Part shown: piece by piece, positions 1 through 64,000 of the stretch
Layout of the letters: every line of letters starts with the position of its first letter
How positions within the stretch are numbered: position 1 is the first letter of the stretch
NCBI RefSeq assembly: GCF_001417815.1
Contig: NZ_BCFK01000003.1
Span: 62,001-126,000 of the forward strand
DNA: 64,000 nucleotides
Direction: 5' to 3'
Source of the DNA: Bifidobacterium aesculapii
Lineage (GTDB): Bacteria; Actinomycetota; Actinomycetes; Actinomycetales; Bifidobacteriaceae
The notes under the pieces: generated by a model
What the model saw: only the letters and a program-made list of their open reading frames with translations
Database searches by the model: none
Told to the model about the DNA's origin: nothing
Made by a program: the position numbers and the translations under genes

Positions 1-867
1 ATCTCCACCCTGTTCATCGACCACGCCTACCTCATCATCCTGGCCGTGGCCATGACCCTCCCGATCCTCACCGGCGGCATCGACCTGTCGGTCGGCGCCA
101 TCGTCGCCATCACCGCCGTCATCGGCATCAAGATGGCCAACGCGGGCGTCCCCGCCTTCGTGGTGATGATCGTCATGCTGCTGATCGGCGCCGTCTTCGG
201 CATCCTGGCGGCGGTCCTCATCGAGGAATTCAACATGCAGCCGTTCATCGCGACGCTGTCCACGATGTTCCTCGCCCGTGGTATCGCCTCCATCATCTCC
301 ACCGATTCGCTGACCTTCCCGGACAACAACGACTTCTCCGTGATCGCCAAGAGTATCACGATCATCGACAACCCGAAGCTGAGCCACGATCTCTACTTCA
401 ACCTCGGCGTCGTGATCTCCCTGATCGTCCTGCTGTTCGGCTACATCCTGCTGCACCACACCCGCATCGGCCGCACCATCTACGCCATCGGCGGCTCCCG
501 CTCCTCCGCGGAGCTCATGGGTCTGCCCGTGAAGCGCGCGCAGTTCACGATCTACATCACCTCGGCGACCCTCGCCGCCCTGGCCTCGATCGTGTACATC
601 GCCAACCTCGGCTCCGCCAAGAACACCGTCGGTGTCGGCTGGGAGCTCGACGCCGTCGCCTCCGTGGTCATCGGCGGTACGATCATCACCGGCGGCTTCG
701 GCTACGTCCTCGGCTCCGCCCTCGGCGCCCTGGTCCGCTCCATCATCGACCCGCTGACCTCCGACTTCGGAGTTCCGGCCGAATGGACCACCATCGTGGT
801 CGGCCTGATGATTCTCGCCTTCGTGGTCCTGCAGCGCGTCGTCACCGCTGTCGGCTCGAAGAAATAG
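1..867 (+). CDS. fruG: Sugar ABC transporter permease FruG (5' end cut by window)
   Basis: The reading frame is open from base 1 and ends at TAG 865-867, so the N-terminus lies outside the window. The 288 residues seen are a chain of hydrophobic segments with the BPD_transp_2 signature of ribose/YjfF-type permeases (GGIDLSVGAIVAIT near the left end, then VIGGTIITGGFGYVLGS). The wording matches my memory of bifidobacterial FruG, a membrane subunit of the FruEKFG fructose importer, where it is the last gene of the operon. Placement fits: a long non-coding stretch and a strong terminator follow. It would form half of the inner-membrane channel with FruF, energised by the ATPase FruK. The alternative is a permease for another sugar of the same subfamily; membership in the family itself is secure. 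Confidence 0.85.
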   Translation: MSTLFIDHAYLIILAVAMTLPILTGGIDLSVGAIVAITAVIGIKMANAGVPAFVVMIVMLLIGAVFGILAAVLIEEFNMQPFIATLSTMFLARGIASIISTDSLTFPDNNDFSVIAKSITIIDNPKLSHDLYFNLGVVISLIVLLFGYILLHHTRIGRTIYAIGGSRSSAELMGLPVKRAQFTIYITSATLAALASIVYIANLGSAKNTVGVGWELDAVASVVIGGTIITGGFGYVLGSALGALVRSIIDPLTSDFGVPAEWTTIVVGLMILAFVVLQRVVTAVGSKK

Positions 868-952
868 CGATTGGTGGGGGCGTGGTACTTCCCGCGTCCC
901 CACCGGAATCGGCACCATAACCGAATCTCATAACTGAACACATAACTGAACA

Positions 953-1058
953 GGAAGCCGGTGGAACCAACCGCCGGATGCCCCGCACAGGCATTCCTCC
1001 TCGCCTGGAGACGATGAGCGTCTCCTGCGGGGCGTGACGGCGGGGTCCACCGGCCTCC
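953..1058. repeat. Long nested inverted repeat after fruG
   Basis: Three nested perfect stems can be seen. The outer stem pairs 957-965 (GCCGGTGGA) with 1046-1054, the middle stem pairs 980-987 (GCCCCGCA) with 1026-1033, and the inner stem pairs 1007-1013 (GGAGACG) with 1019-1025. They would fold into one long hairpin about 100 nt long. No open frame of note covers it. It may be an mRNA 3'-end structure, a REP-like element or a small RNA; the sequence alone does not decide. Confidence 0.5.
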
Positions 1059-1094
1059 AACCTCTCCCTTCCTTCTTTTCCTTCCTTTCATCAA

Positions 1095-1139
1095 GGGTGT
1101 GGGGTGTGGCCGAAGCCGGCCGCACCCCACACCCTTTTT
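1095..1139 (+). terminator. Rho-independent terminator downstream of fruG
   Basis: A 17-bp GC-rich stem pairs 1095-1111 with 1118-1134, with a single G.T pair. It is followed at once by five T residues (1135-1139). It is the strongest terminator-like structure near the left end and would end the fru transcript about 230 nt after the stop codon. Confidence 0.8.
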
Positions 1140-1318
1140 GGTGCGTCTTGGCGCCGGTGCTTTCCTCTGAAGCTTTGTGGGTTGATATGTCGCTGGGAGA
1201 AGTACGGTTGGACGATGATGGGCGGGGCGCCCGGGCCTGGCTGACTGACCGTGAGGCAAGGCAAACCTCGCAACGACAATGGAGAACAACGCTGATTTCT
1301 CTGAGGCTTCGCCGGTTG

Positions 1319-1735
1319 GTGTGGAGCGGTATTGCTCCACACGACCATCAACGAATGTCCTGCGGGTCTTGTGTGGCGCAGCGCTGCTCCACATGCCGGG
1401 ACCTGACGTTTGTGTGGAGCGCCGCTGCTCCACGCGTCGGGTTCAGGCGGGTATTCGTGGCCTGTGTGGAGCGGTATTGCTCCACACTTGTGCCTATATT
1501 CGCGTATGCGTCGCGTGTGGAGGGGCCGCTCTCCACACTTCCGTCTCTTCTTCCTTGTTGCGCGTTGTGTGGAGCGGTATTGCTCCACACGGCCCTCGGC
1601 GAATGTCCTGCGGGTCTTGTGTGGCGCAGCGCTGCTCCACATGCCGGGACCTGACGTTTGTGTGGAGCGCCGCTGCTCCACACTTCGGGTCCAGGAGGGT
1701 ACTTGTGGCCTGTGTGGGGCGGGAGCGTTTCCTTG
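1319..1735. repeat. Array of eight to nine 24-bp palindromes at ~50-bp spacing
   Basis: Palindromes of the form GTGTGGAG-N8-CTCCACAC begin near 1319, 1370, 1410, 1462, 1513, 1567, 1618 and 1658, with a degraded ninth near 1710. The arms are near-constant while the centre varies (GGTATT, GCAGCGCTG, GCCGCTG, GGGCCG), and start-to-start spacing is 40-54 bp. Bases 1319-1470 and 1567-1718 are near copies, so the array grew partly by a ~250-bp-offset duplication. Open frames over it are by-products of the repeat. There are no cas genes, and the intervening sequences are themselves repeated, so this is not a CRISPR. Confidence 0.8.
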
Positions 1736-1856
1736 GCCGGGAGAGATCGGTCTCAACGGATCGAGGACGAATCACCCTGTCCCCCCTCGACCTGTTCCTC
1801 GACATTGGGGGATCGTTTCCAAGCGGACGGGCGCGGCTCTCATTCCCCGCCGACCC

Positions 1857-2148
1857 TTCCTCCCTCAACTGAGGGCAACCGGTTTCACCGGGTTGTGTGC
1901 GGAAAATCGTCCTCCCTCAACCGCGCAGAGGGCGGTTTCGGGGTTGAGGGAGGAACCCCGTTCCGCCCTCAACCCGGATTCCGGCCGGATCCTGGTTGAG
2001 GGCGGAATCCCCGCCAAGCAAGGATCACGCTCAATCGTTGGAAAATGGCGGTTTTGACGATGCCACGCCGAATATGCCACGTCGGCCCCGTGGGCCGGGT
2101 TCCTCCCTCAACCCGTAAAGTCAGCCTGCCGCAGTTGAGGGAGGAACC
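1857..2148. repeat. Second hairpin family with covarying stems
   Basis: Three hairpins share a stem built on CCTCCCTCAAC / GTTGAGGGAGG. Arms are 1910-1922 with 1942-1954, 1961-1974 with 1994-2007, and 2098-2112 with 2134-2148, with loops of about 20 nt. The middle hairpin has CCGCCC on the left arm and GGGCGG on the right, a compensated change. Half-copies occur near 1857-1870 and, much decayed, near 2265-2330. The rest of 2149-2514 shows no gene I can support. Confidence 0.7.
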
Positions 2149-2514
2149 AATCTCCGTCAATCAACGCAGGACCCGTAGCCAAGTCTCAGGACATGCATCA
2201 GCCATCCACCCGGCTGGACGGGGCTCCTGTCCTCTTGAAATAGTGGTTTCATCAGGTTGGATGCGGCTCTCTTCCATCCCTTTCCCTCACCAAACTTCGG
2301 GCAATCGGTTCATTGGATTGGGGGGAGGAAGGATCTCCGTCGATTCGTGCTGATCATATCCATGTCTCAGACATGCATCAGTTACTCATGAGGACCTGAC
2401 GGTGGTTCTTTCGCCTTATGCACTCCTGGGAAAGCTGATTCATCGGGTCGTGTGTTTGTGTTCAGGCTCTTCCTTTGTACGCGTGCGGCAGATTCGCCGC
2501 GATATGTACGGCCG

Positions 2515-4008
2515 CTATCGCCGTTTCGCACAGATGCGGAACGCGGCGGCGAGACTCGACCATCCGACCACGCAGATCACGACCATCGTAGCGAACACCC
2601 ACTGCCCGCCCACGGCCGTCGCATGCATGAACGCGGGGGAGCCCTCCGAGCCGTGCCCGGCCTGGGCGACGGCGAGAATCGTCGAGAACAGCGCGGTGCC
2701 CGCCGCGCCGCCGAACTGGAGGGCCGTGTTGAAGATCGCATTGCCGTCGGGGGCGAAGCGGGGCGGAATCGCGCTCAGCGCACTCGTCATCACGTTCGCG
2801 TTGCCGAGCGCGTAGAAGAACCCGAAGATGAAATAGAACCCGGCGAGCATCGCGGGGGTGAGACGAAGCGCGAAGGCGAACAGCAGCACCGGGCCGAGCG
2901 TGGCGATGCCGAAAGGCACCAGAATCGGCTTCACCGCACCTAAACGGTCGTACAGCCAACCGCCGAGCGGCGCGCAGGCGGCGCCCACGAGCGCGCCCGG
3001 CAGCACCAGGGCGCCGGCGAGGAACGCGTTCGCGCCCAAGCCCAGCTGCGCCACGTTCGTGATCACGTAGCCGAAGCCGATGGCCACGATCGGCATGAGC
3101 AGATAGGCGACAAGATGCAGCAGCACCACCGGGTCGCGCAGCACGCCCAACCGCAGCAGCGGTGAGAACGCGCGCTTGGACAGCATGCAGAACGCCGCCA
3201 GCGAGGCGAGACCCACGACGACGCTCGCCACGGCGACGATCGCGGCGCGTGTCGCCGGCACACCGGCGACGGCATTGCTGACGGCAACGCCCGCCTGATT
3301 GAGTCCAAGCACCATGCCGACGAGCGCGATGACGATCGTGCCGACCTGCAACGGGTCGAGATAGGCCGCCTCGGTGGGGGACTTCTGCTCGATGCACTTC
3401 AGGCCGATTGCACAGGCGATGAGCATCAGCGGGATCGCGATGACGAAGATCGCACGCCACGGCAGCACCGTCGTGATCGCGCCGCCGACCGTCGGGCCGA
3501 TGGCGGGCGCGACGGTGATGACGAGCGATCCGACGCCCATGAGACGCCCGATCTTCGAGCGCGGCGACTGTTCGAGGATGATGTTCATCATCAGCGGTGT
3601 CGCCACGCCCGATCCGACGCCTTGGATGATGCGCGCGACGATGAGCCACGGGAACGCGTTCGCGACGATCATGATTACCGAGCCGGCGAGCGCGAGCACG
3701 ACGGCCGCGACGAACACCGTCTTGAGACGGAAACGCCGCTTGAGGAACGACGACATCGGCATCGTCGCCGCCACGGTGAGCAGGTAGATGGTGGTGATCC
3801 ATTGGACGGTGGCCGTGTCGACGTGGAACTCGCGCATGAGCTGCGGGAAGAGCACCGTCATCACGGTTTCCGTGAGGATGCCGATGAAGGCGAGCGATCC
3901 GGTCGCGATGATCGCGCCGATCAGCCTGCCGGGGATGCGCTCGTCGGCCGCGACCGCCGAGTCCGTCTGGTTCGTCTTGTTCGTCGTCGTAGTCGTCTCG
4001 TTCGTCAT
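2515..4008 (-). CDS. MFS drug exporter, DHA2 (EmrB/QacA) family
   Basis: The 497-residue protein has a short polar, Thr/Asn-rich N-terminus (about residues 1-27) and then a run of hydrophobic segments consistent with 14 membrane helices. Early in the protein stands a typical first-helix region with FPQLMREFHV. The motif around GVGSGVATPLMMNIILEQ and the following MGVGSLVITVAPAIGPTVGG is the antiporter motif region of DHA2 exporters. It should use the proton gradient to export small, often toxic or amphipathic, molecules; the substrate cannot be read from sequence. It lies 16 nt downstream of yhbY on the same strand and may be co-transcribed. No regulator of the TetR or MarR type lies beside it. 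Confidence 0.85.
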   Translation of the reverse strand: MTNETTTTTNKTNQTDSAVAADERIPGRLIGAIIATGSLAFIGILTETVMTVLFPQLMREFHVDTATVQWITTIYLLTVAATMPMSSFLKRRFRLKTVFVAAVVLALAGSVIMIVANAFPWLIVARIIQGVGSGVATPLMMNIILEQSPRSKIGRLMGVGSLVITVAPAIGPTVGGAITTVLPWRAIFVIAIPLMLIACAIGLKCIEQKSPTEAAYLDPLQVGTIVIALVGMVLGLNQAGVAVSNAVAGVPATRAAIVAVASVVVGLASLAAFCMLSKRAFSPLLRLGVLRDPVVLLHLVAYLLMPIVAIGFGYVITNVAQLGLGANAFLAGALVLPGALVGAACAPLGGWLYDRLGAVKPILVPFGIATLGPVLLFAFALRLTPAMLAGFYFIFGFFYALGNANVMTSALSAIPPRFAPDGNAIFNTALQFGGAAGTALFSTILAVAQAGHGSEGSPAFMHATAVGGQWVFATMVVICVVGWSSLAAAFRICAKRR

Positions 4009-4024
4009 ATGGCGCCCGTCGTTC

Positions 4025-4330
4025 TTATTCGCGCACGAGACGGATGTGCTCGATGTCTCGGCGCTTGGAGGCGCGGTAGAGCGTGAACCGGTTGCCGATG
4101 GTCTGCACGACTTCGGCGCCCAGCTGGCCGGCGAGGTTCTCCGAGGCTTCCTTCGCGGTCAGTCCGGAGCCGTCCTGGACGCTGAACTTGACGAGTTCGC
4201 GGTTCTCGAGGGTTTCGCTCGACTGCTTGACGAGCGCGTCGGTCACGTCGTTCTTGCCGATGTTGATGAGCGGCTTGAGCGTGTTCGCCATGCCGCGCAG
4301 CTGCTTGATCTGCTTCTTGGTCAATGCCAT
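4025..4330 (-). CDS. yhbY: YhbY-type (CRS1-YhbY) ribosome-assembly RNA-binding protein
   Basis: The 101-residue protein begins MALTKKQIKQLRGMANTLKP and contains the family's INIGKNDVTDALVKQ segment and a late GNRFTLYRAS stretch. This is the whole CRM (CRS1-YhbY) fold, which resembles the C-terminal domain of IF3 and includes the GxxG-like RNA-binding loop. In E. coli YhbY associates with the pre-50S subunit. It lies between hrpA and the MFS gene, 97 nt downstream of the hrpA stop, so an RNA-related pairing with HrpA is plausible but unproven. Length is as expected for a single-domain member. Confidence 0.9.
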   Translation of the reverse strand: MALTKKQIKQLRGMANTLKPLINIGKNDVTDALVKQSSETLENRELVKFSVQDGSGLTAKEASENLAGQLGAEVVQTIGNRFTLYRASKRRDIEHIRLVRE

Positions 4331-4427
4331 TGTTCCGTCCTTGCTGGTCGTATGTGATCGTAATTTCGTTGAGCCGGTGGGTATTGTACCGGATGGGGTG
4401 GGGCGGTGCGGCCCGCCCCGGCGCGGC

Positions 4428-7400
4428 TCAGGCGAGCGCCTTGCGGATGCGGTTGATGCTGGCGGGGCGCGGGGTGCCGAGTTCCTGCGCCCACAGGCTC
4501 ACGTAGAACTCCTCCAGCAGCCAGCGTGCCGCCTGCGCCTTGCGGTCGAGCTCCTCGTGGCGCGGTCCGGCCGGTTCGGCCTTGGCCTGGGCGAGCGCCT
4601 TGTCGACGAGCTGTTTCGCCTCGTCCGCCTCCCACGCCCAACGCACGTCCCTGTTGCGATCCGTCTTCGCCTTGGCGAGACGCAGCAGGTCGGCGTGCAG
4701 GTAGCGTTCGATGGATTTGAGCGAGGCCGGGGGAGCGGCGCCGATGAATCCGGGGAACACGAGGGTGGCGATGTGCGCGCGGATAGACTGGAGCACGGAC
4801 AGCATCGGCAGGTCGGCCTTGCCGGAGACCGCCCGGTCCACTTCCGCGTAGCGTTTGAGGATCGCGATCACGTCGCGCGCGACCTGGTAGACGGTGTCCT
4901 CGAACACTTCGCGCACGTCGAGCACGGCGTTCGCCAGCGCGTCGTCGTCCGGCAGACGGTCCACGTCGGGCAGGAGCCGTTTGACGGCCGCCAGCTGGAG
5001 GTCGTCGGCGAGCGCTTTCGTGGTCTTGTAGGGGGCCGAGGCGAGCATGAGCGCCTCCGTGCCGAGCCAGCGCGACGAAATGCGCTCGTCGGGCAGGCGC
5101 AGTGCGTCGAGCGCGCCGTGCCACAGCATTGACGCGCGCGATTCGGTGGTCGCGCCGGCCTTGTGCAGCAGGTTCGCCTGTTCGACGAGCCTGCCGCGGT
5201 CCGCCGCCTCGTCGGCCTTCCTGCGCACGGCCTTGCGGGCGGAGGCTTTCGCCTCTTCGGCGAATCGGATCTGCAGCGCCTTGAGGTCCTTGCCCTGCCC
5301 GAGCGTTTTGACCGCGCCCCGCGCGCGCCGGCGCCCGGGTTTGGCCCCGTCGAGCGTCTGTTCGACGGCGAACGTCACGCGCAGGTACGGCGAGAGCCGG
5401 TCGACGAGTTCCGGGCCGAGCACCTGGGGGTGGATCTGCGCGCCGACCGTGGCGATCGCCGCTTTGGTGAACACGTGGGCGAGGTCGGGCCATGCCGTGC
5501 CACCCGTCGCGGCGGTCGCGTCGTCGTCCGTGCCGTCCGGCGGCAGGTTCGGTTTGCCGCGCGTGCCGGAGCCCGGCAGGTCGGGGTAGTGTGCGTCGAT
5601 CCACGTGCGGATCTTGCGCGTGGCGTCCGGCGCGGGCACGAACTGCACGCGCAGTTTCTTCGGCAGCGCCTTGATCATCGCGAGGATGAGCTCGTCGAGC
5701 AGGCCGGGCACGTTCCACGTGAACTGTTCCGGGGTGACGCGCGAGAGCGCCTTCAACGGCACGTGCACGGTCACGCCGTCGAGCGGGTCGGCCGGATCGT
5801 ACACGTAGCTCAGCCGCAGATCGATGGGCTGCCCGTCCGTGCCTAACGTATGCCAGTGGTCCGGATAGTCGTCGAGGCTCACCGATTCCGCCGACTGGAG
5901 GCGTTCCACCTTGCTCGGGTCGAAGTCGAGCAGCGTCGGGTCGTCGTCGTGCACGCCCTTCCACCATTTCGCGAGCGCGGCGACGCTCGTCACGTCGTGC
6001 GGGATGCGCGCGTTGTAGAAGTCGAACAGGTCCTCGTCGGACACGGTCTGCGCGACGTGGCGCGTGCGGTTCGCGTCGTCGGCCGCCTCCTCGAGCGTCT
6101 TGAGGTTGTTCGCGACGAACCCGTCGTAGCCGAACCGCTGCTGGATGTCGCCTTCCACGAGTCCCTGGCGCAGCAGGAAGTCGCGCGCCTCCATCGGGTT
6201 GATGCGACCCCACTGCACGGTGCGGTCCTGCACGATCGGCAGTCCGTACAGCAGCACGCGCGCCGTGGCGACGGCCGAGCCGCGCGAACCGGACCAGTGC
6301 GGTTCGGCGTACGTGGTGCGGGTGAGCGCGCCGGCCAGCGGCTCCGCCCACGCCGGGTCGATCGCGGCGGAGTAGCGCGCCCACAGGCGCGACGTCTCCA
6401 CGAGTTCGGTCGACATCACCCAGCTCGGCGTGGCCTTGGCGACGGCCGAGGCGGGGAACAGGGCGAAATGGGTGCCGCGCGCGCCCAGATAGTCGTTCTT
6501 CGACATCTTCTGCGCGCGCTTCAACGCGCGTGCCCGCGCTGCACCCTTGAGATGCGCGTAGTCGGACGCCTTCGGTTCGCGCACGACCTGCATGCCCATC
6601 ATCGACAGCAGGCCGGCGAGCATCGACTTGTGGATGCCTTCCGCGTCCCACGAGCAGCACAGGGCGTGCGCCGCCTGCTGGTTGATCGGCAGCTGGCGTA
6701 TCTCGAGCCCGGCGCGCGAGGCGGGGAGCGGTTCGCCCACCTTGAACTTCATCTCACGGCACATCTGCTTGAGCTGGGAGACCAGATCCTTCCACTGGCG
6801 CATGCGCAGCCAGCTGAAGTATTCGGTCTTGCAGATGCGCCGAAGGGCGTTGTTGCTCGGCTCGCCGTCCGCCTGGAAGACACGGTCCCAGATGTTGAGC
6901 GCCGTGAGGAAGTCGGAGGTGGGGTCGGCGTAGCGGTTGTGGATGCGGTCGGCCTCCTCGCGCTTGTCGTCCGGGCGTTCGCGCGGGTCCTGCAGGCTCA
7001 GGAACGCGACCACGACGAGCACCGCCGCCAGCGTGTTGGGCGTGGTCGCGTTCGCCGCCTCGATGACCATGCGCCCCAGACGCACGTCGATGGGGATGCG
7101 CGCCAGCTGGCGGCCGATGTGCGTGAGCGTCACCTCGCCGCGTTTGCGCGCCACCGCCTTGAGTTCGGTGAGTTCGTTGAAGCCGTCGGAGACGGCCTTC
7201 ACGTCCGGCGGGTCGATGAACCCGAAGCCGGTCACGTCGTCGGCGGTGCGCGCCACGCCCACGGACAGCATGTGCAGCACCACCGCGCCCAGCGACGTGC
7301 GCAGGATCTCCGGCTCCGTGAACCGCGGCCGCGTCTCGAAATCCTCGCGCGAATACAGGCGGATCGCGATGCCGTCCGCCACACGGCCGCAACGGCCAGA

Positions 7401-8576
7401 ACGCTGGTTCGCGCTCGCCTGGCTGATCGGCTCGATGGGCAGACGCTGCACCTTCGCCGTCTTCGAATAGCGCGAGATGCGCGCCGTGCCCGGGTCGACC
7501 ACGTAGCGGATGCCCGGCACCGTCAGCGACGTCTCCGCCACGTTCGTCGCGATGACGATGCGCTGGTGCGAGTGCGCCTCGAACACCTTGTGCTGGTCCG
7601 CGGCGGACAGCCTCGCGAACAGCGGCATGATCTCGATGGCGTCCGCGCGGCGCATGTCGTCGGCGCGCGGCCCGTAATGGTGGCGCAGCGCCGCCTCGAA
7701 CTCGTGGATGTCGCGCTCGCCGGAGGCGAACACGAGGATGTCGCGCGGGCCGCGCTCATGCGAGGAGTGGATGACCAGTTCGGCGCAGGCGCGCGCCACG
7801 GCCGTCGGCATGTCGGTGATGCCCTCGTCCTCGTACGGGGCGTTGCCGCGCCCGCCCGCGGCGCGCGAGCCGTCGTCGGCGACCGCGTTCGCCAGATCGT
7901 CGTAGCCGGCGTCGCCGGGCCTCGCGCCCGTCGCGAACCCGGGCACCTCGCGCATGAGCGCGGGGGCCGTGCCGAGCGGCTCGTAGACGACCTGCACCGG
8001 GTAGGTGCGTCCGGACACCTCGATGACCGGCACCTTCTCGTGCAGCGCCTGTTCGAAGTGATGCTGGAACTTCTCCGAATCGATGGTCGCGGAGGTGATG
8101 ACGAGCTTCAGGTCGCGGCGTTTCGGCAGCAGCGCCGTCAGATAGCCGAGGAGGAAGTCGATGTTGAGGCTGCGTTCGTGCGCCTCGTCGATGATGATGG
8201 TGTCGTAGCGGCTCAGCTGCGGGTCGCGCTGGATCTGCGCGAGCAGGATGCCGTCCGTCACGACGCGCAGGCGCGTGTTCGGCGAGCTCTCGTCGGTGAA
8301 GCGCACCTGATAGCCGATCTCATCGCCTAGACGCACGCCCATCTCCGATGCGATGCGTTCGGCGACCGTGCGCGCGGCGATGCGCCGCGGCTGGGTGTGC
8401 ACGATCTGCCTGCCGTGCGTGCCGCGGCCGAGCTCCAGCAGGATCTTCGGCAGCTGTGTCGTCTTGCCGGAACCCGTCTGCCCGGAGACGATCACCACCT
8501 GCGACGAACGCACGGCCCGCGCGATGTCGTCGCGCGCCGCCGAAACCGGCAGTTCGGATGGATACTCGAAACGCAT
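4428..8576 (-). CDS. hrpA: DEAH-box ATP-dependent RNA helicase HrpA
   Basis: At 1382 residues the protein has the usual length of bacterial HrpA. Motif I is GQTGSGKTTQLPK near residues 33-45, motif II is IIIDEAHERS, and motif III SAT follows. Motif VI is QRSGRCGR. These are followed by the HA2 and OB regions of DEAH helicases and a long C-terminal domain typical of HrpA (DUF3418). An insertion of about 50 residues rich in Gly, Ala and Asp (around GDAGYDDLANAVADDGSR) interrupts the helicase core between motifs III and IV. HrpA-type proteins unwind mRNA structure and in E. coli rescue stalled or collided ribosomes. The gene runs away from hflX and the methyltransferase gene. Confidence 0.95.
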   Translation of the reverse strand: MRFEYPSELPVSAARDDIARAVRSSQVVIVSGQTGSGKTTQLPKILLELGRGTHGRQIVHTQPRRIAARTVAERIASEMGVRLGDEIGYQVRFTDESSPNTRLRVVTDGILLAQIQRDPQLSRYDTIIIDEAHERSLNIDFLLGYLTALLPKRRDLKLVITSATIDSEKFQHHFEQALHEKVPVIEVSGRTYPVQVVYEPLGTAPALMREVPGFATGARPGDAGYDDLANAVADDGSRAAGGRGNAPYEDEGITDMPTAVARACAELVIHSSHERGPRDILVFASGERDIHEFEAALRHHYGPRADDMRRADAIEIMPLFARLSAADQHKVFEAHSHQRIVIATNVAETSLTVPGIRYVVDPGTARISRYSKTAKVQRLPIEPISQASANQRSGRCGRVADGIAIRLYSREDFETRPRFTEPEILRTSLGAVVLHMLSVGVARTADDVTGFGFIDPPDVKAVSDGFNELTELKAVARKRGEVTLTHIGRQLARIPIDVRLGRMVIEAANATTPNTLAAVLVVVAFLSLQDPRERPDDKREEADRIHNRYADPTSDFLTALNIWDRVFQADGEPSNNALRRICKTEYFSWLRMRQWKDLVSQLKQMCREMKFKVGEPLPASRAGLEIRQLPINQQAAHALCCSWDAEGIHKSMLAGLLSMMGMQVVREPKASDYAHLKGAARARALKRAQKMSKNDYLGARGTHFALFPASAVAKATPSWVMSTELVETSRLWARYSAAIDPAWAEPLAGALTRTTYAEPHWSGSRGSAVATARVLLYGLPIVQDRTVQWGRINPMEARDFLLRQGLVEGDIQQRFGYDGFVANNLKTLEEAADDANRTRHVAQTVSDEDLFDFYNARIPHDVTSVAALAKWWKGVHDDDPTLLDFDPSKVERLQSAESVSLDDYPDHWHTLGTDGQPIDLRLSYVYDPADPLDGVTVHVPLKALSRVTPEQFTWNVPGLLDELILAMIKALPKKLRVQFVPAPDATRKIRTWIDAHYPDLPGSGTRGKPNLPPDGTDDDATAATGGTAWPDLAHVFTKAAIATVGAQIHPQVLGPELVDRLSPYLRVTFAVEQTLDGAKPGRRRARGAVKTLGQGKDLKALQIRFAEEAKASARKAVRRKADEAADRGRLVEQANLLHKAGATTESRASMLWHGALDALRLPDERISSRWLGTEALMLASAPYKTTKALADDLQLAAVKRLLPDVDRLPDDDALANAVLDVREVFEDTVYQVARDVIAILKRYAEVDRAVSGKADLPMLSVLQSIRAHIATLVFPGFIGAAPPASLKSIERYLHADLLRLAKAKTDRNRDVRWAWEADEAKQLVDKALAQAKAEPAGPRHEELDRKAQAARWLLEEFYVSLWAQELGTPRPASINRIRKALA

Positions 8577-8632
8577 TGACCCGTCTTCCCGCCCCTGGCC
8601 GGGGCCCCGAGGCGGGAGTGAGCCTTGCCCGC

Positions 8633-9289
8633 CTATCGTTGGTTACGCAAAACCTCTATGATACGGAATCCCTTGGAACTGGCGTATTTGCCGACCGCGT
8701 AACCGTCGCCGAGCGCGTCCGCGAGCCACGGGATCAGCGAATCCGAACCGAGGTTGCGCTGCACCACGAGGTACGCGGCTCCGCCCTCCTTCAGGCGAGG
8801 CAGCCATGCCATGAGCAGCGTGTGCAGCGCCTCCTTGCCGATGCGGATCGGCGGGTTCGACCAGATCGCGTCGAACATCACGTCGTCGCCCAATGCCTCG
8901 CACGTCGCGGAAGGCTGCACGGCGAGCGGCGCGCCGGCGGCATCCGTCGCCGTCACGTGCACGTTGCCGAGCCCGTTGCGGCGCGCGTTCGCGGCCGTCA
9001 GGTCCAGCGCGCGCTCGTTGACGTCGACCGCCCACACCCGCGCGTCGGGCGAGGCCTTCGCCAGCGCCAGCGCGACCGGACCCCAGCCGCAGCCCAGGTC
9101 GAGCAGGTCGCCTTCGGCCGGCGGTTCCGGCGCGCGACGCAGCAGCACCGAGGTGCCGAGGTCGACGCGCGAGCCGGAGAACACCCCGTTCGAGGTCTCC
9201 ACGTCCATCGCGTTGTCGCGCAATGTGACGTGCATCGTGCGCCGCACGTCCTTGGACGAGGGTTCTGCGGAGAAATACTGTTCGGCCAT
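8633..9289 (-). CDS. RsmC/RlmG-like class I SAM-dependent methyltransferase
   Basis: The 218-residue protein carries the SAM-binding motif I LDLGCGWGPVALALA about halfway along and the catalytic motif SNPPIRIGKEALH, the NPP(F/Y/I) signature of N2-guanine methyltransferases acting on rRNA (MTS family). It lacks the N-terminal half found in E. coli RsmC, so it is a short one-domain version as is common in Gram-positive bacteria. The likely substrate is a guanine in 16S rRNA (position 1207 in E. coli numbering), by analogy only. It is 56 nt upstream of hrpA on the same strand and divergent from hflX. Its target is uncertain, so no symbol is given. Confidence 0.85.
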   Translation of the reverse strand: MAEQYFSAEPSSKDVRRTMHVTLRDNAMDVETSNGVFSGSRVDLGTSVLLRRAPEPPAEGDLLDLGCGWGPVALALAKASPDARVWAVDVNERALDLTAANARRNGLGNVHVTATDAAGAPLAVQPSATCEALGDDVMFDAIWSNPPIRIGKEALHTLLMAWLPRLKEGGAAYLVVQRNLGSDSLIPWLADALGDGYAVGKYASSKGFRIIEVLRNQR

Positions 9290-9374
9290 CGTTCATACTC
9301 CTTGCGTCGCCGGCCATGTCACCTCAATGATGATAATAAGGCATAAGTGAATCAGGGAATCCGACGAGGACGAG

Positions 9375-10880
9375 GTGACAGTGAGCCGTAGCGCCGCAAC
9401 CAACGCATCATCCAACGAACCGACGACGGGCGAGAGGGGGGTGCTCGCCGAGGCGTCCGAGGTGCTGATCGACGACGCGACGGAGGCCGAACGTCTCGAA
9501 CACCGCGACGAGGAATGGCGCGAACGAGAATCGCGCAACCAGCTCAGGCACGTCGCCGGACTCGGCGAGCTCAAGGACGTCACCGAGGTCGAATACCGCA
9601 AGGTGCGCCTCGAACGCGTCGTGCTCGTCGGCGTATGGTCCTCGGCGAAGACCACGCAGTCCAAGGCGGAGGAGTCGCTGCGCGAGCTCGCCGCGCTCGC
9701 CCAAACAGCGGGCGCCGAGGTGTGCGACGGTCTGCTCCAGCACCGGCTCAAGCCCGACGCGGCCACCTACGTGGGTTCCGGCAAGGCGAAGGAGATCGCC
9801 GACATCGTCGCGCGCGAGGAGGCCGACACCATCGTCGTCGACGACGACCTGCCGCCGAGCCAGCGTCGCGGTCTCGAGGACGCCGCCAAGGTGAAGGTCG
9901 TCGACCGCACTGCCGTGATTCTCGACATCTTCGCCCAGCACGCCACCAGCCGCGAAGGCAAGGCGCAGGTCGAGCTCGCCCAGCTCGAATACATGCTGCC
10001 GCGACTGCGCGGCTGGGGCGGGTCGCTGTCGCGTCAGGCGGGTGGCCGCGCGGCCGGCGCGGACGGCGGCATCGGCTCGCGCGGCCCCGGCGAGACGAAG
10101 ATCGAGATGGACCGTCGCGTCATCCGCACGCGCATCGCGCGTCTCAAGCGGCAGATTCGCGAGATGGCGCCCGCCCGCGAGGTCAAGCGCGGCTCGCGCC
10201 GCCGCTTCGGCCTGCCCACCATCGCCGTCGTCGGGTACACGAACGCCGGCAAGTCGTCCCTCACCAACCGGCTCACCGGTTCCAGCGAACTCGTCGAGAA
10301 CGCGCTGTTCGCCACGCTCGACACGGCCGTGCGCCGCGCGAAGACCCGTGACGGGCGCCTCTACGCGTACGTGGACACGGTCGGATTCGTGCGTCGCCTG
10401 CCCACGCAGCTGGTCGAGGCGTTCAAGTCGACGCTGGAGGAGGTCGCCGAGGCGGACGTGATCCTGCACGTCGTCGACGGCTCCCACCCGGACCCGTTCT
10501 CGCAGATCGACGCGGTCAACGAGGTGCTCGCCGGCATCGACGGCGCCGAGTCCATCCCGCGCATCATCGCGTTCAACAAGGCGGACATGTGCGACGAATC
10601 CGTTCTGGAGCGGCTCGCCGCGCTCCAGCCCGATGCGCACATCGTCTCCGCCGCCTCCGGGCTCGGCGTGGACGGGTTGCGCGCGGCGGTCGAATCGCTG
10701 CTGCCCGTGCCGAACGTCCACGTGGACGCGCTGCTGCCGTACGCGCAGGGCGCGCTGCTGTCGCAGGTGCGCGAATACGGGCACGTCGATGCGGTCGAAT
10801 GGCGCGACGACGGCGTGCATGTCGTCGCCGACGTCGACGCGCATCTCGCCGCGCGCGTCGTCGCGGTCGCCGTGGACTAG
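9375..10880 (+). CDS. hflX: GTPase HflX
   Basis: The protein has about 501 residues: an N-terminal HflX domain, a glycine-rich linker (GGSLSRQAGGRAAGADGGIGSRGPGE, seen about residues 215-240 and preceding the helical stretch), and a Ras-like G domain with GYTNAGKSSL (G1), DTVGF (G3) and NKAD (G4). HflX splits stalled or stress-damaged 70S ribosomes. Two GTG starts, 9375 and 9381, are both possible. GAGG at 9372-9375 sits five bases before the second and favours 9381; the longer form is listed. An N-terminal extension of about 60 acidic residues precedes the core. Divergent from the methyltransferase gene. Confidence 0.95.
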   Translation: MTVSRSAATNASSNEPTTGERGVLAEASEVLIDDATEAERLEHRDEEWRERESRNQLRHVAGLGELKDVTEVEYRKVRLERVVLVGVWSSAKTTQSKAEESLRELAALAQTAGAEVCDGLLQHRLKPDAATYVGSGKAKEIADIVAREEADTIVVDDDLPPSQRRGLEDAAKVKVVDRTAVILDIFAQHATSREGKAQVELAQLEYMLPRLRGWGGSLSRQAGGRAAGADGGIGSRGPGETKIEMDRRVIRTRIARLKRQIREMAPAREVKRGSRRRFGLPTIAVVGYTNAGKSSLTNRLTGSSELVENALFATLDTAVRRAKTRDGRLYAYVDTVGFVRRLPTQLVEAFKSTLEEVAEADVILHVVDGSHPDPFSQIDAVNEVLAGIDGAESIPRIIAFNKADMCDESVLERLAALQPDAHIVSAASGLGVDGLRAAVESLLPVPNVHVDALLPYAQGALLSQVREYGHVDAVEWRDDGVHVVADVDAHLAARVVAVAVD

Positions 10881-11056
10881 CCGTCCGCACGGCGTGATGT
10901 GAGTTGTGCCACATTCGGGCCCGATAGTGCGTGTGAGCGGTAACAACGCTGCATTTGCAAGGTTTTCGTCAATCAGGGTTCGCGTTTTCGTCACATTGTC
11001 GGAGTACATTGGGTGCCGTTGGTTGAATGATGCCCGGGAACGGGCATTGACTCTAA

Positions 11057-12034
<978 letters not shown>

Positions 12035-12045
12035 TGAACAATCGC

Positions 12046-12349
12046 TCTACGGAGCGTCCTCTTCGTTACGGCGGGTTCGACGTACCTTCGTACGCCTTCA
12101 CCAGCCGCGCCTTGAGGCCGCACGCGTAGAGCGATTCTTCATGTCCGGCAGGAATGGAGCGCCTTCCGCACCGTCTGGAGTTCGGCGTACCTTCGTACGC
12201 CTTCACTCCATACGACGCGGAATTCGCACGCATGCGGCGCTCATTTCATATGGATTGCCGCTCGCAGCGGGGTTCGACGTACCTTCGTACGCCTTCCCCT
12301 GCCGCGCCTTGAGGCCGCACGCGTAGAGCGATTCTTCATGTCCGGCAGG
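12046..12349. repeat. Duplicated 79-bp element with small hairpins after ldh
   Basis: Bases 12074-12152 and 12271-12349 are almost identical 79-bp units. Each contains a GTAC-CTTC-GTAC mini-hairpin followed by a run ending TTCATGTCCGGCAGG. A third, partial unit at about 12182-12205 has only the hairpin, here with the perfect stem GGCGTAC/GTACGCC. CGCTCTACG at 12046-12054 is the reverse complement of CGTAGAGCG inside the units. No coding sequence is supported in 12035-12411. Confidence 0.7.
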
Positions 12350-12364
12350 CGAGCACGCGCATGA

Positions 12365-12395
12365 CAAAGCCCCGATCGATATGATCGGGGCTTTG
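12365..12395. terminator. Bidirectional hairpin terminator between ldh and the CDF gene
   Basis: A perfect 13-bp stem pairs CAAAGCCCCGATC (12365-12377) with 12383-12395, with a five-base loop. The outer AAAG/CTTT bases give a short U-run in either direction. Its position between convergent genes fits termination from both sides. Confidence 0.7.
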
Positions 12396-12411
12396 CCGTT
12401 GCCGATGTACT

Positions 12412-13392
12412 TCAGACTTCCGTCGCCGAATCGGCATCGGGACGATGATCGGCGGCGTGCATCTCGGCGTCGGAGGGGGAGCGGTAGCCCTCCGGTTCGA
12501 GCTGGAACGTGGTGTGCGGGACCGACACGGGGAAATGCTCCCGCAAACAATCCTGCAGCTGTTCGAGGATGCCGGCCGCCTGCCTCATATCCAGACCACG
12601 ATCCACCACCACATGCGCCATCAGGAACGGCATGCCGGTCGACACCGTACTCGCATGCAGGTCATGCACCGCCACCACATGAGGCACGCGCTCCAGATGC
12701 TCGCGCACCTTGTCGAGATCCAATCCCTCCGGCGTCTCCTCCAACAACACATGGACGGCATGACGCAGCAGCGTCGCCGCACGCGGAATCATCAGCAGCG
12801 CGATCACGCCGCCGGCCACCGCGTCGAACCCCGCCCAGCCAGTCGACATCATCACCAGCGCGGACAACACCACCGCGACCGAACCCAACGCGTCGTTGAG
12901 CACCTCGAGGAACGCCGCCTTCATGTTCATGTTGTCCTCGCGTTGCGAAGCGAGGATGAAGATCGACGCGACATTCGCCGTCAGACCGAGTATGCCGACA
13001 GCCAGCAGCAGACGCACGTCATCCACATCGTCCGGAGCGCCGCCGAACAGACGCATGCCCGCCTCGACCAGCGCGTACACGCCCACGATGAACAGCACCA
13101 CCGCGCCGGCCGCCGCCGTCAGCACCTCGAGACGCGCCCAACCCCATGTGCGCGTGCTGCTCGGCTTACGACGCATCAGGAACGCCGTGACCGTCGAGGC
13201 GATGAGCACCGACATGTCGGTGAGCATATGCCCGGCATCCACCAGCAGCGCCAGCGAACCCGTCAGCACGGCGCCGACCACCTCCACCACGAACACCGAA
13301 CCGGTGACCGCCAACGTGGCCATCAGCCGATGCTGATGCGCGGCCGCCCCATTCTCCCCGGCATCGCCCGACTGTGCATGCATGTGTGCCAT
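12412..13392 (-). CDS. Cation diffusion facilitator (CzcD-like) metal exporter
   Basis: The 326-residue protein begins with a short His-containing tail (MAHMHAQSGDAGENGAAAHQ) and then six predicted membrane helices. The metal-site motif of helix 2, LLVDAGHMLTD (HxxxD), is present and a matching site lies in helix 5. The cytoplasmic C-terminal domain has the ferredoxin-like CDF fold (VPHVVAVHDLHAS). Members export Zn2+, Co2+ or Cd2+ in exchange for protons. The metal cannot be chosen from sequence. A short acidic/His tail follows (MHAADHRPDADSA). No metalloregulator is adjacent. Confidence 0.9.
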   Translation of the reverse strand: MAHMHAQSGDAGENGAAAHQHRLMATLAVTGSVFVVEVVGAVLTGSLALLVDAGHMLTDMSVLIASTVTAFLMRRKPSSTRTWGWARLEVLTAAAGAVVLFIVGVYALVEAGMRLFGGAPDDVDDVRLLLAVGILGLTANVASIFILASQREDNMNMKAAFLEVLNDALGSVAVVLSALVMMSTGWAGFDAVAGGVIALLMIPRAATLLRHAVHVLLEETPEGLDLDKVREHLERVPHVVAVHDLHASTVSTGMPFLMAHVVVDRGLDMRQAAGILEQLQDCLREHFPVSVPHTTFQLEPEGYRSPSDAEMHAADHRPDADSATEV

Positions 13393-13461
13393 ATGCCCTC
13401 CCCACGCGGCCGCAATCGAGACCGCTTATCAATACCATTCGCGTTACGCCGCGAAAACCAC

Positions 13462-13488
13462 AGGACCCCGGCCGAAGGCCGGGGTCCT
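13462..13488 (-). terminator. Hairpin downstream of lexA
   Basis: A perfect 12-bp stem pairs AGGACCCCGGCC (13462-13473) with 13477-13488 around a three-base loop. On the minus strand it is followed by GTGGTTTT. It lies 84 nt past the lexA stop and before the start of the CDF gene, so it most likely ends lexA transcription. Confidence 0.65.
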
Positions 13489-13572
13489 GATGAACATGAT
13501 GCACTGTAGCACAGTCGTCGGCGCGATCGCCAGAGCGTGCGGCGGATGCGCCGGGGATTCCGGGACGCTCGT

Positions 13573-14334
13573 CTACAGCCGGCGCAGCACGGTGACCACG
13601 CGCCCCATGATCGTCGCATGCGTGCCGTCGATCGGCGGATAGGCCGGGTTGTGCGGCATGAGCCATAGGTGACCGTTCTCGCTGCGGTAGGTCTTCACCG
13701 TGGCCTCGCCGTCCAGCAGGGCGGCGACGATGTCGCCGTTGACGGCGTCCTGCTGCTCGCGCACCACGACGAAATCGCCGTCGCAGATCGCCGCGTCGAT
13801 CATCGAGTCCCCATGCACCTCCAACATGAACAGGTTGCCTCCAGGGCCCGTCAACCGTTCCGGCAGGCGCATGACGTCCTCCACGTGCTGTTCGGCGGTG
13901 ATCGGCACGCCCGCCGCGATGCGCCCCACCAGCGGGACGTCGCGCGACTCGCGCACCGATGCCGGGGCGGGTGAAGGGAACGGCACGACCGTCGCCACCC
14001 CGGCCCGTGTCTCCTCCGGCGTCTGCCCGGCGCCGGATGGCGCCGCGGCCGATGCCGGAGCGATGCCGGCCTGCGACGGGAAGAGTATCTCGATGGCGCG
14101 GCCCTTGTTCGCATTGAGCCGGACGAAACCCTTCTCCTGCAACGTCTGCAACTGGTGCTTCACCGACGAGGGGCTTTTCAGGCCGGTCGCCCTGCCGATG
14201 TCGCGGAACGACGGCGAGAACCCGCGTTCGTTCTGGTACGAGCTGATGGCTTCCAGAATCATGCGCTGGCGTTCCGTGAGCTGGCTGACGTCCGGCTCGC
14301 CGGTGCCCTGTGGTCTGAACGGTATCGTGCTCAC
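13573..14334 (-). CDS. lexA: LexA repressor of the SOS response
   Basis: Start: GTG at 14334, chosen because AAAGGAG ends seven bases before it; the frame stays open further up but without a ribosome site. The resulting 253 residues have an N-terminal winged helix (residues 17-80; recognition helix around SPSSVKHQL), a flexible Ala/Pro-rich linker (about 88-130), and the S24 peptidase domain. The Ala-Gly self-cleavage bond is at about 141-142 (RIAAGVP), the nucleophilic Ser near 177 (GDSMID) and the general-base Lys near 214 (ATVK). It represses SOS genes until RecA filaments trigger self-cleavage. LexA-like boxes lie directly upstream, so it should autoregulate. Divergent from the LysM gene. 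Confidence 0.95.
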   Translation of the reverse strand: MSTIPFRPQGTGEPDVSQLTERQRMILEAISSYQNERGFSPSFRDIGRATGLKSPSSVKHQLQTLQEKGFVRLNANKGRAIEILFPSQAGIAPASAAAPSGAGQTPEETRAGVATVVPFPSPAPASVRESRDVPLVGRIAAGVPITAEQHVEDVMRLPERLTGPGGNLFMLEVHGDSMIDAAICDGDFVVVREQQDAVNGDIVAALLDGEATVKTYRSENGHLWLMPHNPAYPPIDGTHATIMGRVVTVLRRL

Positions 14335-14387
14335 GGAGTGCTCCTTTCTGGCGTTCATCCAAGGATAACGCCCTGCGGCTTGTGTGG

Positions 14388-14472
14388 CAAAACAAATGTT
14401 CGACACGGCGAGTTGCACGAATCGAACAAATGTGCCACACTTACAACAGGTGTTCGATGTACATATGTTCGA
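14388..14472. promoter_or_regulatory. Four LexA-binding (SOS) boxes between lexA and the LysM gene
   Basis: Compared with the actinobacterial/Bacillus-type palindrome TCGAACN4GTTCGA, four 16-bp sites match 13 to 14 positions: 14388-14403, 14422-14437, 14442-14457 and 14457-14472. Two neighbours touch end to end. The last one runs into the ribosome site of the LysM gene. This arrangement would let LexA shut both divergent promoters. Binding is inferred from the match only. Confidence 0.75.
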
Positions 14473-14487
14473 AAGGATGTGGTGGTC

Positions 14488-14781
14488 ATGGGTGGAAGCA
14501 TGTCCCGCGTAATCATGCGCGTGGCCGTGGTGGCCGTCGCGGCGGTCCTGATCGCTCTGGCGGCGGATTGGATGATGCCGCAGGGCGCATCAGGCGCCGG
14601 CACGCCTATGGAGGTGACGAGCTATACGGTGCAGCCGGGCCAGTCGTTGTGGACGTACGCGGAGATGATCACCCCAGAAGGAGGGGACGTGGCGGCGTCG
14701 GTGGACGAACTGATGCGGATCAACGGCATGGAGGATGCGAACCTGCGCGCCGGGCAACGCATCGTGGTCCCGGAACAGTGA
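14488..14781 (+). CDS. LysM-domain SOS division inhibitor (YneA/ChiZ/DivS-like)
   Basis: The 97-residue product has one N-terminal membrane helix (about residues 6-25, VIMRVAVVAVAAVLIALAA), then a single LysM domain (about 40-95) starting TSYTVQPGQSLWTYAEMI and ending LRAGQRIVVPEQ. The arrangement lexA divergent to a small membrane-anchored LysM protein, followed by nrdR, is the same as in mycobacteria (ChiZ), corynebacteria (DivS) and, for the first two, Bacillus (YneA), where the protein delays septation during DNA damage. The role here is inferred from synteny and architecture. GTG codons at 14479 and 14482 are alternative starts; ATG 14488 is ten bases after AAAGGA. The SOS boxes in front support damage induction. 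Confidence 0.8.
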   Translation: MGGSMSRVIMRVAVVAVAAVLIALAADWMMPQGASGAGTPMEVTSYTVQPGQSLWTYAEMITPEGGDVAASVDELMRINGMEDANLRAGQRIVVPEQ

Positions 14782-14843
14782 GGCCGGCGCGTCGAAACCC
14801 CGTCGTCGCCGCGAGCGCCGTAGGTGACGGTATGGTGGTAGAC

Positions 14844-15287
14844 ATGCATTGCCCGTATTGTCACCATGCCGAGACCAAGGTCATCGAGACCCGCGTCAGT
14901 GAGGACGGTTATTCGATTCGCCGCAGGCGCATGTGCCTGCATTGCAGCAAACGCTTCACCACATTGGAGACCACCATGTTGCTGGTGGAGAAACGCTCGG
15001 GGAGCCTCGAGCCGTTCAACCGCGACAAGGTCATCTCCGGTGTGCGCAAGGCATGCCAGGGCCGTCCGGTCCGGGAGGACGACCTGCGCAAGCTCGGCCA
15101 ACGGGTCGAGGAGTATCTGCGTTCCACAGGCCAGGCGCAGGTCACGTCGGACGAGGTGGGCAAGGCCATCCTCAAACCGTTGAGGGAGTTGGATCAGGTG
15201 GCCTATCTTCGTTTCGCCAGCGTCTATCAGAACTTCGAGGATCTGTCCGACTTCCAGCGTGCCATCGACGCGTTGAAGGGGCAGTGA
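14844..15287 (+). CDS. nrdR: Transcriptional repressor NrdR
   Basis: The 147-residue protein begins MHCPYC, first half of the zinc ribbon, with the second pair in CLHC near residues 31-34. RRRRMCLHCSKRFTTLE is the family signature. An ATP-cone domain (residues about 49-139, VEKRSGSLEPFNRDKV onward) binds ATP/dATP. NrdR represses ribonucleotide reductase genes when dATP is high. It follows the LysM gene by 62 nt, and the lexA-LysM-nrdR order is conserved in actinobacteria. Shared SOS control through read-through is possible. Length is typical. Confidence 0.95.
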   Translation: MHCPYCHHAETKVIETRVSEDGYSIRRRRMCLHCSKRFTTLETTMLLVEKRSGSLEPFNRDKVISGVRKACQGRPVREDDLRKLGQRVEEYLRSTGQAQVTSDEVGKAILKPLRELDQVAYLRFASVYQNFEDLSDFQRAIDALKGQ

Positions 15288-15310
15288 GTCGGCGGATGTA
15301 CGTAAAGCAA

Positions 15311-15360
15311 TACGGCAGGCCCGCGATGCCATCGTGAGATGGTATCGCGGGCCTGCCGTA
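15311..15360. terminator. Long hairpin downstream of nrdR
   Basis: A 23-bp stem pairs 15311-15333 with 15338-15360 around GTGA, with one G.T pair. It lies between convergent nrdR and serA. There is no strong T-run, so it may be a processing or bidirectional terminator hairpin. Confidence 0.6.
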
Positions 15361-15459
15361 TGTCGTCGTTCGGCGTGGATCTGCGGTCGGGAACCACCGG
15401 TCATGCCGAACGGTGTGGCCCGCGCGGCATGACGCCCAGCCGGACCACGTGCGGAATCG

Positions 15460-16659
15460 TCAGGAGATCACGCGCATGCGGATCGTGCCTTCGATGGATC
15501 GCAACGCCTCCAACGCCTCCTTGGACGGGCGCTGCGCCACATCGGTCACCACGTAGCCGAGTTCGCCCTCGGTGCCGAGGGACTGGGCCGCGATGTTGAT
15601 GTTCTCCTCGCCCAGCACGCGGTTCACCCGCGCGAGGACGCCCGGCAGGTTCGCATGAAGGTGCGCGATGCGCACCGTGCCGCGGTTCGCCCCCAGATTG
15701 ATCTGCGGAAGATTCACCGACAGCGAGGTCGATCCCTTCTCCCAGTAGTCCTCGAGGCGCTGCGAGACGAAGTGGCCGATGGACTCCTGCGCCTCCAGCG
15801 TCGAGCCGCCGATATGCGGCGTCAGGATCATGTTGTCCTCGTCCGCCAGCGGCGTCTCGAACGGGTCGCCGGTCTTCTTCGGCTCCACGGGGAACACGTC
15901 GACCGCCGCGCCGGACAGATGCCCCGAATCGAGGTGCCTCTTGAGCGCGTCCAGATCGGCGATGAAGCCGCGCGAGGCGTTGATGAAGATCGCATCCTGC
16001 TTCATGTGGGCGAACTGGTCGTCGCCGAAGAAGCCCGTGTTCGACTTGCGTCCGTCGACATGGACGGTGACCGCGTCGGACTGTTCGAGCAGCTCGTTCA
16101 GGGTCTCGCAGCGCACCGCGTTGCCCAGCGCAAGTTTCTCCTCGACGTCGTAGAACAGCACGCGCATGCCGAGCGCCTCGGCGAGCACGCTCAGCTGGGA
16201 GCCGATGTTGCCGTATCCGATGATGCCGAGCGTCTTGCCGCGCACCTCGTGCGAGCCGCTGGCGGACTTGTCCCACATGCCATGCTTGAGATGATGGGTG
16301 TGCGCGGGGATGCGGCGCATGAGGCAGATGATGTCGCAGATCACCAGCTCCACGACGGAGCGGGTGTTCGAATACGGGGCGTTGAACACGGCGATGCCGC
16401 GCTGCCCCGCGTAGTCGAGATCCACCTGGTTGGTGCCGATGCAGAAGCATCCGACCGCGGACAGGTTCGGCCGGGCGTCAAGGACACGGCGCGTGACGGT
16501 CGTCTTGGACCGCACGCCCACCACGTCGACGCCGTCCAACGCGTCGATGAACTCGTCCTCGCTCAAGGCCCCCTTCATGGTCTCGACTTCGAACCCATGA
16601 TCGCGCAGCGACTTGGCCGCATCCGGGTGAATGTTTTCCAATAACAGTGCTTTAGGCAT
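15460..16659 (-). CDS. serA: D-3-phosphoglycerate dehydrogenase
   Basis: The 399-residue enzyme has the D-2-hydroxyacid dehydrogenase fold: substrate domain with VGCFCIGTNQVDL, NAD-binding GIIGYGNIGSQL, the active-site Asp/Glu region, and the catalytic His in LTPHIGGSTLEAQ. A C-terminal ACT domain (about residues 325-399, VRIAHLHANLPGVLARV...) is the serine-feedback site. It oxidises 3-phosphoglycerate in the first step of serine synthesis. This is the short, E. coli-like form (about 410 residues) and not the 530-residue actinobacterial form. It sits 10 nt downstream of helD, so the two may share a transcript. Confidence 0.93.
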   Translation of the reverse strand: MPKALLLENIHPDAAKSLRDHGFEVETMKGALSEDEFIDALDGVDVVGVRSKTTVTRRVLDARPNLSAVGCFCIGTNQVDLDYAGQRGIAVFNAPYSNTRSVVELVICDIICLMRRIPAHTHHLKHGMWDKSASGSHEVRGKTLGIIGYGNIGSQLSVLAEALGMRVLFYDVEEKLALGNAVRCETLNELLEQSDAVTVHVDGRKSNTGFFGDDQFAHMKQDAIFINASRGFIADLDALKRHLDSGHLSGAAVDVFPVEPKKTGDPFETPLADEDNMILTPHIGGSTLEAQESIGHFVSQRLEDYWEKGSTSLSVNLPQINLGANRGTVRIAHLHANLPGVLARVNRVLGEENINIAAQSLGTEGELGYVVTDVAQRPSKEALEALRSIEGTIRMRVIS

Positions 16660-16669
16660 GTTCCCTACC

Positions 16670-18949
16670 TTAGAGTTCCAGATCCTTTTCGTCCATCGCG
16701 GTCCGAACGATGGTCAGACGCTGCGTCGGCCTCGTCATCGCCACATACAAGTCGGAAGCCGCCACCAGACGGCTCGGGGCCTCGCCGTCGATGAGCCCCG
16801 GTTCGACAAGCACCACCGCATCGTATTCGAGGCCCTTGACCGTCTCCGTGCCGCACACGTCCACCTGCCGCTCCCACACGTCCTGTGCGGCGAGACGTTC
16901 CGCCTCGTCGGCGCCGAGCGTGCCGGGGAGCGCGGCCGACACCGCGTCGCGCAGACGGCCGATCATCGATTCCGGCGCGATCACGGCCACGCGGCCCGTG
17001 CCGTCCTTCGCGACGAACCGTGACGCCAGCGCGCATGCCTCGGTGGCCACGGCGTCGGCCAGATCGTCGCGGGAGGGCACCGTGACGCGCGCCACGGAGT
17101 CGGGGATGCGCCGCACCGCGTGCACGGTGGAGATGTACAGTCCCTGCGATTCGGCGAATCGGCCCGCCAGATCGGACACCTCCTGCGGGTTGCGGTAGTC
17201 GATGGTCAGCTCGTTGAGGTCCCAGCGGCCGCGCCCGAAGAGACGGTCCATCGTCTTCGGCCACGAGCGGGTGCCGCCCAGGGCGCTCGTCTGCGCCACG
17301 TCGCCCACGATCGTGAACGAGCGTGACGGGCACCGGCGCAGCAGCATGCGCCAATCCATGGCGGTGAGCTCCTGCGCCTCGTCTACGACGATGTGCCCGT
17401 ACGTCCATTCGCGGTCGCGTCCCGCGGCCTGGGCCGTGGCCTCGCCGTCCGGCCCGTTGATCTGGTCGAGCAGCATCTGGGAGGTGACCAGCCCGTTGCC
17501 GATGCCGTTCTGTTCGAGCGTGTCCTGCGCGAACCGCAGCTGCTCGGCCTGGGCCGCCTCCTGCTGGCGGCGTTTCGAGGAGAGCTTCGGGTCGTCGCCG
17601 AGCAGCTCCAACGCCTCGTCGAGCAGCGGCACGTCCGAGCGGGTGAGCAGCGCGCCCTTCGCGCGCGTCAGCTCGGCCACCTCGTCCTCGTCGAGCCACG
17701 GGGCGTATCGGCGCAGCTTCGCCGGCTTGGAGAACATGTCGTCGATGAGCCACCGTCCGGTCATCGGCAACCATGCGAGGTTGAGCGCCACACGCACCTT
17801 GTCGTTCATGCGCAGCAGCGAGACCGCGCGGTTGACCTCTTCCTGGTCGGGCGTGTAGTCGAGCTGCTCCTCGTAGCGGATGCGCATCGCGGAGATCATC
17901 GATTTGACGAACGTCTCGCGCGCCTTGTTGTGCGGCTGCCGCGTGCGTCGCGCGTCGGCGATGGCCTGTTCGACGTCTGCCGCGAGCATGGGCACCGTGA
18001 TGCCGTTGACCTGCACGGTCGGCAGATCGGCGGGGACGCGTTCGCGTGCGGCCACGGCGTTGCGCACCGCGTCCGCCATGCGGCGCTCGCCCTTGATTTT
18101 GGCGGCGAGCGGGGAGTCCGCGGCATCGGCCTCGACGCCGGGGATGAGGTCGCCGATGGTGCGCGACACGACGCCGGTCTCGCCCAGCGAGGGCAGCACC
18201 TGGTCGATGTAGTGCAGGAACGTCGGGCTCGGGCCGACCACCAGCACGCCGGAGCGTTCCAGCGTGCGCCGGTGCGTGTACAGCAGGTATGCGGCGCGGT
18301 GCAGCGCGACGGCGGTCTTGCCGGTGCCGGGGCCTCCCTGCACGACGACCGCGCGGTCCATCGCCGAACGGATGATATGGTCCTGCTCGGCCTGGATGGT
18401 GGCGACGATGTCGGTCATCTTGCCGGTGCGCCGCGAGCTCAGGGATGCGAGCAGCGCGCCCTCGCCGGTCAGGGTGCCCGAGGCCGACGCCTCGCCGACC
18501 TGGTCGGAGTGGATGTCCAGAACCTCGTCCTCGAGCGCGACGACGTCGCGGAAGCTCAGGGTGATGTGCCGGCGCATCACGATGTCGCCGTGATGGGAGG
18601 GGGTCGCCTCATAGAACGGGCGGGCGGCGTCGGCCCTCCAGTCGGTGAGCATCGGCACGTGGCGTTCGTCGGACAATCCGATGCGCCCGATGTAGCGCCT
18701 GCCGCCGGAGCGGTCGTCGAGACGGCCGAACACGAGGCGGTCCTCCACCGCGCGCAGCTGCGTGAGACGGTCCTCGTACATCGTGGCGAACGAGTCGCGC
18801 TCGGTGCGCTGGGTGGGCGAGCCATGCGACCCGGCCGCCCGTACGGCGTCGAGACGCTGCCTGGCCTCAGCGCGCAACGCGTCCAGACGATCGTATGCGC
18901 GGCCGACCGCGCGCTGCTCCTCCTCGATCTGAGAGGCATAACCCGACAT
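16670..18949 (-). CDS. helD: HelD-like UvrD/Rep superfamily helicase acting on RNA polymerase
   Basis: The 759-residue protein opens with an antiparallel coiled-coil-like arm (MSGYASQIEEEQRAVGRAYD) and the YIGRIGL segment typical of HelD. Walker A is GGPGTGKTAVALHRAAYL (about residues 205-222). Later motifs include VDEAQELTAMDWRML (motif II) and DYRNPQEV. Class II HelD proteins of actinobacteria pull stalled RNA polymerase off DNA, and HelR forms also protect from rifampicin. A function in polymerase recycling rather than DNA repair is inferred from the N-terminal arm. Start ATG is preceded by GGGGAAAC only; the frame gives no better choice. Transcribed towards serA. Confidence 0.85.
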   Translation of the reverse strand: MSGYASQIEEEQRAVGRAYDRLDALRAEARQRLDAVRAAGSHGSPTQRTERDSFATMYEDRLTQLRAVEDRLVFGRLDDRSGGRRYIGRIGLSDERHVPMLTDWRADAARPFYEATPSHHGDIVMRRHITLSFRDVVALEDEVLDIHSDQVGEASASGTLTGEGALLASLSSRRTGKMTDIVATIQAEQDHIIRSAMDRAVVVQGGPGTGKTAVALHRAAYLLYTHRRTLERSGVLVVGPSPTFLHYIDQVLPSLGETGVVSRTIGDLIPGVEADAADSPLAAKIKGERRMADAVRNAVAARERVPADLPTVQVNGITVPMLAADVEQAIADARRTRQPHNKARETFVKSMISAMRIRYEEQLDYTPDQEEVNRAVSLLRMNDKVRVALNLAWLPMTGRWLIDDMFSKPAKLRRYAPWLDEDEVAELTRAKGALLTRSDVPLLDEALELLGDDPKLSSKRRQQEAAQAEQLRFAQDTLEQNGIGNGLVTSQMLLDQINGPDGEATAQAAGRDREWTYGHIVVDEAQELTAMDWRMLLRRCPSRSFTIVGDVAQTSALGGTRSWPKTMDRLFGRGRWDLNELTIDYRNPQEVSDLAGRFAESQGLYISTVHAVRRIPDSVARVTVPSRDDLADAVATEACALASRFVAKDGTGRVAVIAPESMIGRLRDAVSAALPGTLGADEAERLAAQDVWERQVDVCGTETVKGLEYDAVVLVEPGLIDGEAPSRLVAASDLYVAMTRPTQRLTIVRTAMDEKDLEL

Positions 18950-19152
18950 GTGTTGCGTTTCCCCTTGTTTCTCGTCTTGTGGTGGTCTCTTGAAAACTCG
19001 AGTATTCCAATCTACCCCCCGCCCCCAACGAGGCGACGCCCCCGACCGGGTGCGCGAGGTGAATTTCGCGTGAATTCGCGCGTCGGGGCGGCGACTGCTC
19101 CGCGAGCGGCATCCCTCGCGGCCGCCCGTAAAAGCGGGAATTGTGTGATTGC

Positions 19153-19192
19153 GTGGGGAGGAATGGGGGAAAGTGGGGTAGAGTGGGGAAGC
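19153..19192 (+). promoter_or_regulatory. MraZ-box: four 10-bp direct repeats before mraZ
   Basis: Four head-to-tail decamers each start with (G/A)TGGGG: 19153-19162, 19163-19172, 19173-19182 and 19183-19192. Repeats of TGGG(N) at ten-base period are the known operator of MraZ, which binds them as a ring-shaped oligomer and autoregulates the dcw operon. They sit 48 to 87 bases before the mraZ start. Confidence 0.85.
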
Positions 19193-19239
19193 AGTGTGGA
19201 CGTGGTGTACCCGAGTGTGGCGCGAAGGAGGTGGGGCGG

Positions 19240-19893
19240 ATGACCGGCGAGACCATGAACGGCATGGCGGACAACGGATTCGACCCCTCGACTGCGTACC
19301 CCGGGTACGGCATGGCCGGGGCGTACATGCCCATGGGCCAGCAGCCCATGGGCGTCCCCTCCGCCCAACCTCAATCCCAGCCGCAGGCGCAGCCCATGCC
19401 CGCGGCGATGCAGGCGCAGCCCCAGATGGCCCCCATGGCGCAGATGGGGCTGCCTCCGCTCATGCTCGGCACCTACACGCCCAAGATCGACGCGAAGGGG
19501 CGCATGGCCCTGCCCGCCAAACTGCGCTCCCAGCTCGGCACCGGACTGGTCATGGCGCGCGGCCAGGAGCGTTGCGTGTACCTGCTGCCCGCGATGGAGT
19601 TCCGGCGCATCGCCATGCAGATCCAGCGCACCTCGATGGGCGACAAGGCGGCGCGCGACTACCTGCGCGTCTTCCTGTCCGGCGCGGTCGACCAGGATCC
19701 GGACAAGCAGGGGCGCGTGCTCGTGCCGCAGATGCTGCGCGACTATGCGAACCTCGGCGATGACATCGTCGTGATCGGCGTAGGCACCCGCGCCGAGATC
19801 TGGAACCGCGAGGCGTGGGAGGCGTATCTCGCCGACAAGGAGCAGGGCTATGCCGACATCGCCGATGACGTCCTGCCGGAAGTGGGGCTGTGA
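19240..19893 (+). CDS. mraZ: Transcriptional regulator MraZ with long N-terminal extension
   Basis: ATG 19240 is preceded at eight bases by GAAGGAGG. The 217-residue product is longer than the usual ~145: residues 1-75 are Met/Pro/Gln/Ala-rich low complexity, then the two AbrB-like repeats follow, LGTYTPKIDAKGRMALPAKLR and later DPDKQGRVLVPQMLRDYA. The DxKGR(M/V) motifs are the DNA-contacting loops. It is the first gene of the dcw cluster and presumably represses it through the repeats just upstream. The purpose of the extension is unknown; it could affect oligomer formation. Confidence 0.93.
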   Translation: MTGETMNGMADNGFDPSTAYPGYGMAGAYMPMGQQPMGVPSAQPQSQPQAQPMPAAMQAQPQMAPMAQMGLPPLMLGTYTPKIDAKGRMALPAKLRSQLGTGLVMARGQERCVYLLPAMEFRRIAMQIQRTSMGDKAARDYLRVFLSGAVDQDPDKQGRVLVPQMLRDYANLGDDIVVIGVGTRAEIWNREAWEAYLADKEQGYADIADDVLPEVGL

Positions 19894-21074
19894 TGGCGGC
19901 GACCACGAACGACACCGATACGAACGACATCAGGGAAACGACCGACACGAACGACATGACCGACGCGAACAACAGCATGACCACCATGACCAGGCACGAG
20001 CGAGGCGCGGCGAATACGGACGCCGAACGCGTCAGACAGCTAGGAGGCATCCACCAGCCGGTCCTGCTCGACGAGTGCGTGCGTCTGGTCACCTCCGGAC
20101 TGGCGAAGACCAAGGCGCCCGTCATCGTCGACTGCACGCTCGGACTCGCCGGGCACGCCACGGCCTTCCTCAAAGCGGCGCCGCACGCGCGTCTGGTCGG
20201 CATCGACCGCGACGCCGAGGCGCTGGGGCTCGCCACCGAGCGCATGGAGCGCGAGGGGCTCGCCGAACGGTTCGTCCCCGTGCACGCCGCCTTCGACGGG
20301 TTCACGGACGCCCTGGACGCCCACGGCATCGGCCGCGTGGACGCCGCGTTCATGGATCTGGGTCTGTCGAGCCTGCAGATCGACGAGACCGACCGCGGCT
20401 TCTCCTACTCGCACGACGCGCCGCTCGACATGCGCATGGACGTCGGCCAGCCGCTGACCGCGGCCGTGGTGCTCGAACGGTACGACGAACGCGCCCTGAC
20501 GCGGATCTTCCGCACCTACGGCGAAGAGCGCTTCGCCCGGCAGATCGCACGCCGCATCGTCGAACGCCGCGCGCAGGAAGGGCCGCTGGCCACGTCCGCG
20601 CAGCTCAACCAGCTGGTCGACGAGGTCGTGCCCAAGGCCCACCGCCCGGCGGGCAACCCCGCGAAACGCGTGTTCCAGGCCCTGCGCATCGAGGTGAACG
20701 GCGAACTCGACAAGCTCGCGCGCACACTGCCTCAGATCGCGTTGCGGCTCGCTCCCCATGGGCGGATCGTCGTCGAGTCCTACCACTCGCTTGAGGACAA
20801 GACCGTCAAATCGTTCATGGCGCAGGGCCTGACCGCCGACGTCCCCCCGGACATGCCCATCGTGCCGGTCGAGGCCCGTCCGTTCTTCCGCGCGCTCACG
20901 CGTGGCGCGCTCAAGGCCGATGCGGACGAGATCGCCGCCAACCCGCGTTCCGCGTCCGTCCGGCTCAGGGCGGTGGAACTGGTCAGACCATTGCCGCAAC
21001 ACGTCGTCGAGCGGTTCGGCGACGCGGCGCTCGCCCGGGAGCGGAACCACCGCAGGCAGGGAAGGAGGAACTGA
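19893..21074 (+). CDS. rsmH: 16S rRNA (cytosine-1402-N4) methyltransferase RsmH
   Basis: The start overlaps the mraZ stop (TGATG at 19891-19895); GTG 19890 is the other option. The conserved core begins near residue 50 with GGIHQPVLLDECV, followed by the SAM site DCTLGLAGHATAFL and the C-terminal MAQGLTAD / NPRSASVRLRAVE. RsmH methylates N4 of C1402 in the ribosomal P site. The first ~50 residues are an odd Thr/Asn/Asp-rich extension with repeated TND steps, and the DNA there repeats ACGAACGACA. A start inside this stretch cannot be ruled out. Standard second gene of the dcw cluster. Confidence 0.95.
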   Translation: MAATTNDTDTNDIRETTDTNDMTDANNSMTTMTRHERGAANTDAERVRQLGGIHQPVLLDECVRLVTSGLAKTKAPVIVDCTLGLAGHATAFLKAAPHARLVGIDRDAEALGLATERMEREGLAERFVPVHAAFDGFTDALDAHGIGRVDAAFMDLGLSSLQIDETDRGFSYSHDAPLDMRMDVGQPLTAAVVLERYDERALTRIFRTYGEERFARQIARRIVERRAQEGPLATSAQLNQLVDEVVPKAHRPAGNPAKRVFQALRIEVNGELDKLARTLPQIALRLAPHGRIVVESYHSLEDKTVKSFMAQGLTADVPPDMPIVPVEARPFFRALTRGALKADADEIAANPRSASVRLRAVELVRPLPQHVVERFGDAALARERNHRRQGRRN

Positions 21075-21075
21075 C

Positions 21076-21528
21076 ATGACGTCTCCAGCACGTACGTCGC
21101 GCTCCAGCGCCTCCCGTAGGCCGGAACCCGCATCGAGGCCCGCGCAGCGGCCTGAGCTGCGCGTCGTGAACGGCGGTGCCGACGCGGCGGGGAAGAGCCT
21201 CACCGCCGGTTTCGGGCGGATGCTGACGTGGATGCGCGCGCGTTCCGCCCCCATGGTGCACATCGTCGTCGCGGTGACGTTTCTCGTCGCCACGCTCTTC
21301 GGCGCGCTCATGCTGCGCACGCAGATGGTGAGCAACGCCTTCGAGACCTCCAAGCTGGAGAACTCCATCAGCCGTCTCACCCAGGACGTGCAGGACAACC
21401 AGGCCAGACTCGACCAATTGGAGGCGTCGTTGCCCCAGAAGGCCAGCGACATGGGCATGGTGCCGCAATCCGGCTCCGTGACCATCGACCTCAACGGGTA
21501 CCAGGAACCCAAGGAAGGCGGACGATGA
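21076..21528 (+). CDS. ftsL: FtsL-like bitopic cell-division protein
   Basis: GAAGGAGG lies seven bases before ATG 21076. The 150-residue protein has a basic, Ser/Pro/Arg-rich cytoplasmic tail (about 1-55), one membrane helix (about 56-78, VHIVVAVTFLVATLFGALML) and an extracytoplasmic coiled coil (about 85-120, TSKLENSISRLTQDVQDNQ). FtsL sequences are poorly conserved; the call rests on this topology, small size and place between rsmH and ftsI. It would act with FtsB and FtsQ to activate FtsW-FtsI at the septum. The stop overlaps the ftsI start (ATGA). Confidence 0.85.
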   Translation: MTSPARTSRSSASRRPEPASRPAQRPELRVVNGGADAAGKSLTAGFGRMLTWMRARSAPMVHIVVAVTFLVATLFGALMLRTQMVSNAFETSKLENSISRLTQDVQDNQARLDQLEASLPQKASDMGMVPQSGSVTIDLNGYQEPKEGGR

Positions 21529-23345
21529 TGGGCAAACGGCTCAAAGCGTTCCAGCAGGCCCATGGGCTGGACGGCTTCGCGGTCAAATCCCTCGCCATGG
21601 GACTCGTGTTCGCAGTGATTGCGGCGGCATGCCTCGGCCAGCTCGCCCTCGTCCAGCTGCTGGAGGGCAAGGCCACCGCGCAGGCCGCCACCAACGCCCG
21701 CACCGTCAAGGTCGTCACCACCGCCAACCGCGGCAGGATCCTCGACGCGAACGGCACCGTGCTCGCCCAGAGCGTCGAACGGTACAACATCATCGGCGTG
21801 CCGGACGCCGCCACCGCGTTCACCCCCGTGGCCTGCGGCTCGAAGCAGGCCGAGACGCTCGGATACTGCCATCAGATCGACGGCAAGCCGGTCGGCGCCA
21901 CCGGCGCCGCCGCCGTGGCCAGGCTTCTCGCGCCCGTGCTCGACATGGACGCGATGGAGCTCGGCGCCCGGCTCAACGGCACCGGCCAGTACGCCGTCAT
22001 CAAGAAGGACGTCACGCCTCAGGTCAAACGCCAGATCGACAAGATGGGCCTGTACGGCATCGTATACGGCGAACTCAGCAGCGAGCGCGTCTACGCGGAG
22101 AACACGCTGCTCGGCGCGCTTCTCGGCGGCGTGAACTCCGACGGCCACGGAGCCGCCGGACTCGAACAGACCTTCGACAAGACGCTCAGCGGCACCGACG
22201 GCTACACCGTGTACCAGCGCGGCGGCGGCGGCCAGGTCATCCCCGGCACCGTCACGGAATCGAAGGACGCCGTCGACGGCAAGGATGTGACGCTCACCAT
22301 CGACGCCGACGTCGACTGGTACGTCAAGAAGGTGCTTTCCGAAGGCGTCGAATCCAGCAACGCGCAGTGGGGCATCGCCGTGGTCATGGACACGCAGACC
22401 GGCGGCATCGTCGCGCTCGAGGACTCCGACCAGATCAAGGCCGGCTCCGACGAGGCCAAGCTCAGCGTCTCGCGCGCGGTCAGCCAGACCTTCGAGCCCG
22501 GCTCCATCGGCAAGGTGCCGGCTCTCGCCGCCATCCTGCAGAACGGCGCGCACAAGATCACCGACAAGTTCACCGTGCCCTACGAGTACACGAAGAGCAA
22601 CGGACAGAAGTTCCATGACGCCGTCGAACACGGCAACGAGCATTGGACGCTCGCAGGCATCCTGCAGAACTCCTCCAACGTCGGCATGGTCATGGCCTCG
22701 CAGAACGTGAGCTCCCAGCAGCGCTACGACATGCTCACCAAGTTCGGCATCGGCCAGCCGACCGGCTTGAACCTGCCCGGCGAGTCCAAGGGCGTGCTCG
22801 GCACGCCGGAATCCTGGGACGGACGCACCCGCGACACGGTCCTGTTCGGTCAGGGCTACACGGTCAACGCGCTGCAGCTGACCCGCGCCGTCTCGGTCAT
22901 CGCGAACGGCGGCGTCATGCGTCAGCCGTCCATCGTGAAATCCGTCACGGACGCCGACGGGCACGTGACCGGGAAGACCGGCGACGCCGGCACGCGCGTC
23001 ATCGACGAGAATGTATCGAACGAGATCAGGAACGCGATGGAATCGGTCGCGGAGGAATACCGGAAGACGGCGGGCGTCAACGGGTACCGTGTGGCGGCGA
23101 AGACGGGCACCGCGGAGGTCGTCGGCGCGACCGGCCAGCTCACGTCCATCATCGCGGACTTCTCCGGCATCATCCCCGCCGACAACCCCCGCTACGTCGT
23201 GACCGTCGTCATGCTCGACCCGGACGGCATGTATGGTGGAACCACATCCGGCAAGCTGTTCGCGCAGATCGGTGAATTCCTCATGCAGAAGTACGAGGTG
23301 CCGACCTCCGCGCCGCGCACGGATGCTATTCCGGTTGACTGGTGA
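21525..23345 (+). CDS. ftsI: Septal peptidoglycan transpeptidase FtsI (PBP3)
   Basis: The first ATG at 21525 overlaps the ftsL stop; a second ATG follows at once. The 606 residues comprise a short cytoplasmic tail, a membrane anchor (about 24-46), the pedestal domain starting at NRGRILDANG, and a penicillin-binding transpeptidase domain. The nucleophile motif SxxK is SIGK at 327-330, in the context QTFEPGSIGK; SSN is the second motif, and KTGTAEVVG is the third. It crosslinks septal peptidoglycan as partner of FtsW. All catalytic motifs are intact. No PASTA domains are seen at the C-terminus. Confidence 0.95.
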   Translation: MMGKRLKAFQQAHGLDGFAVKSLAMGLVFAVIAAACLGQLALVQLLEGKATAQAATNARTVKVVTTANRGRILDANGTVLAQSVERYNIIGVPDAATAFTPVACGSKQAETLGYCHQIDGKPVGATGAAAVARLLAPVLDMDAMELGARLNGTGQYAVIKKDVTPQVKRQIDKMGLYGIVYGELSSERVYAENTLLGALLGGVNSDGHGAAGLEQTFDKTLSGTDGYTVYQRGGGGQVIPGTVTESKDAVDGKDVTLTIDADVDWYVKKVLSEGVESSNAQWGIAVVMDTQTGGIVALEDSDQIKAGSDEAKLSVSRAVSQTFEPGSIGKVPALAAILQNGAHKITDKFTVPYEYTKSNGQKFHDAVEHGNEHWTLAGILQNSSNVGMVMASQNVSSQQRYDMLTKFGIGQPTGLNLPGESKGVLGTPESWDGRTRDTVLFGQGYTVNALQLTRAVSVIANGGVMRQPSIVKSVTDADGHVTGKTGDAGTRVIDENVSNEIRNAMESVAEEYRKTAGVNGYRVAAKTGTAEVVGATGQLTSIIADFSGIIPADNPRYVVTVVMLDPDGMYGGTTSGKLFAQIGEFLMQKYEVPTSAPRTDAIPVDW

Positions 23346-23384
23346 CGGTGGAACCGCCGATGCGGCACGGGTGAAAGGGAGACT

Positions 23385-24275
23385 ATGAGCGTAGTGAGCG
23401 AATCCATCATGCAGCGTATGACGCTCGGCCATCTCGTCGAGCATTACGGGTGGGAGCTGGTGCCGCCGTTCGCGGGGGACGTGACCGTCACCTCGCTCGC
23501 CGACGACATCGATTCCGTCGTGCCGGGCGCGCTGCTGTGGTCGTCCTCGGACGTGGACGTCGACCTCCTGCGCCGGGCGCGCCGCCGTGGCGCCTACGCG
23601 GCGATCGTGCCGGAGCACTCGCGCGCCGCGCTGCCGGCGGAACCCGACATGCCGGTCCTGTTCGCCTCGCCTACCGACGAGGAGCTCGGCACGCTCGCCG
23701 CGCAGATGGCCGGCAACCCGGCGAACACGCTTGCGGTGTTCGCCGTGAGCGCCGGAACGCCGCAGGAGAGCGTCGCCGTGGCGGACAAGCTCGCTCGGTT
23801 CCTGCACATGCTCGGCAACCCGGTCGGCGTGGTCAGCGTGGGCGGATCGTATTCGCTGGAACGGGAACTGGACCTCGACTACCCGCTCGGCGTGCTTGAC
23901 CTGCAGCGCACGCTCGCCGTGTGCGCGGAGGACGGAGCCGCCGCCGTGGTCATCGCGCTCGACGACCTGACCGTCTCCGCGCACGCGCTGGAGTCGGTCA
24001 GCGTGGACGTGTTCGGCTCGTCGACGCCCGCGCCGGCGAACGCCGACCACGCGGTGATCGAACGGATGCAGCGTGAATACGGGTTCCGCTGCGACGAGCA
24101 GATGCGCGTCACCAGCAGGACCGAGGAATCGGACACGCTCACGAAGCTCGCGCCGAACTCGGACGATCCGCAGGAGCGTTCGAGGCTGTCGCTGGCCATC
24201 GCGATGGTGCTCGCGGCGGGCGTGCGGCGCAACAACATCCGCAACGCGCTGCGCGTGGCGAACGACCTCGGCTGA
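23385..24275 (+). CDS. MurE-like protein lacking the ATP-binding loop
   Basis: This 296-residue protein sits where murE normally lies. Its N-terminal ~115 residues follow the MurE pattern (VTSLADDIDSVVPGAL, RRARRRGAYAAIVPE, MPVLFA), and residues about 163-215 follow the central domain (YPLGVLDLQRTLA, AVVIALDDLTVSAHALESVSVDVF). Where a Mur ligase has TGTNGKTT this one reads SAGTPQES (122-129), and the whole C-terminal ligase domain is absent. It therefore cannot be a working ligase. The frame is intact, with AAAGGGAG before the ATG, so it is kept as a protein. A complete murE is present at 55689-57275. The role is unknown; a scaffold or regulatory role in the Mur complex is only a guess. Confidence 0.75.
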   Translation: MSVVSESIMQRMTLGHLVEHYGWELVPPFAGDVTVTSLADDIDSVVPGALLWSSSDVDVDLLRRARRRGAYAAIVPEHSRAALPAEPDMPVLFASPTDEELGTLAAQMAGNPANTLAVFAVSAGTPQESVAVADKLARFLHMLGNPVGVVSVGGSYSLERELDLDYPLGVLDLQRTLAVCAEDGAAAVVIALDDLTVSAHALESVSVDVFGSSTPAPANADHAVIERMQREYGFRCDEQMRVTSRTEESDTLTKLAPNSDDPQERSRLSLAIAMVLAAGVRRNNIRNALRVANDLG

Positions 24276-24359
24276 CGGATGGCCGACGAGGCGCGGGCGA
24301 CGGGCGCATCGCGTGAGACATACGAATGGAACCGGATACATGACAATGAGGAGTGGAAT

Positions 24360-25862
24360 TTGACGGACAGCACTGACGGCACGATGATGCCGATGACCAT
24401 CGCACTGATCGCCGAGGCCACGGGAGGACGCATCGTGCCCCCGACGGGCGGCGCGCAGGTGCCTCAGGCCGTCGCGACCCATACGGTCAGCGATTCGAGG
24501 CTCGTGGGGCCCGGCGGCGTGTTCGTCGCCATCAAGGGCGAGCGCGTCGACGGGCACGACTTTGTGGCGGGTCTCGGCGCGCGCGGCGCCGTGGCGGCGA
24601 TCGTCGACCATGAGGTCGCCGGCTCCGACGTCACGCAGATCGTCGTGGCGGACACGGTGGCCGCCCTCGGCGACCTCGCCCGGCGCGACATCGAACTGCG
24701 AAGGGAGTCGGGGGAGCCGTTCACGCTCATCGGACTGACCGGTTCCGTCGGCAAGACCACCACCAAGGACCTGCTCAAGGCGCTGCTGTCGACGATGGGG
24801 CCGACCGTCGCGCCCGTCGGCTCGTTCAACAACGACATCGGCCTGCCGCTCACCGCGCTCAAGGTGGGGGAGGGCACCCGCTACTTCGTGGCGGAGATGG
24901 GCGCCAACCACGTCGGCGAGATCGCGGGTCTGACGTCCATCGCCCCGCCGGACATCGCCATCGTGCTCAAGGTGGGCGTCGCGCATCTCGGCGAATTCGG
25001 CTCCGTCGAGCGTATCGCGCAGGCGAAGTCCGAGATCGTGCGCGGTCTGCGGCCCGAAGGCGTCGCCGTGCTCAACGCGGACGACGCGCATGTGGCCGCC
25101 ATGGCGTCCATCGCGCCCGGCGAGGTGCTGTGGTTCGGCGCCGACCCCGCCCATGCCGGCGAGGATGCGCTCACCGCGCGCAACATCGTGACGGACGACG
25201 CGGACAGGGCGTCGTTCGACCTGGTCGCCGCCGACGGCTCCACGGCGCACGTCGCCCTCGGCATCCCCGGCGCGCACAACGTGATGAACGCGCTGGCCGC
25301 GGCCACGGTGGCCCGCCGTCTCGGCATGGCGCTCGACGACATCGCCCGCGTACTCGGCGAGCAGAGGCGCATCAGCCCGCACCGCATGGCCGTGTCCACG
25401 GTCGACGACGCCGGTGCGCGGTTCACGCTCATCGACGACTCGTTCAACGCGAACCCCGATTCGATGAAGGCGGGTCTCGACGGTCTTGCACGATGGGGCT
25501 CCGGCGCCGCTACGGCACCGTACCGCATCGCCGTGCTCGGTGCGATGCTGGAGCTCGGCGGCGACGAGGATGGGCTGCATCGCGCGATCGGCGCATACGC
25601 CGCCGGTCTGGGCGTCGACCATGTCATCGCCGTCGGCAGCACCTCCGACCCGAGACTCGACGAGCTCGCCGGCGCGTTGGCGCAGGGTGCGCTGCAGTCC
25701 GGCATGGACGGCGCCGACGTGGACCACGTCCACGACACCGCCGCCGCCGAATCCATCGTCGGCAGGCTCGCGTCGGAGCATCCGGTCGCCGTCGTGCTGC
25801 TCAAAGGCTCGCACGCCTCGGGACTGAGCGCGCTGGCCTCGCGCTGGGCGCCCGGCGAATAG
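24360..25862 (+). CDS. murF: UDP-MurNAc-tripeptide--D-alanyl-D-alanine ligase MurF
   Basis: The family-specific start region is PMTIALIAEATGGRI. I chose TTG 24360 because GAGGAG lies seven bases before it. The frame is open from ATG 24279, and an ATG at about 24384 just before the conserved region is a third choice. About 500 residues: N-terminal domain with VSDSRLVGPGGVFVAIKGE, ATP loop LTGSVGKTTTKDLLKALL, FNNDIGLPLT, EMGANHVGEI, and the C-terminal domain with IDDSFNANPDSMKAGL. It adds D-Ala-D-Ala to the UDP-MurNAc-tripeptide in the cytoplasm. Follows the MurE-like gene. Confidence 0.93.
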   Translation: MTDSTDGTMMPMTIALIAEATGGRIVPPTGGAQVPQAVATHTVSDSRLVGPGGVFVAIKGERVDGHDFVAGLGARGAVAAIVDHEVAGSDVTQIVVADTVAALGDLARRDIELRRESGEPFTLIGLTGSVGKTTTKDLLKALLSTMGPTVAPVGSFNNDIGLPLTALKVGEGTRYFVAEMGANHVGEIAGLTSIAPPDIAIVLKVGVAHLGEFGSVERIAQAKSEIVRGLRPEGVAVLNADDAHVAAMASIAPGEVLWFGADPAHAGEDALTARNIVTDDADRASFDLVAADGSTAHVALGIPGAHNVMNALAAATVARRLGMALDDIARVLGEQRRISPHRMAVSTVDDAGARFTLIDDSFNANPDSMKAGLDGLARWGSGAATAPYRIAVLGAMLELGGDEDGLHRAIGAYAAGLGVDHVIAVGSTSDPRLDELAGALAQGALQSGMDGADVDHVHDTAAAESIVGRLASEHPVAVVLLKGSHASGLSALASRWAPGE

Positions 25863-25944
25863 CGCATACGCCACCGGCAACAGGCCAATGGAAGGACGTC
25901 GGACGCCATACGGCGCCGCAGACAGGTAGGAGAAGGAACAGCAA

Positions 25945-27051
25945 GTGATCGCGCTCATCATTGGAATCCTCGTGTCGCTGATCGTCACGATCGTCGGCAC
26001 GCCGATGCTCATCAGACTCGTGCACAAGCTCCACTACGGGCAGTACATCCGCCAGGACGGACCGCAGTCGCATCTGGTCAAGCGTGGCACGCCGACGCTC
26101 GGCGGCGTCGTCATCAACCTCGCCATCCTGCTCGGCTGGGGCGCCTCCGCGCTATACCGGTACCTGCGCAACGGCGACGTGCCGTCGTGGTCGGCGGTGC
26201 TCGTCCTCTTCGCCATGCTCTCGATGGGTCTGCTCGGCTTCATCGACGACTTCGCCAAGGTCCGCAAGAAGCAGAACGAGGGCCTGACGGTGCGCGGCAA
26301 GTTCATCGGTCAGTTCATCTTCGCCACCATCTACGCGGTGCTCGCGCTCATCATCCCCACCAAGAACGGGTTCCCCAGCGCACAGGCCGGCATGAGCTTC
26401 ATCGAGAAGCCGTTCCTGAGCTTCGACTTCGCAGGGCGCGCCGTCGCCATCGTGATCTTCGTGATCTGGGTCAACTTCCTCATGGCCGCGTGGACGAACG
26501 CCGTGAACCTCACCGACGGTCTCGACGGCCTGGCGGCCGGCTCGTCCATGATCGCGTTCACCGGCTACGGCGTCATCGCGTTCTGGGAGAGCTACCACCT
26601 GAAGGGCGCGGGCCACTCCGGATTCGCCTACGGCGTCTCCGACCCGCTCGATCTGACCATCATCGCCGTCTGCGCGGCCGTCACCTGCATCGGGTTCCTG
26701 TGGTACAACACGAACCCCGCGGAGATCTTCATGGGCGACACCGGCTCGCTCGCCCTGGGCGGCCTGTTCGCCGCGCTCTCCATCGCCACCCACACCGAAT
26801 TCCTCGCCGTCATCATCGGCGGCCTGTACGTCATCGAGGCGATGAGCGACGTCATCCAGGTCGGCTACTTCAAGGCGACGCACAAGCGCGTGTTCAAGAT
26901 GGCCCCCATCCACCACCACTTCGAGCTGTGCGGATGGCAGGAGTCGAAGGTCGTCGTGCGGTTCTGGATGATCGAGCTCATGTTCGTGCTCATCGGCCTC
27001 GTCGTCTTCTACGGGGACTGGGTCACCCGTTCCGGACTGCTCTTCAGCTGA
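25945..27051 (+). CDS. mraY: Phospho-N-acetylmuramoyl-pentapeptide transferase MraY
   Basis: GTG 25945 follows AGGAGAAGGAA. The 368-residue polytopic membrane protein has about ten helices and the PNPT motifs: GLLGFIDDFAKV (the Mg2+-binding DD), NAVNLTDGLDGLAAG, and FMGDTGSLALGG, plus the His-rich loop MAPIHHHFELCGW. It transfers phospho-MurNAc-pentapeptide to undecaprenyl phosphate, giving lipid I. Position after murF is standard. Confidence 0.97.
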   Translation: MIALIIGILVSLIVTIVGTPMLIRLVHKLHYGQYIRQDGPQSHLVKRGTPTLGGVVINLAILLGWGASALYRYLRNGDVPSWSAVLVLFAMLSMGLLGFIDDFAKVRKKQNEGLTVRGKFIGQFIFATIYAVLALIIPTKNGFPSAQAGMSFIEKPFLSFDFAGRAVAIVIFVIWVNFLMAAWTNAVNLTDGLDGLAAGSSMIAFTGYGVIAFWESYHLKGAGHSGFAYGVSDPLDLTIIAVCAAVTCIGFLWYNTNPAEIFMGDTGSLALGGLFAALSIATHTEFLAVIIGGLYVIEAMSDVIQVGYFKATHKRVFKMAPIHHHFELCGWQESKVVVRFWMIELMFVLIGLVVFYGDWVTRSGLLFS

Positions 27052-27140
27052 ACCGGCGTAACATTCGCTTGGAACAATTGCGTCCGGTCATGCCGCGTCG
27101 GCACGGCATGACCGGACGGACATCCTAAGGGGGTCACATC

Positions 27141-28592
27141 ATGGACATCACAGGCAAGACGGTCGTCATCGCGGGGCTCGGCGTCTCCGGCACTTCGCTC
27201 GCCGAAGTGCTGCGCGAACGCGGGGCGAAGGTCATCGGCGTCGACGAGCGCAAGCCCGAGGCGGACCTGCACTCCTTCGACGACATCGACTGGAGCACGG
27301 TCGACTACGTTATGTCGTCCCCCGTGTTCAACCCGCGCACGCCGTTCATCCTCGAAGCGCAACGGCGCGGCATCCCGGTGATGAGCGAGGTCGAATTCGC
27401 GTGGCGGCTGCGCGTGCCCACGGCGCGCACCGGCGCTCCGGCCGGCTGGATCGGCATCACCGGCACCAACGGCAAGACCTCCACCACCGAGATGACGTCC
27501 GCCATGCTCACCGCATGCGGCCACGACGCGCCCTGCGCCGGCAACATCGCCTCCGGGAACATGGCCATGTCGCTGTCACGCTGCGCCACCAACCCCGAAC
27601 ACGACGTGCTGTGCGTCGAACTGAGCTCCTTCCAGCTGCACTTCACCGATTCGCTCGCGCTCGACTGCGCCGCGATCACCAACATCGCCGACGACCACCT
27701 CGACTGGCATGGCGGGCGCGAGAACTACGCCGCCGACAAGGCCAAGGTGTTCCACGGCGTCAGGCGCGCCCTCGTCTACAATGCGGACGACGCGCTCGTC
27801 ACCGCCAAGGCGGAGGCGGCGGAACCCGCACCCGGGTGCAGGAAGGTCGGCTTCACGCTGCACGAGCCCAAGGCCGGCCAGATCGGCGTGTCCGACGGCT
27901 GGATCGTCGACATGAGCGGCGTCGCCGGAGGTGAGCCCGGACAGGCCGTCCGTCTTGCGCCGATCGCCGGGTTCACGCACCTGACCGAGCCGGATGGCAC
28001 CGTCTACCCGCATCTGCTCGCCGACGCACTGACCGCGCTCGCGCTCGTGCTCGGCTACGGCGCCGACAAGGACCAGGCGCTCGCCGCGCTCAAGGCGTTC
28101 CGTCCGGGCGGCCACCGCATCGAGACCGTCGCCGCCACCGAGCCGGACGCCGATGGGCGGACCATCCGCTTCGTCGACGATTCGAAGGCCACGAACGCGC
28201 ACGCCGCCAACGCCTCCCTGACGAGCTTCGCGGACGGGTCCGTCGTATGGATCGCCGGAGGTCTCGCCAAGGGGAGCCGCTTCGAGCATCTCGTCGCCGA
28301 CCGCAGGCATACCATCAAGGCGGCGGTCATCATCGGCGTGGACCAGCGGCCCATGCTCGACGCGTTCGCGGCGTCCTCGCCCGACACGCCGCTGACGGTC
28401 ATCGAGCCGGAGCCGAAGGCCACGGTGATGGACCGCGCCGTCGAAGCCGCCGGCGCCTATGCGCGGCCCGGCGACGTGGTGCTCATGGCCCCGGCGTGCG
28501 CCTCCATGGATCAGTTCGTCTCCTACGCCGATCGCGGCGACCGGTTCGCCGACGCCGCACGACGTTGGGTGAAGGCGCATGGCGCGCACTGA
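27141..28592 (+). CDS. murD: UDP-MurNAc-L-alanine--D-glutamate ligase MurD
   Basis: The 483-residue ligase has an N-terminal Rossmann-like domain ([21 protein letters not shown]), the ATP loop [25 protein letters not shown], the [11 protein letters not shown]g2+/carbamyl-Lys region and a C-terminal domain with [14 protein letters not shown]. It adds D-Glu to UDP-MurNAc-L-Ala. ATG 27141 follows AAGGGGG. The stop lies inside the start of ftsW (14-bp overlap), so translation of the two is probably coupled. Confidence 0.96.
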
Positions 28593-29778
28593 CGGCGAGC
28601 CGAGGGGCCTGCGCGCCCTGTCCAATCCGTTGTGGTGCTACCACGGCTTCCGCACGGCGGTGATAGCGCTGAGCTTCTTCGGCGTGATCATGGTGTTCTC
28701 GTCGTCCGCCGCGTCGTCGGCGTCGGAGGGCAGATCGCCCTTCACCGCGACGATCAGCCAGACCATCGTGTGCGTCGTGGGTCTGGCCGTCGGCATGGCG
28801 TTGAGCGCGGTCCCGGTGGACGTGTACCGCAGGAAGGGCTTCTTCATGGTGATCGCGGCGATCGTCGGCCAGGCGCTCACCTTCACGCCGCTGGGCGTCG
28901 GCCAATACGGCAACCAGGGATGGATCCAGATTCCCGGAACGTCGCAGACGTTCCAGCCGGCCGAGCTGACCAAGTTCGCGTTGTGCATGTGGATGCCTTC
29001 CGCCCTCGTCGTCGCACGGCGCAGGCTCCGCGACGCGAAGGGCTTCAAGGCGACCGTCAAGTCGATATGGGCGGCGTACAAGGCGGTCTTCATCGTATAC
29101 GGGCTGTGCCTGGCGCTCGTGATAGGCGGCAAGGATCTCGGCACCGCCATGATCGTCATGCTCATCGGCTTCGTGGGTCTGCTCGTCTCCGGTTTCCCCC
29201 TCGGCGCGCTGGGCGTCATCTCCGGCGCCGGCGTCGCCTGCGTGGTCGCGCTGGTGGCGTCGAGCCCCAACAGGCGCGAGCGCGTGCTCGCGGCCTACAT
29301 GCAATGCTCGGCGGCGGACGCGCAGGACATCTGCTACCAGTCGACCCACGCGCGCTACGCCATCGCCTCCGGCGGGTTCCTCGGCGTCGGACTGGGCAAT
29401 TCGCGCGAGAAATGGAATTATCTGCCCGCCGCCCACAACGACTTCATCTTCGCGATCATCGGCGAGGAGCTCGGTTTCGTCGGCTGCGCGATGGTGATCC
29501 TCATCTTCGTCATCCTCGGATGGTGCCTCCTGTGCAGCGCGATACAGGCCAAGGACCGCTACAACGCCATCGCGCTCATGTGCGTCGCCACGTGGTTCGT
29601 CGGGCAGGCGCTCGTCAACATCGGCGTCGTCGTGGGATTGTTCCCCGTGTTCGGCGTGCCCATGCCGTTCATCTCATCGGGCGGCTCGTCGCTGCTCATG
29701 TGTCTGATGGCCGCCGGATTCGCGATGCGGTTGATGCGTCAGCAGCCCGAGGTGAAGGCGGACTCGTCACGACTGTAG
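28579..29778 (+). CDS. ftsW: Septal peptidoglycan polymerase FtsW (SEDS family)
   Basis: The 399-residue protein has about ten membrane helices. SEDS motifs present are [15 protein letters not shown], a KDLGTAM segment after helix 5, the large extracytoplasmic loop with [17 protein letters not shown] (catalytic Asp region), and the C-terminal [12 protein letters not shown]. FtsW polymerises lipid II at the septum together with FtsI. The start overlaps the end of murD. The C-terminus is short and there is no extra kinase or FHA domain. Confidence 0.95.
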
Positions 29779-29853
29779 CGTCGTGGCGTCATAGCGCACC
29801 GGGCGCATGTCGGTGACGCGCCCGGACCACGCGCGTGACTATGCTCGGTACCC

Positions 29854-31074
29854 ATGAAGCATATCGTCCTCGCCGGCGGCGGCACCGCCGGACATGTCAA
29901 TCCGCTGCTTTCCGTCGCCGACGCGATCAAGAAGCTGGAGCCGGATGCGCGGGTGAGCGTCATCGGCACCGCCGTCGGACTGGAGAAGGACCTCGTTCCC
30001 GCAGCCGGTTTCGAACTCGACGCCATCGACAAGGTGCCGTTCCCGCGCAGGCCGAACCTCTACATGCTGCGGTTCCCGGGCAAATGGCGTGCGGAGACGC
30101 GCAAGGTCCACGGCATCCTCGAAGCGCGCGAGGCCGACGTGGTCGCCGGCTTCGGTGGGTACGCCTCCGCCCCCGTGTACGCCGAAGCCCACCGCATGGG
30201 CCTGCCGATCGTCATCCACGAGCAGAACGCGCGCGCCGGCATGGCGAACAGGCTCGGCGCTCGCTGGGCGGACTACATCGGCACCGTATACGAGGGCACC
30301 GGACTCAAGGCGCACGGCGACGGGCGCATCGAACGGGTCGGTCTGCCCCTGCGGCCCGCCATCGCCGCGCTCGTCGGCGCGCTCGAAACCGACCGCGCCG
30401 CCGCACGCCGCAAGGCCGCGGCCGAACTCGGCGTCGACCCGGACCGCCCGCTCGTGCTCGTCACCGGCGGTTCACTCGGCGCCGCCAACGTGAACCGCGC
30501 CGTGGCGGCCGTCTCCGGAGACATCCTCGCCCACGCGCAGGTCGTGCACCTGACCGGCAAGGGCAAGGCGGACGAAGTGCGCGAGCTCGTGGGCGTGAAC
30601 GCGGGAGCGGAGCATCTCGCCGGTCTCGGCGGGGGAGCCGCGTCCAACGGGGAATCCAACGGAGAAGACGGCGTGGACGGCCTCCACGGCGACTACCACG
30701 TCGCCGAATACCTGGAGCGCATCGACCTCGCGTTCGCATGCGCCGACCTCGTGATCTGCCGTTCCGGCGCCGGCACCGTCGCCGAACTCACGGCGCTGGG
30801 ACTGCCCGCCGTCTACGTGCCGCTGCCCATCGGCAACGGCGAACAGCGGTTCAACGCGCAACCCGTGGTGGAGGCCGCAGGCGGCGTCATGGTGGCCGAC
30901 GCGGAACTCACTCCCGCGTGGGTGCGCGAACACGTGCCCGCGCTGCTCGCCGACACCGACGCGTTGCACGGCATGGGCGCCAAGGCCTGGCGATACGGCA
31001 TCCGTGACGCCGCGGACACCATGGCGCGGCGCATACTCGACCTGGCGGACGGCCGCACCCCGGTCGAATCGTGA
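29854..31074 (+). CDS. murG: UDP-GlcNAc--lipid I N-acetylglucosaminyltransferase MurG
   Basis: The 406-residue GT-B enzyme begins [20 protein letters not shown], the membrane/lipid I binding loop, and has [36 protein letters not shown] and the donor-site [18 protein letters not shown] with QRFNAQPV. It converts lipid I to lipid II. About 25 residues of Gly/Asn/Glu-rich low complexity ([18 protein letters not shown]) are inserted in the C-terminal domain between two strands, which adds length over the usual ~360. No clear ribosome site precedes ATG 29854. Confidence 0.96.
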
Positions 31075-31153
31075 CGACGGCCATGCCGGCAGCCATAATG
31101 AATGAGGCCCGATTCCGCAACGGCCCGACAATCCCTGACAAGGAGCACGTTTC

Positions 31154-32692
31154 GTGAGCGCAGACACCACATCATCCATCATCCTCGACCCCGCACGCGC
31201 GGCCTTCCAACCGGAAGAGACCACGGACGTGCTCGGGGCCACGCACTTCATCGGCATCGGCGGCGCCGGCATGTCCGTCCTCGCCGAAATGCTGCACGAG
31301 CGCGGCGTCGCCGTGACCGGCTCCGACAGGGAACGCAGCGCCAAGACCGACCGTCTCGTCGAGCTCGGCATCCCCGTGGCGTTCGGGCAGCGCGCCGAAA
31401 ACGTCGCCGACGCGGACACCATCGTCTACTCGAGCGCCATCAAGCCCGACAATCCCGAGATCGTCGCCGCCCACGGCTCCGACAAACGCGTCGTGCACCG
31501 CAGCGACATCCTCGCCCTTCTCATGCACGGCAGGCGCGCGGTCACCGTGGCCGGAGCGCATGGCAAGACCACCACCAGCTCGATGCTCGCCCACGTGCTC
31601 GGCCGGTGCGGGCAGGACCCCAGCTACGCCATCGGCGGAAGCATCCAGGGCCCCGACGGCACCACCATCGACGGCGGCCACGTCGGTGCAGGCGCGGCGC
31701 TCGTCGCCGAAGCCGACGAATCGGACGGCAGCTTCGAGAAGTACCATCCCGAAATCGCGGTCATCACCAACTGCGAAGCCGACCATCTCGACCATTACGG
31801 CGACGAGACGCACTACCGCGCCGCATTCGTCGAACACGCGGGCCACGCCACCGGCCACGTCGTCATCTGCGCCGACGACACCGACGCGCTCGCCGTGCTG
31901 CGCGCGCTCGACCCCGCCGTCGCCGCGCACGCCATCGCATACGGCACCGCCGACCCCGCCACGTTCGGCGATGACGGCCTCAACGGCGCCGCATACGTCC
32001 ACATCGAATCCGAACGCGAAGCCGCAGAGACCGGCGCCGAACACTTCACCCTGCACCTGCCGGCCGAAGCGACCGGCGGCGAGGCGCTCGACCTGCCGGT
32101 CACGCTCGCCGTGCCCGGACTGCACAACGCGCGCAACGCGGCCGCCGCGCTCACCGCCGCCGTACTGCTCGGCGTTGCCCCGTCCGACGCGGCCGAGGCG
32201 ATCGCCTCGTTCCGCGGCGCCTCCCGCCGCTTCCAGATCCGCGGCGTCGTCAAGCAGGTCACCGTCGTCGACGACTACGCGCACCATCCCACCGAGATTG
32301 CCGCGCTGCTCGACGCGGCCCGCCGGCGCTACCCGCACAGCGTAATCCGCGTGCTCTTCCAACCGCACCTGTTCAGCCGCACGAAGTTCTTCGCGCACGA
32401 ATTCGCCGAAGCGCTCGCCAAGGCCGACGACGTCATCGTCACCGGCGTGTTCCCTGCGCGCGAGAAGCAGGAGGATTTCCCGGGCGTCGGGCCTCTCACC
32501 ATCGTGCGCGAATCGCAGGGCATGAGCGGCGTCGAATTCCGTGCCGTCGACGACATGAACCTCGCGGCGCGCATGATGGCCATGCGCGCGCATCACGGCG
32601 ACGTCGTGTTCACCGTCGGCGCCGGCGACATCACCGACATGGACGAGGTGATCCTGCACGCGCTCGAAGCCCACCGCGAAAGCTGTGATTGA
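31154..32692 (+). CDS. murC: UDP-MurNAc--L-alanine ligase MurC
   Basis: GTG 31154 follows AAGGAG. The 512-residue ligase has HFIGIGGAGMSVLAEML, the ATP loop TVAGAHGKTTTSSML, AEADESDGSFEKYHPEIAVITN, DHLDHYGDE and the C-terminal DDYAHHPTEIAALLDAAR, RVLFQPHLFSR. It links L-Ala to UDP-MurNAc, the first stem-peptide step. The N-terminal ~25 residues precede the usual start of the family. The stop overlaps the ftsQ ATG (TGATG). Confidence 0.96.
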   Translation: MSADTTSSIILDPARAAFQPEETTDVLGATHFIGIGGAGMSVLAEMLHERGVAVTGSDRERSAKTDRLVELGIPVAFGQRAENVADADTIVYSSAIKPDNPEIVAAHGSDKRVVHRSDILALLMHGRRAVTVAGAHGKTTTSSMLAHVLGRCGQDPSYAIGGSIQGPDGTTIDGGHVGAGAALVAEADESDGSFEKYHPEIAVITNCEADHLDHYGDETHYRAAFVEHAGHATGHVVICADDTDALAVLRALDPAVAAHAIAYGTADPATFGDDGLNGAAYVHIESEREAAETGAEHFTLHLPAEATGGEALDLPVTLAVPGLHNARNAAAALTAAVLLGVAPSDAAEAIASFRGASRRFQIRGVVKQVTVVDDYAHHPTEIAALLDAARRRYPHSVIRVLFQPHLFSRTKFFAHEFAEALAKADDVIVTGVFPAREKQEDFPGVGPLTIVRESQGMSGVEFRAVDDMNLAARMMAMRAHHGDVVFTVGAGDITDMDEVILHALEAHRESCD

Positions 32693-33747
32693 TGGGCGGA
32701 CGGGTCGTCAGGTCCGACGGGTCGGGCAGGAGCGGGCGCATCGGACGGGTCGGCGGCCACACCGACGCCCGCGGTGACACGCGCGGTGACGTCCAGGCCG
32801 GCACACGAGACCGTGAGGCGACGGCGCGCAAGCCGCGGCGCGCAGTCGGGGGAGCGGACCCGCATGAGGCCGTCTCCCGTTCCGAACCCGGGCAGTTCGT
32901 CGACGCGCGTCGTCTCGCCAGCGAGGACATCCTCGCCCGCACGCTGCAGGAGAACTCCGGCACGCTGGGTCTCGCCACCCGACCGAAGGTAGTGGATTTC
33001 GCCGAACGCGCCAAGGAACGCAAACGCGTGGGCGTGCGCATCGTCGCATTGCGCGTGGCCGCCGTGGTGGCCGTGGTCGCGGTGCTGGCGGGGCTTGGAT
33101 GGCTGCTGTTCCTCTCGCCCGTGCTGAGGCTCGAATCCGGGCAGGTGGGCGTGTCCGGCGCCAACGAGTGGGTGAGTGAACGACAGGTCCGGCAGATCGT
33201 GGACGAGCAGACCGGCAGATCGCTGCTGCTGGTGGACACGCGGGGCCTGACCGACCAGCTGACCGGCATCGCCGGCGTGAGCCAGGCCGAAGTGACCAAA
33301 CGGTTCCCGCACGGGCTGTCCGTGAGCATCACGGCGCAGCGGCCCGCGGCCATGCTCAAGGAGAGGGGCTCCGACGCGCTGACCGCCGTCGACGAGAAGG
33401 CGAGAGTGCTCAACTCGGTGGATTCGGACGCCTCCGTCTCCGGCGTGCCGGTAATCGAGGTGAGCGACCTCAACGCGGGGCTGAACAGCAGGGCCGTCAA
33501 GGAGACGCTCACGATATTGGACTCGCTGCCCGAATCGCTGCGCGCACGGATCACGAAGGTGAGCGCGAAGACGCAGGACTCCGTCACCACCGAACTGGAC
33601 GGCGGCAAACAGGTGATCGTCTGGGGTGACTCCTCGGAGCTGAAGCTCAAGAAGGCCGTGGTCGACAAGATCCTGTCCGATCCGAACGTCATCGGGGACA
33701 AGACCCAGGTCGATGTGTCCGCGCCGTTGCGGCCGGTGCTGCGGTGA
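32692..33747 (+). CDS. ftsQ: Cell-division protein FtsQ
   Basis: The ATG overlaps the murC stop. The 351-residue bitopic protein has a long Arg/Gly/Asp-rich cytoplasmic region (about 1-115), one membrane helix (about 119-140, VAAVVAVVAVLAGLGWLLFL), then a POTRA domain (LESGQVGVSGANEWVSERQV onward) and the FtsQ/DivIB domain (AEVTKRFPHGLSVSI, LDGGKQVIVWGDSSELKLKK). It bridges FtsL/FtsB to the divisome. In most actinobacteria ftsZ comes next; here a ~200-bp gap and the tmRNA gene follow, so the dcw cluster ends at ftsQ. Confidence 0.92.
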   Translation: MGGRVVRSDGSGRSGRIGRVGGHTDARGDTRGDVQAGTRDREATARKPRRAVGGADPHEAVSRSEPGQFVDARRLASEDILARTLQENSGTLGLATRPKVVDFAERAKERKRVGVRIVALRVAAVVAVVAVLAGLGWLLFLSPVLRLESGQVGVSGANEWVSERQVRQIVDEQTGRSLLLVDTRGLTDQLTGIAGVSQAEVTKRFPHGLSVSITAQRPAAMLKERGSDALTAVDEKARVLNSVDSDASVSGVPVIEVSDLNAGLNSRAVKETLTILDSLPESLRARITKVSAKTQDSVTTELDGGKQVIVWGDSSELKLKKAVVDKILSDPNVIGDKTQVDVSAPLRPVLR

Positions 33748-33908
33748 CACGGGATACGCGGCATGTGGCGTGGCGACGTGCGGCGGGCGCGCGGGTGCGC
33801 AGGTGTGCAGGTTTCGCTGTGAATGAACGCGCGGATTCACGGTTGCGATTCCTGCTTTGGGGTTGTACTCTGAAAAGTCCGGTCAAGGTGAGCGCCATGG
33901 CATTGACA

Positions 33909-33938
33909 TTGTGACGCCGAGGTCGGAGGCTTGATAAT
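33909..33938 (+). promoter_or_regulatory. Promoter of the tmRNA gene
   Basis: TTGTGA at 33909-33914 and GATAAT at 33933-33938 are separated by 18 bases, and the RNA begins nine bases later. The match to a housekeeping sigma-70 promoter is good. Confidence 0.7.
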
Positions 33939-33946
33939 TCAAGAAT

Positions 33947-34343
33947 GGGGTCGATCGGTTTCGACGGTGACCTGTTCGTCGCAGGGAAGCGTGCCGAGAA
34001 CGCCGGGTCCGCTCGTGGATGCCCCCGGCAAAAGAATAAGTGCTAAATCTAACCGCACTGAGTTCGCTCTCGCTGCCTGAGCTTCGCGCCAGGATTAACC
34101 AGTGAGCAGCCGCTCCGTTCACTCTCCTTCGTCCTTGGGGAGAAGTTGAGCGTCGTTTAAAGGACTTGCTGATGTGATTGAGTCTCAGGGTCGCATCGGG
34201 ACTTGTACTGCGAATATGCCCGCCAACGGTTGTCCGCGACATAGTTGGGAGCAGAAAAACCGCCGCATGGCCAGCGGACTACGCACGTAGAAGACTGAGG
34301 GTACGGTCACCGGACCGGGGTTCAATTCCCCGCGACTCCACCA
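33947..34343 (+). ncRNA. ssrA: Transfer-messenger RNA (SsrA)
   Basis: The 5' end GGGGTCG pairs with CGACTCC just before the encoded CCA (34341-34343), with the usual G3.U70 pair that specifies alanine. The tag frame starts at GCT 34042 and ends at TGA 34078-34080 and reads AKSNRTEFALAA, the tag I associate with bifidobacteria. The T-arm GGTTCAATTCC lies near the 3' end. tmRNA with SmpB frees ribosomes stalled on broken mRNA and marks the unfinished protein for proteolysis. Its 3' end borders a region of mobile-looking genes. Confidence 0.97.
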
Positions 34344-34357
34344 ATCCGCGCACGCGG

Positions 34358-34403
34358 GAAACAGCCGTTTCGCCTTACGGGAGTAGGGCGGAGCGGCTGT
34401 TTC
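34358..34403 (+). terminator. Terminator of the tmRNA gene
   Basis: GAAACAGCCG (34358-34367) pairs with 34394-34403, with inner CGCC/GGCG pairing. The 3' arm ends in TTTC and continues GTTTATG, a weak U-rich tail. Confidence 0.7.
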
Positions 34404-34446
34404 GTTTATGTCGTTTTATATGGTTTTATGCCCGGCAGGAGAGCCG

Positions 34447-34857
34447 CTACGCCGCCTGGAGGTCGTGGTAGCGGTGTTCGAGGCCTTCGCGCAGGACTTC
34501 GCTGTAGTTGATGCCATGCTGTTCGCCGAACGTGTCGAGCCATGCGGGGATGGTGACGTTCTTGCGGACGCTGCGTTTGCCGTATTTGGCGGCGTATGCG
34601 TCCATGTCGAGGCTGATGAGAGTGACGATGCCGTCGGGCTCGTCGGGCTTGACGTCGGCGATGTTGGTGGCATGCGGGGCGTGGCGGCCTTCCTCAAGTT
34701 CGCCGAGCACCCAGCCGCTGGCGGCGTCCACGGCCATGTCCAGCGCCTCGGGCAGGTCGCGGCCTTCGGTGACGAGGCCGGGCATGTCCGGGCAGAGCAC
34801 GGTGTAGCCGCCGGGGACTCCGGACGGGTAGAGGACGACCGGGTAGACGAGTTTCAT
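34447..34857 (-). CDS. hicB: HicB-family antitoxin
   Basis: ATG 34857 follows GAAGGA. The 136-residue protein starts MKLVYPVVLYPSGVPGGYTV, the degraded RNase-H-like HicB fold with CPDMPGLVTEGRDLPEALDMA, and ends with a ribbon-helix-helix DNA-binding part (about 95-130, KRSVRKNVTIPAWLDTFGEQ). It should neutralise the HicA mRNA interferase and repress the operon. The start overlaps the hicA stop (ATGA). The antitoxin is intact although the toxin frame is broken. The frame continues upstream to 35217 but that part is the wrong frame of hicA. Confidence 0.9.
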   Translation of the reverse strand: MKLVYPVVLYPSGVPGGYTVLCPDMPGLVTEGRDLPEALDMAVDAASGWVLGELEEGRHAPHATNIADVKPDEPDGIVTLISLDMDAYAAKYGKRSVRKNVTIPAWLDTFGEQHGINYSEVLREGLEHRYHDLQAA

Positions 34858-35061
34858 TTGATCCTTCTTTCGTTGATGCCGGCTTGCTTCCATATTGATT
34901 TGACGGTGAACGGCGCAAGGTCTCCGTTGTGCTTTGGGACGGTGACTCTTCCGGGCTTGTCGGGGTGTGTGTACTGGCAGTGGCTTCCACTCTGCGAGTA
35001 GAGCCGCCACCCGTCCCTGCGGAGTATCTTCTCGATTTTCCTTGAACCTCACACCACGCAT
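34854..35061 (-). pseudogene. hicA: HicA-family toxin gene with a 1-bp frameshift
   Basis: In one frame the DNA encodes a clear HicA: EKILRRDGWRLYSQSGSHCQ, with the catalytic His in GSH, then HPDKPGRVTVPKHNGDL and TVKSIWKQAGI, ending AAATGA over the hicB start. That frame has no start codon: it runs back into TGA. The proper N-terminus, (M)RGVRFKE, is in the next frame. Removing one A from the AAAA run (TTTT at 35036-35039 on the + strand) joins them as RFKEIEKILRRDGW. The gene is thus frameshifted within the first ~10 codons. Slippage on the A-run could restore some protein, and a sequencing error is the other explanation. Confidence 0.8.
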
Positions 35062-35079
35062 TATACGCACTGTGCGCAT
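35061..35079 (-). promoter_or_regulatory. Promoter and putative operator of hicAB
   Basis: On the minus strand TATAAT (complement of about 35060-35065) lies just before the hicA start codons. It overlaps an odd palindrome CGCAC-A-GTGCG (35066-35076). The spacing suggests a leaderless transcript starting near the GTG of VRFKE. Control by HicB is inferred. Confidence 0.5.
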
Positions 35080-35080
35080 T

Positions 35081-35225
35081 TCATGCAGGTCGGCGAGCGC
35101 GCTCGTATCCGGCGAGGCGGGTGTGCGCCTGCCGGACGTCCCAGATGAGATAGACGGGGGCGGTGCCGCGTACGTCCCGGTCGACTGGACGATGCCGCGT
35201 TGCCCCCATTTTGTCAAGCCGGCTG
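35081..35225 (-). pseudogene. Fragment of a small helix-turn-helix gene (copy 1)
   Basis: The minus strand encodes KWGQRGI in one frame, then PVDRDVRGTAPVYLIWDV and RQAHTRLAGYERARRPA in another, so the frame is shifted. The same protein segment appears in copy 2 at 35882-36243. DNA identity between the two is obvious across AGGCGGGTGTGCGCCTGCC. Only the second half of the gene is present; the upstream part gives way to the end of higA. It looks like the C-terminal end of a MerR/excisionase-like winged-helix protein (TIAKWGQRG...VFLIWDV). Confidence 0.6.
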
Positions 35226-35232
35226 CCGTATC

Positions 35233-35535
35233 TCAGGCTTCGACGAGCGGGTGGATGTCCCCGAGGGCGCTGGGGTCGAAGGTCAGGAGGTCGTAGTCGG
35301 TCTGGAGGTTCGCCCAGAAGTCGGGCGTGGTGCCGAGCGCTTTGCCCAGACGCCATGCCATGGGGGTGCTGATGCGGCGTTTGCCGTTGACGATCTCGCC
35401 GATGGCGGTCTCGCTCACGCCGATGCTTTTGGCGAGCCGGTAGCGGCTGATGCCGAGCGGCTGGAGGAACTCCTCGTCGAGGATCTCGCCCGGGGTGCTG
35501 TAGTAGTCATTTGTGGTAGTCGTCGAAGTAGACAT
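35233..35535 (-). CDS. higA: HigA-family antitoxin
   Basis: The 100-residue protein has a Thr-rich start and then an XRE-type helix-turn-helix of the VapI/HigA group: PGEILDEEFLQPLGISRYRL, AKSIGVSETAIGEIVNGKRR, STPMAWRLGKALGTTPDFW. It binds and inhibits the HigB nuclease and represses the operon. Its start overlaps the end of higB by 29 bp, the usual toxin-first order. The palindrome upstream of higB is the likely operator. Confidence 0.92.
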   Translation of the reverse strand: MSTSTTTTNDYYSTPGEILDEEFLQPLGISRYRLAKSIGVSETAIGEIVNGKRRISTPMAWRLGKALGTTPDFWANLQTDYDLLTFDPSALGDIHPLVEA

Positions 35536-35794
35536 CGGTGGCCTCCTTGTTGTCGTCGTCCCACTCGAACACGAGACGCCATTGCTGGCTGACGCGGATG
35601 CTCCAGCAGCCCTTCGGGTCGCCTTTCAGGGGTTCGAGTCGGTTGCCGGGCGGCACTTTGAGGTCGCGCAGCTCGTGGGCGGCCTTGAGCATCTGGAGCT
35701 TGCGCATGAGGACGCGCTCGAGTCCCGCCGGGTATGTCTTGGGGTAGCGGCCGCCGTAGAGGAAGTCGTTGAGCTCCCCGTCTCTTGTTCTCAC
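35507..35794 (-). CDS. higB: HigB-family (RelE fold) toxin
   Basis: The 95-residue protein begins at GTG 35794 (RTRDGELNDFLYGG) and has the HigB features: LERVLMRKLQMLKAAHELRDL, PPGNRLEPLKGDPKGCWSIRV, QWRLVFEWDDD and DVYFDDYHK. It is a ribosome-dependent mRNA nuclease of the RelE superfamily. No Shine-Dalgarno is seen; TAGTAT lies six bases before the GTG on the minus strand, suggesting a leaderless mRNA. The frame is intact, so the module should work. Confidence 0.9.
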   Translation of the reverse strand: MRTRDGELNDFLYGGRYPKTYPAGLERVLMRKLQMLKAAHELRDLKVPPGNRLEPLKGDPKGCWSIRVSQQWRLVFEWDDDNKEATDVYFDDYHK

Positions 35795-35796
35795 GC

Positions 35797-35827
35797 GACG
35801 ATACTAACACGATGCGTTAGTATCGTC
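35797..35827. promoter_or_regulatory. Perfect palindromic operator of higBA
   Basis: GACGATACTAAC (35797-35808) and GTTAGTATCGTC (35816-35827) form a perfect 12-bp inverted repeat with a seven-base spacer. One arm contains the putative -10 hexamer TAGTAT of the higBA promoter, so a bound HigA dimer would block transcription. Confidence 0.75.
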
Positions 35828-35881
35828 AAGGGGCGGAGGCTTCCTGCGTCAACATGCATCGGCCCACCGCCGTACCGTGCA

Positions 35882-36243
35882 CTACCGCGTTCTATCCGTC
35901 CTATCGGCTTTCTCCCGGTCTGATGTGGCGCGTGTGCTATGTCGGCGTGCGCGCTCGTATCCGGCGAGGCGGGTGTGCGCCTGCCATACGTCCCAAATCA
36001 GGAACACCGGCGCGTTCCCGTCGTGGTCTATGGGGGCGATGACGCCGCGCTGCCCCATTTGGCTATGGTCTTCCTGTCGATGCGAATGCCCCACGGCTCC
36101 AATAGTCTGGACAGTTGCGCGGGCGTACCCTTCACTCCGCTCAACCGCAGGCGGAGCATGTCGAGCTGGTGGACCCTCTTGATGCTGTGGGTGCTGTGGT
36201 TGGTGGTGATGTGCCGGTCGGCGATCTGAGTGAGGGGCCTCAT
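35882..36243 (-). pseudogene. Frameshifted small helix-turn-helix gene (copy 2)
   Basis: From ATG 36243 one frame gives a plausible DNA-binding start: LDMLRLRLSGVKGTPAQLS, RLLEPWGIRIDRKTIAKWG. At GGGG (about 36053-36056) the sense is lost, and the next frame continues QRGVIAPIDHDGNAPVFLI, WDVWQAHTRLAGYERARR. Copy 1 has five G at the same spot, so one G has been lost here. The joined protein would be about 100 residues with a winged helix-turn-helix like that of phage excisionases or small actinophage regulators. The following 36244-36512 has no gene I can support; a near-perfect palindrome GAAACCACTGGTTTC lies at 36419-36433. Confidence 0.6.
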
Positions 36244-36512
36244 GCGTTATGGAGGGTTATGGAGGAACGTGAGGTCTGTTTGGAGCGTTTGTTCGAGTGC
36301 GCGCATGGTTTTCCCGCCAGCGGTATGATGATGGGTGAAGGTGCACAAAGCCTTCGGTCTCCTCTTTCTAAGGGGCTGATCCTTTCGACGATGCAGGATC
36401 GACCTCCGCCGTTGGTACGAAACCACTGGTTTCCCGAAATGTTCCCGGAATGTGGGCAAGAGCAACTTCGCTGACGGTATGACGGCCGGGAAACCACGGC
36501 GGCACCTGCCGG

Positions 36513-38318
36513 CTAGATGCCGGCGAGCTCCTCGCGTAACGCGGGTCGGTTCGGATGCCGTCTGATGATAAGATCGGCGATCCGCCTTGCCGAGATGTCG
36601 TCGAACACGTCGGCGTAGCGTTGCAGCTGTTTCGCGATTCGCCGGTAGGTGGCGCGGGTGGTGTTCAATCGGGGCGCGTTCGACCGAAGCGTGTTCGTGT
36701 GCGGCGCGTTCGTCTGCGTTGCATATCCGTCGCCGCATTGCCCGGGCGAATCGGCGGTTCCGGCGTGCAGGACCAGTGCGATGTCGTCCTCGGAGAGCGC
36801 ACCCTGCGGCATCGCGTTCAGAATCGTCTCCCTCGCCTTGTCTGGGTGGCCGATGGCCAGGGTTTTCAACAGGGGCAGCGATGGGTGGGTGATGGCCGCG
36901 CAATAGGTGACCGCGTCGTCGGTCAGTCGTTCATCCACGATGAGTTTCTCGTACGCCGGATTGCGCCAACTGCTGCTGCGCTCCGTGGCACGCCCGCCGT
37001 AGGTCGCGGTCGTCTCGGACCGCGAGGTGATGCGTTCCGTGATGTCCATCGCGCATCGGCGGGCGAGCCGCATCGTCTCGTCGTGCCATGACGCATCGGA
37101 CTCGCCGCACGAACGCAGCAGACGACGGAGCCGGTTCACATACGCCGCATCCCTCTTGTCGTTGCCGTCGACGATGTATCCGCGGTACAGTTCGGCCAGA
37201 TGCACCACGTCACCCGACCCTTCCGCACAACATTCCAGTATCGTGCGCCAGCCGTGCGGCAACGCTTCCGGCAGCAGCCCGTTGTGCATGATGTACGCAT
37301 CGGCCTGAGAACGGTCCGTCACCGTGCGCAGGAATGATTCGGTCGCGTCGCGCGCCTCGCGGAACGCGCGTGCGTCAAGCAGCGTGACGACGCGCATCAG
37401 CGCGAGAGGCGCCTCATCGGGATGCTCGCGCCACAGCGCGGCGCATCCCGCATCGTCGCCAGCGAGACGACGCCCATCGTATGCGACCATGAGCATGTAG
37501 CGGCGCAGCACGCGACGCGACGCGACCAGCACCTCATGCGGAAGATCGGCGTCATGGCGCTCGCCGAATCGTTCGAGCGCCGTGTCGATGACGTCGTACG
37601 CCCATATCGTCTTGTCGTCGTGACGGGCGAACGCGGTGGCGGACGCGAGCAGCATGGCCGCGTTGACTGGATCGTAGAACTGGATATCCGGCTCGTATGC
37701 GGCCTTCACGATCTCATCCAATGCGATGCTCGCCGTCGCCGAATCGGCGTATCGCGCGACATTCTCCATGTAGCAACGGATTTCGCTGACGAGCATGTCG
37801 TTTTCGTTGGACAGCTCGTGACGCTCGTCCTCGACGGAATTCGTGAACGCCGCCAACGCGGCCGCGCAGACCGCCAGATTGCGGCAGGCGCGCTCCCAAT
37901 CCGTGGAGTGAAGTGCGTTGTCGACGACGGTGCGCAGCCCGGAAAGCGCCTCGTCGAGTGTGGGAGCGCCCGGCATGATGCCCGACGGCCCGTCGTGATG
38001 GTGGATGCCGTGCGCCCGATGATAGGCGTCCATCGGACCGAGAATCATCCGTTCCGCCTCCTGCGCAGGGAGCAGCGGTTCCGGCATGCCCGTATGTGTA
38101 AGGTAGTCGGCGTATTCGATGCAGCGGTTCGACCAGAAGAACAACACGTTACGTCCGTCCGCGTCCCGCTTCTCCGCTTCGATGCGGTTGAGGATCGCGT
38201 CGAGGACGTGGGTCGGCGTGCTTCGGCCCGGTGATGTGCGTTGCGACGGTACGGGCGCGGAGCGGTCGCCGCGAGGATCATCGAACTTGTACGGCAGGGG
38301 TTTCGCGGGAAGACTCAT
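36513..38318 (-). CDS. Unrecognised protein, member of a local three-paralogue family
   Basis: The 601-residue protein looks almost wholly helical and has no signal peptide or membrane helix. Its second half matches the two genes at 39534 and 40889: LPHGWRTILECCAEG, LAELYRGYIVDGNDKRDAAY, VNRLRRLLRS and NPAYEKLIVDERLTDDAVTYC. The N-terminal half (HVLDAILNRIEAEKRD, FFWSNRCIEYADYL, SVEDERHELSNENDML) is not found in the other two. A stretch near residue 545 is a degenerate five-residue repeat (TNAPHTNTLRSNAPRLNTT). It lacks the SWIM zinc finger of its relative. No strong ribosome site precedes ATG 38318. Function unknown; the helical repeats suggest a scaffold or binding role. Confidence 0.7.
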   Translation of the reverse strand: MSLPAKPLPYKFDDPRGDRSAPVPSQRTSPGRSTPTHVLDAILNRIEAEKRDADGRNVLFFWSNRCIEYADYLTHTGMPEPLLPAQEAERMILGPMDAYHRAHGIHHHDGPSGIMPGAPTLDEALSGLRTVVDNALHSTDWERACRNLAVCAAALAAFTNSVEDERHELSNENDMLVSEIRCYMENVARYADSATASIALDEIVKAAYEPDIQFYDPVNAAMLLASATAFARHDDKTIWAYDVIDTALERFGERHDADLPHEVLVASRRVLRRYMLMVAYDGRRLAGDDAGCAALWREHPDEAPLALMRVVTLLDARAFREARDATESFLRTVTDRSQADAYIMHNGLLPEALPHGWRTILECCAEGSGDVVHLAELYRGYIVDGNDKRDAAYVNRLRRLLRSCGESDASWHDETMRLARRCAMDITERITSRSETTATYGGRATERSSSWRNPAYEKLIVDERLTDDAVTYCAAITHPSLPLLKTLAIGHPDKARETILNAMPQGALSEDDIALVLHAGTADSPGQCGDGYATQTNAPHTNTLRSNAPRLNTTRATYRRIAKQLQRYADVFDDISARRIADLIIRRHPNRPALREELAGI

Positions 38319-38351
38319 GCTTCGAGTCTAGCCGCGAAACCCGTTTCCGGT

Positions 38352-39209
38352 TCAGTCCTCCTCGTGCCAGTGGGGGTTCTGACCGAACGTGTAGCCCTCC
38401 GGATTGTCCATGGCGGCGATGTCGCGCATGTCCTGCTCGTCGAGCGTGAACCCGGTCAGGTCGAGGTTGGCGAGCTGGCGTTCGCGGTTCGTGGACTTCG
38501 GAATCGCCACGTCGCCGAGCTGCACGTGCCAGCGCAGGATCGCGGCGACGGGGGAGACGCCGTGCTTGGCGGCGATGCGTGTGATGGTCGGGTCCTTGAG
38601 CATCTGGTTGGCGCGTCCCAGCGGGCTCCACGCCTCGGTGATGATGCCGTGCGCGTCGTCGTAGGCGCGTTGCTCGTTCTGCTGGAAGAACGGGTGCAGC
38701 TCCACTTGGTTGACGGCGGGCGTCACGCCGGTGGCGCGGATGAGCAGGTCGATATGCCCGGGCAGGAAGTTGCTCACGCCGATATGCCTGACGACGCCCT
38801 GCTTCTGCGCGTCGACCAGCGCCTGCCAAGCTTCGACGAACTGGCCCTGCGAGGGGTTCGGCCAGTGGATGAGATACAGGTCGATGTAGTCGAGTCCCAT
38901 GCGCGCCACCGATTCCTCGATGGTCGTGCGCGCCTGGTCGTACTGGTGGTGGCGTCCGGGCAGCTTCGACGTGACGATGATCTCCTCGCGCGGCACGGCG
39001 GATTCGCGGATCGCCTTGCCTACGACGCCCTCGTTCTCGTAGTTGAACGCGGAGTCGATGAGGCGGTAGCCGACCTCCAGCGCGGAGGCGACCGCATCCG
39101 CGCCGGCAAAGCCGTTGAGCTTGTAAGTGCCGAAGCCGATGGCCGGCAGTTCGAGTCCGTCATGCGCCTTGCGCGTCGGGTTCGCGGGCGGTTGCAGCAA
39201 CGTTGTCAT
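38352..39209 (-). CDS. Aldo/keto reductase
   Basis: The 285-residue TIM-barrel enzyme has the AKR tetrad: Asp in YRLIDSAFNYENE with the catalytic Tyr in the same motif, Lys in IIVTSKLPG, and His in LYLIHWPNPS. The NADPH-binding end has IPKSTNRERQLANL. It resembles 2,5-diketo-D-gluconate reductases (AKR5). The physiological carbonyl substrate is unknown. Short version, with no N-terminal extension. It lies between two members of the unknown paralogue family but shows no functional link to them. ATG 39209 follows GAAGGGACC. Confidence 0.9.
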   Translation of the reverse strand: MTTLLQPPANPTRKAHDGLELPAIGFGTYKLNGFAGADAVASALEVGYRLIDSAFNYENEGVVGKAIRESAVPREEIIVTSKLPGRHHQYDQARTTIEESVARMGLDYIDLYLIHWPNPSQGQFVEAWQALVDAQKQGVVRHIGVSNFLPGHIDLLIRATGVTPAVNQVELHPFFQQNEQRAYDDAHGIITEAWSPLGRANQMLKDPTITRIAAKHGVSPVAAILRWHVQLGDVAIPKSTNRERQLANLDLTGFTLDEQDMRDIAAMDNPEGYTFGQNPHWHEED

Positions 39210-39533
39210 GGTATGGTCCCTTCGTCGGTGTCATGGGCGCGCTCGTCGTGGATCCCGCCCACGCTCCACTGTACGGCAATTCCACGGTCCCGCTATGTCC
39301 CGGTCCGCCCTGCATGTCTCTTATTCCGTGTGGTCTTCTTCGATATGCGCTATTTGCGGCGTCCGAATGGAATCGTCGACAGCTGGGGCCTGTGAACGTG
39401 TTGCCTGCGTGGTCTTATCGTGAGGGAGTGGGCATGTGGACGCCACGACACGCCGATGGCCACACGGTTTCCGGTATACATGTACCGTTCCGCACTCGGG
39501 GACTCGAAGATGATTCCCAAGGAGGTGCGGACA
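39210..39533. other. Gene-free stretch between AKR and SWIM genes
   Basis: No coding sequence is supported in these 324 bases. Base composition is lower in GC than in the neighbouring core genes. CGGTATACATGTACCG near 39471-39486 is an imperfect palindrome with TATACAT, a possible promoter -10 region for the SWIM gene about 50 bases downstream. Confidence 0.4.
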
Positions 39534-40883
39534 ATGGAACGTTTGATCGATGATTACTACCGACTGTTCGATCCCAAGGTGTTCGAACGCGGCCAAGCCT
39601 ATTACGATGCCGGCAGGGTGGATTTCCCCGAGGAGATTTCCGCTGGGCTGTGGCATGCCGTGGTGCGCGGCACCGAGGATTATCAGGTGGATGTGCGGTT
39701 GAGACACGGGAGAGTGGTTTCCGCCGCATGCACCTGCCCGTATGGGCAGCGGGTCAGCTACTGCAAGCATGTCGCCGGCGTGCTGATCGCGATGGAGGAA
39801 CGTTCACGCCGTGAACGCGAGGACACGGATGCATTCCCACGTGAGGCGTCGTTCTGCGTCGACTGGTACCTGAGGAAGGAATTCCCGACGCGGAAGAAAC
39901 TCAAGGAGATGGACTGGCGTACGGTCCGGATTCTTCTGGAGCGTCTGTACCGCCCACAGGATTTGGACGGGATGCTGGTGCATATCGAATTGGAGCTGCT
40001 GAGTATGCGTTCCGAGAGTGACGGCAGCGCATCGGACAGGGCCCGTTCGGCGGAGGAACGTCATCGTGAGTGGATGGAGTACCGGAAGAGCGCCCATAAG
40101 CCGAGAGCCAAGACGCTGTACGAAGAGCGCGACGACAGCCTCCGTGGGAAGGGCGGCGGTCGCCGCCAATCGGCGGACACCATGGCGAATATGCGTTTGC
40201 TGGTTCCTTTGGCGATGCCGACGAGATTGAACGAGCTGCCGCATACCTGGCTGACTGTGCTAGAAGCGGCCTATGAGCATCTTCACGATGAGAATGGGCT
40301 GCGACGGCTGTATGTGTTCTACATCCTTATCGCCCAGACCGATCCGGAGGCTGTGTACGTGGACAGGTTGCGTCGCGTCAGCGGACGGCATTGGGCCGAG
40401 GATCGTGATCTGATCGTGAGGATGCACGAACGGCGCGACCGGATGCTGATGTGGCCGTCGGTGAATCCCGCGTATGAGCGGTTGCTGCGGGAGGAACGGC
40501 TGTCGGAATCCGCGTTCCGGTATGCCGGGGTCGGAGGCAAATCCGCGGATATGACGGTTCGTCTGTTGGATGTGATCGCCAAGGACCCCGAGTGTGCCCG
40601 GAAGGCGAAGGAGCGGCTGCTCACCGTTCTGCGCGACCCTGATTCGTTCCTATACGAGTCCGATACCGTGGAATCGGCCGGGCACGTGGGCGCATGGATA
40701 CGCAGAATCGAAACCGTATACGGGTTTGGCTCCGCGTGCGACATCAGCATGGAGATCATCGGCATGTTCCCCAGGCGCAAGGCACTGCGGAGCGAACTGG
40801 CCGAATATCTGACGGAGCGGCGTGAACCCAGGGACGGGGCTGCGCAGATGTCGCGGAACGACGGCATGGCATCAGGGAGGTGA
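39534..40883 (+). CDS. SWIM zinc-finger protein of unknown role
   Basis: ATG 39534 was chosen because AAGGAGG lies eight bases before it. The 449-residue protein has an N-terminal SWIM finger at about residues 45-85: SAACTCPYGQ gives the CxC pair, and YCKHVAGVL gives CxH. SWIM domains bind DNA or protein. The rest is helical, and residues about 225-335 match its two neighbours (LPHTWLTVLEAAYEHLHDEN, GLRRLYVFYILIA, NPAYERLLREERLSESAFRY). Many SWIM proteins work with SNF2 ATPases or MoxR/VWA proteins, but none is seen here. The next gene begins six bases after its stop, so the two form an operon. Confidence 0.8.
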   Translation: MERLIDDYYRLFDPKVFERGQAYYDAGRVDFPEEISAGLWHAVVRGTEDYQVDVRLRHGRVVSAACTCPYGQRVSYCKHVAGVLIAMEERSRREREDTDAFPREASFCVDWYLRKEFPTRKKLKEMDWRTVRILLERLYRPQDLDGMLVHIELELLSMRSESDGSASDRARSAEERHREWMEYRKSAHKPRAKTLYEERDDSLRGKGGGRRQSADTMANMRLLVPLAMPTRLNELPHTWLTVLEAAYEHLHDENGLRRLYVFYILIAQTDPEAVYVDRLRRVSGRHWAEDRDLIVRMHERRDRMLMWPSVNPAYERLLREERLSESAFRYAGVGGKSADMTVRLLDVIAKDPECARKAKERLLTVLRDPDSFLYESDTVESAGHVGAWIRRIETVYGFGSACDISMEIIGMFPRRKALRSELAEYLTERREPRDGAAQMSRNDGMASGR

Positions 40884-40888
40884 CTGGA

Positions 40889-41887
40889 ATGACCGAACAT
40901 ACGGACACGGAAGATCCGACCATCATCGGTGACGGCAGTGCGGGACGTGAAATCTATGCATACGTATATGACCACTTCGGAGGTCAGGCGCTGACCCATG
41001 ATGAGACATCCGACTACGGCATGGTCACCGACGTGCAAGGGTGGCGGTGGATACGCGATTTCATGCAGCGTCTGCTGGCCATGGACAATCTCGAAAGTGC
41101 CGTCAATATGCGGGTCGCTCGGGAAAGAGAACAGTTTTCCAGAGAATGCACCTGTGGTCGCAGCGACGACGACGTGTTGCCTCCGGTGTTGTTCCCTCCG
41201 CGCATCTGCTGGATCTGGCTGGAAGCCGCATATGAGCGTCTGGGAGATGCCGAAGGGCTCTGTCGGCTCTATTCGTACCGCATTGTCACCAATGGACTCG
41301 GCGCCGAGGTGAAAACCTCCGAACAGGCCGCGCGAATCGGCGCGTACCATATCGGCAAGCTTCGTGAGCTCTCCGGAGATGATTGGGGCGGATACGTCAG
41401 CCAAATCGTCGACCTGCAGCAGCGATATCACAGCGATCCCATGTTCTATGGAAGGAACTACGCATACGAAGCGCTGCTGAAACAGGAACGAATGAGCGAC
41501 GAGGCATGGAAGTACTGTGAGGCACGTTGCCTTGACCGACGCGACGAAGAAGTCATCCGCGATTTGTTCGACGTGATGGTGCGTGGCCGGGTCGAAGAAG
41601 CATGCGAACTGCTGCTGGAACCGTTGCATGACGCCGACTCGGAGGTGCTGCAAGGCGACACGGAGAAGAACATCGACCGCATCTGTTCCACACTGCGTCT
41701 CGTGGCGGAAACGGCGGGGCCACACAGCATGCGCATGGAGGCCGACAGGCTGCGGCGGATGTACCGGAACAGACAGGCATTGCGCGATGCGCTGGAACGC
41801 TTGCTGAACGAGTATGGCGACGAGACGGCGGCCAATACCGACGGAACCGAGCGGACTTGCCCGAGGTCGGCAGGCCGCGCAGGATGA
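40889..41887 (+). CDS. Unrecognised paralogue of the SWIM-locus family, C-terminus probably replaced
   Basis: ATG 40889 sits eight bases after GGGAGG; a GTG at 40880 overlapping the previous stop is the other choice. The 332-residue protein has no SWIM finger but shares the helical module: PPRICWIWLEAAYERLGDAE, GLCRLYSYRIV, NYAYEALLKQERMSDEAWKYC, and ends like its neighbour (RLRRMYRNRQALRDALERLL). A CTCGR motif near residue 85 may be a partial metal site. The final ~11 codons read through the antisense of a truncated kinase start (41853-41900), so the true end has been lost to a deletion or rearrangement. Function unknown. Confidence 0.75.
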   Translation: MTEHTDTEDPTIIGDGSAGREIYAYVYDHFGGQALTHDETSDYGMVTDVQGWRWIRDFMQRLLAMDNLESAVNMRVAREREQFSRECTCGRSDDDVLPPVLFPPRICWIWLEAAYERLGDAEGLCRLYSYRIVTNGLGAEVKTSEQAARIGAYHIGKLRELSGDDWGGYVSQIVDLQQRYHSDPMFYGRNYAYEALLKQERMSDEAWKYCEARCLDRRDEEVIRDLFDVMVRGRVEEACELLLEPLHDADSEVLQGDTEKNIDRICSTLRLVAETAGPHSMRMEADRLRRMYRNRQALRDALERLLNEYGDETAANTDGTERTCPRSAGRAG

Positions 41888-41900
41888 TGAGCTTCGCCAT
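41853..41900 (-). pseudogene. First codons of a deleted P-loop kinase
   Basis: ATG 41900 lies two bases after the metallophosphoesterase stop, with AGGGAG eight bases ahead. It encodes MAKLIILRGLPTSGKS, a textbook Walker A (GLPTSGKS) for small AAA/polynucleotide-kinase-like ATPases. After about 16 codons the homology stops and the frame runs on as the complement of the neighbouring gene. The rest of the kinase is missing. In intact form it would have been in an operon with the phosphoesterase, as in polynucleotide kinase-phosphatase pairs. Confidence 0.7.
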
Positions 41901-41901
41901 G

Positions 41902-42765
41902 TCATCGGCTCCCTTCCATATGAGAATCCGTATGTATACCGGCGCCCGGTTGGCCGGACACGGTGTGAGGTTCGTTTGCGGTCGGTCGTGGCACCGGAGC
42001 CGGCTCCTGGCCGGGGAATGTGGGCATGTCGAGCGTCGCGGCGCGCGGTGCGTCCGCCGCATGGGCGCGGAACCATTCCGCGACGCGCGTTTCGCTCACC
42101 GGTTCGAGATCCCACGCGTCGAGTCCCACGTTGAGGGCCTCGGGCCGGGCGCCTTCGGGCGAAAGCTGATGCGTGTGCCCGTACAGGAGCCTGCGCCCGT
42201 CGAACGGCAACGCCTGATCGTGGAATCGCGCCGCGTCGTCCGGCCACCCGAAGGCGAGGTCCTCGCGGTACGGGAAGTGCGACAGGTTCACGGTTTCCGT
42301 CGCCTCCGGATGCGCGGCGTCGAGCCCGGCGAGCTCGACCGTGCCGTTCGCCTCGATCGAGGCGAACAGGTTGCGTGCCGGCTTGTTCTCCAGCCACCAG
42401 TCGTCGTGGTTGCCGATGACCGCGCGCAGATTGCGGCAGTTCAGCCGGCGCAGGCAATCCTTGAGATGCTTGACGGATGTGCGGAAGCCGATGTCGCCGA
42501 GGATCCACAGCTCGTCGTCCTCGCCGACGATGCGGTTGATGTTCGCGACAATCGCCTCGTCGTGGGCGTCCGTGTTCGCGGTCGTGCGGAAGCTGAGTCG
42601 TGAATCGTCGAGTACGACGCCTTTCGCCCAATCCTCGGCGGCCTTGCGGCCGTGCGTGGCGAGCAGTTCGTTGTAATGGGCGCGCTCCGGGTCGAACGTG
42701 GTGTATCCGCGCAGCACACTGACCAGCGGATGCCCGAAATGCGTGTCCGTGGTGAAATACCTCAT
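41902..42765 (-). CDS. Calcineurin-like metallophosphoesterase
   Basis: ATG 42765 is eight bases after AAAGGAG. The 287-residue protein has all dimetal motifs: DTHFGH near residues 6-11, LGDIGFR, AVIGNHDDWWLEN, and LLYGHTHQLSPEG. It also has a conserved LSHFPYREDL segment typical of the small phage-like or RNA-repair type. The substrate is unknown; a phosphate on nucleic acid or a cyclic nucleotide is possible. About 45 residues at the C-terminus are Pro/Ala-rich. A truncated kinase frame follows directly. The pair suggests a former end-healing operon. Confidence 0.85.
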   Translation of the reverse strand: MRYFTTDTHFGHPLVSVLRGYTTFDPERAHYNELLATHGRKAAEDWAKGVVLDDSRLSFRTTANTDAHDEAIVANINRIVGEDDELWILGDIGFRTSVKHLKDCLRRLNCRNLRAVIGNHDDWWLENKPARNLFASIEANGTVELAGLDAAHPEATETVNLSHFPYREDLAFGWPDDAARFHDQALPFDGRRLLYGHTHQLSPEGARPEALNVGLDAWDLEPVSETRVAEWFRAHAADAPRAATLDMPTFPGQEPAPVPRPTANEPHTVSGQPGAGIHTDSHMEGSR

Positions 42766-42914
42766 CGTATGGTCTCCTTTCGTTCTTTCCTCTCCATGGT
42801 GCTCCCTCATCGGAACGGACATGGTTCGTCGGAATCCCGACCTTCCATCCTCTCATATGGTCATGTCGGCGCATGTCCTCCGTCGGCGGAATCCCCATCC
42901 TTTCCGGATACCAG

Positions 42915-43979
42915 TCATTCATCCTCCCGACGCGGGACTCCGGCCTTGAGCAGCTTCACCACCAGCGGCGCACGTTTGATGACGTCGTCGTAATTGAAAT
43001 GGACGATCTCGTGCGCGCCTGCGCGCTTCAACGCCTCATCCCGTTCCCGTTCCTTCGACACCACTTCCTGTATCGTCCGGTTATCGGTCATTTCCGGGTC
43101 GACGTATTTGCGTGTGCCGTCATACTCTCCGACAATCACCTTGCCGTCCTGAAGCGTCCATACGAAATCGGTTCGGTATTCATCTCCGGTCTGCGGGTCG
43201 CGTACCGACACCTGCACGCGCGGCGGTCGGAAACGTTCCTCGATCATCGTGCCTCGGGCCAACGACTCGCCGCCGTTCTCGCTTTTCGTATTCACATGGC
43301 GCAACAGTCGGGACAGCGTCGCCTGATCGACACGCATCCGGGAGCACGCGGCGAACACGTCGTCGGCGGTGACTCCTTTGGCGAACGCCGAATCGAAGAA
43401 CGGGAGCGCCTACCGGAAGTCGAACGATGCCGCGCAGTCGATCAGCGTGTAAGCAGGCGGCAGCAGCATCAATCCCGTATCCTCATGCGTGACGGCCACC
43501 GCTTTCACCTTCGGAACGTATACGCGCTTCAACTGTCTGCCGGAATGATGCGTGCCATGATCGGTCACCGCAATGGACACCGTGCCGTCATGCAGACGCC
43601 ACTGGTGCTCGAACCCGTAGGCGACCGCGGCAACCAGTCCTCCGAACACCCAGCTGTCGTGCTCCTTCGCCAACGAGCGGGCGATATGCATCGTGCGTTG
43701 GGGAGGCGTCAGCTCGCTCCAATACGAGGTCGCGGCATACAATGACGGCTTGCCGGAATAGACATGCGACAGTTCACCTGCGGCGGCGCGTCTGCGCAGC
43801 GCCGCCTGTTCGGAGGGGCGGCCTGGCGGTGCTGGCCTGACGGGGAAGGCATGGCTCCCGATGCGGCCGCCGGTATGGCAGCCGGGATAAGCCGGCGCAT
43901 CCGCCGGCATGGCCGTCGATACGCCTTGACCGAAAGAAAGGGCGGGCGTTCCCGACCGCGGCATGCAATCGGCTATCAT
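42915..43979 (-). pseudogene. AbiEi/DUF559-like gene split by an in-frame TAG
   Basis: Two frames in the same phase, 43979-43410 and 43409-42915, make one protein if TAG at 43412-43410 is read through. The first part has the AbiEi-like winged-helix and following domain (QAALRRRAAAGELSHVYSG, YWSELTPPQRTMHIARSLA, WVFGGLVAAVAYGF, AYTLIDCAASFDFR). After the TAG it continues ALPFFDSAFAKGVTADDVF. The second part has a PD-(D/E)xK-like fold (GGESLARGTMIEERFRPP, RTDFVW, VIVGEYDGTRKY). A CAG to TAG change in FDFR(Q)ALP explains the break. The start is uncertain: no ribosome site precedes ATG 43979 and the first ~60 residues are low complexity. Confidence 0.7.
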
Positions 43980-44035
43980 TGTGTGGTTTGGGCACCAGCA
44001 CCAGCAGCAATATCATCAGGGAGCGTAGAGCGAAC

Positions 44036-45559
44036 ATGTCATTCGAGCATCCGAACAGGAACAACGAAAGCATCAGGGACGTCGAACTGGACATCATGAG
44101 CCGTCCGCCGGAGCACAACACGACGAACCTCGACCTCGACCGCATGGAGATGATGCTCGACTTGCTGGGCGACCCCCAGGACTCGTTCCGCGTGATCCAC
44201 GTGACCGGCACCAACGGCAAGGGGTCCACCGCGCGCATGGCCGAGGCGATCTGCCGCGCATACGGCATGCGCACCGGCCTGTACACGTCGCCGCATCTGG
44301 AGAAGGTCAACGAGCGCATCGCCATCGACGGCCAGCAGCTGTCCGACGACGACTTCATCGACGCATGGGACCAGATCAAGGACCTCGTCGCCATGGTCGA
44401 CGCGAAGATGACCGAGCAGGGCAAGCCGCGCATGAGTTTCTTCGAGGTGCTCACCTCGATGGCCATCTGGAAGTTCGCCGACGCCCCCGTCGACGTCGCC
44501 ATCGTCGAGGTCGGCATGGGCGGCGCATGGGACGCCACGAACGTGCTCGACGCCGACGCGGCAATCATCGGCCCCGTCGACATGGACCACATGAAGTGGC
44601 TGGGCGACACGGTCGAGCAGATCGCCACGGAGAAGGCCGGCATCATCAAACCCGATTGCACGGCCGTCATCGGCCCCCAGCCGCACGCCGAAGCTGTCAT
44701 GCCCATCATCGAGGCCGCCGCGGAACGCAATCACGCCACGCTCGTGCGCGACGGCTACGAGATGGAGGTCACGGGCCGCATGCCCGCGGTCGGTGGCCAG
44801 GTCGCCACCCTGTCCACGCCGCTCGGCACGTACACGGAGGTGCCGATCGCCAAGTTCGGCGAGCATCAGGCGCACAACGCGCTCGCCGCGCTCGCCGCCT
44901 GCGAGGCCGTGATCCCGGTCTCCGGCGCGCTCGACGGCGACATCGTCGCCGAAGCGCTCTCCGGCGTGAGAATCCCCGGCCGCATCGAACAGGTGCGCAC
45001 TTCGCCGACGATCATCGTCGACGGCGGCCACAACGTGAACGCCGCCGAATCACTGCGCGCCGCCATCGAGGAGAACTACCACTTCGAGCAGCTCGTCGGC
45101 GTGGTCGCGATGATGGAGGACAAGCAGGTCGAGGAGTATCTCGGCGTGCTCGAACCCATCCTCAGCCAGGTGGTCGTCACCGAGAACTCGTGGCGCGACC
45201 GCGTCATGCCGGCCGACGAGTTGGAGAAGATCGCCGTCGACGTGTTCGGCCGCGACCGTGTCATCAAGGAACCGGAACTGCCCGACGCGATCCAGGCCGC
45301 CGTCAACCTCGTCGACGAGGCGGACGATCTCGGCGTCGGCTATGGCCACGGCGTGCTCATCTGCGGCAGCTTCGTCACCGCGGGCGACGCGCGCGAGATG
45401 CTCAAGGAGCATATGAGCCCCGTGATGAAGAAGGCGATGAGCATCCACCAGCCGGTCGTCGAACCGGACGACACCGAACCGGCCGACACCGACATCGAAG
45501 ACCCCGCCGACCCCACCATCGCGGAAGGCGGCGACACCCCTGCCGGGAAAGGCGAGTAA
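44036..45559 (+). CDS. folC: Bifunctional folylpolyglutamate synthase / dihydrofolate synthase
   Basis: ATG 44036 is 11-12 bases after AGGGAG. The 507-residue Mur-family ligase has VIHVTGTNGKGSTARMAEAI, YTSPHLEKVNERI, EVGMGGAWDATNVLD, and the C-terminal DGGHNVNAAESLRAAI. It adds glutamate to folates and possibly to dihydropteroate. The last ~45 residues are an acidic Asp/Glu/Thr tail (DDTEPADTDIEDPADPT) not needed for the fold. It is four bases upstream of smc, so the two are probably co-transcribed. Divergent from the interrupted AbiEi-like gene; TATCAT at about 43973 may be its -10. Confidence 0.93.
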   Translation: MSFEHPNRNNESIRDVELDIMSRPPEHNTTNLDLDRMEMMLDLLGDPQDSFRVIHVTGTNGKGSTARMAEAICRAYGMRTGLYTSPHLEKVNERIAIDGQQLSDDDFIDAWDQIKDLVAMVDAKMTEQGKPRMSFFEVLTSMAIWKFADAPVDVAIVEVGMGGAWDATNVLDADAAIIGPVDMDHMKWLGDTVEQIATEKAGIIKPDCTAVIGPQPHAEAVMPIIEAAAERNHATLVRDGYEMEVTGRMPAVGGQVATLSTPLGTYTEVPIAKFGEHQAHNALAALAACEAVIPVSGALDGDIVAEALSGVRIPGRIEQVRTSPTIIVDGGHNVNAAESLRAAIEENYHFEQLVGVVAMMEDKQVEEYLGVLEPILSQVVVTENSWRDRVMPADELEKIAVDVFGRDRVIKEPELPDAIQAAVNLVDEADDLGVGYGHGVLICGSFVTAGDAREMLKEHMSPVMKKAMSIHQPVVEPDDTEPADTDIEDPADPTIAEGGDTPAGKGE

Positions 45560-45562
45560 CGG

Positions 45563-48500
45563 TTGTATCTCAAGGAACTGACGCTGCGCGGCTTCAAGTC
45601 GTTCGCCACGGCGACCACGCTGCGCTTCGAGCCCGGCATCACCGCCGTGGTCGGCCCGAACGGCTCCGGCAAATCGAACATCGTCGACGCCCTGACCTGG
45701 GTGATGGGCGAACAGGGCGCACGCAACCTGCGCGGCTCCTCGATGGAGGATGTCATCTTCGCCGGCACCTCCACGCGGCCCGCGCTCGGGCGCGCGCAGG
45801 TGAGCCTGACCATCGACAACACAGACCACGCGCTCGACATCGACTATACGGAAGTCACGATCTCGCGCACCCTCTACCGCAACGGCGGCTCCGAATACGC
45901 GATCAACGGCTCGCCATGCCGTCTGCTCGACATCCAGGAGCTTCTGTCGGACACCGGTCTCGGCCAGCAGATGCACGTGATCGTCGGCCAGGGCAGGCTC
46001 GACTCCATCCTGCACGCCGACCCGTCCGGCCACCGCGCGTTCATCGAGGAGGCCGCCGGCATCCTCAAGCACCGCAAACGCAAGGAGCGCGCGCTGCGCA
46101 AGCTCGCCAACACGGAGACGAACCTTCATCGCCTCGACGACCTTCTCGGCGAGATCCGCCGCCAGATGGGGCCGCTCGGCCGTCAGGCGCGCATATCCCG
46201 CCGCGCCGACGCCATCCAGATCACGTTGCGCGACGCACGCAGCCGCCTGTACGCCGACGATGCGGTCGCCGCCATGCACCGCCTCGCGGACGTGCGCGCC
46301 GAACTCACGCAGGTGCGCGGCGCACTGTCGTCGGCACGACGCGAACTCGCGCAGGCGAGAATCGGCATCGAACGCGCGGAGGAGCAGACCGGACGCACCA
46401 GCCCCGCCATCGACGAGCTCAACCGGTCATGGGGCACGCTCACCCAATTGAAGGAGCGGTTGGAATCGCTGTCCGTCATCGCCGGCGAACGCCATGACGC
46501 GCTCATGGGCTCCCTCGCCGACGCGCCGGGCGAGGACCCGGACGTCTACGAGCGTCGTGCGGAGGAACTGGAACGTCAGGCGGCCGCGCACGTCTCCGCG
46601 CGCGACGAGGCCCGCATCGCGCTTGATCAGGCCATCGAGACGCGCGCCGGCGACGAGCAGCGTCTCGCCGCGGTCCGCCGCGCGCTCGCCGAATCGCGGC
46701 GCACCACACAGGAGCGCGACATGCGCGCGGCGAAGCTGCGCGAGCGGATCGCCCGGGAGGAGTCCGCGGTCGAGCTCGGCGCGACGCGCGGCCGCGACCT
46801 CGCCGCCGAACACGAGGCGCTGAACCGTTCGCGCGACGAGGCGGCCGCGAAGGCGGCGCGTCTCAAGGCCGAATCGGCGCGGTTGCGGGTGTCCGACGGC
46901 ACCGCGTTGGAGGACGCGCGTGCGACGCTCGCGCAGCGCCGTGACGTGCTGGAATCGTTGACCGCCGAACGTGACGGGATCCGTTCGCGCGTCGTCTCGC
47001 TCAATGCCAAGGCCGACGCGCTCGAGGACACGTTGCACACGCGCAACGCCTCCGGCGCGTTGCGCGACGAGGCCGACGTGCAGGTGCTGGGCGCGCTGTC
47101 CGACTTCATCCGTGTGCGCGACGGATGGGCGGAGACCGTCGCCCACACGCTCGGCCGTTACGCCGGCGCCATCATCGTGCCGGACGGCGAAAGCATGGTG
47201 CGTGCGCTGGAACATGCGCGCGACGACCGTCTCGGCAAGGCCGTGGTCATCAACGCCGGTCTCGCCGATGGCGCCCCATCCGCGGCGCATGATTCCGCGG
47301 AGGAGGGCGACCGTCTCGCCGCGTACGTCGAAGCGAACCCGGACGCGCCGGATACCGTGCTGGCGCGGCGCGTCGTCGCGGCGGTGCGTGACCTGTTGCG
47401 CGACACGATCGTCACGGATTCGGCCGATGAGGCGCAGCGGGTCGTCGTCTCAGGCGGGCACCGGCGCGCCGTGGCACGCACGGGCGAAGTGTTCGAGGCC
47501 GGATTCGCGGCTTCGGGCGGTTCGTCGGCCTCGCAGAGCGACCTGTCGCTGGCGGCGCGACGCGACGAGGCCCTGCGACGGTCGGCCGCGCTCGCCGAAC
47601 GGCTCCATGACCTCGACGCGCGGATCGGCAAGGCCCGGATTGCGCTCGACGAGGCCGCGGCCATGGTCGACGAGCAGTCGCGGCGCCATACCGAACAGCA
47701 GGTGCTGACGGAGCAGACTGCCCGGTCGCTCGCCGAGGCGGAGACTCTCGTGCGCGACATCGACTCACGCATCGCCCAGACCGTGGACCGCATCGCCCGG
47801 GCAGAGGAGGAACGGGCCGCGCACGTCGCCAGACTCGACGAGCTCAACGCGTCGTTGACATCGCTGGCACAGGGACGCGACGGCCGGGCGGATGCCGCCG
47901 GTCTCGACGAGCAGGAGCGTGGGCTGGAGGCCTCACTGGCCACGGCGCGCGATCAGGAGGTCGCCGCCACCATCGCGTGGACGGAGGCGAAACGCAAGGC
48001 CGAGTCGTTTGGGCGGCAGGCGGCGATGCTGCGCGACAACGCCCGGCAGACGCGAGAGCGCGCCGCACGCGTGGCGGCGCTCAACGAGGAACGGCGTTCG
48101 CGGGCGGCGAAGGCCGGTGCGGTGGCCGAATCCGCGCGAGACGTCGCCGCTTTGGCCGCGCGTGCCGTCGAACGGGTGGAACGTCGACGCGACGAACTCC
48201 AGTCCGCGGCATCGGCCCACAGCGAGACGCTGAAGGCCATGCGCGCGCGGCGCGACGCCGTCGAACCGCAGGTCGCAGAACTGTCCGCACGTGAACATGA
48301 TCTCGACGTGCGTCGCGAGCGCGCCGACGCCGACCGTGCGCGCATCGTCGACACGGTCCGTGACGAGCTCGGCATGACCATCGACGAGCTCATCGGCGAA
48401 TACGGGCCCGACAAGCCGGTGCCGCCGGTGGGCGGCGAGGGCGAGCCCGTGCCGTACGTGCGCGCGGAGCAGCAGAAGCGCCTGGAACGGGCGCGGCGCG

Positions 48501-49114
48501 ACCTCGCCGGACTCGGCAAGGTCAACCCACTGGCCATCGAGGAGTTCGAGGCGCTGGAGACCCGCAACCGCTACCTCAACGAACAGCGCGACGATGTCGC
48601 CCGTTCGCGCGACGACCTCATGCGTCTCATCCGCGACATCGACGCGACGATGACGGACGTGTTCCGCACCGCCTTCGAAGACACGGCCAAGGCGTTCGAG
48701 ACGGTGTTCGCCACATTGTTCCCCGGCGGCTCCGGGTGCCTTCGTCTGGAGGATCCGGACGACATGCTCTCCACCGGCGTGATCGTGGAGGCGCGTCCGG
48801 CAGGCAAGCGCGTGCGTCGGCTGAGTCTGTTGTCCGGAGGGGAGCGTTCCCTGACCGCGTTGGCGCTGCTGTTCGCTATCTTCACCGCGCGCCCCAGCCC
48901 GTTCTATGTGATGGACGAGGTCGAGGCGGCGTTGGACGACGTGAACCTGACGCGACTGCTTGACGCGCTCGATGACCTGCGCGAGCACGCCCAGCTCATC
49001 GTCATCACGCACCAGCAGCGCACGATGTCCATCGCGGACGCGCTCTACGGGGTGACGATGCGCGCCGACGGCGTCACCGCGGTCGTAAGCCAGAAGCTGG
49101 TAGACGAGGCGTAG
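45563..49114 (+). CDS. smc: Chromosome segregation ATPase SMC
   Basis: TTG 45563 is the only sensible start; MYLKELTLRGFKSFA is the invariant SMC beginning. At 1183 residues it is full length. The N-terminal head has Walker A GPNGSGKSN at 31-39, then a long coiled coil, a hinge at about residues 495-650 (VQVLGALSDFIRV, GYAGAI-like RYAGAIIVPDG), the return coil, and the C-terminal head with signature LSLLSGGERSLTALALLFAI and Walker B FYVMDEVEAALDD. It organises and resolves sister chromosomes with ScpA/ScpB. No scpAB genes are in this window. Confidence 0.97.
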   Translation: MYLKELTLRGFKSFATATTLRFEPGITAVVGPNGSGKSNIVDALTWVMGEQGARNLRGSSMEDVIFAGTSTRPALGRAQVSLTIDNTDHALDIDYTEVTISRTLYRNGGSEYAINGSPCRLLDIQELLSDTGLGQQMHVIVGQGRLDSILHADPSGHRAFIEEAAGILKHRKRKERALRKLANTETNLHRLDDLLGEIRRQMGPLGRQARISRRADAIQITLRDARSRLYADDAVAAMHRLADVRAELTQVRGALSSARRELAQARIGIERAEEQTGRTSPAIDELNRSWGTLTQLKERLESLSVIAGERHDALMGSLADAPGEDPDVYERRAEELERQAAAHVSARDEARIALDQAIETRAGDEQRLAAVRRALAESRRTTQERDMRAAKLRERIAREESAVELGATRGRDLAAEHEALNRSRDEAAAKAARLKAESARLRVSDGTALEDARATLAQRRDVLESLTAERDGIRSRVVSLNAKADALEDTLHTRNASGALRDEADVQVLGALSDFIRVRDGWAETVAHTLGRYAGAIIVPDGESMVRALEHARDDRLGKAVVINAGLADGAPSAAHDSAEEGDRLAAYVEANPDAPDTVLARRVVAAVRDLLRDTIVTDSADEAQRVVVSGGHRRAVARTGEVFEAGFAASGGSSASQSDLSLAARRDEALRRSAALAERLHDLDARIGKARIALDEAAAMVDEQSRRHTEQQVLTEQTARSLAEAETLVRDIDSRIAQTVDRIARAEEERAAHVARLDELNASLTSLAQGRDGRADAAGLDEQERGLEASLATARDQEVAATIAWTEAKRKAESFGRQAAMLRDNARQTRERAARVAALNEERRSRAAKAGAVAESARDVAALAARAVERVERRRDELQSAASAHSETLKAMRARRDAVEPQVAELSAREHDLDVRRERADADRARIVDTVRDELGMTIDELIGEYGPDKPVPPVGGEGEPVPYVRAEQQKRLERARRDLAGLGKVNPLAIEEFEALETRNRYLNEQRDDVARSRDDLMRLIRDIDATMTDVFRTAFEDTAKAFETVFATLFPGGSGCLRLEDPDDMLSTGVIVEARPAGKRVRRLSLLSGGERSLTALALLFAIFTARPSPFYVMDEVEAALDDVNLTRLLDALDDLREHAQLIVITHQQRTMSIADALYGVTMRADGVTAVVSQKLVDEA

Positions 49115-49232
49115 CGGCGGGGTTCGTGGGAGTTGCCCTCCGGGCTCTCCCTCGGCCCCTCCTGCGGCGGGCCGGCTCCCTTGTCAGAGGGAACCGGGTG
49201 GAGGTGGCCCGCGTTTCCGCCCACAAACAAAA

Positions 49233-49256
49233 CGGCTCCCTCATCGGAGGGAGCCG
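49233..49256 (-). terminator. Terminator of the racemase/asnB operon
   Basis: CGGCTCCCTC (49233-49242) pairs perfectly with 49247-49256 around an ATCG loop. On the minus strand the 3' arm is followed by TTTTGTTTG, a good U-run. It lies 56 bases past the racemase stop. A weaker GGCTCCCT-containing hairpin closer to smc (about 49170-49195) may serve the plus strand. Confidence 0.75.
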
Positions 49257-49311
49257 GGGTCGGGCCAGTGGTTCTCTCCAATGGGGGAGCCGTGACGGAG
49301 GCGGCGGTTGG

Positions 49312-50049
49312 TTATGACGCGCGCAGCGCCTTGGCGCGCGCTATCGTGTCGTCGACGAGCACGGCCTGCGCGTCGACGAGTGGCAGCTGCGGCATCGGGA
49401 ACGCCTCGTTGAGCACGGACAGTTCCGTGCAGCCGAGAATCAGCGCGTCGGCGCGCACCGGTCCGGACGGGTCGAGCATGTCGCGCAGCACCGACTCGTA
49501 GCGTTCGAGGTTCAGCCCGCCGGTGCCCTTCACATCGTCGTAGATGAGCGACGTGATGCGGTCCTGCAGCGCGTCGTCCGGTTCGACGAACTCGTACCCG
49601 GCCTCCTCGACGGCCTGCCGGTACACGCCCGCCGCGCGCGAACCCATCGTGCCGAGGAACCCGACGCGCCCGCATGTACCCGAAGGCGCGTGCGGGTACA
49701 GCGTGGAGAGACGCCTGACGGCGCCGCGCGGCATGTGCAGAATCGGCACCGGCGTGAGCGCCTGGAAATGATCGTAGAAGTAGTGGGCCGTGTTGCAGGT
49801 GAGCACGATGAAGCTCGCGCCCATCGCGGTGGCCTTGGCGATGTCGTCGGCGATCACGGGGAACGGGTCGTCGTCCGACTGCCCGGTGATGAACGCGGTC
49901 CTGTCCGGCACGGACGCGTCGTTGAACACGACGTAGTCGAGGTATTCCTGATCGTTGCGTGCGTGCGTGCCCTCGTTGACGAGACGCACGTAGCTTTCCG
50001 TGGCGAGCGAGCCCATGCCGCCCAGTACGGCGAAGAACGGTCGGCGCAT
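49312..50049 (-). CDS. Aspartate/glutamate racemase family protein
   Basis: The 245-residue protein begins FFAVLGGMGSLATESYVRLV and has the two catalytic cysteines of PLP-independent Asp/Glu racemases: FIVLTCNTAHYFYD (about residue 85) and LILGCTELSVLN (about 200). ATG 50049 follows GAGGGG inside the end of asnB, from which it is four bases away, so the genes are translationally linked. A D-Asp (or D-Glu) source fits the adjacent ATP-grasp ligase. The family also includes hydantoin racemases, but the GMGSLAT and TCNTAH motifs favour the aspartate type. Confidence 0.85.
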   Translation of the reverse strand: MRRPFFAVLGGMGSLATESYVRLVNEGTHARNDQEYLDYVVFNDASVPDRTAFITGQSDDDPFPVIADDIAKATAMGASFIVLTCNTAHYFYDHFQALTPVPILHMPRGAVRRLSTLYPHAPSGTCGRVGFLGTMGSRAAGVYRQAVEEAGYEFVEPDDALQDRITSLIYDDVKGTGGLNLERYESVLRDMLDPSGPVRADALILGCTELSVLNEAFPMPQLPLVDAQAVLVDDTIARAKALRAS

Positions 50050-50053
50050 GCGG

Positions 50054-51949
50054 TCAGCGCCCCTCGATGTGCTCGTCGATCGCCGGCTTCTCGCCGTTGT
50101 GGACGAAGTAGATGTCGTACCAGGTGAGGAACGAGTACACGGTCCAGATCTTGCGACGCGCGTTGTTCCTGCCCGCGTAGTTGTCGTCGAGCATCTTGAG
50201 CAGCGTCGGCTGGTCGAAGAACTCGGAGACGAAGTCGCGGGAGAAGAGCTCGCGCACCAGACGATAGTAGGGCTCCTGACGCAGCCACTCCTTGATGGGT
50301 ACGGGGAATCCCATCTTCTCGCGGTTGTACCAGGCCTCCGGCAGATGGCGCGCGGCGGCCTCACGGAACGCGTACTTGCTGTTGCGCCAGTTGATGAGGT
50401 ACTTGGTCGGCACCGTTTCGGCGACGTCCATGACCTCGCGGTCGAGGATCGGCACGCGCAGCTCAAGCGAGTTCGCCATGGACATCTTGTCCGCCTTGAG
50501 CAGGATGTCCTTGACCATGCCCTGATGCATGTCGGCGTACTGCTTCTTCTTGATGTCGCTCACGTTGCGCAGCTTCGGCGTGCGCAGCAGCTGGCGGATA
50601 CGCACCCACTGGCTCGTGCCGTTGCGGTACGCGGGCTTGAGCAGTTCGTCGGCCTCCTGCTCGGTCATCACGCGCGAGCAGCCGTGGAAGCATTCCTCAG
50701 GTGGAGCCAGATGCAGGTACATGTGCAGTTGGCCGTGGAAATGCTTGTCGCGGATCGCATGCGCCAGAGCGGTGCGCATCGGACGCGGCAGCTTCTCCAA
50801 CGCCGCCGTGAGCAGGCGGATGGCCTTCGATTTCGTGTAGAAGCCGTAAGGCTGGTAGCCGGCGAACAGCTCGTCCGCGCCCTCGCCGCTCATGACGACG
50901 CGCACCTGGGAGGCGGCGAGTTTGGAGACGAAGTACAGGGGCACGCAGGACGGGTTGCCGTCCGGTTCGTCCAGATGCCATTGGATGCGGCGGAAGTGGC
51001 TGAACGCGTCATGCGGGGTGACGGTCTTCGCCTCGTTGTTGAGCCCGATCATCTCGGACAGTTCGTGCGCCTGCCTGGCCTCGTTGAACTGGCCGGTGTC
51101 GAAGCCCACGGAATACGTGTGGTCGGGGCGTGCGACCGCGGCGACATAGCTGGAGTCCACGCCGGCGGAGAGGAAGGATCCCACCTCGACGTCGGCGACC
51201 TGGTGGGCGGCGACGGAGTCGCACACGGCCTTGTCGATGTCGTCGACGACCTTCTTCAGGCTCTGCCGGGACTCGCGCTGGTTGGGATCCCAGTACTGAT
51301 GCTGCTCCATCTTCCCGTCGCGGTAGGTGAACCAGTGGGCGGGCGGCAGCTGGAAGACTCCCTTGAAGAAGCTCTGGTCGGTGATGTTGCACTGGACCGT
51401 CATGTAGGCCTTCAGCGGGTCGGGATTGAACTCCTTGACGAAGTCGGGATGCTGGATGAGCGACTTGATCTCGGACCCGTACATGAACGTGCCGTTCATC
51501 CTCGCATAGTAGAACGGCTTGATGCCGAAGCGGTCGCGGGCGCCGAACAGCTCGCGTTTGGCCTTGTCCCAGATCACGAAGGTGAACATGCCGCGCAGGC
51601 GGTCGAGCAGCTTCGGCCCCCACTCCTCGTAGCCGTGCAGCAGCACCTCGGTGTCGCCGTGGGTGGCGAACGTGTGGCCGGCGGCGATGAGTTCCTCGCG
51701 TAGCGGCTGGTAGTTGTAGACCTCGCCGTTATAGGTGATGACAAGGTTGCCGTCCTCGTTGGTCATCGGCTGCTTGCTGCCCTCGAGGTCGATGATGCTC
51801 AGGCGGCGGTGGCCCAGGGCCACGTGTTCGTCGACGTACTTGCCTTCGGCGTCGGGCCCGCGGTGGGCGATGATGTCGGTCATGCGTTTGATGACCGGGC
51901 ATTTGACGTCGACCGGATCGTCGTTGACGAAACCTGCGATGCCGCACAT
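50054..51949 (-). CDS. asnB: Glutamine-dependent asparagine synthetase (AsnB type)
   Basis: The 631-residue enzyme begins MCGIAGFVNDD, with Cys2 as nucleophile of the class II glutaminase domain (1-~210; TYNGEVYNYQPLREEL, GDTEVLLHGYEEWG). The synthetase domain has SFLSAGVDSSYVAAV (PP-loop SGGxDS variant: SAGVDS), MSGEGADELFAGYQPYG and a C-terminal YNREKMGFPVPIKEWL. It could make free asparagine. By its place between a racemase and a D-Asp-ligase-like gene it could equally amidate D-Asp in the peptidoglycan bridge, as AsnH does in enterococci. The two roles cannot be separated from sequence alone. Confidence 0.9.
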   Translation of the reverse strand: MCGIAGFVNDDPVDVKCPVIKRMTDIIAHRGPDAEGKYVDEHVALGHRRLSIIDLEGSKQPMTNEDGNLVITYNGEVYNYQPLREELIAAGHTFATHGDTEVLLHGYEEWGPKLLDRLRGMFTFVIWDKAKRELFGARDRFGIKPFYYARMNGTFMYGSEIKSLIQHPDFVKEFNPDPLKAYMTVQCNITDQSFFKGVFQLPPAHWFTYRDGKMEQHQYWDPNQRESRQSLKKVVDDIDKAVCDSVAAHQVADVEVGSFLSAGVDSSYVAAVARPDHTYSVGFDTGQFNEARQAHELSEMIGLNNEAKTVTPHDAFSHFRRIQWHLDEPDGNPSCVPLYFVSKLAASQVRVVMSGEGADELFAGYQPYGFYTKSKAIRLLTAALEKLPRPMRTALAHAIRDKHFHGQLHMYLHLAPPEECFHGCSRVMTEQEADELLKPAYRNGTSQWVRIRQLLRTPKLRNVSDIKKKQYADMHQGMVKDILLKADKMSMANSLELRVPILDREVMDVAETVPTKYLINWRNSKYAFREAAARHLPEAWYNREKMGFPVPIKEWLRQEPYYRLVRELFSRDFVSEFFDQPTLLKMLDDNYAGRNNARRKIWTVYSFLTWYDIYFVHNGEKPAIDEHIEGR

Positions 51950-52060
51950 ACTGTGTTCTCCTTCACGTGTCGTGGAAACTCCGGGAATTATAGCAGTGGG
52001 AGACGTCGGCGGGACGACCGCGCGACGGCTCCGCCGACGTCTCCGACGCGCCAGCGACGT

Positions 52061-53353
52061 TCAGCGCCGGGGTGCGTAGCGCTTGAAATCGCGGGCGACG
52101 GCCATCTGCCAGCGCAGCAGTTCCAAGGCGCGCCGGAGATTCGTGTCGTGGGCGTCGTGTGCGGAACGGCTCCATTCGCCTCGTGCGATGAGGTTCATCG
52201 CCTCCTGCTTGACCGGACCGTCCGGCGCGTACCTGCGGAACACGTCCTTCGAGGTGCCGAGCCAGAGATGGCGGGTGAAGCACAGTTCGGTGGGACGGCG
52301 CTCGCCGAGGATGAGGTCGCGGCCGATGTACGCGGCGAGATTATACCCGGCGCAGGTGGTGAAGTCGCTCGACCCGCCCATGCGGGGGTTGATTTCCAGG
52401 AACCGGTAGGAGCCGTCGCGCGGGTCGCGCTTGATGTCGAAGTTGGCGAATCCGGTGTAGTGCAGCGTCTCCAGCAGCTTCGCGCATTGGCGGTACACCT
52501 CGTCGTCGCCTTCCGACATGATCGCCGCGTAGTTGCCGATGCGGCTGGGCGCATACTCCTCCATGATCGGATGCCCCATGCACATCATGGCGATGGTGCC
52601 GTCCATGTTCACGTAGGCATTGAGCGTGCGCATCTCGGTGTCGTCGCCGGGGATGAACTCCTGGATGACGAGGTCGCCGTCGTATCCCGCCGTATAGATG
52701 GCCTTCGCCACCTGGTTCAGCTCTTCGCGCGTGCGGATCGTGTACGCCTTCTTGCGGCCTTCGAATTCGATGCCGAGATACTGCACCGAGTCGGCGGCCT
52801 TGAGCTCGAGCGGGAAATCCGAAGGCTCGGGCACCGGTCTTCCGGCTTTGAAGTCGGCGGTCGAATAGGCGGCGGTGGCGGGTGTGTCCACTCCGGCCTC
52901 GTCGCACAGCCTCCAGAATGCGACCTTGTCGACGGCGCGTTCGAGCGTGGGGCCGTCGACGGTGGCGGTCGCGTAGCGTTTGCGGATCGCGTCGCGGTGG
53001 CGGGCGAGCAGGGCGGCGGTCGTGTCGCCGCAGGCGATGAGCAGCAGACGGCGGCCCGGCACCGTGGCCTCGAGGTCGTCCGCGAGACGCATGAGCCGCA
53101 GCACGAACCGGTCCTCGTCGGTCAGGTCCGGAATGACCCGCGTATCCACGTATCTGGAATACCGGCATTGCAGAAGGATGGCGGGGCCGACGGCCAGCGA
53201 GGCGACGCCGAACTCCTTATGGAAACCGCGGGCCAGACCGTAGGCGTTGGCTCCGCTGCCGAGTAGGACGGGAAGGAACGACGGCGCCTCCCCGACCGCA
53301 CCGGCGGCCTCGTTGCTCGTGGTATGGGCGGGGGATAATGTGCGTTCGTTCAT
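52061..53353 (-). CDS. ATP-grasp ligase, D-aspartate-ligase-like (bridge formation)
   Basis: The 430-residue protein has an N-terminal Rossmann-like domain (PVLLGSGANAYGLARGFH), a middle part, and the ATP-grasp fold: KAADSVQYLGIEFEGRKKAY, DLVIQEFIPGDDTEM, and the metal-binding FANFDIKRDPRDGSYRFLEI and NPRMGG. The order of motifs resembles D-aspartate ligase Asl of enterococci and lactococci, which joins beta-D-Asp to the epsilon-amino group of Lys in the peptidoglycan precursor. The neighbouring racemase gives the needed D-amino acid. The acceptor (Lys or Orn) and donor are inferred. A TACAAT at about 53421-53426 on the minus strand may be its own promoter. Confidence 0.75.
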   Translation of the reverse strand: MNERTLSPAHTTSNEAAGAVGEAPSFLPVLLGSGANAYGLARGFHKEFGVASLAVGPAILLQCRYSRYVDTRVIPDLTDEDRFVLRLMRLADDLEATVPGRRLLLIACGDTTAALLARHRDAIRKRYATATVDGPTLERAVDKVAFWRLCDEAGVDTPATAAYSTADFKAGRPVPEPSDFPLELKAADSVQYLGIEFEGRKKAYTIRTREELNQVAKAIYTAGYDGDLVIQEFIPGDDTEMRTLNAYVNMDGTIAMMCMGHPIMEEYAPSRIGNYAAIMSEGDDEVYRQCAKLLETLHYTGFANFDIKRDPRDGSYRFLEINPRMGGSSDFTTCAGYNLAAYIGRDLILGERRPTELCFTRHLWLGTSKDVFRRYAPDGPVKQEAMNLIARGEWSRSAHDAHDTNLRRALELLRWQMAVARDFKRYAPRR

Positions 53354-53446
53354 GGTCTTCCTGGGGTTTGGGTATTTCCCCGGAAGCGTGCGCCGTCCGG
53401 GGCTGTCGGTGCTGGGGACATTGTAGCGCCGTGGCGTAACGGTGCG

Positions 53447-54454
53447 TCAGGAGCGTCGGCGCAGTCGTCGCCGGACGGACTGCATGAGACGCAGCGCGCC
53501 GTAGAACGCCGTCTTCACCGGCACGTCGCGTGAGGGGGCGACGTCCGTGATCTCCTCGGTGAACTTCGTCTTGAATTCGTTGAGCCCCTTGAGCGAGGGG
53601 GCGAAGTCGCTGCCGATGCCCATCAGGTCGTAGGCGGTCACGCCCCGCGCGCCGAGCATGCAGCACTCGGTGTACAGGAGCTTGTCGGTCACGTGCATGC
53701 GCATCGCCTCCGAACGCATGCCGGCATAGTAGCGTACGGCATGCGTGCCACTGACCGTCACGATGGACCATGCCATCACCTTGCCGTCGAGGCGTGCGGC
53801 GAAGACGCGGCAGTGGTCGGGGCCGAGCGTGCGGATCATGTCCTCGTAGTCGCTTTGCGGCGCGGGGGCGAATCCGTCGCGCGACCCGGTCTCGACCATC
53901 ACCGCGTAGTAGTCGGAGAAATCGGCGGTCGCGAGGTCGGTCTCGTCGGCGCATTCGGCCGCGCACTCGCGCAACGACTTGCGCACGTCCCTCCTGCCGC
54001 GCCGCTTCATGCGTTTGAGGATCTCCTCATCGCCACCGGTCACGTCGATGACGACGGTCGAGTCGTACGGCACAGTGGAGAGCACGGGGACCGTCCCGTC
54101 CTCATACCAGGTGTCCAGACGCAGGAACGCGGCATTGCGGTCGAACGAGCGCATCGCCTTGACGAGTGCCTGAAGCGTCTCGAGCTCCGTTGCGGCGTCG
54201 GGCTTGCCGTCGAGCCATACCGGTCCGTGCATCGCGCGCAGGTAATGGTAGCCATGCGTCAGGTAGTCGACGAGAGAGAGGAACGCGACCGGCTCGCCGT
54301 CCCTCAACACACAGAGCACGCCCCAATGGCGCCGACCGTCGATCGTGCTCTGGTACCGCGCCCATGCCTCGGTCTGTTCGATGGGCAGGTCGAGGCCGTG
54401 GGCCGCGGCTTCCTGTCCGAACCGTTGAAACGTCGTCTTTTCGATCGTGAGCAT
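53447..54454 (-). CDS. FemABX-family peptidyltransferase (first of two)
   Basis: ATG 54454 was chosen by GAGG about nine bases ahead and by alignment with the next gene's start. The 335-residue protein has the FemX/MurM double-GNAT fold: LPIEQTEAWARYQSTIDGRR, YLRAMHGPVWLDG, FLRLDTWYEDGTVPVL, RMKRRGRRDVRKSLRECA, YYAGMRSEAMRMHVTDKLLY, and GIGSDFAPSLKGLNEFKTKF. It should use aminoacyl-tRNA to add an amino acid to the branch of lipid II. No tRNA-binding coiled-coil insertion is seen. It is about 60% alike by eye to the upstream paralogue, so the two may add successive residues. The amino acid is unknown. Confidence 0.85.
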   Translation of the reverse strand: MLTIEKTTFQRFGQEAAAHGLDLPIEQTEAWARYQSTIDGRRHWGVLCVLRDGEPVAFLSLVDYLTHGYHYLRAMHGPVWLDGKPDAATELETLQALVKAMRSFDRNAAFLRLDTWYEDGTVPVLSTVPYDSTVVIDVTGGDEEILKRMKRRGRRDVRKSLRECAAECADETDLATADFSDYYAVMVETGSRDGFAPAPQSDYEDMIRTLGPDHCRVFAARLDGKVMAWSIVTVSGTHAVRYYAGMRSEAMRMHVTDKLLYTECCMLGARGVTAYDLMGIGSDFAPSLKGLNEFKTKFTEEITDVAPSRDVPVKTAFYGALRLMQSVRRRLRRRS

Positions 54455-54605
54455 GGGAACCGCCTCTGTGTCTTGGATATCCGTCATTCGTGCCGTGTTG
54501 CGGATCGAGAGATCCGAGCCACAGCGTACCGGAAGCCTATGTAACGACATGCGAATGCATGCTCGCGGGAAGAAGGCTGAACGTTCGCTGTGGCATGTGT
54601 GGGCG

Positions 54606-55610
54606 CTATTCGCCGCGTATGCCGTCACGCATCCGCTTGGCGGCCTGCAACGCCTGGTACATGGTGCGACGCACCGGAACGTCGCGCGAAGGGGCGACGG
54701 GGGTCGTCTCCTCGGCGAACTTCGTCTTGAACGTGTTGAGCGAGCGGATCGACGGCGAGAAGTCGTTGCCCACTCCCATGAGGTCGATGCGTCCGACGCC
54801 ACGTTCGCCGAGCGCGCAGCAGAACGTGTACAGCAGTTTGTCCGGTACGAGCGCGCGGCGGAATTCGGTGCGCACGCACGCGTAATAGTAGACGGCCTCG
54901 TCCCCGTTGACGGTGAGGATCGCCCAGGCGACCACTTCGCCTTCGACACGTGCGGCGAAGACGCGGCAGTGGTCGGGGCCGAGGTCCCGGATCATGTCCT
55001 CGTAGTCGCTTTGCGGTGCGGGCTCGAAACCATCCCTCTCGGCGGTCTCGACCATCACGTCGTAGTATGCGGAGAAATCCTCGGCGGCGGCGTCCGTCTC
55101 GTCCGCGCAGACGGCGGGGCTTTCGCGCAGCGCCTTGCGCACGTCGCGGCGGCCGCGCTTCCTCATGCGCGCGAGGATCTCCTCGTCGCCGCCGGTCAGG
55201 TCCACGACCACCGTCTCGTTGTACGGCACGGTGGAGAGCACCGGGAAGGTGCCCGTTTCGTACCAGGTGTCGAGGCGGAGGAACACGACGTCATGGTCCT
55301 TTGCGTGAACGTACGCCGCGAGGGCTTCGAGCAGTTCGCGCTCCTCGTCCTCGCCGGGCTTGCTCGCCCACACCGGTCCGTGCGTGGAACGCAGGTAATG
55401 GTAGCCGTGCGTGTGGTAGTCGATGAGCGAAAGCAGGGCGACGACACGGCCGTCACGTCGGGCCAGCACGCATCCCCACGGGGCGCGCCCGTCGATGCCC
55501 GCCTGATAATCGGCCCACACGCGCGTCTGCTCTATGGGCAGCGTGACGCCCATCCGCGCGGCTTCGCGCTCCATGGTTGCGGAATCGGTTTCCTCGATGA
55601 TCGTCGACAT
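54606..55610 (-). CDS. FemABX-family peptidyltransferase (second of two)
   Basis: The 334-residue protein is a close paralogue of the gene at 53447: LPIEQTRVWADYQAGIDGRA, YLRSTHGPVWASKP, RMRKRGRRDVRKALRES, YYYACVRTEFRRALVPDKLL and GVGNDFSPSIRSLNTFKTKF align throughout. The gap to the downstream copy is 151 bases and to murE upstream 78 bases, so one transcript from murE to the racemase is possible. Family function: transfer of an amino acid from aminoacyl-tRNA to the lipid II side chain. Tandem copies imply a bridge of at least two added residues, or two alternative bridges. Confidence 0.85.
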   Translation of the reverse strand: MSTIIEETDSATMEREAARMGVTLPIEQTRVWADYQAGIDGRAPWGCVLARRDGRVVALLSLIDYHTHGYHYLRSTHGPVWASKPGEDEERELLEALAAYVHAKDHDVVFLRLDTWYETGTFPVLSTVPYNETVVVDLTGGDEEILARMRKRGRRDVRKALRESPAVCADETDAAAEDFSAYYDVMVETAERDGFEPAPQSDYEDMIRDLGPDHCRVFAARVEGEVVAWAILTVNGDEAVYYYACVRTEFRRALVPDKLLYTFCCALGERGVGRIDLMGVGNDFSPSIRSLNTFKTKFAEETTPVAPSRDVPVRRTMYQALQAAKRMRDGIRGE

Positions 55611-55688
55611 ATCCTTCGGTGGTCTTCTTCCTTGGTGTTCTGTTGCCCTTGGTGTTCTTCCGTGCGATGGCCAGGTCCCGCGCGTGCG

Positions 55689-57275
55689 TCAGTTCCGGCG
55701 GTCTTCCAGCACCCGCCTGACGACGTTCGCGTCACCGGGCCATGCCACGGCCTCGCCGTTGATGATGTTGCGGGTCTCGTGCCCTTTGCCGATGACGAGC
55801 ACGATGTTCAGACGCCCGGTGGCGGCCACATCGGCGCGCGCCTCGTCGATGGCCGTGGCGATCGCCCGTTCCCGGTCCACGACCACCTTCGTCTCGGCCT
55901 TCGGGTCGGTCACGTGGGAGGCCATCTCCTCCGCGATCGCGCGCGGATCCTCGAAATTGGGGTCGTCGGTGGTGAGGATGAACGAGGAGGCTCGGCCCAA
56001 CGCCCCCTTGACGATGCCCTCGCGACGGTCGATGGCCTTGCCGCCGGTCGAACCGGCGACCAGCGTGATGCGCGGATCGCGTTCGCCGTACACGCGCAGC
56101 ACCTCGTCCACGACGGATTTGGTGGAGATGTAGTTGTGCGCGTAGTCCACATACACGTGCAGGTCGTCGCCTTCGGTGAACCGCTCCATGCGCCCGGGGA
56201 CCTGTACATGCTCGACGGCGCGCATCGCGGGGTCGTCGAACGGCACGCCGGTCCTCATCGCCAGCGTCATCGCGGTGCCGGCGTTGAGGAAGTTGAACTC
56301 GCCGAGCATGTCGAGCGCGAGCGTGACGGTCCGGTCGCCGCACGTCACGCGAATGCCGGTCCTGCACGACGGGTCGATGGACACCGTCACGTCCGCGGGC
56401 GTCGTGTGGCCGTCGGCCGCATCATGCAGGGCGAACGTGGTGACCGGCGTTCCCGCGCGGCGCGCGTCCTCGCGCAGCAGGTCGGCGTGGTCGCAGTCCG
56501 CGCCGAGCACGAGCGTGCGCGAGTTGCCGATGATGCGGCGCTTGCAGTACAGATAATCCTCGAACGTGGGGTGTTCGATCGGGCTGATGTGGTCGGGGGA
56601 GATGTTGAGGAACGCGCCGACGTCGAAGGTGAGTCCGTATACGCGGTTCACCTTGTACGCCTGGGAACTGACCTCCATGACCATGTACTTCATGCCGGCG
56701 TCGACCGCCTCGCGCATCATGCGGAACGCGTCGAGCGATTCGGGCGTGGTGAGCTTGGAGGGCGTCCATGTGCGCCCGTCCAGACAGCACGCCAGCGAGC
56801 TCATCATCGCGGCGCGGCCATGCGAATACGCGTTGAGGATCGCATGCGTGAAGTAGTCGGTGGTGGTCTTGCCCTTCGTGCCGGTGATGCCGACGAGCGT
56901 GAGCGAGTCCTGCGGACGGCCGTAGAACTCTGCGGAAAGCAGGCTCATCGCCTTGCGCACGTCCTCGACGATGAGACCGGGCGCCTTCGTGCGGTCCGCG
57001 TAGGGGGTCTGCGCCACGTAGGAACCGAGCCCCCGCCCGTCGATGCCGTCAAGGAACTCGGGCTTGAACCGTCCCTTGACGAACAGCATGGAGCCGGGGG
57101 CGACTTGACGGGTGTCGTAGGTGACGGCGGGGATCGGGGCATCGGCGCCGGGCAGCGACGCGGCATCCATCGTCCACCGGTCGCCGGCGACGATCTCACG
57201 CAACAGATGATGGTTATCCAGCAGCTTGGCCGCGGAGACGAGACTCAACGGCGAAGTCGTGGTGGGCATAGGCAA
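55689..57275 (-). CDS. murE: UDP-MurNAc-L-Ala-D-Glu ligase MurE, probably L-lysine/L-ornithine adding
   Basis: The 528-residue enzyme has all parts: N-terminal domain (VTYDTRQVAPGSMLFVKGRF), ATP loop VGITGTKGKTTTDYF at about 128-142, MEVSSQAYKVNRVYGL, ISPDHISPIEHPTFEDYL, and a C-terminal domain with VDYAHNYISTKSVVDEVL. In the substrate-specificity region it reads DDPNFEDP, not the DNPR typical of DAP-adding enzymes, which fits the Lys/Orn peptidoglycan of bifidobacteria. It lies outside the dcw cluster, next to bridge-forming genes. It is the only complete MurE in the window. Confidence 0.92.
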   Translation of the reverse strand: MPMPTTTSPLSLVSAAKLLDNHHLLREIVAGDRWTMDAASLPGADAPIPAVTYDTRQVAPGSMLFVKGRFKPEFLDGIDGRGLGSYVAQTPYADRTKAPGLIVEDVRKAMSLLSAEFYGRPQDSLTLVGITGTKGKTTTDYFTHAILNAYSHGRAAMMSSLACCLDGRTWTPSKLTTPESLDAFRMMREAVDAGMKYMVMEVSSQAYKVNRVYGLTFDVGAFLNISPDHISPIEHPTFEDYLYCKRRIIGNSRTLVLGADCDHADLLREDARRAGTPVTTFALHDAADGHTTPADVTVSIDPSCRTGIRVTCGDRTVTLALDMLGEFNFLNAGTAMTLAMRTGVPFDDPAMRAVEHVQVPGRMERFTEGDDLHVYVDYAHNYISTKSVVDEVLRVYGERDPRITLVAGSTGGKAIDRREGIVKGALGRASSFILTTDDPNFEDPRAIAEEMASHVTDPKAETKVVVDRERAIATAIDEARADVAATGRLNIVLVIGKGHETRNIINGEAVAWPGDANVVRRVLEDRRN

Positions 57276-57344
57276 ACTCTCCTGGATGTCATGGCGCTGC
57301 GGGTCTCGCGGACGCCACGCAAGATACTACTACAATGGGCAACC

Positions 57345-58064
57345 GTGACCAGCGAGACGACAGAGACCACGGCGCAGCGCCGGGAACGCTTCGAACGGCT
57401 CGCCATGCCGGCGCTCGACGCGCTGTACCGGCGGGCGATGCGCCTGACCAACAACCCCGACGACGCGCAGGACCTCGTGCAGGACACGTTCGAACGCGGG
57501 TTCAAGGCGTTCGACTCGTTCCGCCCCGGCACGAACTTCGAGGCGTGGATGACGACCATCGAACGCAACGCCTACTTCAACCAGTATGCGAAGGAGAAGC
57601 GCCGCCCGCAGCGGGCGAACGCCTCCGACGGCGAATACGACGACTGGGACCTCTACGAGGCGTCCGAGCACTCCTCGGACGGCCTGAGGTCCGCCGAGGA
57701 CGAGTATCTCGACGCGTTCGCGCCCGAGGAGATCATGGAGGCACTCGCGAAGCTTTCGCCCGAACGCCGGCAGGTGTTCATCGACACGGCCATCGACGGC
57801 AAGACGTACCGGCAGGTCGCCGAGGAGCAGGGCGTCGCCATCGGCACGGTGATGAGCCGTCTCAACCGCGCCCGCACGCAGCTCAAGCACGAGCTCGCCG
57901 CATATGCGCGCGAGCACGGCTACGGCACGCAGCTGCCGTCCGGTTCACCCTCGGCGAAGTCCGATGCGAAGCGTGCCGGCGCGCGTGTCTCCGGCGATAA
58001 TGGAGACGGAGGCCGCGAGGCGTGCGATGGCGCGGACGCGGCCGGGCGAAAGGAGATGCGATGA
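57345..58064 (+). CDS. RNA polymerase sigma factor, ECF type (SigH/SigR-like)
   Basis: GTG 57345 is used; TACAAT at 57331-57336 is eight bases before it and no ribosome site is seen, so the mRNA may be leaderless. The 239 residues hold sigma region 2 (about 20-90; PALDALYRRAMRLTNNPDDA, DLVQDTFERGFKAFDSF) and region 4 (about 135-185; LSPERRQVFIDTAIDGKTYR, GTVMSRLNRARTQLKHEL). The C-terminal ~45 residues are a disordered extension. RGFKAFDSFRPGTN is typical of the SigH/SigR group that answers thiol-oxidative stress. The next gene overlaps by four bases and would be its anti-sigma factor. Confidence 0.88.
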   Translation: MTSETTETTAQRRERFERLAMPALDALYRRAMRLTNNPDDAQDLVQDTFERGFKAFDSFRPGTNFEAWMTTIERNAYFNQYAKEKRRPQRANASDGEYDDWDLYEASEHSSDGLRSAEDEYLDAFAPEEIMEALAKLSPERRQVFIDTAIDGKTYRQVAEEQGVAIGTVMSRLNRARTQLKHELAAYAREHGYGTQLPSGSPSAKSDAKRAGARVSGDNGDGGREACDGADAAGRKEMR

Positions 58065-58363
58065 ACGAACGGTCCGTGGGTCGGGTGCGTCATATCTCCG
58101 TCACCCGAACGACATCAGACGGCATGGTGAGTCATACCGAGGTGCGCATCAGTGAAGTGAGCGTCGTCGGTGACGCCGATGACGCCGGCATGGGCGATGC
58201 CGTGGCCGGCGCGGGGGAGCGTTTCGACCCCTCGACGTGCTGTTCGCGGCGCGAGCAGGCGATGATCGCCGCGTTGCGGGAGTACCTGCGGCCGCAGGAG
58301 GCGCCGGAATGCCTCAGGGAACGCATCAGGGTATGCCTCGACCGCTGCTGCGACGGACGGTGA
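58061..58363 (+). CDS. Cysteine-rich putative anti-sigma factor
   Basis: ATG 58061 overlaps the sigma gene stop (ATGA) and follows AAAGGAG. The 100-residue product has a long polar N-terminus (about 1-58) and a C-terminal part with five cysteines: STCCSRREQAMIAALREYLR and then ECLRERIRVCLDRCC. The position and the pattern C...EYL...C...C..CC are like RsrA-type zinc anti-sigma factors. The HxxxCxxC core of that family is not seen: the equivalent is RIRVCLDRCC without the His. If it binds zinc it must do so with other ligands. Function is inferred from the operon. Confidence 0.65.
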   Translation: MNERSVGRVRHISVTRTTSDGMVSHTEVRISEVSVVGDADDAGMGDAVAGAGERFDPSTCCSRREQAMIAALREYLRPQEAPECLRERIRVCLDRCCDGR

Positions 58364-58422
58364 CCGCCGGCCGGCGGCCATGCATCTGACGGCGTGAAGC
58401 GGCATGGGACGTGGAATGAAAA

Positions 58423-58456
58423 AGGACCCGTCGAATCTAACGATTCGACGGGTCCT
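58423..58456 (-). terminator. Terminator of the small bL37-like gene
   Basis: AGGACCCGTCGAATC (58423-58437) pairs perfectly over 15 bp with 58442-58456. On the minus strand the stem is followed by TTTTTC, a proper U-run. It is 22 bases past the small gene's stop. It may also serve the plus-strand sigma operon. Confidence 0.8.
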
Positions 58457-58477
58457 CGCGTCTTGGAACGACAAGAA

Positions 58478-58552
58478 TCAGGCGTTGGGGCGCTTGCCGT
58501 GGTTGGCGGCCTTCTTGCGACGATCCCTGCGCTTACGTCCGCGCATGCCCAT
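58478..58552 (-). CDS. AURKAIP1/COX24-type small ribosomal protein (bL37-like)
   Basis: This 24-residue gene reads MGMRGRKRRDRRKKAANHGK followed by RPNA. It starts six bases after AAAGGAG and ends before a strong terminator. Proteins of this very basic type (SxxxKRRxKMxKHKxRK and its actinobacterial MGxxxxKRRxRMxKxK form) include the extra protein bL37 of the mycobacterial 50S subunit. The clean ribosome site, codon use and terminator argue for a real gene despite its length. Ribosomal role inferred. Confidence 0.8.
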   Translation of the reverse strand: MGMRGRKRRDRRKKAANHGKRPNA

Positions 58553-58679
58553 GATGGACTCCTTTGCTGAAGAGAAATAAGCCTTCGGCATTATGCCATA
58601 GGACGCGGACACGCCGCAAACCGCGTTTCGTTCCGTTCGGGAGCGGCCGCGGTCCGCGGCGTGTGGGCGTCTGCGGGCG

Positions 58680-59630
58680 TCAGTCGAGCTCGGCCTTGAT
58701 GAACAGCTTCGTGACGCTGGTCTCGCCCGGCTTGATGGCGATGAGGTCCTTGCCAGTGTTGAACGCGTTCGCGTAGGCGGTCTGCGGCTCGACGGCGGTG
58801 CCGGCCGGGTGCTTGAACGCGGGGAAGCCGGTGCCGGTGCACACCTGGAAGGAGGTGATCGTCTCGTCGCCGCCGACGTGCACGGTCAGGCCGTCCGGGC
58901 GGTGGAACGTCGCGGTCGCGGTGCCGTCGGCGGCGTGCTCGACGTCGGTCCACGCGTCGTCGTACGGCTGCTCGGTGAGCAGGCGCGGCTCGCGGAAGTC
59001 GTACTTGGTGCCGTCCACCGGCTCGGTGCCGGTCGGGATGAGGTTCTCGTCGACGGTGACGTGCGTGCGGGCCGGAACGGTGAGCGTGCACTGCGCGTTG
59101 TGGCCGTCGATCTCGTCGCCGTAGCCGTTGAAGCCGTTGTCGAGCCACGGGTGGATGGCGAGGGCCCACGGGGCGTCCACGTCGCCGTTGTTGTACGCCT
59201 CGACGGTGATCTTCAGGCCGTCGTCGGTCAGCTGGTGCGTCGTGGTGACGACCACGTCGAACGGGTAGCCGAGCAGGAACGGCACGCGCCAGGACTGCGT
59301 GACGGAGTCCTCGGTGAGCGCTTCGAGCTTCCAGAAGGAGCGGTAGCCGTAGCCGTGGATGGCGGTGTTCTTGTCGTGCTCGTCGATCGGCAGCTCGTAG
59401 GTCTTGCCTTCGAAGGTGTAGACGCCGGCCTCGATGCGGTTCGGGAACGGCACGAGCAGCTGGCCGTGGCAGCAGGTGACCGGGTCGTCGGCGCCGAGCG
59501 GGACGATCACGTTGCGGCCCTTGTAGGTGACTTTGCGCATCGTCGCGCCCAGCTCGGTGATGACGGCCTCGTAGTCGCCATGCTTGATCGTGTACTGCTG
59601 GCCCGTGCGCGGGGGAAGGTTCTTTACCAT
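58680..59630 (-). CDS. Aldose 1-epimerase (mutarotase) family protein
   Basis: ATG 59630 is taken because GGAG lies eight bases ahead; GTG 59639 is an alternative. The 316-residue beta-sandwich protein has the mutarotase landmarks LLVPFPNRIEAGVYTFEG, the catalytic His in NTAIHGYGYRSFW and the second His in ALAIHPWLDNGFNGYG, with the general base Glu expected near the end (HPAGTAVEPQTAYANAFN). It would interconvert alpha and beta forms of galactose, glucose or a related sugar. The closest type (YihR/LacX-like) is not certain. It is alone between the bL37-like gene and ispH, without sugar genes nearby. Confidence 0.88.
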   Translation of the reverse strand: MVKNLPPRTGQQYTIKHGDYEAVITELGATMRKVTYKGRNVIVPLGADDPVTCCHGQLLVPFPNRIEAGVYTFEGKTYELPIDEHDKNTAIHGYGYRSFWKLEALTEDSVTQSWRVPFLLGYPFDVVVTTTHQLTDDGLKITVEAYNNGDVDAPWALAIHPWLDNGFNGYGDEIDGHNAQCTLTVPARTHVTVDENLIPTGTEPVDGTKYDFREPRLLTEQPYDDAWTDVEHAADGTATATFHRPDGLTVHVGGDETITSFQVCTGTGFPAFKHPAGTAVEPQTAYANAFNTGKDLIAIKPGETSVTKLFIKAELD

Positions 59631-59822
59631 ATGGCTCACTCCAGAGTGAATATGTTGTGTGGTGTCCGATAACCGGGGTTATCGCTAACATGCCCAGTCT
59701 AACGCCTGCGGGGGGCTTGCGGCGCGGATTCGTGCGGCGATTCCTCCGCGGGCGTGCGGCCGTCCGCGTGCGGTAGAGTCGTCAACGGATGCGCCGAGAC
59801 GCGGCGCGGGGGAGGAGCACCA

Positions 59823-60818
59823 GTGACCGACAGGGGCAGACGCATCGTATTGGCCGACCCGCGCGGGTTCTGCGCGGGAGTGGACCGCGCCATCCTCACC
59901 GTGCGCACGATCCTCAAGGGGGCGCATGGGTCGCGTGGGCAGGGGCTGCCGCCCGTGTACGTGCGCCGTCAGATCGTGCACAACAAGCACGTGGTCGAGG
60001 ATCTCGCCTCGCAGGGCGCCGTGTTCGTCGAGGAGCTGGGGGAGATCCCCGACGAGGCCGCCGCGGCCGGCGTGCCGGTCGTGTTCTCCGCGCATGGCGT
60101 GTCGCCGTCGGTCAAGGCGGAGGCGAAGGCGCGCGGACTCAACGTGGTGGACGCCACCTGCCCGCTCGTCGCCAAGGTGCATCGCGAGGTGCTGCGTTTC
60201 GCGAAGTCCGGCTACGAGATCGTCTACATCGGCCACAAGGGGCACGACGAGGCGGTCGGCGTGGTGGGCGAGGCTCCGGCGCACGTGCACCTCATCGAGC
60301 ATGAGGGCGATGTGGAGGGGCTGGACTTCACGCCGGGCACGAGACTCGTGCTGCTCAGCCAGACCACGTTGAGCGTCGACGAGACCGCAGGCACGATCGC
60401 CGCCCTGCAGACGCGGTTCCCGTGGATCGAGATGCCGCCCAGCTCGGACATCTGCTATGCGACGTCGAACCGGCAGGCGGCTGTCAAACTCGTCGCCGAA
60501 CGCTCCGACTGCGTGGTGATCGTCGGCTCGGCGAACTCGTCCAACTCGGTGCGTCTGGTCGAGGTCGCGCAGGAGGGATTGGGCGGGCGCGGGCGCGCGC
60601 ACCGCGTCGACGACGCCGGCGACCTGGACCCCGCATGGTTTGACGGCGTCGAGGCGGTGGGCGTCTCCTCCGGCGCGTCCGTGCCCGAGGAGTACGTGGA
60701 GGGCGTGATCGCCGCGCTGCGCGAACGCGGGTACACCGACGTCGAATCGGTGGAGACCATCAAGGAGACGATGCATTTCGTGCTGCCGGCAGAATTGCGC
60801 CGGCAGCCCTCGCGGTGA
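59823..60818 (+). CDS. ispH: 4-Hydroxy-3-methylbut-2-enyl diphosphate reductase
   Basis: GTG 59823 follows GGAGGAG at five to six bases. The 331-residue iron-sulfur enzyme has its three cluster cysteines in DPRGFCAGVDRA, VDATCPLVAKVH and DICYATSNRQ, and also FSAHGVSPSV, LSQTTLSVDET, VIVGSANSSNSVRLVEVA and GVSSGASVPE. It makes IPP and DMAPP in the last step of the MEP pathway, which supplies the undecaprenyl carrier used by MraY. No other MEP genes are nearby. Confidence 0.96.
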   Translation: MTDRGRRIVLADPRGFCAGVDRAILTVRTILKGAHGSRGQGLPPVYVRRQIVHNKHVVEDLASQGAVFVEELGEIPDEAAAAGVPVVFSAHGVSPSVKAEAKARGLNVVDATCPLVAKVHREVLRFAKSGYEIVYIGHKGHDEAVGVVGEAPAHVHLIEHEGDVEGLDFTPGTRLVLLSQTTLSVDETAGTIAALQTRFPWIEMPPSSDICYATSNRQAAVKLVAERSDCVVIVGSANSSNSVRLVEVAQEGLGGRGRAHRVDDAGDLDPAWFDGVEAVGVSSGASVPEEYVEGVIAALRERGYTDVESVETIKETMHFVLPAELRRQPSR

Positions 60819-60965
60819 CCCGCGGGCACGGTCAATACGTGCGGTTATCATCGGGTCGGTTTGACTCATGTTCCAACAAGGCGGCGCGCGGCTCGAACCC
60901 GCGCCGTGCGGTTACGCGACAAGAACGACTAGAACAAACAGCATCATTGAATAAGAGAGGTTTCG

Positions 60966-62890
<1,925 letters not shown>

Positions 62891-62894
<4 letters not shown>

Positions 62895-63373
62895 CGGCGA
62901 AGAAGGACGGCAACGGGCGGGCCCGCACGCCGGGCCGTGCATCGGACGCGTCGCTGCTGCCGTGGTCGCACCGGTTCGGCCCACTGGGCCGGACCGTCGT
63001 CACGGTGTTCGCGGCGGCAGGCGTCGCGTTCGTCGGCACGCTCGCGCACCGTATGGGCGCCATGGTGAACATCCCCTATGGATTGGCGATTGCATTCGCC
63101 GTCACGGCGTTGTCCACCTATGCGGCGCGCGCCCGTCAGGGCGTCACCGGTCTCGCCGTGCACCTCATCGTCTCCTCGGCCGTCGCGTGGGCGTTCGCCC
63201 TGTACGGCGGCCCCGGAGGGGATGCGCTGGTCGTTGCCGGGTTCAGCGAGCCGGAACCGTTCTTCAGCGAGCATGCCGGCTACATGTGGCTGTACGGCGT
63301 GATCGTCGTGCAGGTGGCCATGCTGGTTCTGCCCGCATCATGGTTCCGCATCCCCGCACCGAAGACGCGGTGA
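62891..63373 (+). CDS. Small integral membrane protein, unrecognised
   Basis: GTG 62891 overlaps the typA stop (GTGA). The 160-residue protein has a basic N-terminal tail (about 1-30) and four hydrophobic segments: about 33-50 (GRTVVTVFAAAGVAFVGTLA), 60-78 (NIPYGLAIAFAVTALSTYAA), 88-108 (LAVHLIVSSAVAWAFALYG) and 132-152 (WLYGVIVVQVAMLVLPASWF). No enzyme or transport motif can be seen. Similar small membrane proteins are common in actinobacteria. The gene is probably expressed through coupling to typA. Confidence 0.75.
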
Positions 63374-63390
63374 CGCTACAGTAGTGCCCT

Positions 63391-64000
63391 ATGACACGTG
63401 AAACCCTGTTCTATCTCGGGCCGGAAGGCACGTTCACCCATCAGGCGGCCATGGAGGCCGCCGACCAGCTCACGCGCGCCGGCGTCGCGGACGACGGGTT
63501 CACGCTCCGGGCGCTCGACGATGTGCCCGCCATCATGCGCGCCGTCGAGCACGGGGAAGGCTGGGGCGTCGTCGCGTGGGAGAACAACGTCGAAGGCTAC
63601 GTCGTGCCGAACCTCGACGCGCTGATCGACGCGCGCGACGTCGCCGGTTTCGCGCGTGTGCGCGTCGACGTCGCGTTCGACGCGTTCACACGCCACGGCG
63701 ACGATCCGCTCGCCGCGCGTGCCGACGGCGGCGATGTGGAGGACGCCGCCGCCACAGGCACGACGACCATCCCCGTGTCCGCGCACCCGCACGGTCTTGC
63801 CCAATGCAAACGCTTCATCGCCGCGCACGGGCTCACGCCCACGCCCGCATCCTCGAATGCGGCCGCATGCCGCGACCTCGAACCGGGGGGCGTCGCGCTG
63901 GGCCCGCACATCTGCGGCGAACTCTACGGACTCGACACGCTCGCCGCGCATGTGCAGGACTTCGAAGGCGCGCACACCGACTTCCTCGTGCTCGGCTCAC
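63391..64000 (+). CDS. pheA: Prephenate dehydratase (3' end cut by window)
   Basis: ATG 63391 begins MTRETLFYLGPEGTFTHQAA, the classic first strand of prephenate dehydratase. The remainder shows the two-lobed PDT domain: WGVVAWENNVEGYVVPNLDA (usually ENS.EG.V) and AACRDLEPGGVALGPHICGELYG. The frame is open at the window end, and the TRF catalytic motif and ACT regulatory domain would lie beyond. It converts prephenate to phenylpyruvate for Phe synthesis. There is an insert of about 15 Asp/Gly/Ala residues near 105-120. TACAGT lies eight bases before the ATG and no ribosome site is seen, so it may be leaderless. Confidence 0.92.
   Translation, partial: MTRETLFYLGPEGTFTHQAAMEAADQLTRAGVADDGFTLRALDDVPAIMRAVEHGEGWGVVAWENNVEGYVVPNLDALIDARDVAGFARVRVDVAFDAFTRHGDDPLAARADGGDVEDAAATGTTTIPVSAHPHGLAQCKRFIAAHGLTPTPASSNAAACRDLEPGGVALGPHICGELYGLDTLAAHVQDFEGAHTDFLVLGS

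Follow-up and report, generated by a model that had tools for sequence, protein, structure and literature searches.

Peptidoglycan bridge types have been used as taxonomic markers for decades. According to a general statement in the excerpted text of PMC2922099, ATP-grasp ligases give rise to cross-links of D-residues, and Fem ligases to cross-links of glycine and L-residues. In the Asl/RacD/AsnH system of lactococci, enterococci and lactobacilli, D-Asp is added straight onto Lys (PMC4155827, in excerpt). Among bifidobacteria, the murein of B. bifidum contains serine and aspartate, as worded in the title of Koch, Schleifer and Kandler (1970) cited in PMC11209152. The bridge is given as Lys-Gly for B. 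breve and as Orn-Ser-Ala-Thr-Ala for B. lactis (PMC11209152), and the excerpted part of PMC8660834 assigns type A3-alpha to B. animalis subsp. lactis and A3-beta to B. longum. In the open-licence literature we found no paper that assigns genes to bifidobacterial mixed L/D bridges or to D-Glu bridges, and none linking the ATP-grasp and Fem routes in one Bifidobacterium locus.

Here we analyse a locus of B. aesculapii located in a stretch of 64,000 nucleotides, referred to as the window. Six genes on the minus strand (49312-57275) encode MurE, two FemABX proteins, an ATP-grasp ligase, an AsnB-type protein and an Asp/Glu racemase. Together these genes probably form a single operon-like module for the stepwise, serial assembly of a mixed L/D interpeptide bridge. 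The parts are of known kinds; their combination, and the genus-wide code that we propose from it, appear to be a new variation on them.

The ligase of the Asl/RacD/AsnH system lies on the same side of the ligase tree as that of the window. Moreover, among the matches listed, we compared 80 named ligase loci, mainly from Enterococcus and Lactobacillaceae; as in the window, a racemase adjoins the ligase in 62 of these 80 loci, and 38 contain an AsnB-type match, mostly upstream of the ligase. However, D-Asp goes directly onto Lys in that system, whereas two FemABX genes stand between murE and the ligase in the window. Like FemXAB, BppA and MurMN, the window FemABX proteins belong to the Fem family by Pfam and give weak profile matches to solved members, but they are short, murE-linked and far from the characterised enzymes, and here Fem is followed by a predicted D-acid ligase, with no further full-length Fem proteins. 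B. bifidum provides a near precedent, with an R-type Fem, ligase and racemase at murE as in the window. The two differ in that B. bifidum combines a clade I' ligase with a single Fem and an additional DegT-type PLP gene and gives no AsnB match, whereas the window pairs its clade II ligase with AsnB and two Fem genes.

The gene row at murE

The preliminary description had listed the six genes in this order and span, and all of them were recovered from open reading frames with Pfam and NCBIfam, with two starts corrected: the racemase begins at 50049 rather than at the mechanical ORF start of 50466, and femABX-1 begins at either 54454 or 54487 (Table 1). Gaps between the genes range from 4 to about 150 bases. 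A hairpin 3' of the racemase (49256-49233), with 10 pairs, 8 of them GC, and a T-rich tail, is the sole minus-strand terminator-like site in the window; because the scan of both strands returned 6 sites against 4.2 in shuffles, this assignment relies on the quality and place of the hairpin. A search of the host genome (2.69 Mb in 93 contigs) gave a single match each for the ligase, the racemase and murE, and two for Fem. An ECF-like sigma factor frame, recognised by eye at 57335-58064 on the plus strand, points away from murE and has a common upstream region with it.

Table 1. Coordinates of the bridge locus in the window and of DegT-type genes at other loci
Feature	Coordinates	Strand	Basis or position
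murE, ligase of the third residue with DDPN motif, predicted Lys/Orn rather than DAP type	55689..57275	-	profiles, motif comparison
femABX-2, Y-type (AVYYYACVR), predicted aminoacyl-tRNA transferase, Ala/Gly-like group	54606..55610	-	
femABX-1, R-type (AVRYYAGMR), predicted seryl-like transferase	53447..54487	-	Fem motif common to B. bifidum
Clade II ATP-grasp carboxylate-amine ligase, on the Asl (D-Asp ligase) side	52061..53353	-	
AsnB-type glutamine amidotransferase, predicted AsnH-like D-Asp amidation	50054..51949	-	
Asp/Glu racemase, both cysteine motifs (TCNTAHY, GCTE), predicted D-Asp supply	49312..50049	-	
Intrinsic terminator-like hairpin closing the gene row	49233..49256	-	
DegT-type PLP gene	L044:7553-8764	+	between Fem and ligase, opposite strand
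DegT-type PLP gene	L050:6990-8276	-	between Fem and ligase, opposite strand
DegT-type PLP gene	L049:7730-9001	+	between Fem and ligase, opposite strand

MurE matches the Mur_ligase_M/C models of Pfam above cut-off, falls just below the cut-off of the murE model TIGR01085 (253.7 versus 257.3) and narrowly passes NF001129, an NCBIfam model named for DAP (763.9 versus a cut-off of 762). DAP-adding MurE enzymes carry the motif DNPR (PMC3829189, in excerpt). This motif is absent from the window MurE, which has DDPN in its place, and therefore the third residue is likely Lys or Orn despite the DAP name of NF001129. The use of DDPN versus EDT motifs to separate Lys from Orn enzymes was dropped, as the genomes that we tentatively take to be B. 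breve and B. longum both carry EDT. A murE gene is present in 111 of the 112 genus genomes surveyed below. Tandem murE pairs, one DDPN-type and one EDTD-type, occur in 15 genomes (L034, L018, L022, L029, L003 and others), compared with which the window keeps the DDPN-type gene only. In one complete chromosome (G085; L116/L006), murE is split into two overlapping frames, reflecting a broken gene or a sequencing error.

The family assignments of the preliminary description are borne out by Pfam and NCBIfam, by clade-wise co-occurrence and by the ligase tree. Both FemABX proteins match PF13480 and PF02388 above cut-off, with weak profile matches in the PDB to FemX (0.0013) and to lipid II:glycine glycyltransferase. 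The ligase matches PF15632 and PF02786 above cut-off; its predicted structure has a pLDDT of 88.5, and the 50 PDB matches listed for the model are carboxylase/ligase entries that we take to be of the ATP-grasp type. The racemase matches PF01177 (1.3e-39) and TIGR00035 above cut-off, and the cysteate racemase model below cut-off. It carries TCNTAHY and GCTE, presumably the two cysteine motifs of aspartate racemase, and its nearest solved structures bear that name. AsnB, a class II amidotransferase, matches the general asparagine synthase model TIGR01536 above cut-off.

The ligase and its neighbours across the genus

In a ligase tree of 51 rows, a branch with 100/100 support separates two sides. 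One holds the window clade, Bifidobacterium clades I and I' and the ligases of Enterococcus and Lactobacillus; the other holds clades III and IV together with Cellulomonas and Sanguibacter. The Asl side includes genera with described Lys-D-Asp bridges and Asl enzymes (PMC4155827, in excerpt). Thus, rather than grouping with enzymes of unrelated substrates, the window ligase falls on the side of the Asl-type D-aspartate ligases, and D-Asp addition is predicted for it.

The listed matches of the ligase come mostly from Enterococcus, Vagococcus and Lactobacillaceae (36-41% identity). The nearest among them from outside the genus, in Pseudoclavibacter soli (L119; 54% identity), is accompanied by genes for a racemase and a Fem protein that lie close by on the opposite strand. 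Of the 80 named loci among the matches listed, 4 contain a Fem match, namely three from Bifidobacterium and that of P. soli. No racemase match was found in the stretch for 18 of the 80 named loci, mostly Lactobacillus, among the matches listed; therefore, a neighbouring racemase is not obligatory for a D-Asp ligase. In a wider survey of the order, 20 further loci were chosen from 202 genomes with a match among 396; Fem directly adjoins the ligase in 5 of them and lies within 4 kb in 2 more, and a racemase match is present in 5. The 15-kb stretch around the ligase of Cellulomonas fimi contains neither a Fem nor a racemase match. The bridge of C. fimi is Orn-D-Glu, and that of Sanguibacter is Lys-Ser-D-Glu. 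Additionally, B. thermophilum is of the Orn-D-Glu type, and a protein bearing its name (P0011; 59% identical) lies within the window's ligase clade, against the place predicted from that type.

Across 112 Bifidobacterium genomes, the bridge genes downstream of murE vary. Presence was scored at >250 bits for the racemase, >280 bits for murE-type Fem and for full-length FemA, and E<=1e-60 for AsnB. Three Fem fragments shorter than 250 aa, the frame-broken second ligase row of G065, a 45-bit racemase match in G008 that is not an orthologue and a marginal DegT match in G045 (E 2e-5) were left out of the counts. The ligase is present in 57 genomes; in 56 of these it follows murE within one stretch, and in the remaining one, G065, murE is on another contig. 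A racemase orthologue occurs in 44 genomes (any match in 45), murE-type FemABX in 62 (any match in 67) and full-length FemA-type proteins in 41. Ligase and racemase occur together in 44 genomes, the ligase alone in 13, the racemase alone in none and neither in 55 (Fisher 8.6e-20), and full-length FemA and the ligase never occur together (the former alone in 41 genomes, the latter alone in 57, neither in 14; p 6.3e-19); AsnB is found in 33 genomes, all 33 with the ligase (p 3.5e-13), these p-values being inflated by shared descent, with clades amounting to few independent events. The deep clades of the ligase follow its neighbours as a two-by-two code of FemABX and racemase, each present or absent (Table 2).

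Table 2. Neighbouring genes by ligase clade (numbers of genomes)
Ligase clade	Genomes	Racemase	Fem	AsnB
I	35	35	0	30
I'	2	2	2	0
II (window)	7	7	7	2
III	7	0	7	0
IV	4	0	0	1
V	2	0	0	0

The Fem and ligase routes are combined in 16 of the 112 genomes, that is, in 16 of the 57 with a ligase. The preliminary description, which was right in essence and stands in part, had called this combination unusual; it is a minority arrangement, but the word is too strong for one that recurs.

Within the ligase, the racemase-positive clades differ from III and IV at residues 203 (Ala/Val), 245 (Asn/Thr) and 275 (Tyr/Pro). At position 107, the Fem-positive clades have Ala, whereas clades I and IV have Pro or Gly. 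These four positions may mark substrate choice or descent alone.

The Fem proteins fall into R-type (AVRYY) and Y-type (AVYYY). R-type Fem is found in all 16 genomes with both Fem and ligase and in 22 of the 46 Fem-only genomes that have a Fem row. Among the genomes with Fem and ligase, the window alone has a Y-type beside the R-type; the two types also occur together in G070, a Fem-only genome. B. bifidum (G010) carries an R-type Fem, and Y-type Fem is found in the genomes that we tentatively take to be B. breve, B. animalis and the catenulatum group. On the basis of these motifs, which sort with a few species of partly tentative name or bridge, FemABX-1 is the likelier candidate for a Ser-type partner of the ligase, and FemABX-2 may be an Ala/Gly-type extra that acts before, after or in place of it. 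A rule equating bridge length with the number of Fem genes matches some known cases and fails others, and was not used.

Two genomes served as species controls. The lacto-N-biosidase of G010 is nearly identical to PDB 4h04 over 626 residues, an entry that we take to be the B. bifidum enzyme, and we treat G010 as this species; murE, R-type Fem, ligase and racemase lie at one locus. The sucrose phosphorylase of G001 is identical to PDB 1r7a, presumably that of B. adolescentis, and we treat G001 as B. adolescentis; its locus reads murE-ligase-racemase, without Fem. The bridge of B. adolescentis is Lys(Orn)-D-Asp. Genomes tentatively taken for B. longum, B. breve, B. animalis and others are Fem-only, as expected. 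Orn-Ser-Ala-Thr-Ala is otherwise known as the bridge of B. longum, at odds with its assignment to B. lactis.

A probable serial bridge and its alternatives

We consider it likely that the locus makes a serial mixed bridge, Lys(Orn)-L-Ser(/Ala)-D-Asp, with the D-Asp amidated. MurE would add Lys (or Orn), after which a FemABX protein would transfer an L-residue, most likely L-Ser in the case of the R-type enzyme, from its tRNA to the side-chain amine. Its Y-type paralogue would add a further L-residue (Ala or Gly) or put it in place of the first. The racemase would convert L-Asp to D-Asp, and the Asl-type ligase would terminate the branch by joining activated D-Asp to the free amine on the residue that Fem had added. 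Finally, AsnB would amidate the bridge D-Asp to D-Asn or D-isoAsn. We infer the substrates, the order of the two Fem steps and the amidation; gene order, family membership, genus-wide co-occurrence, an Asl-side ligase and the B. bifidum locus are observed. The joint pathway suggested earlier gains support from clade-wise co-occurrence, the ligase tree and B. bifidum. The bridge module is real and coherent, and we are fairly confident of the serial mixed bridge as its best-supported reading.

AsnB is predicted from its sequence and setting to be an AsnH-like amidase of the bridge D-Asp. It could instead be merely the cell's asparagine synthetase, located there by chance, as suggested by its match to a general asparagine synthase model and by its being the single match in the host genome at E<=1e-60. 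This alternative is unlikely, given that 79 of the 112 genomes have no match at that threshold, that every holder has the ligase, that AsnB lies within 10 kb of the bridge locus in 22 of the 33 holders and that AsnB recurs at the named ligase loci among the matches listed. AsnB is absent from 5 of the 7 clade II genomes; therefore, amidation is not essential to the module.

The preliminary description had left the choice between a mixed bridge and two alternative bridges; the former held up better. Two Fem types and one ligase at one locus could reflect flexibility, with FemABX and the ligase competing for the Lys/Orn amine to yield heterogeneous branches of L-residues or D-Asp. However, we favour one serial bridge because murE-type FemABX is found in 0 of 35 clade I genomes, the ligases that accompany Fem forming other clades, and full-length FemA-type proteins in 0 of the 57 ligase genomes. 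Residue 107 also differs between Fem-positive clades and clades I and IV, as if the acceptor differed, although descent may account for this. Two competing bridges are accordingly quite improbable.

The least probable alternative is a ligase specific for D-Glu or some other acid, with a racemase that has a different role: the below-cut-off match to cysteate racemase and the racemase-free clades III and IV speak for it, but the window clade lies on the Asl side, the racemase occurs only with the ligase, its nearest solved relatives are named aspartate racemase, and AsnB fits Asp amidation.

Bridge chemistry and the genes after murE

Judging from related genomes, the set of genes at murE seems to predict the type of cross-link that a species makes. 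We tentatively propose, with slightly more doubt than confidence, that in Bifidobacterium and beyond the genes following murE can be read as a code for the chemistry of the bridge, with Fem, racemase and DegT as switches. The presence of FemABX would set the acceptor, a Fem-added residue versus the Lys/Orn amine, and the presence of the racemase would set the donor, D-Asp versus D-Glu from MurI. Since racemase absence would mean a D-Glu donor, clades III and IV are candidate D-Glu bridge ligases. The window, which has R- and Y-type Fem, an Asl-type ligase and AsnB but lacks a DegT-type gene, would make a bridge of three residues, for example L-Ala and L-Ser with D-Asn as the cap. Should the code hold, a genome would reveal the type of its bridge, a matter of relevance to the sensitivity of cells to endolysins and lysozyme and to how gut commensals are sensed by the immune system. 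The ligase clades would also offer natural enzyme pairs for finding the residues that set acceptor and donor choice.

The third switch may be a DegT-type PLP gene whose product converts the serine added by Fem to D-Ser. This gene, some 400 codons long, lies on the opposite strand between Fem and the ligase in B. bifidum and the genomes that resemble it. The three proteins tested match PF01041 above cut-off as DegT/DnrJ/EryC1-type PLP proteins, with NCBIfam scores far below cut-offs and weak PDB matches to sugar aminotransferases. The gene is present in 9 of the 112 genomes, comprising both of clade I' and all 7 of clade III, and a genome-wide search found it in 0 of the 7 clade II genomes, the window's included. 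It goes with the Fem and ligase pair whatever the donor.

The bridges listed for B. bifidum and B. boum are D-Ser-D-Asp and D-Ser-D-Glu, respectively. Some sources thus give the B. bifidum serine as D-Ser, a residue that a tRNA-dependent Fem would not supply directly. As both species are known for D-Ser, our guess is that the DegT-type gene is a candidate for making the bridge serine D, and, if so, one may further guess that the serine of the window stays L. Because this gene sits between its Fem and ligase, B. bifidum is a less exact precedent for the window.

Two genomes of the wider survey (G183 and G185; L239 and L243) carry two ATP-grasp ligases in tandem. Among the matches listed, 32 of the 33 genomes of family f11 with a match have two ligase matches, and these doubled ligases could correspond to two D-acids in the bridge.
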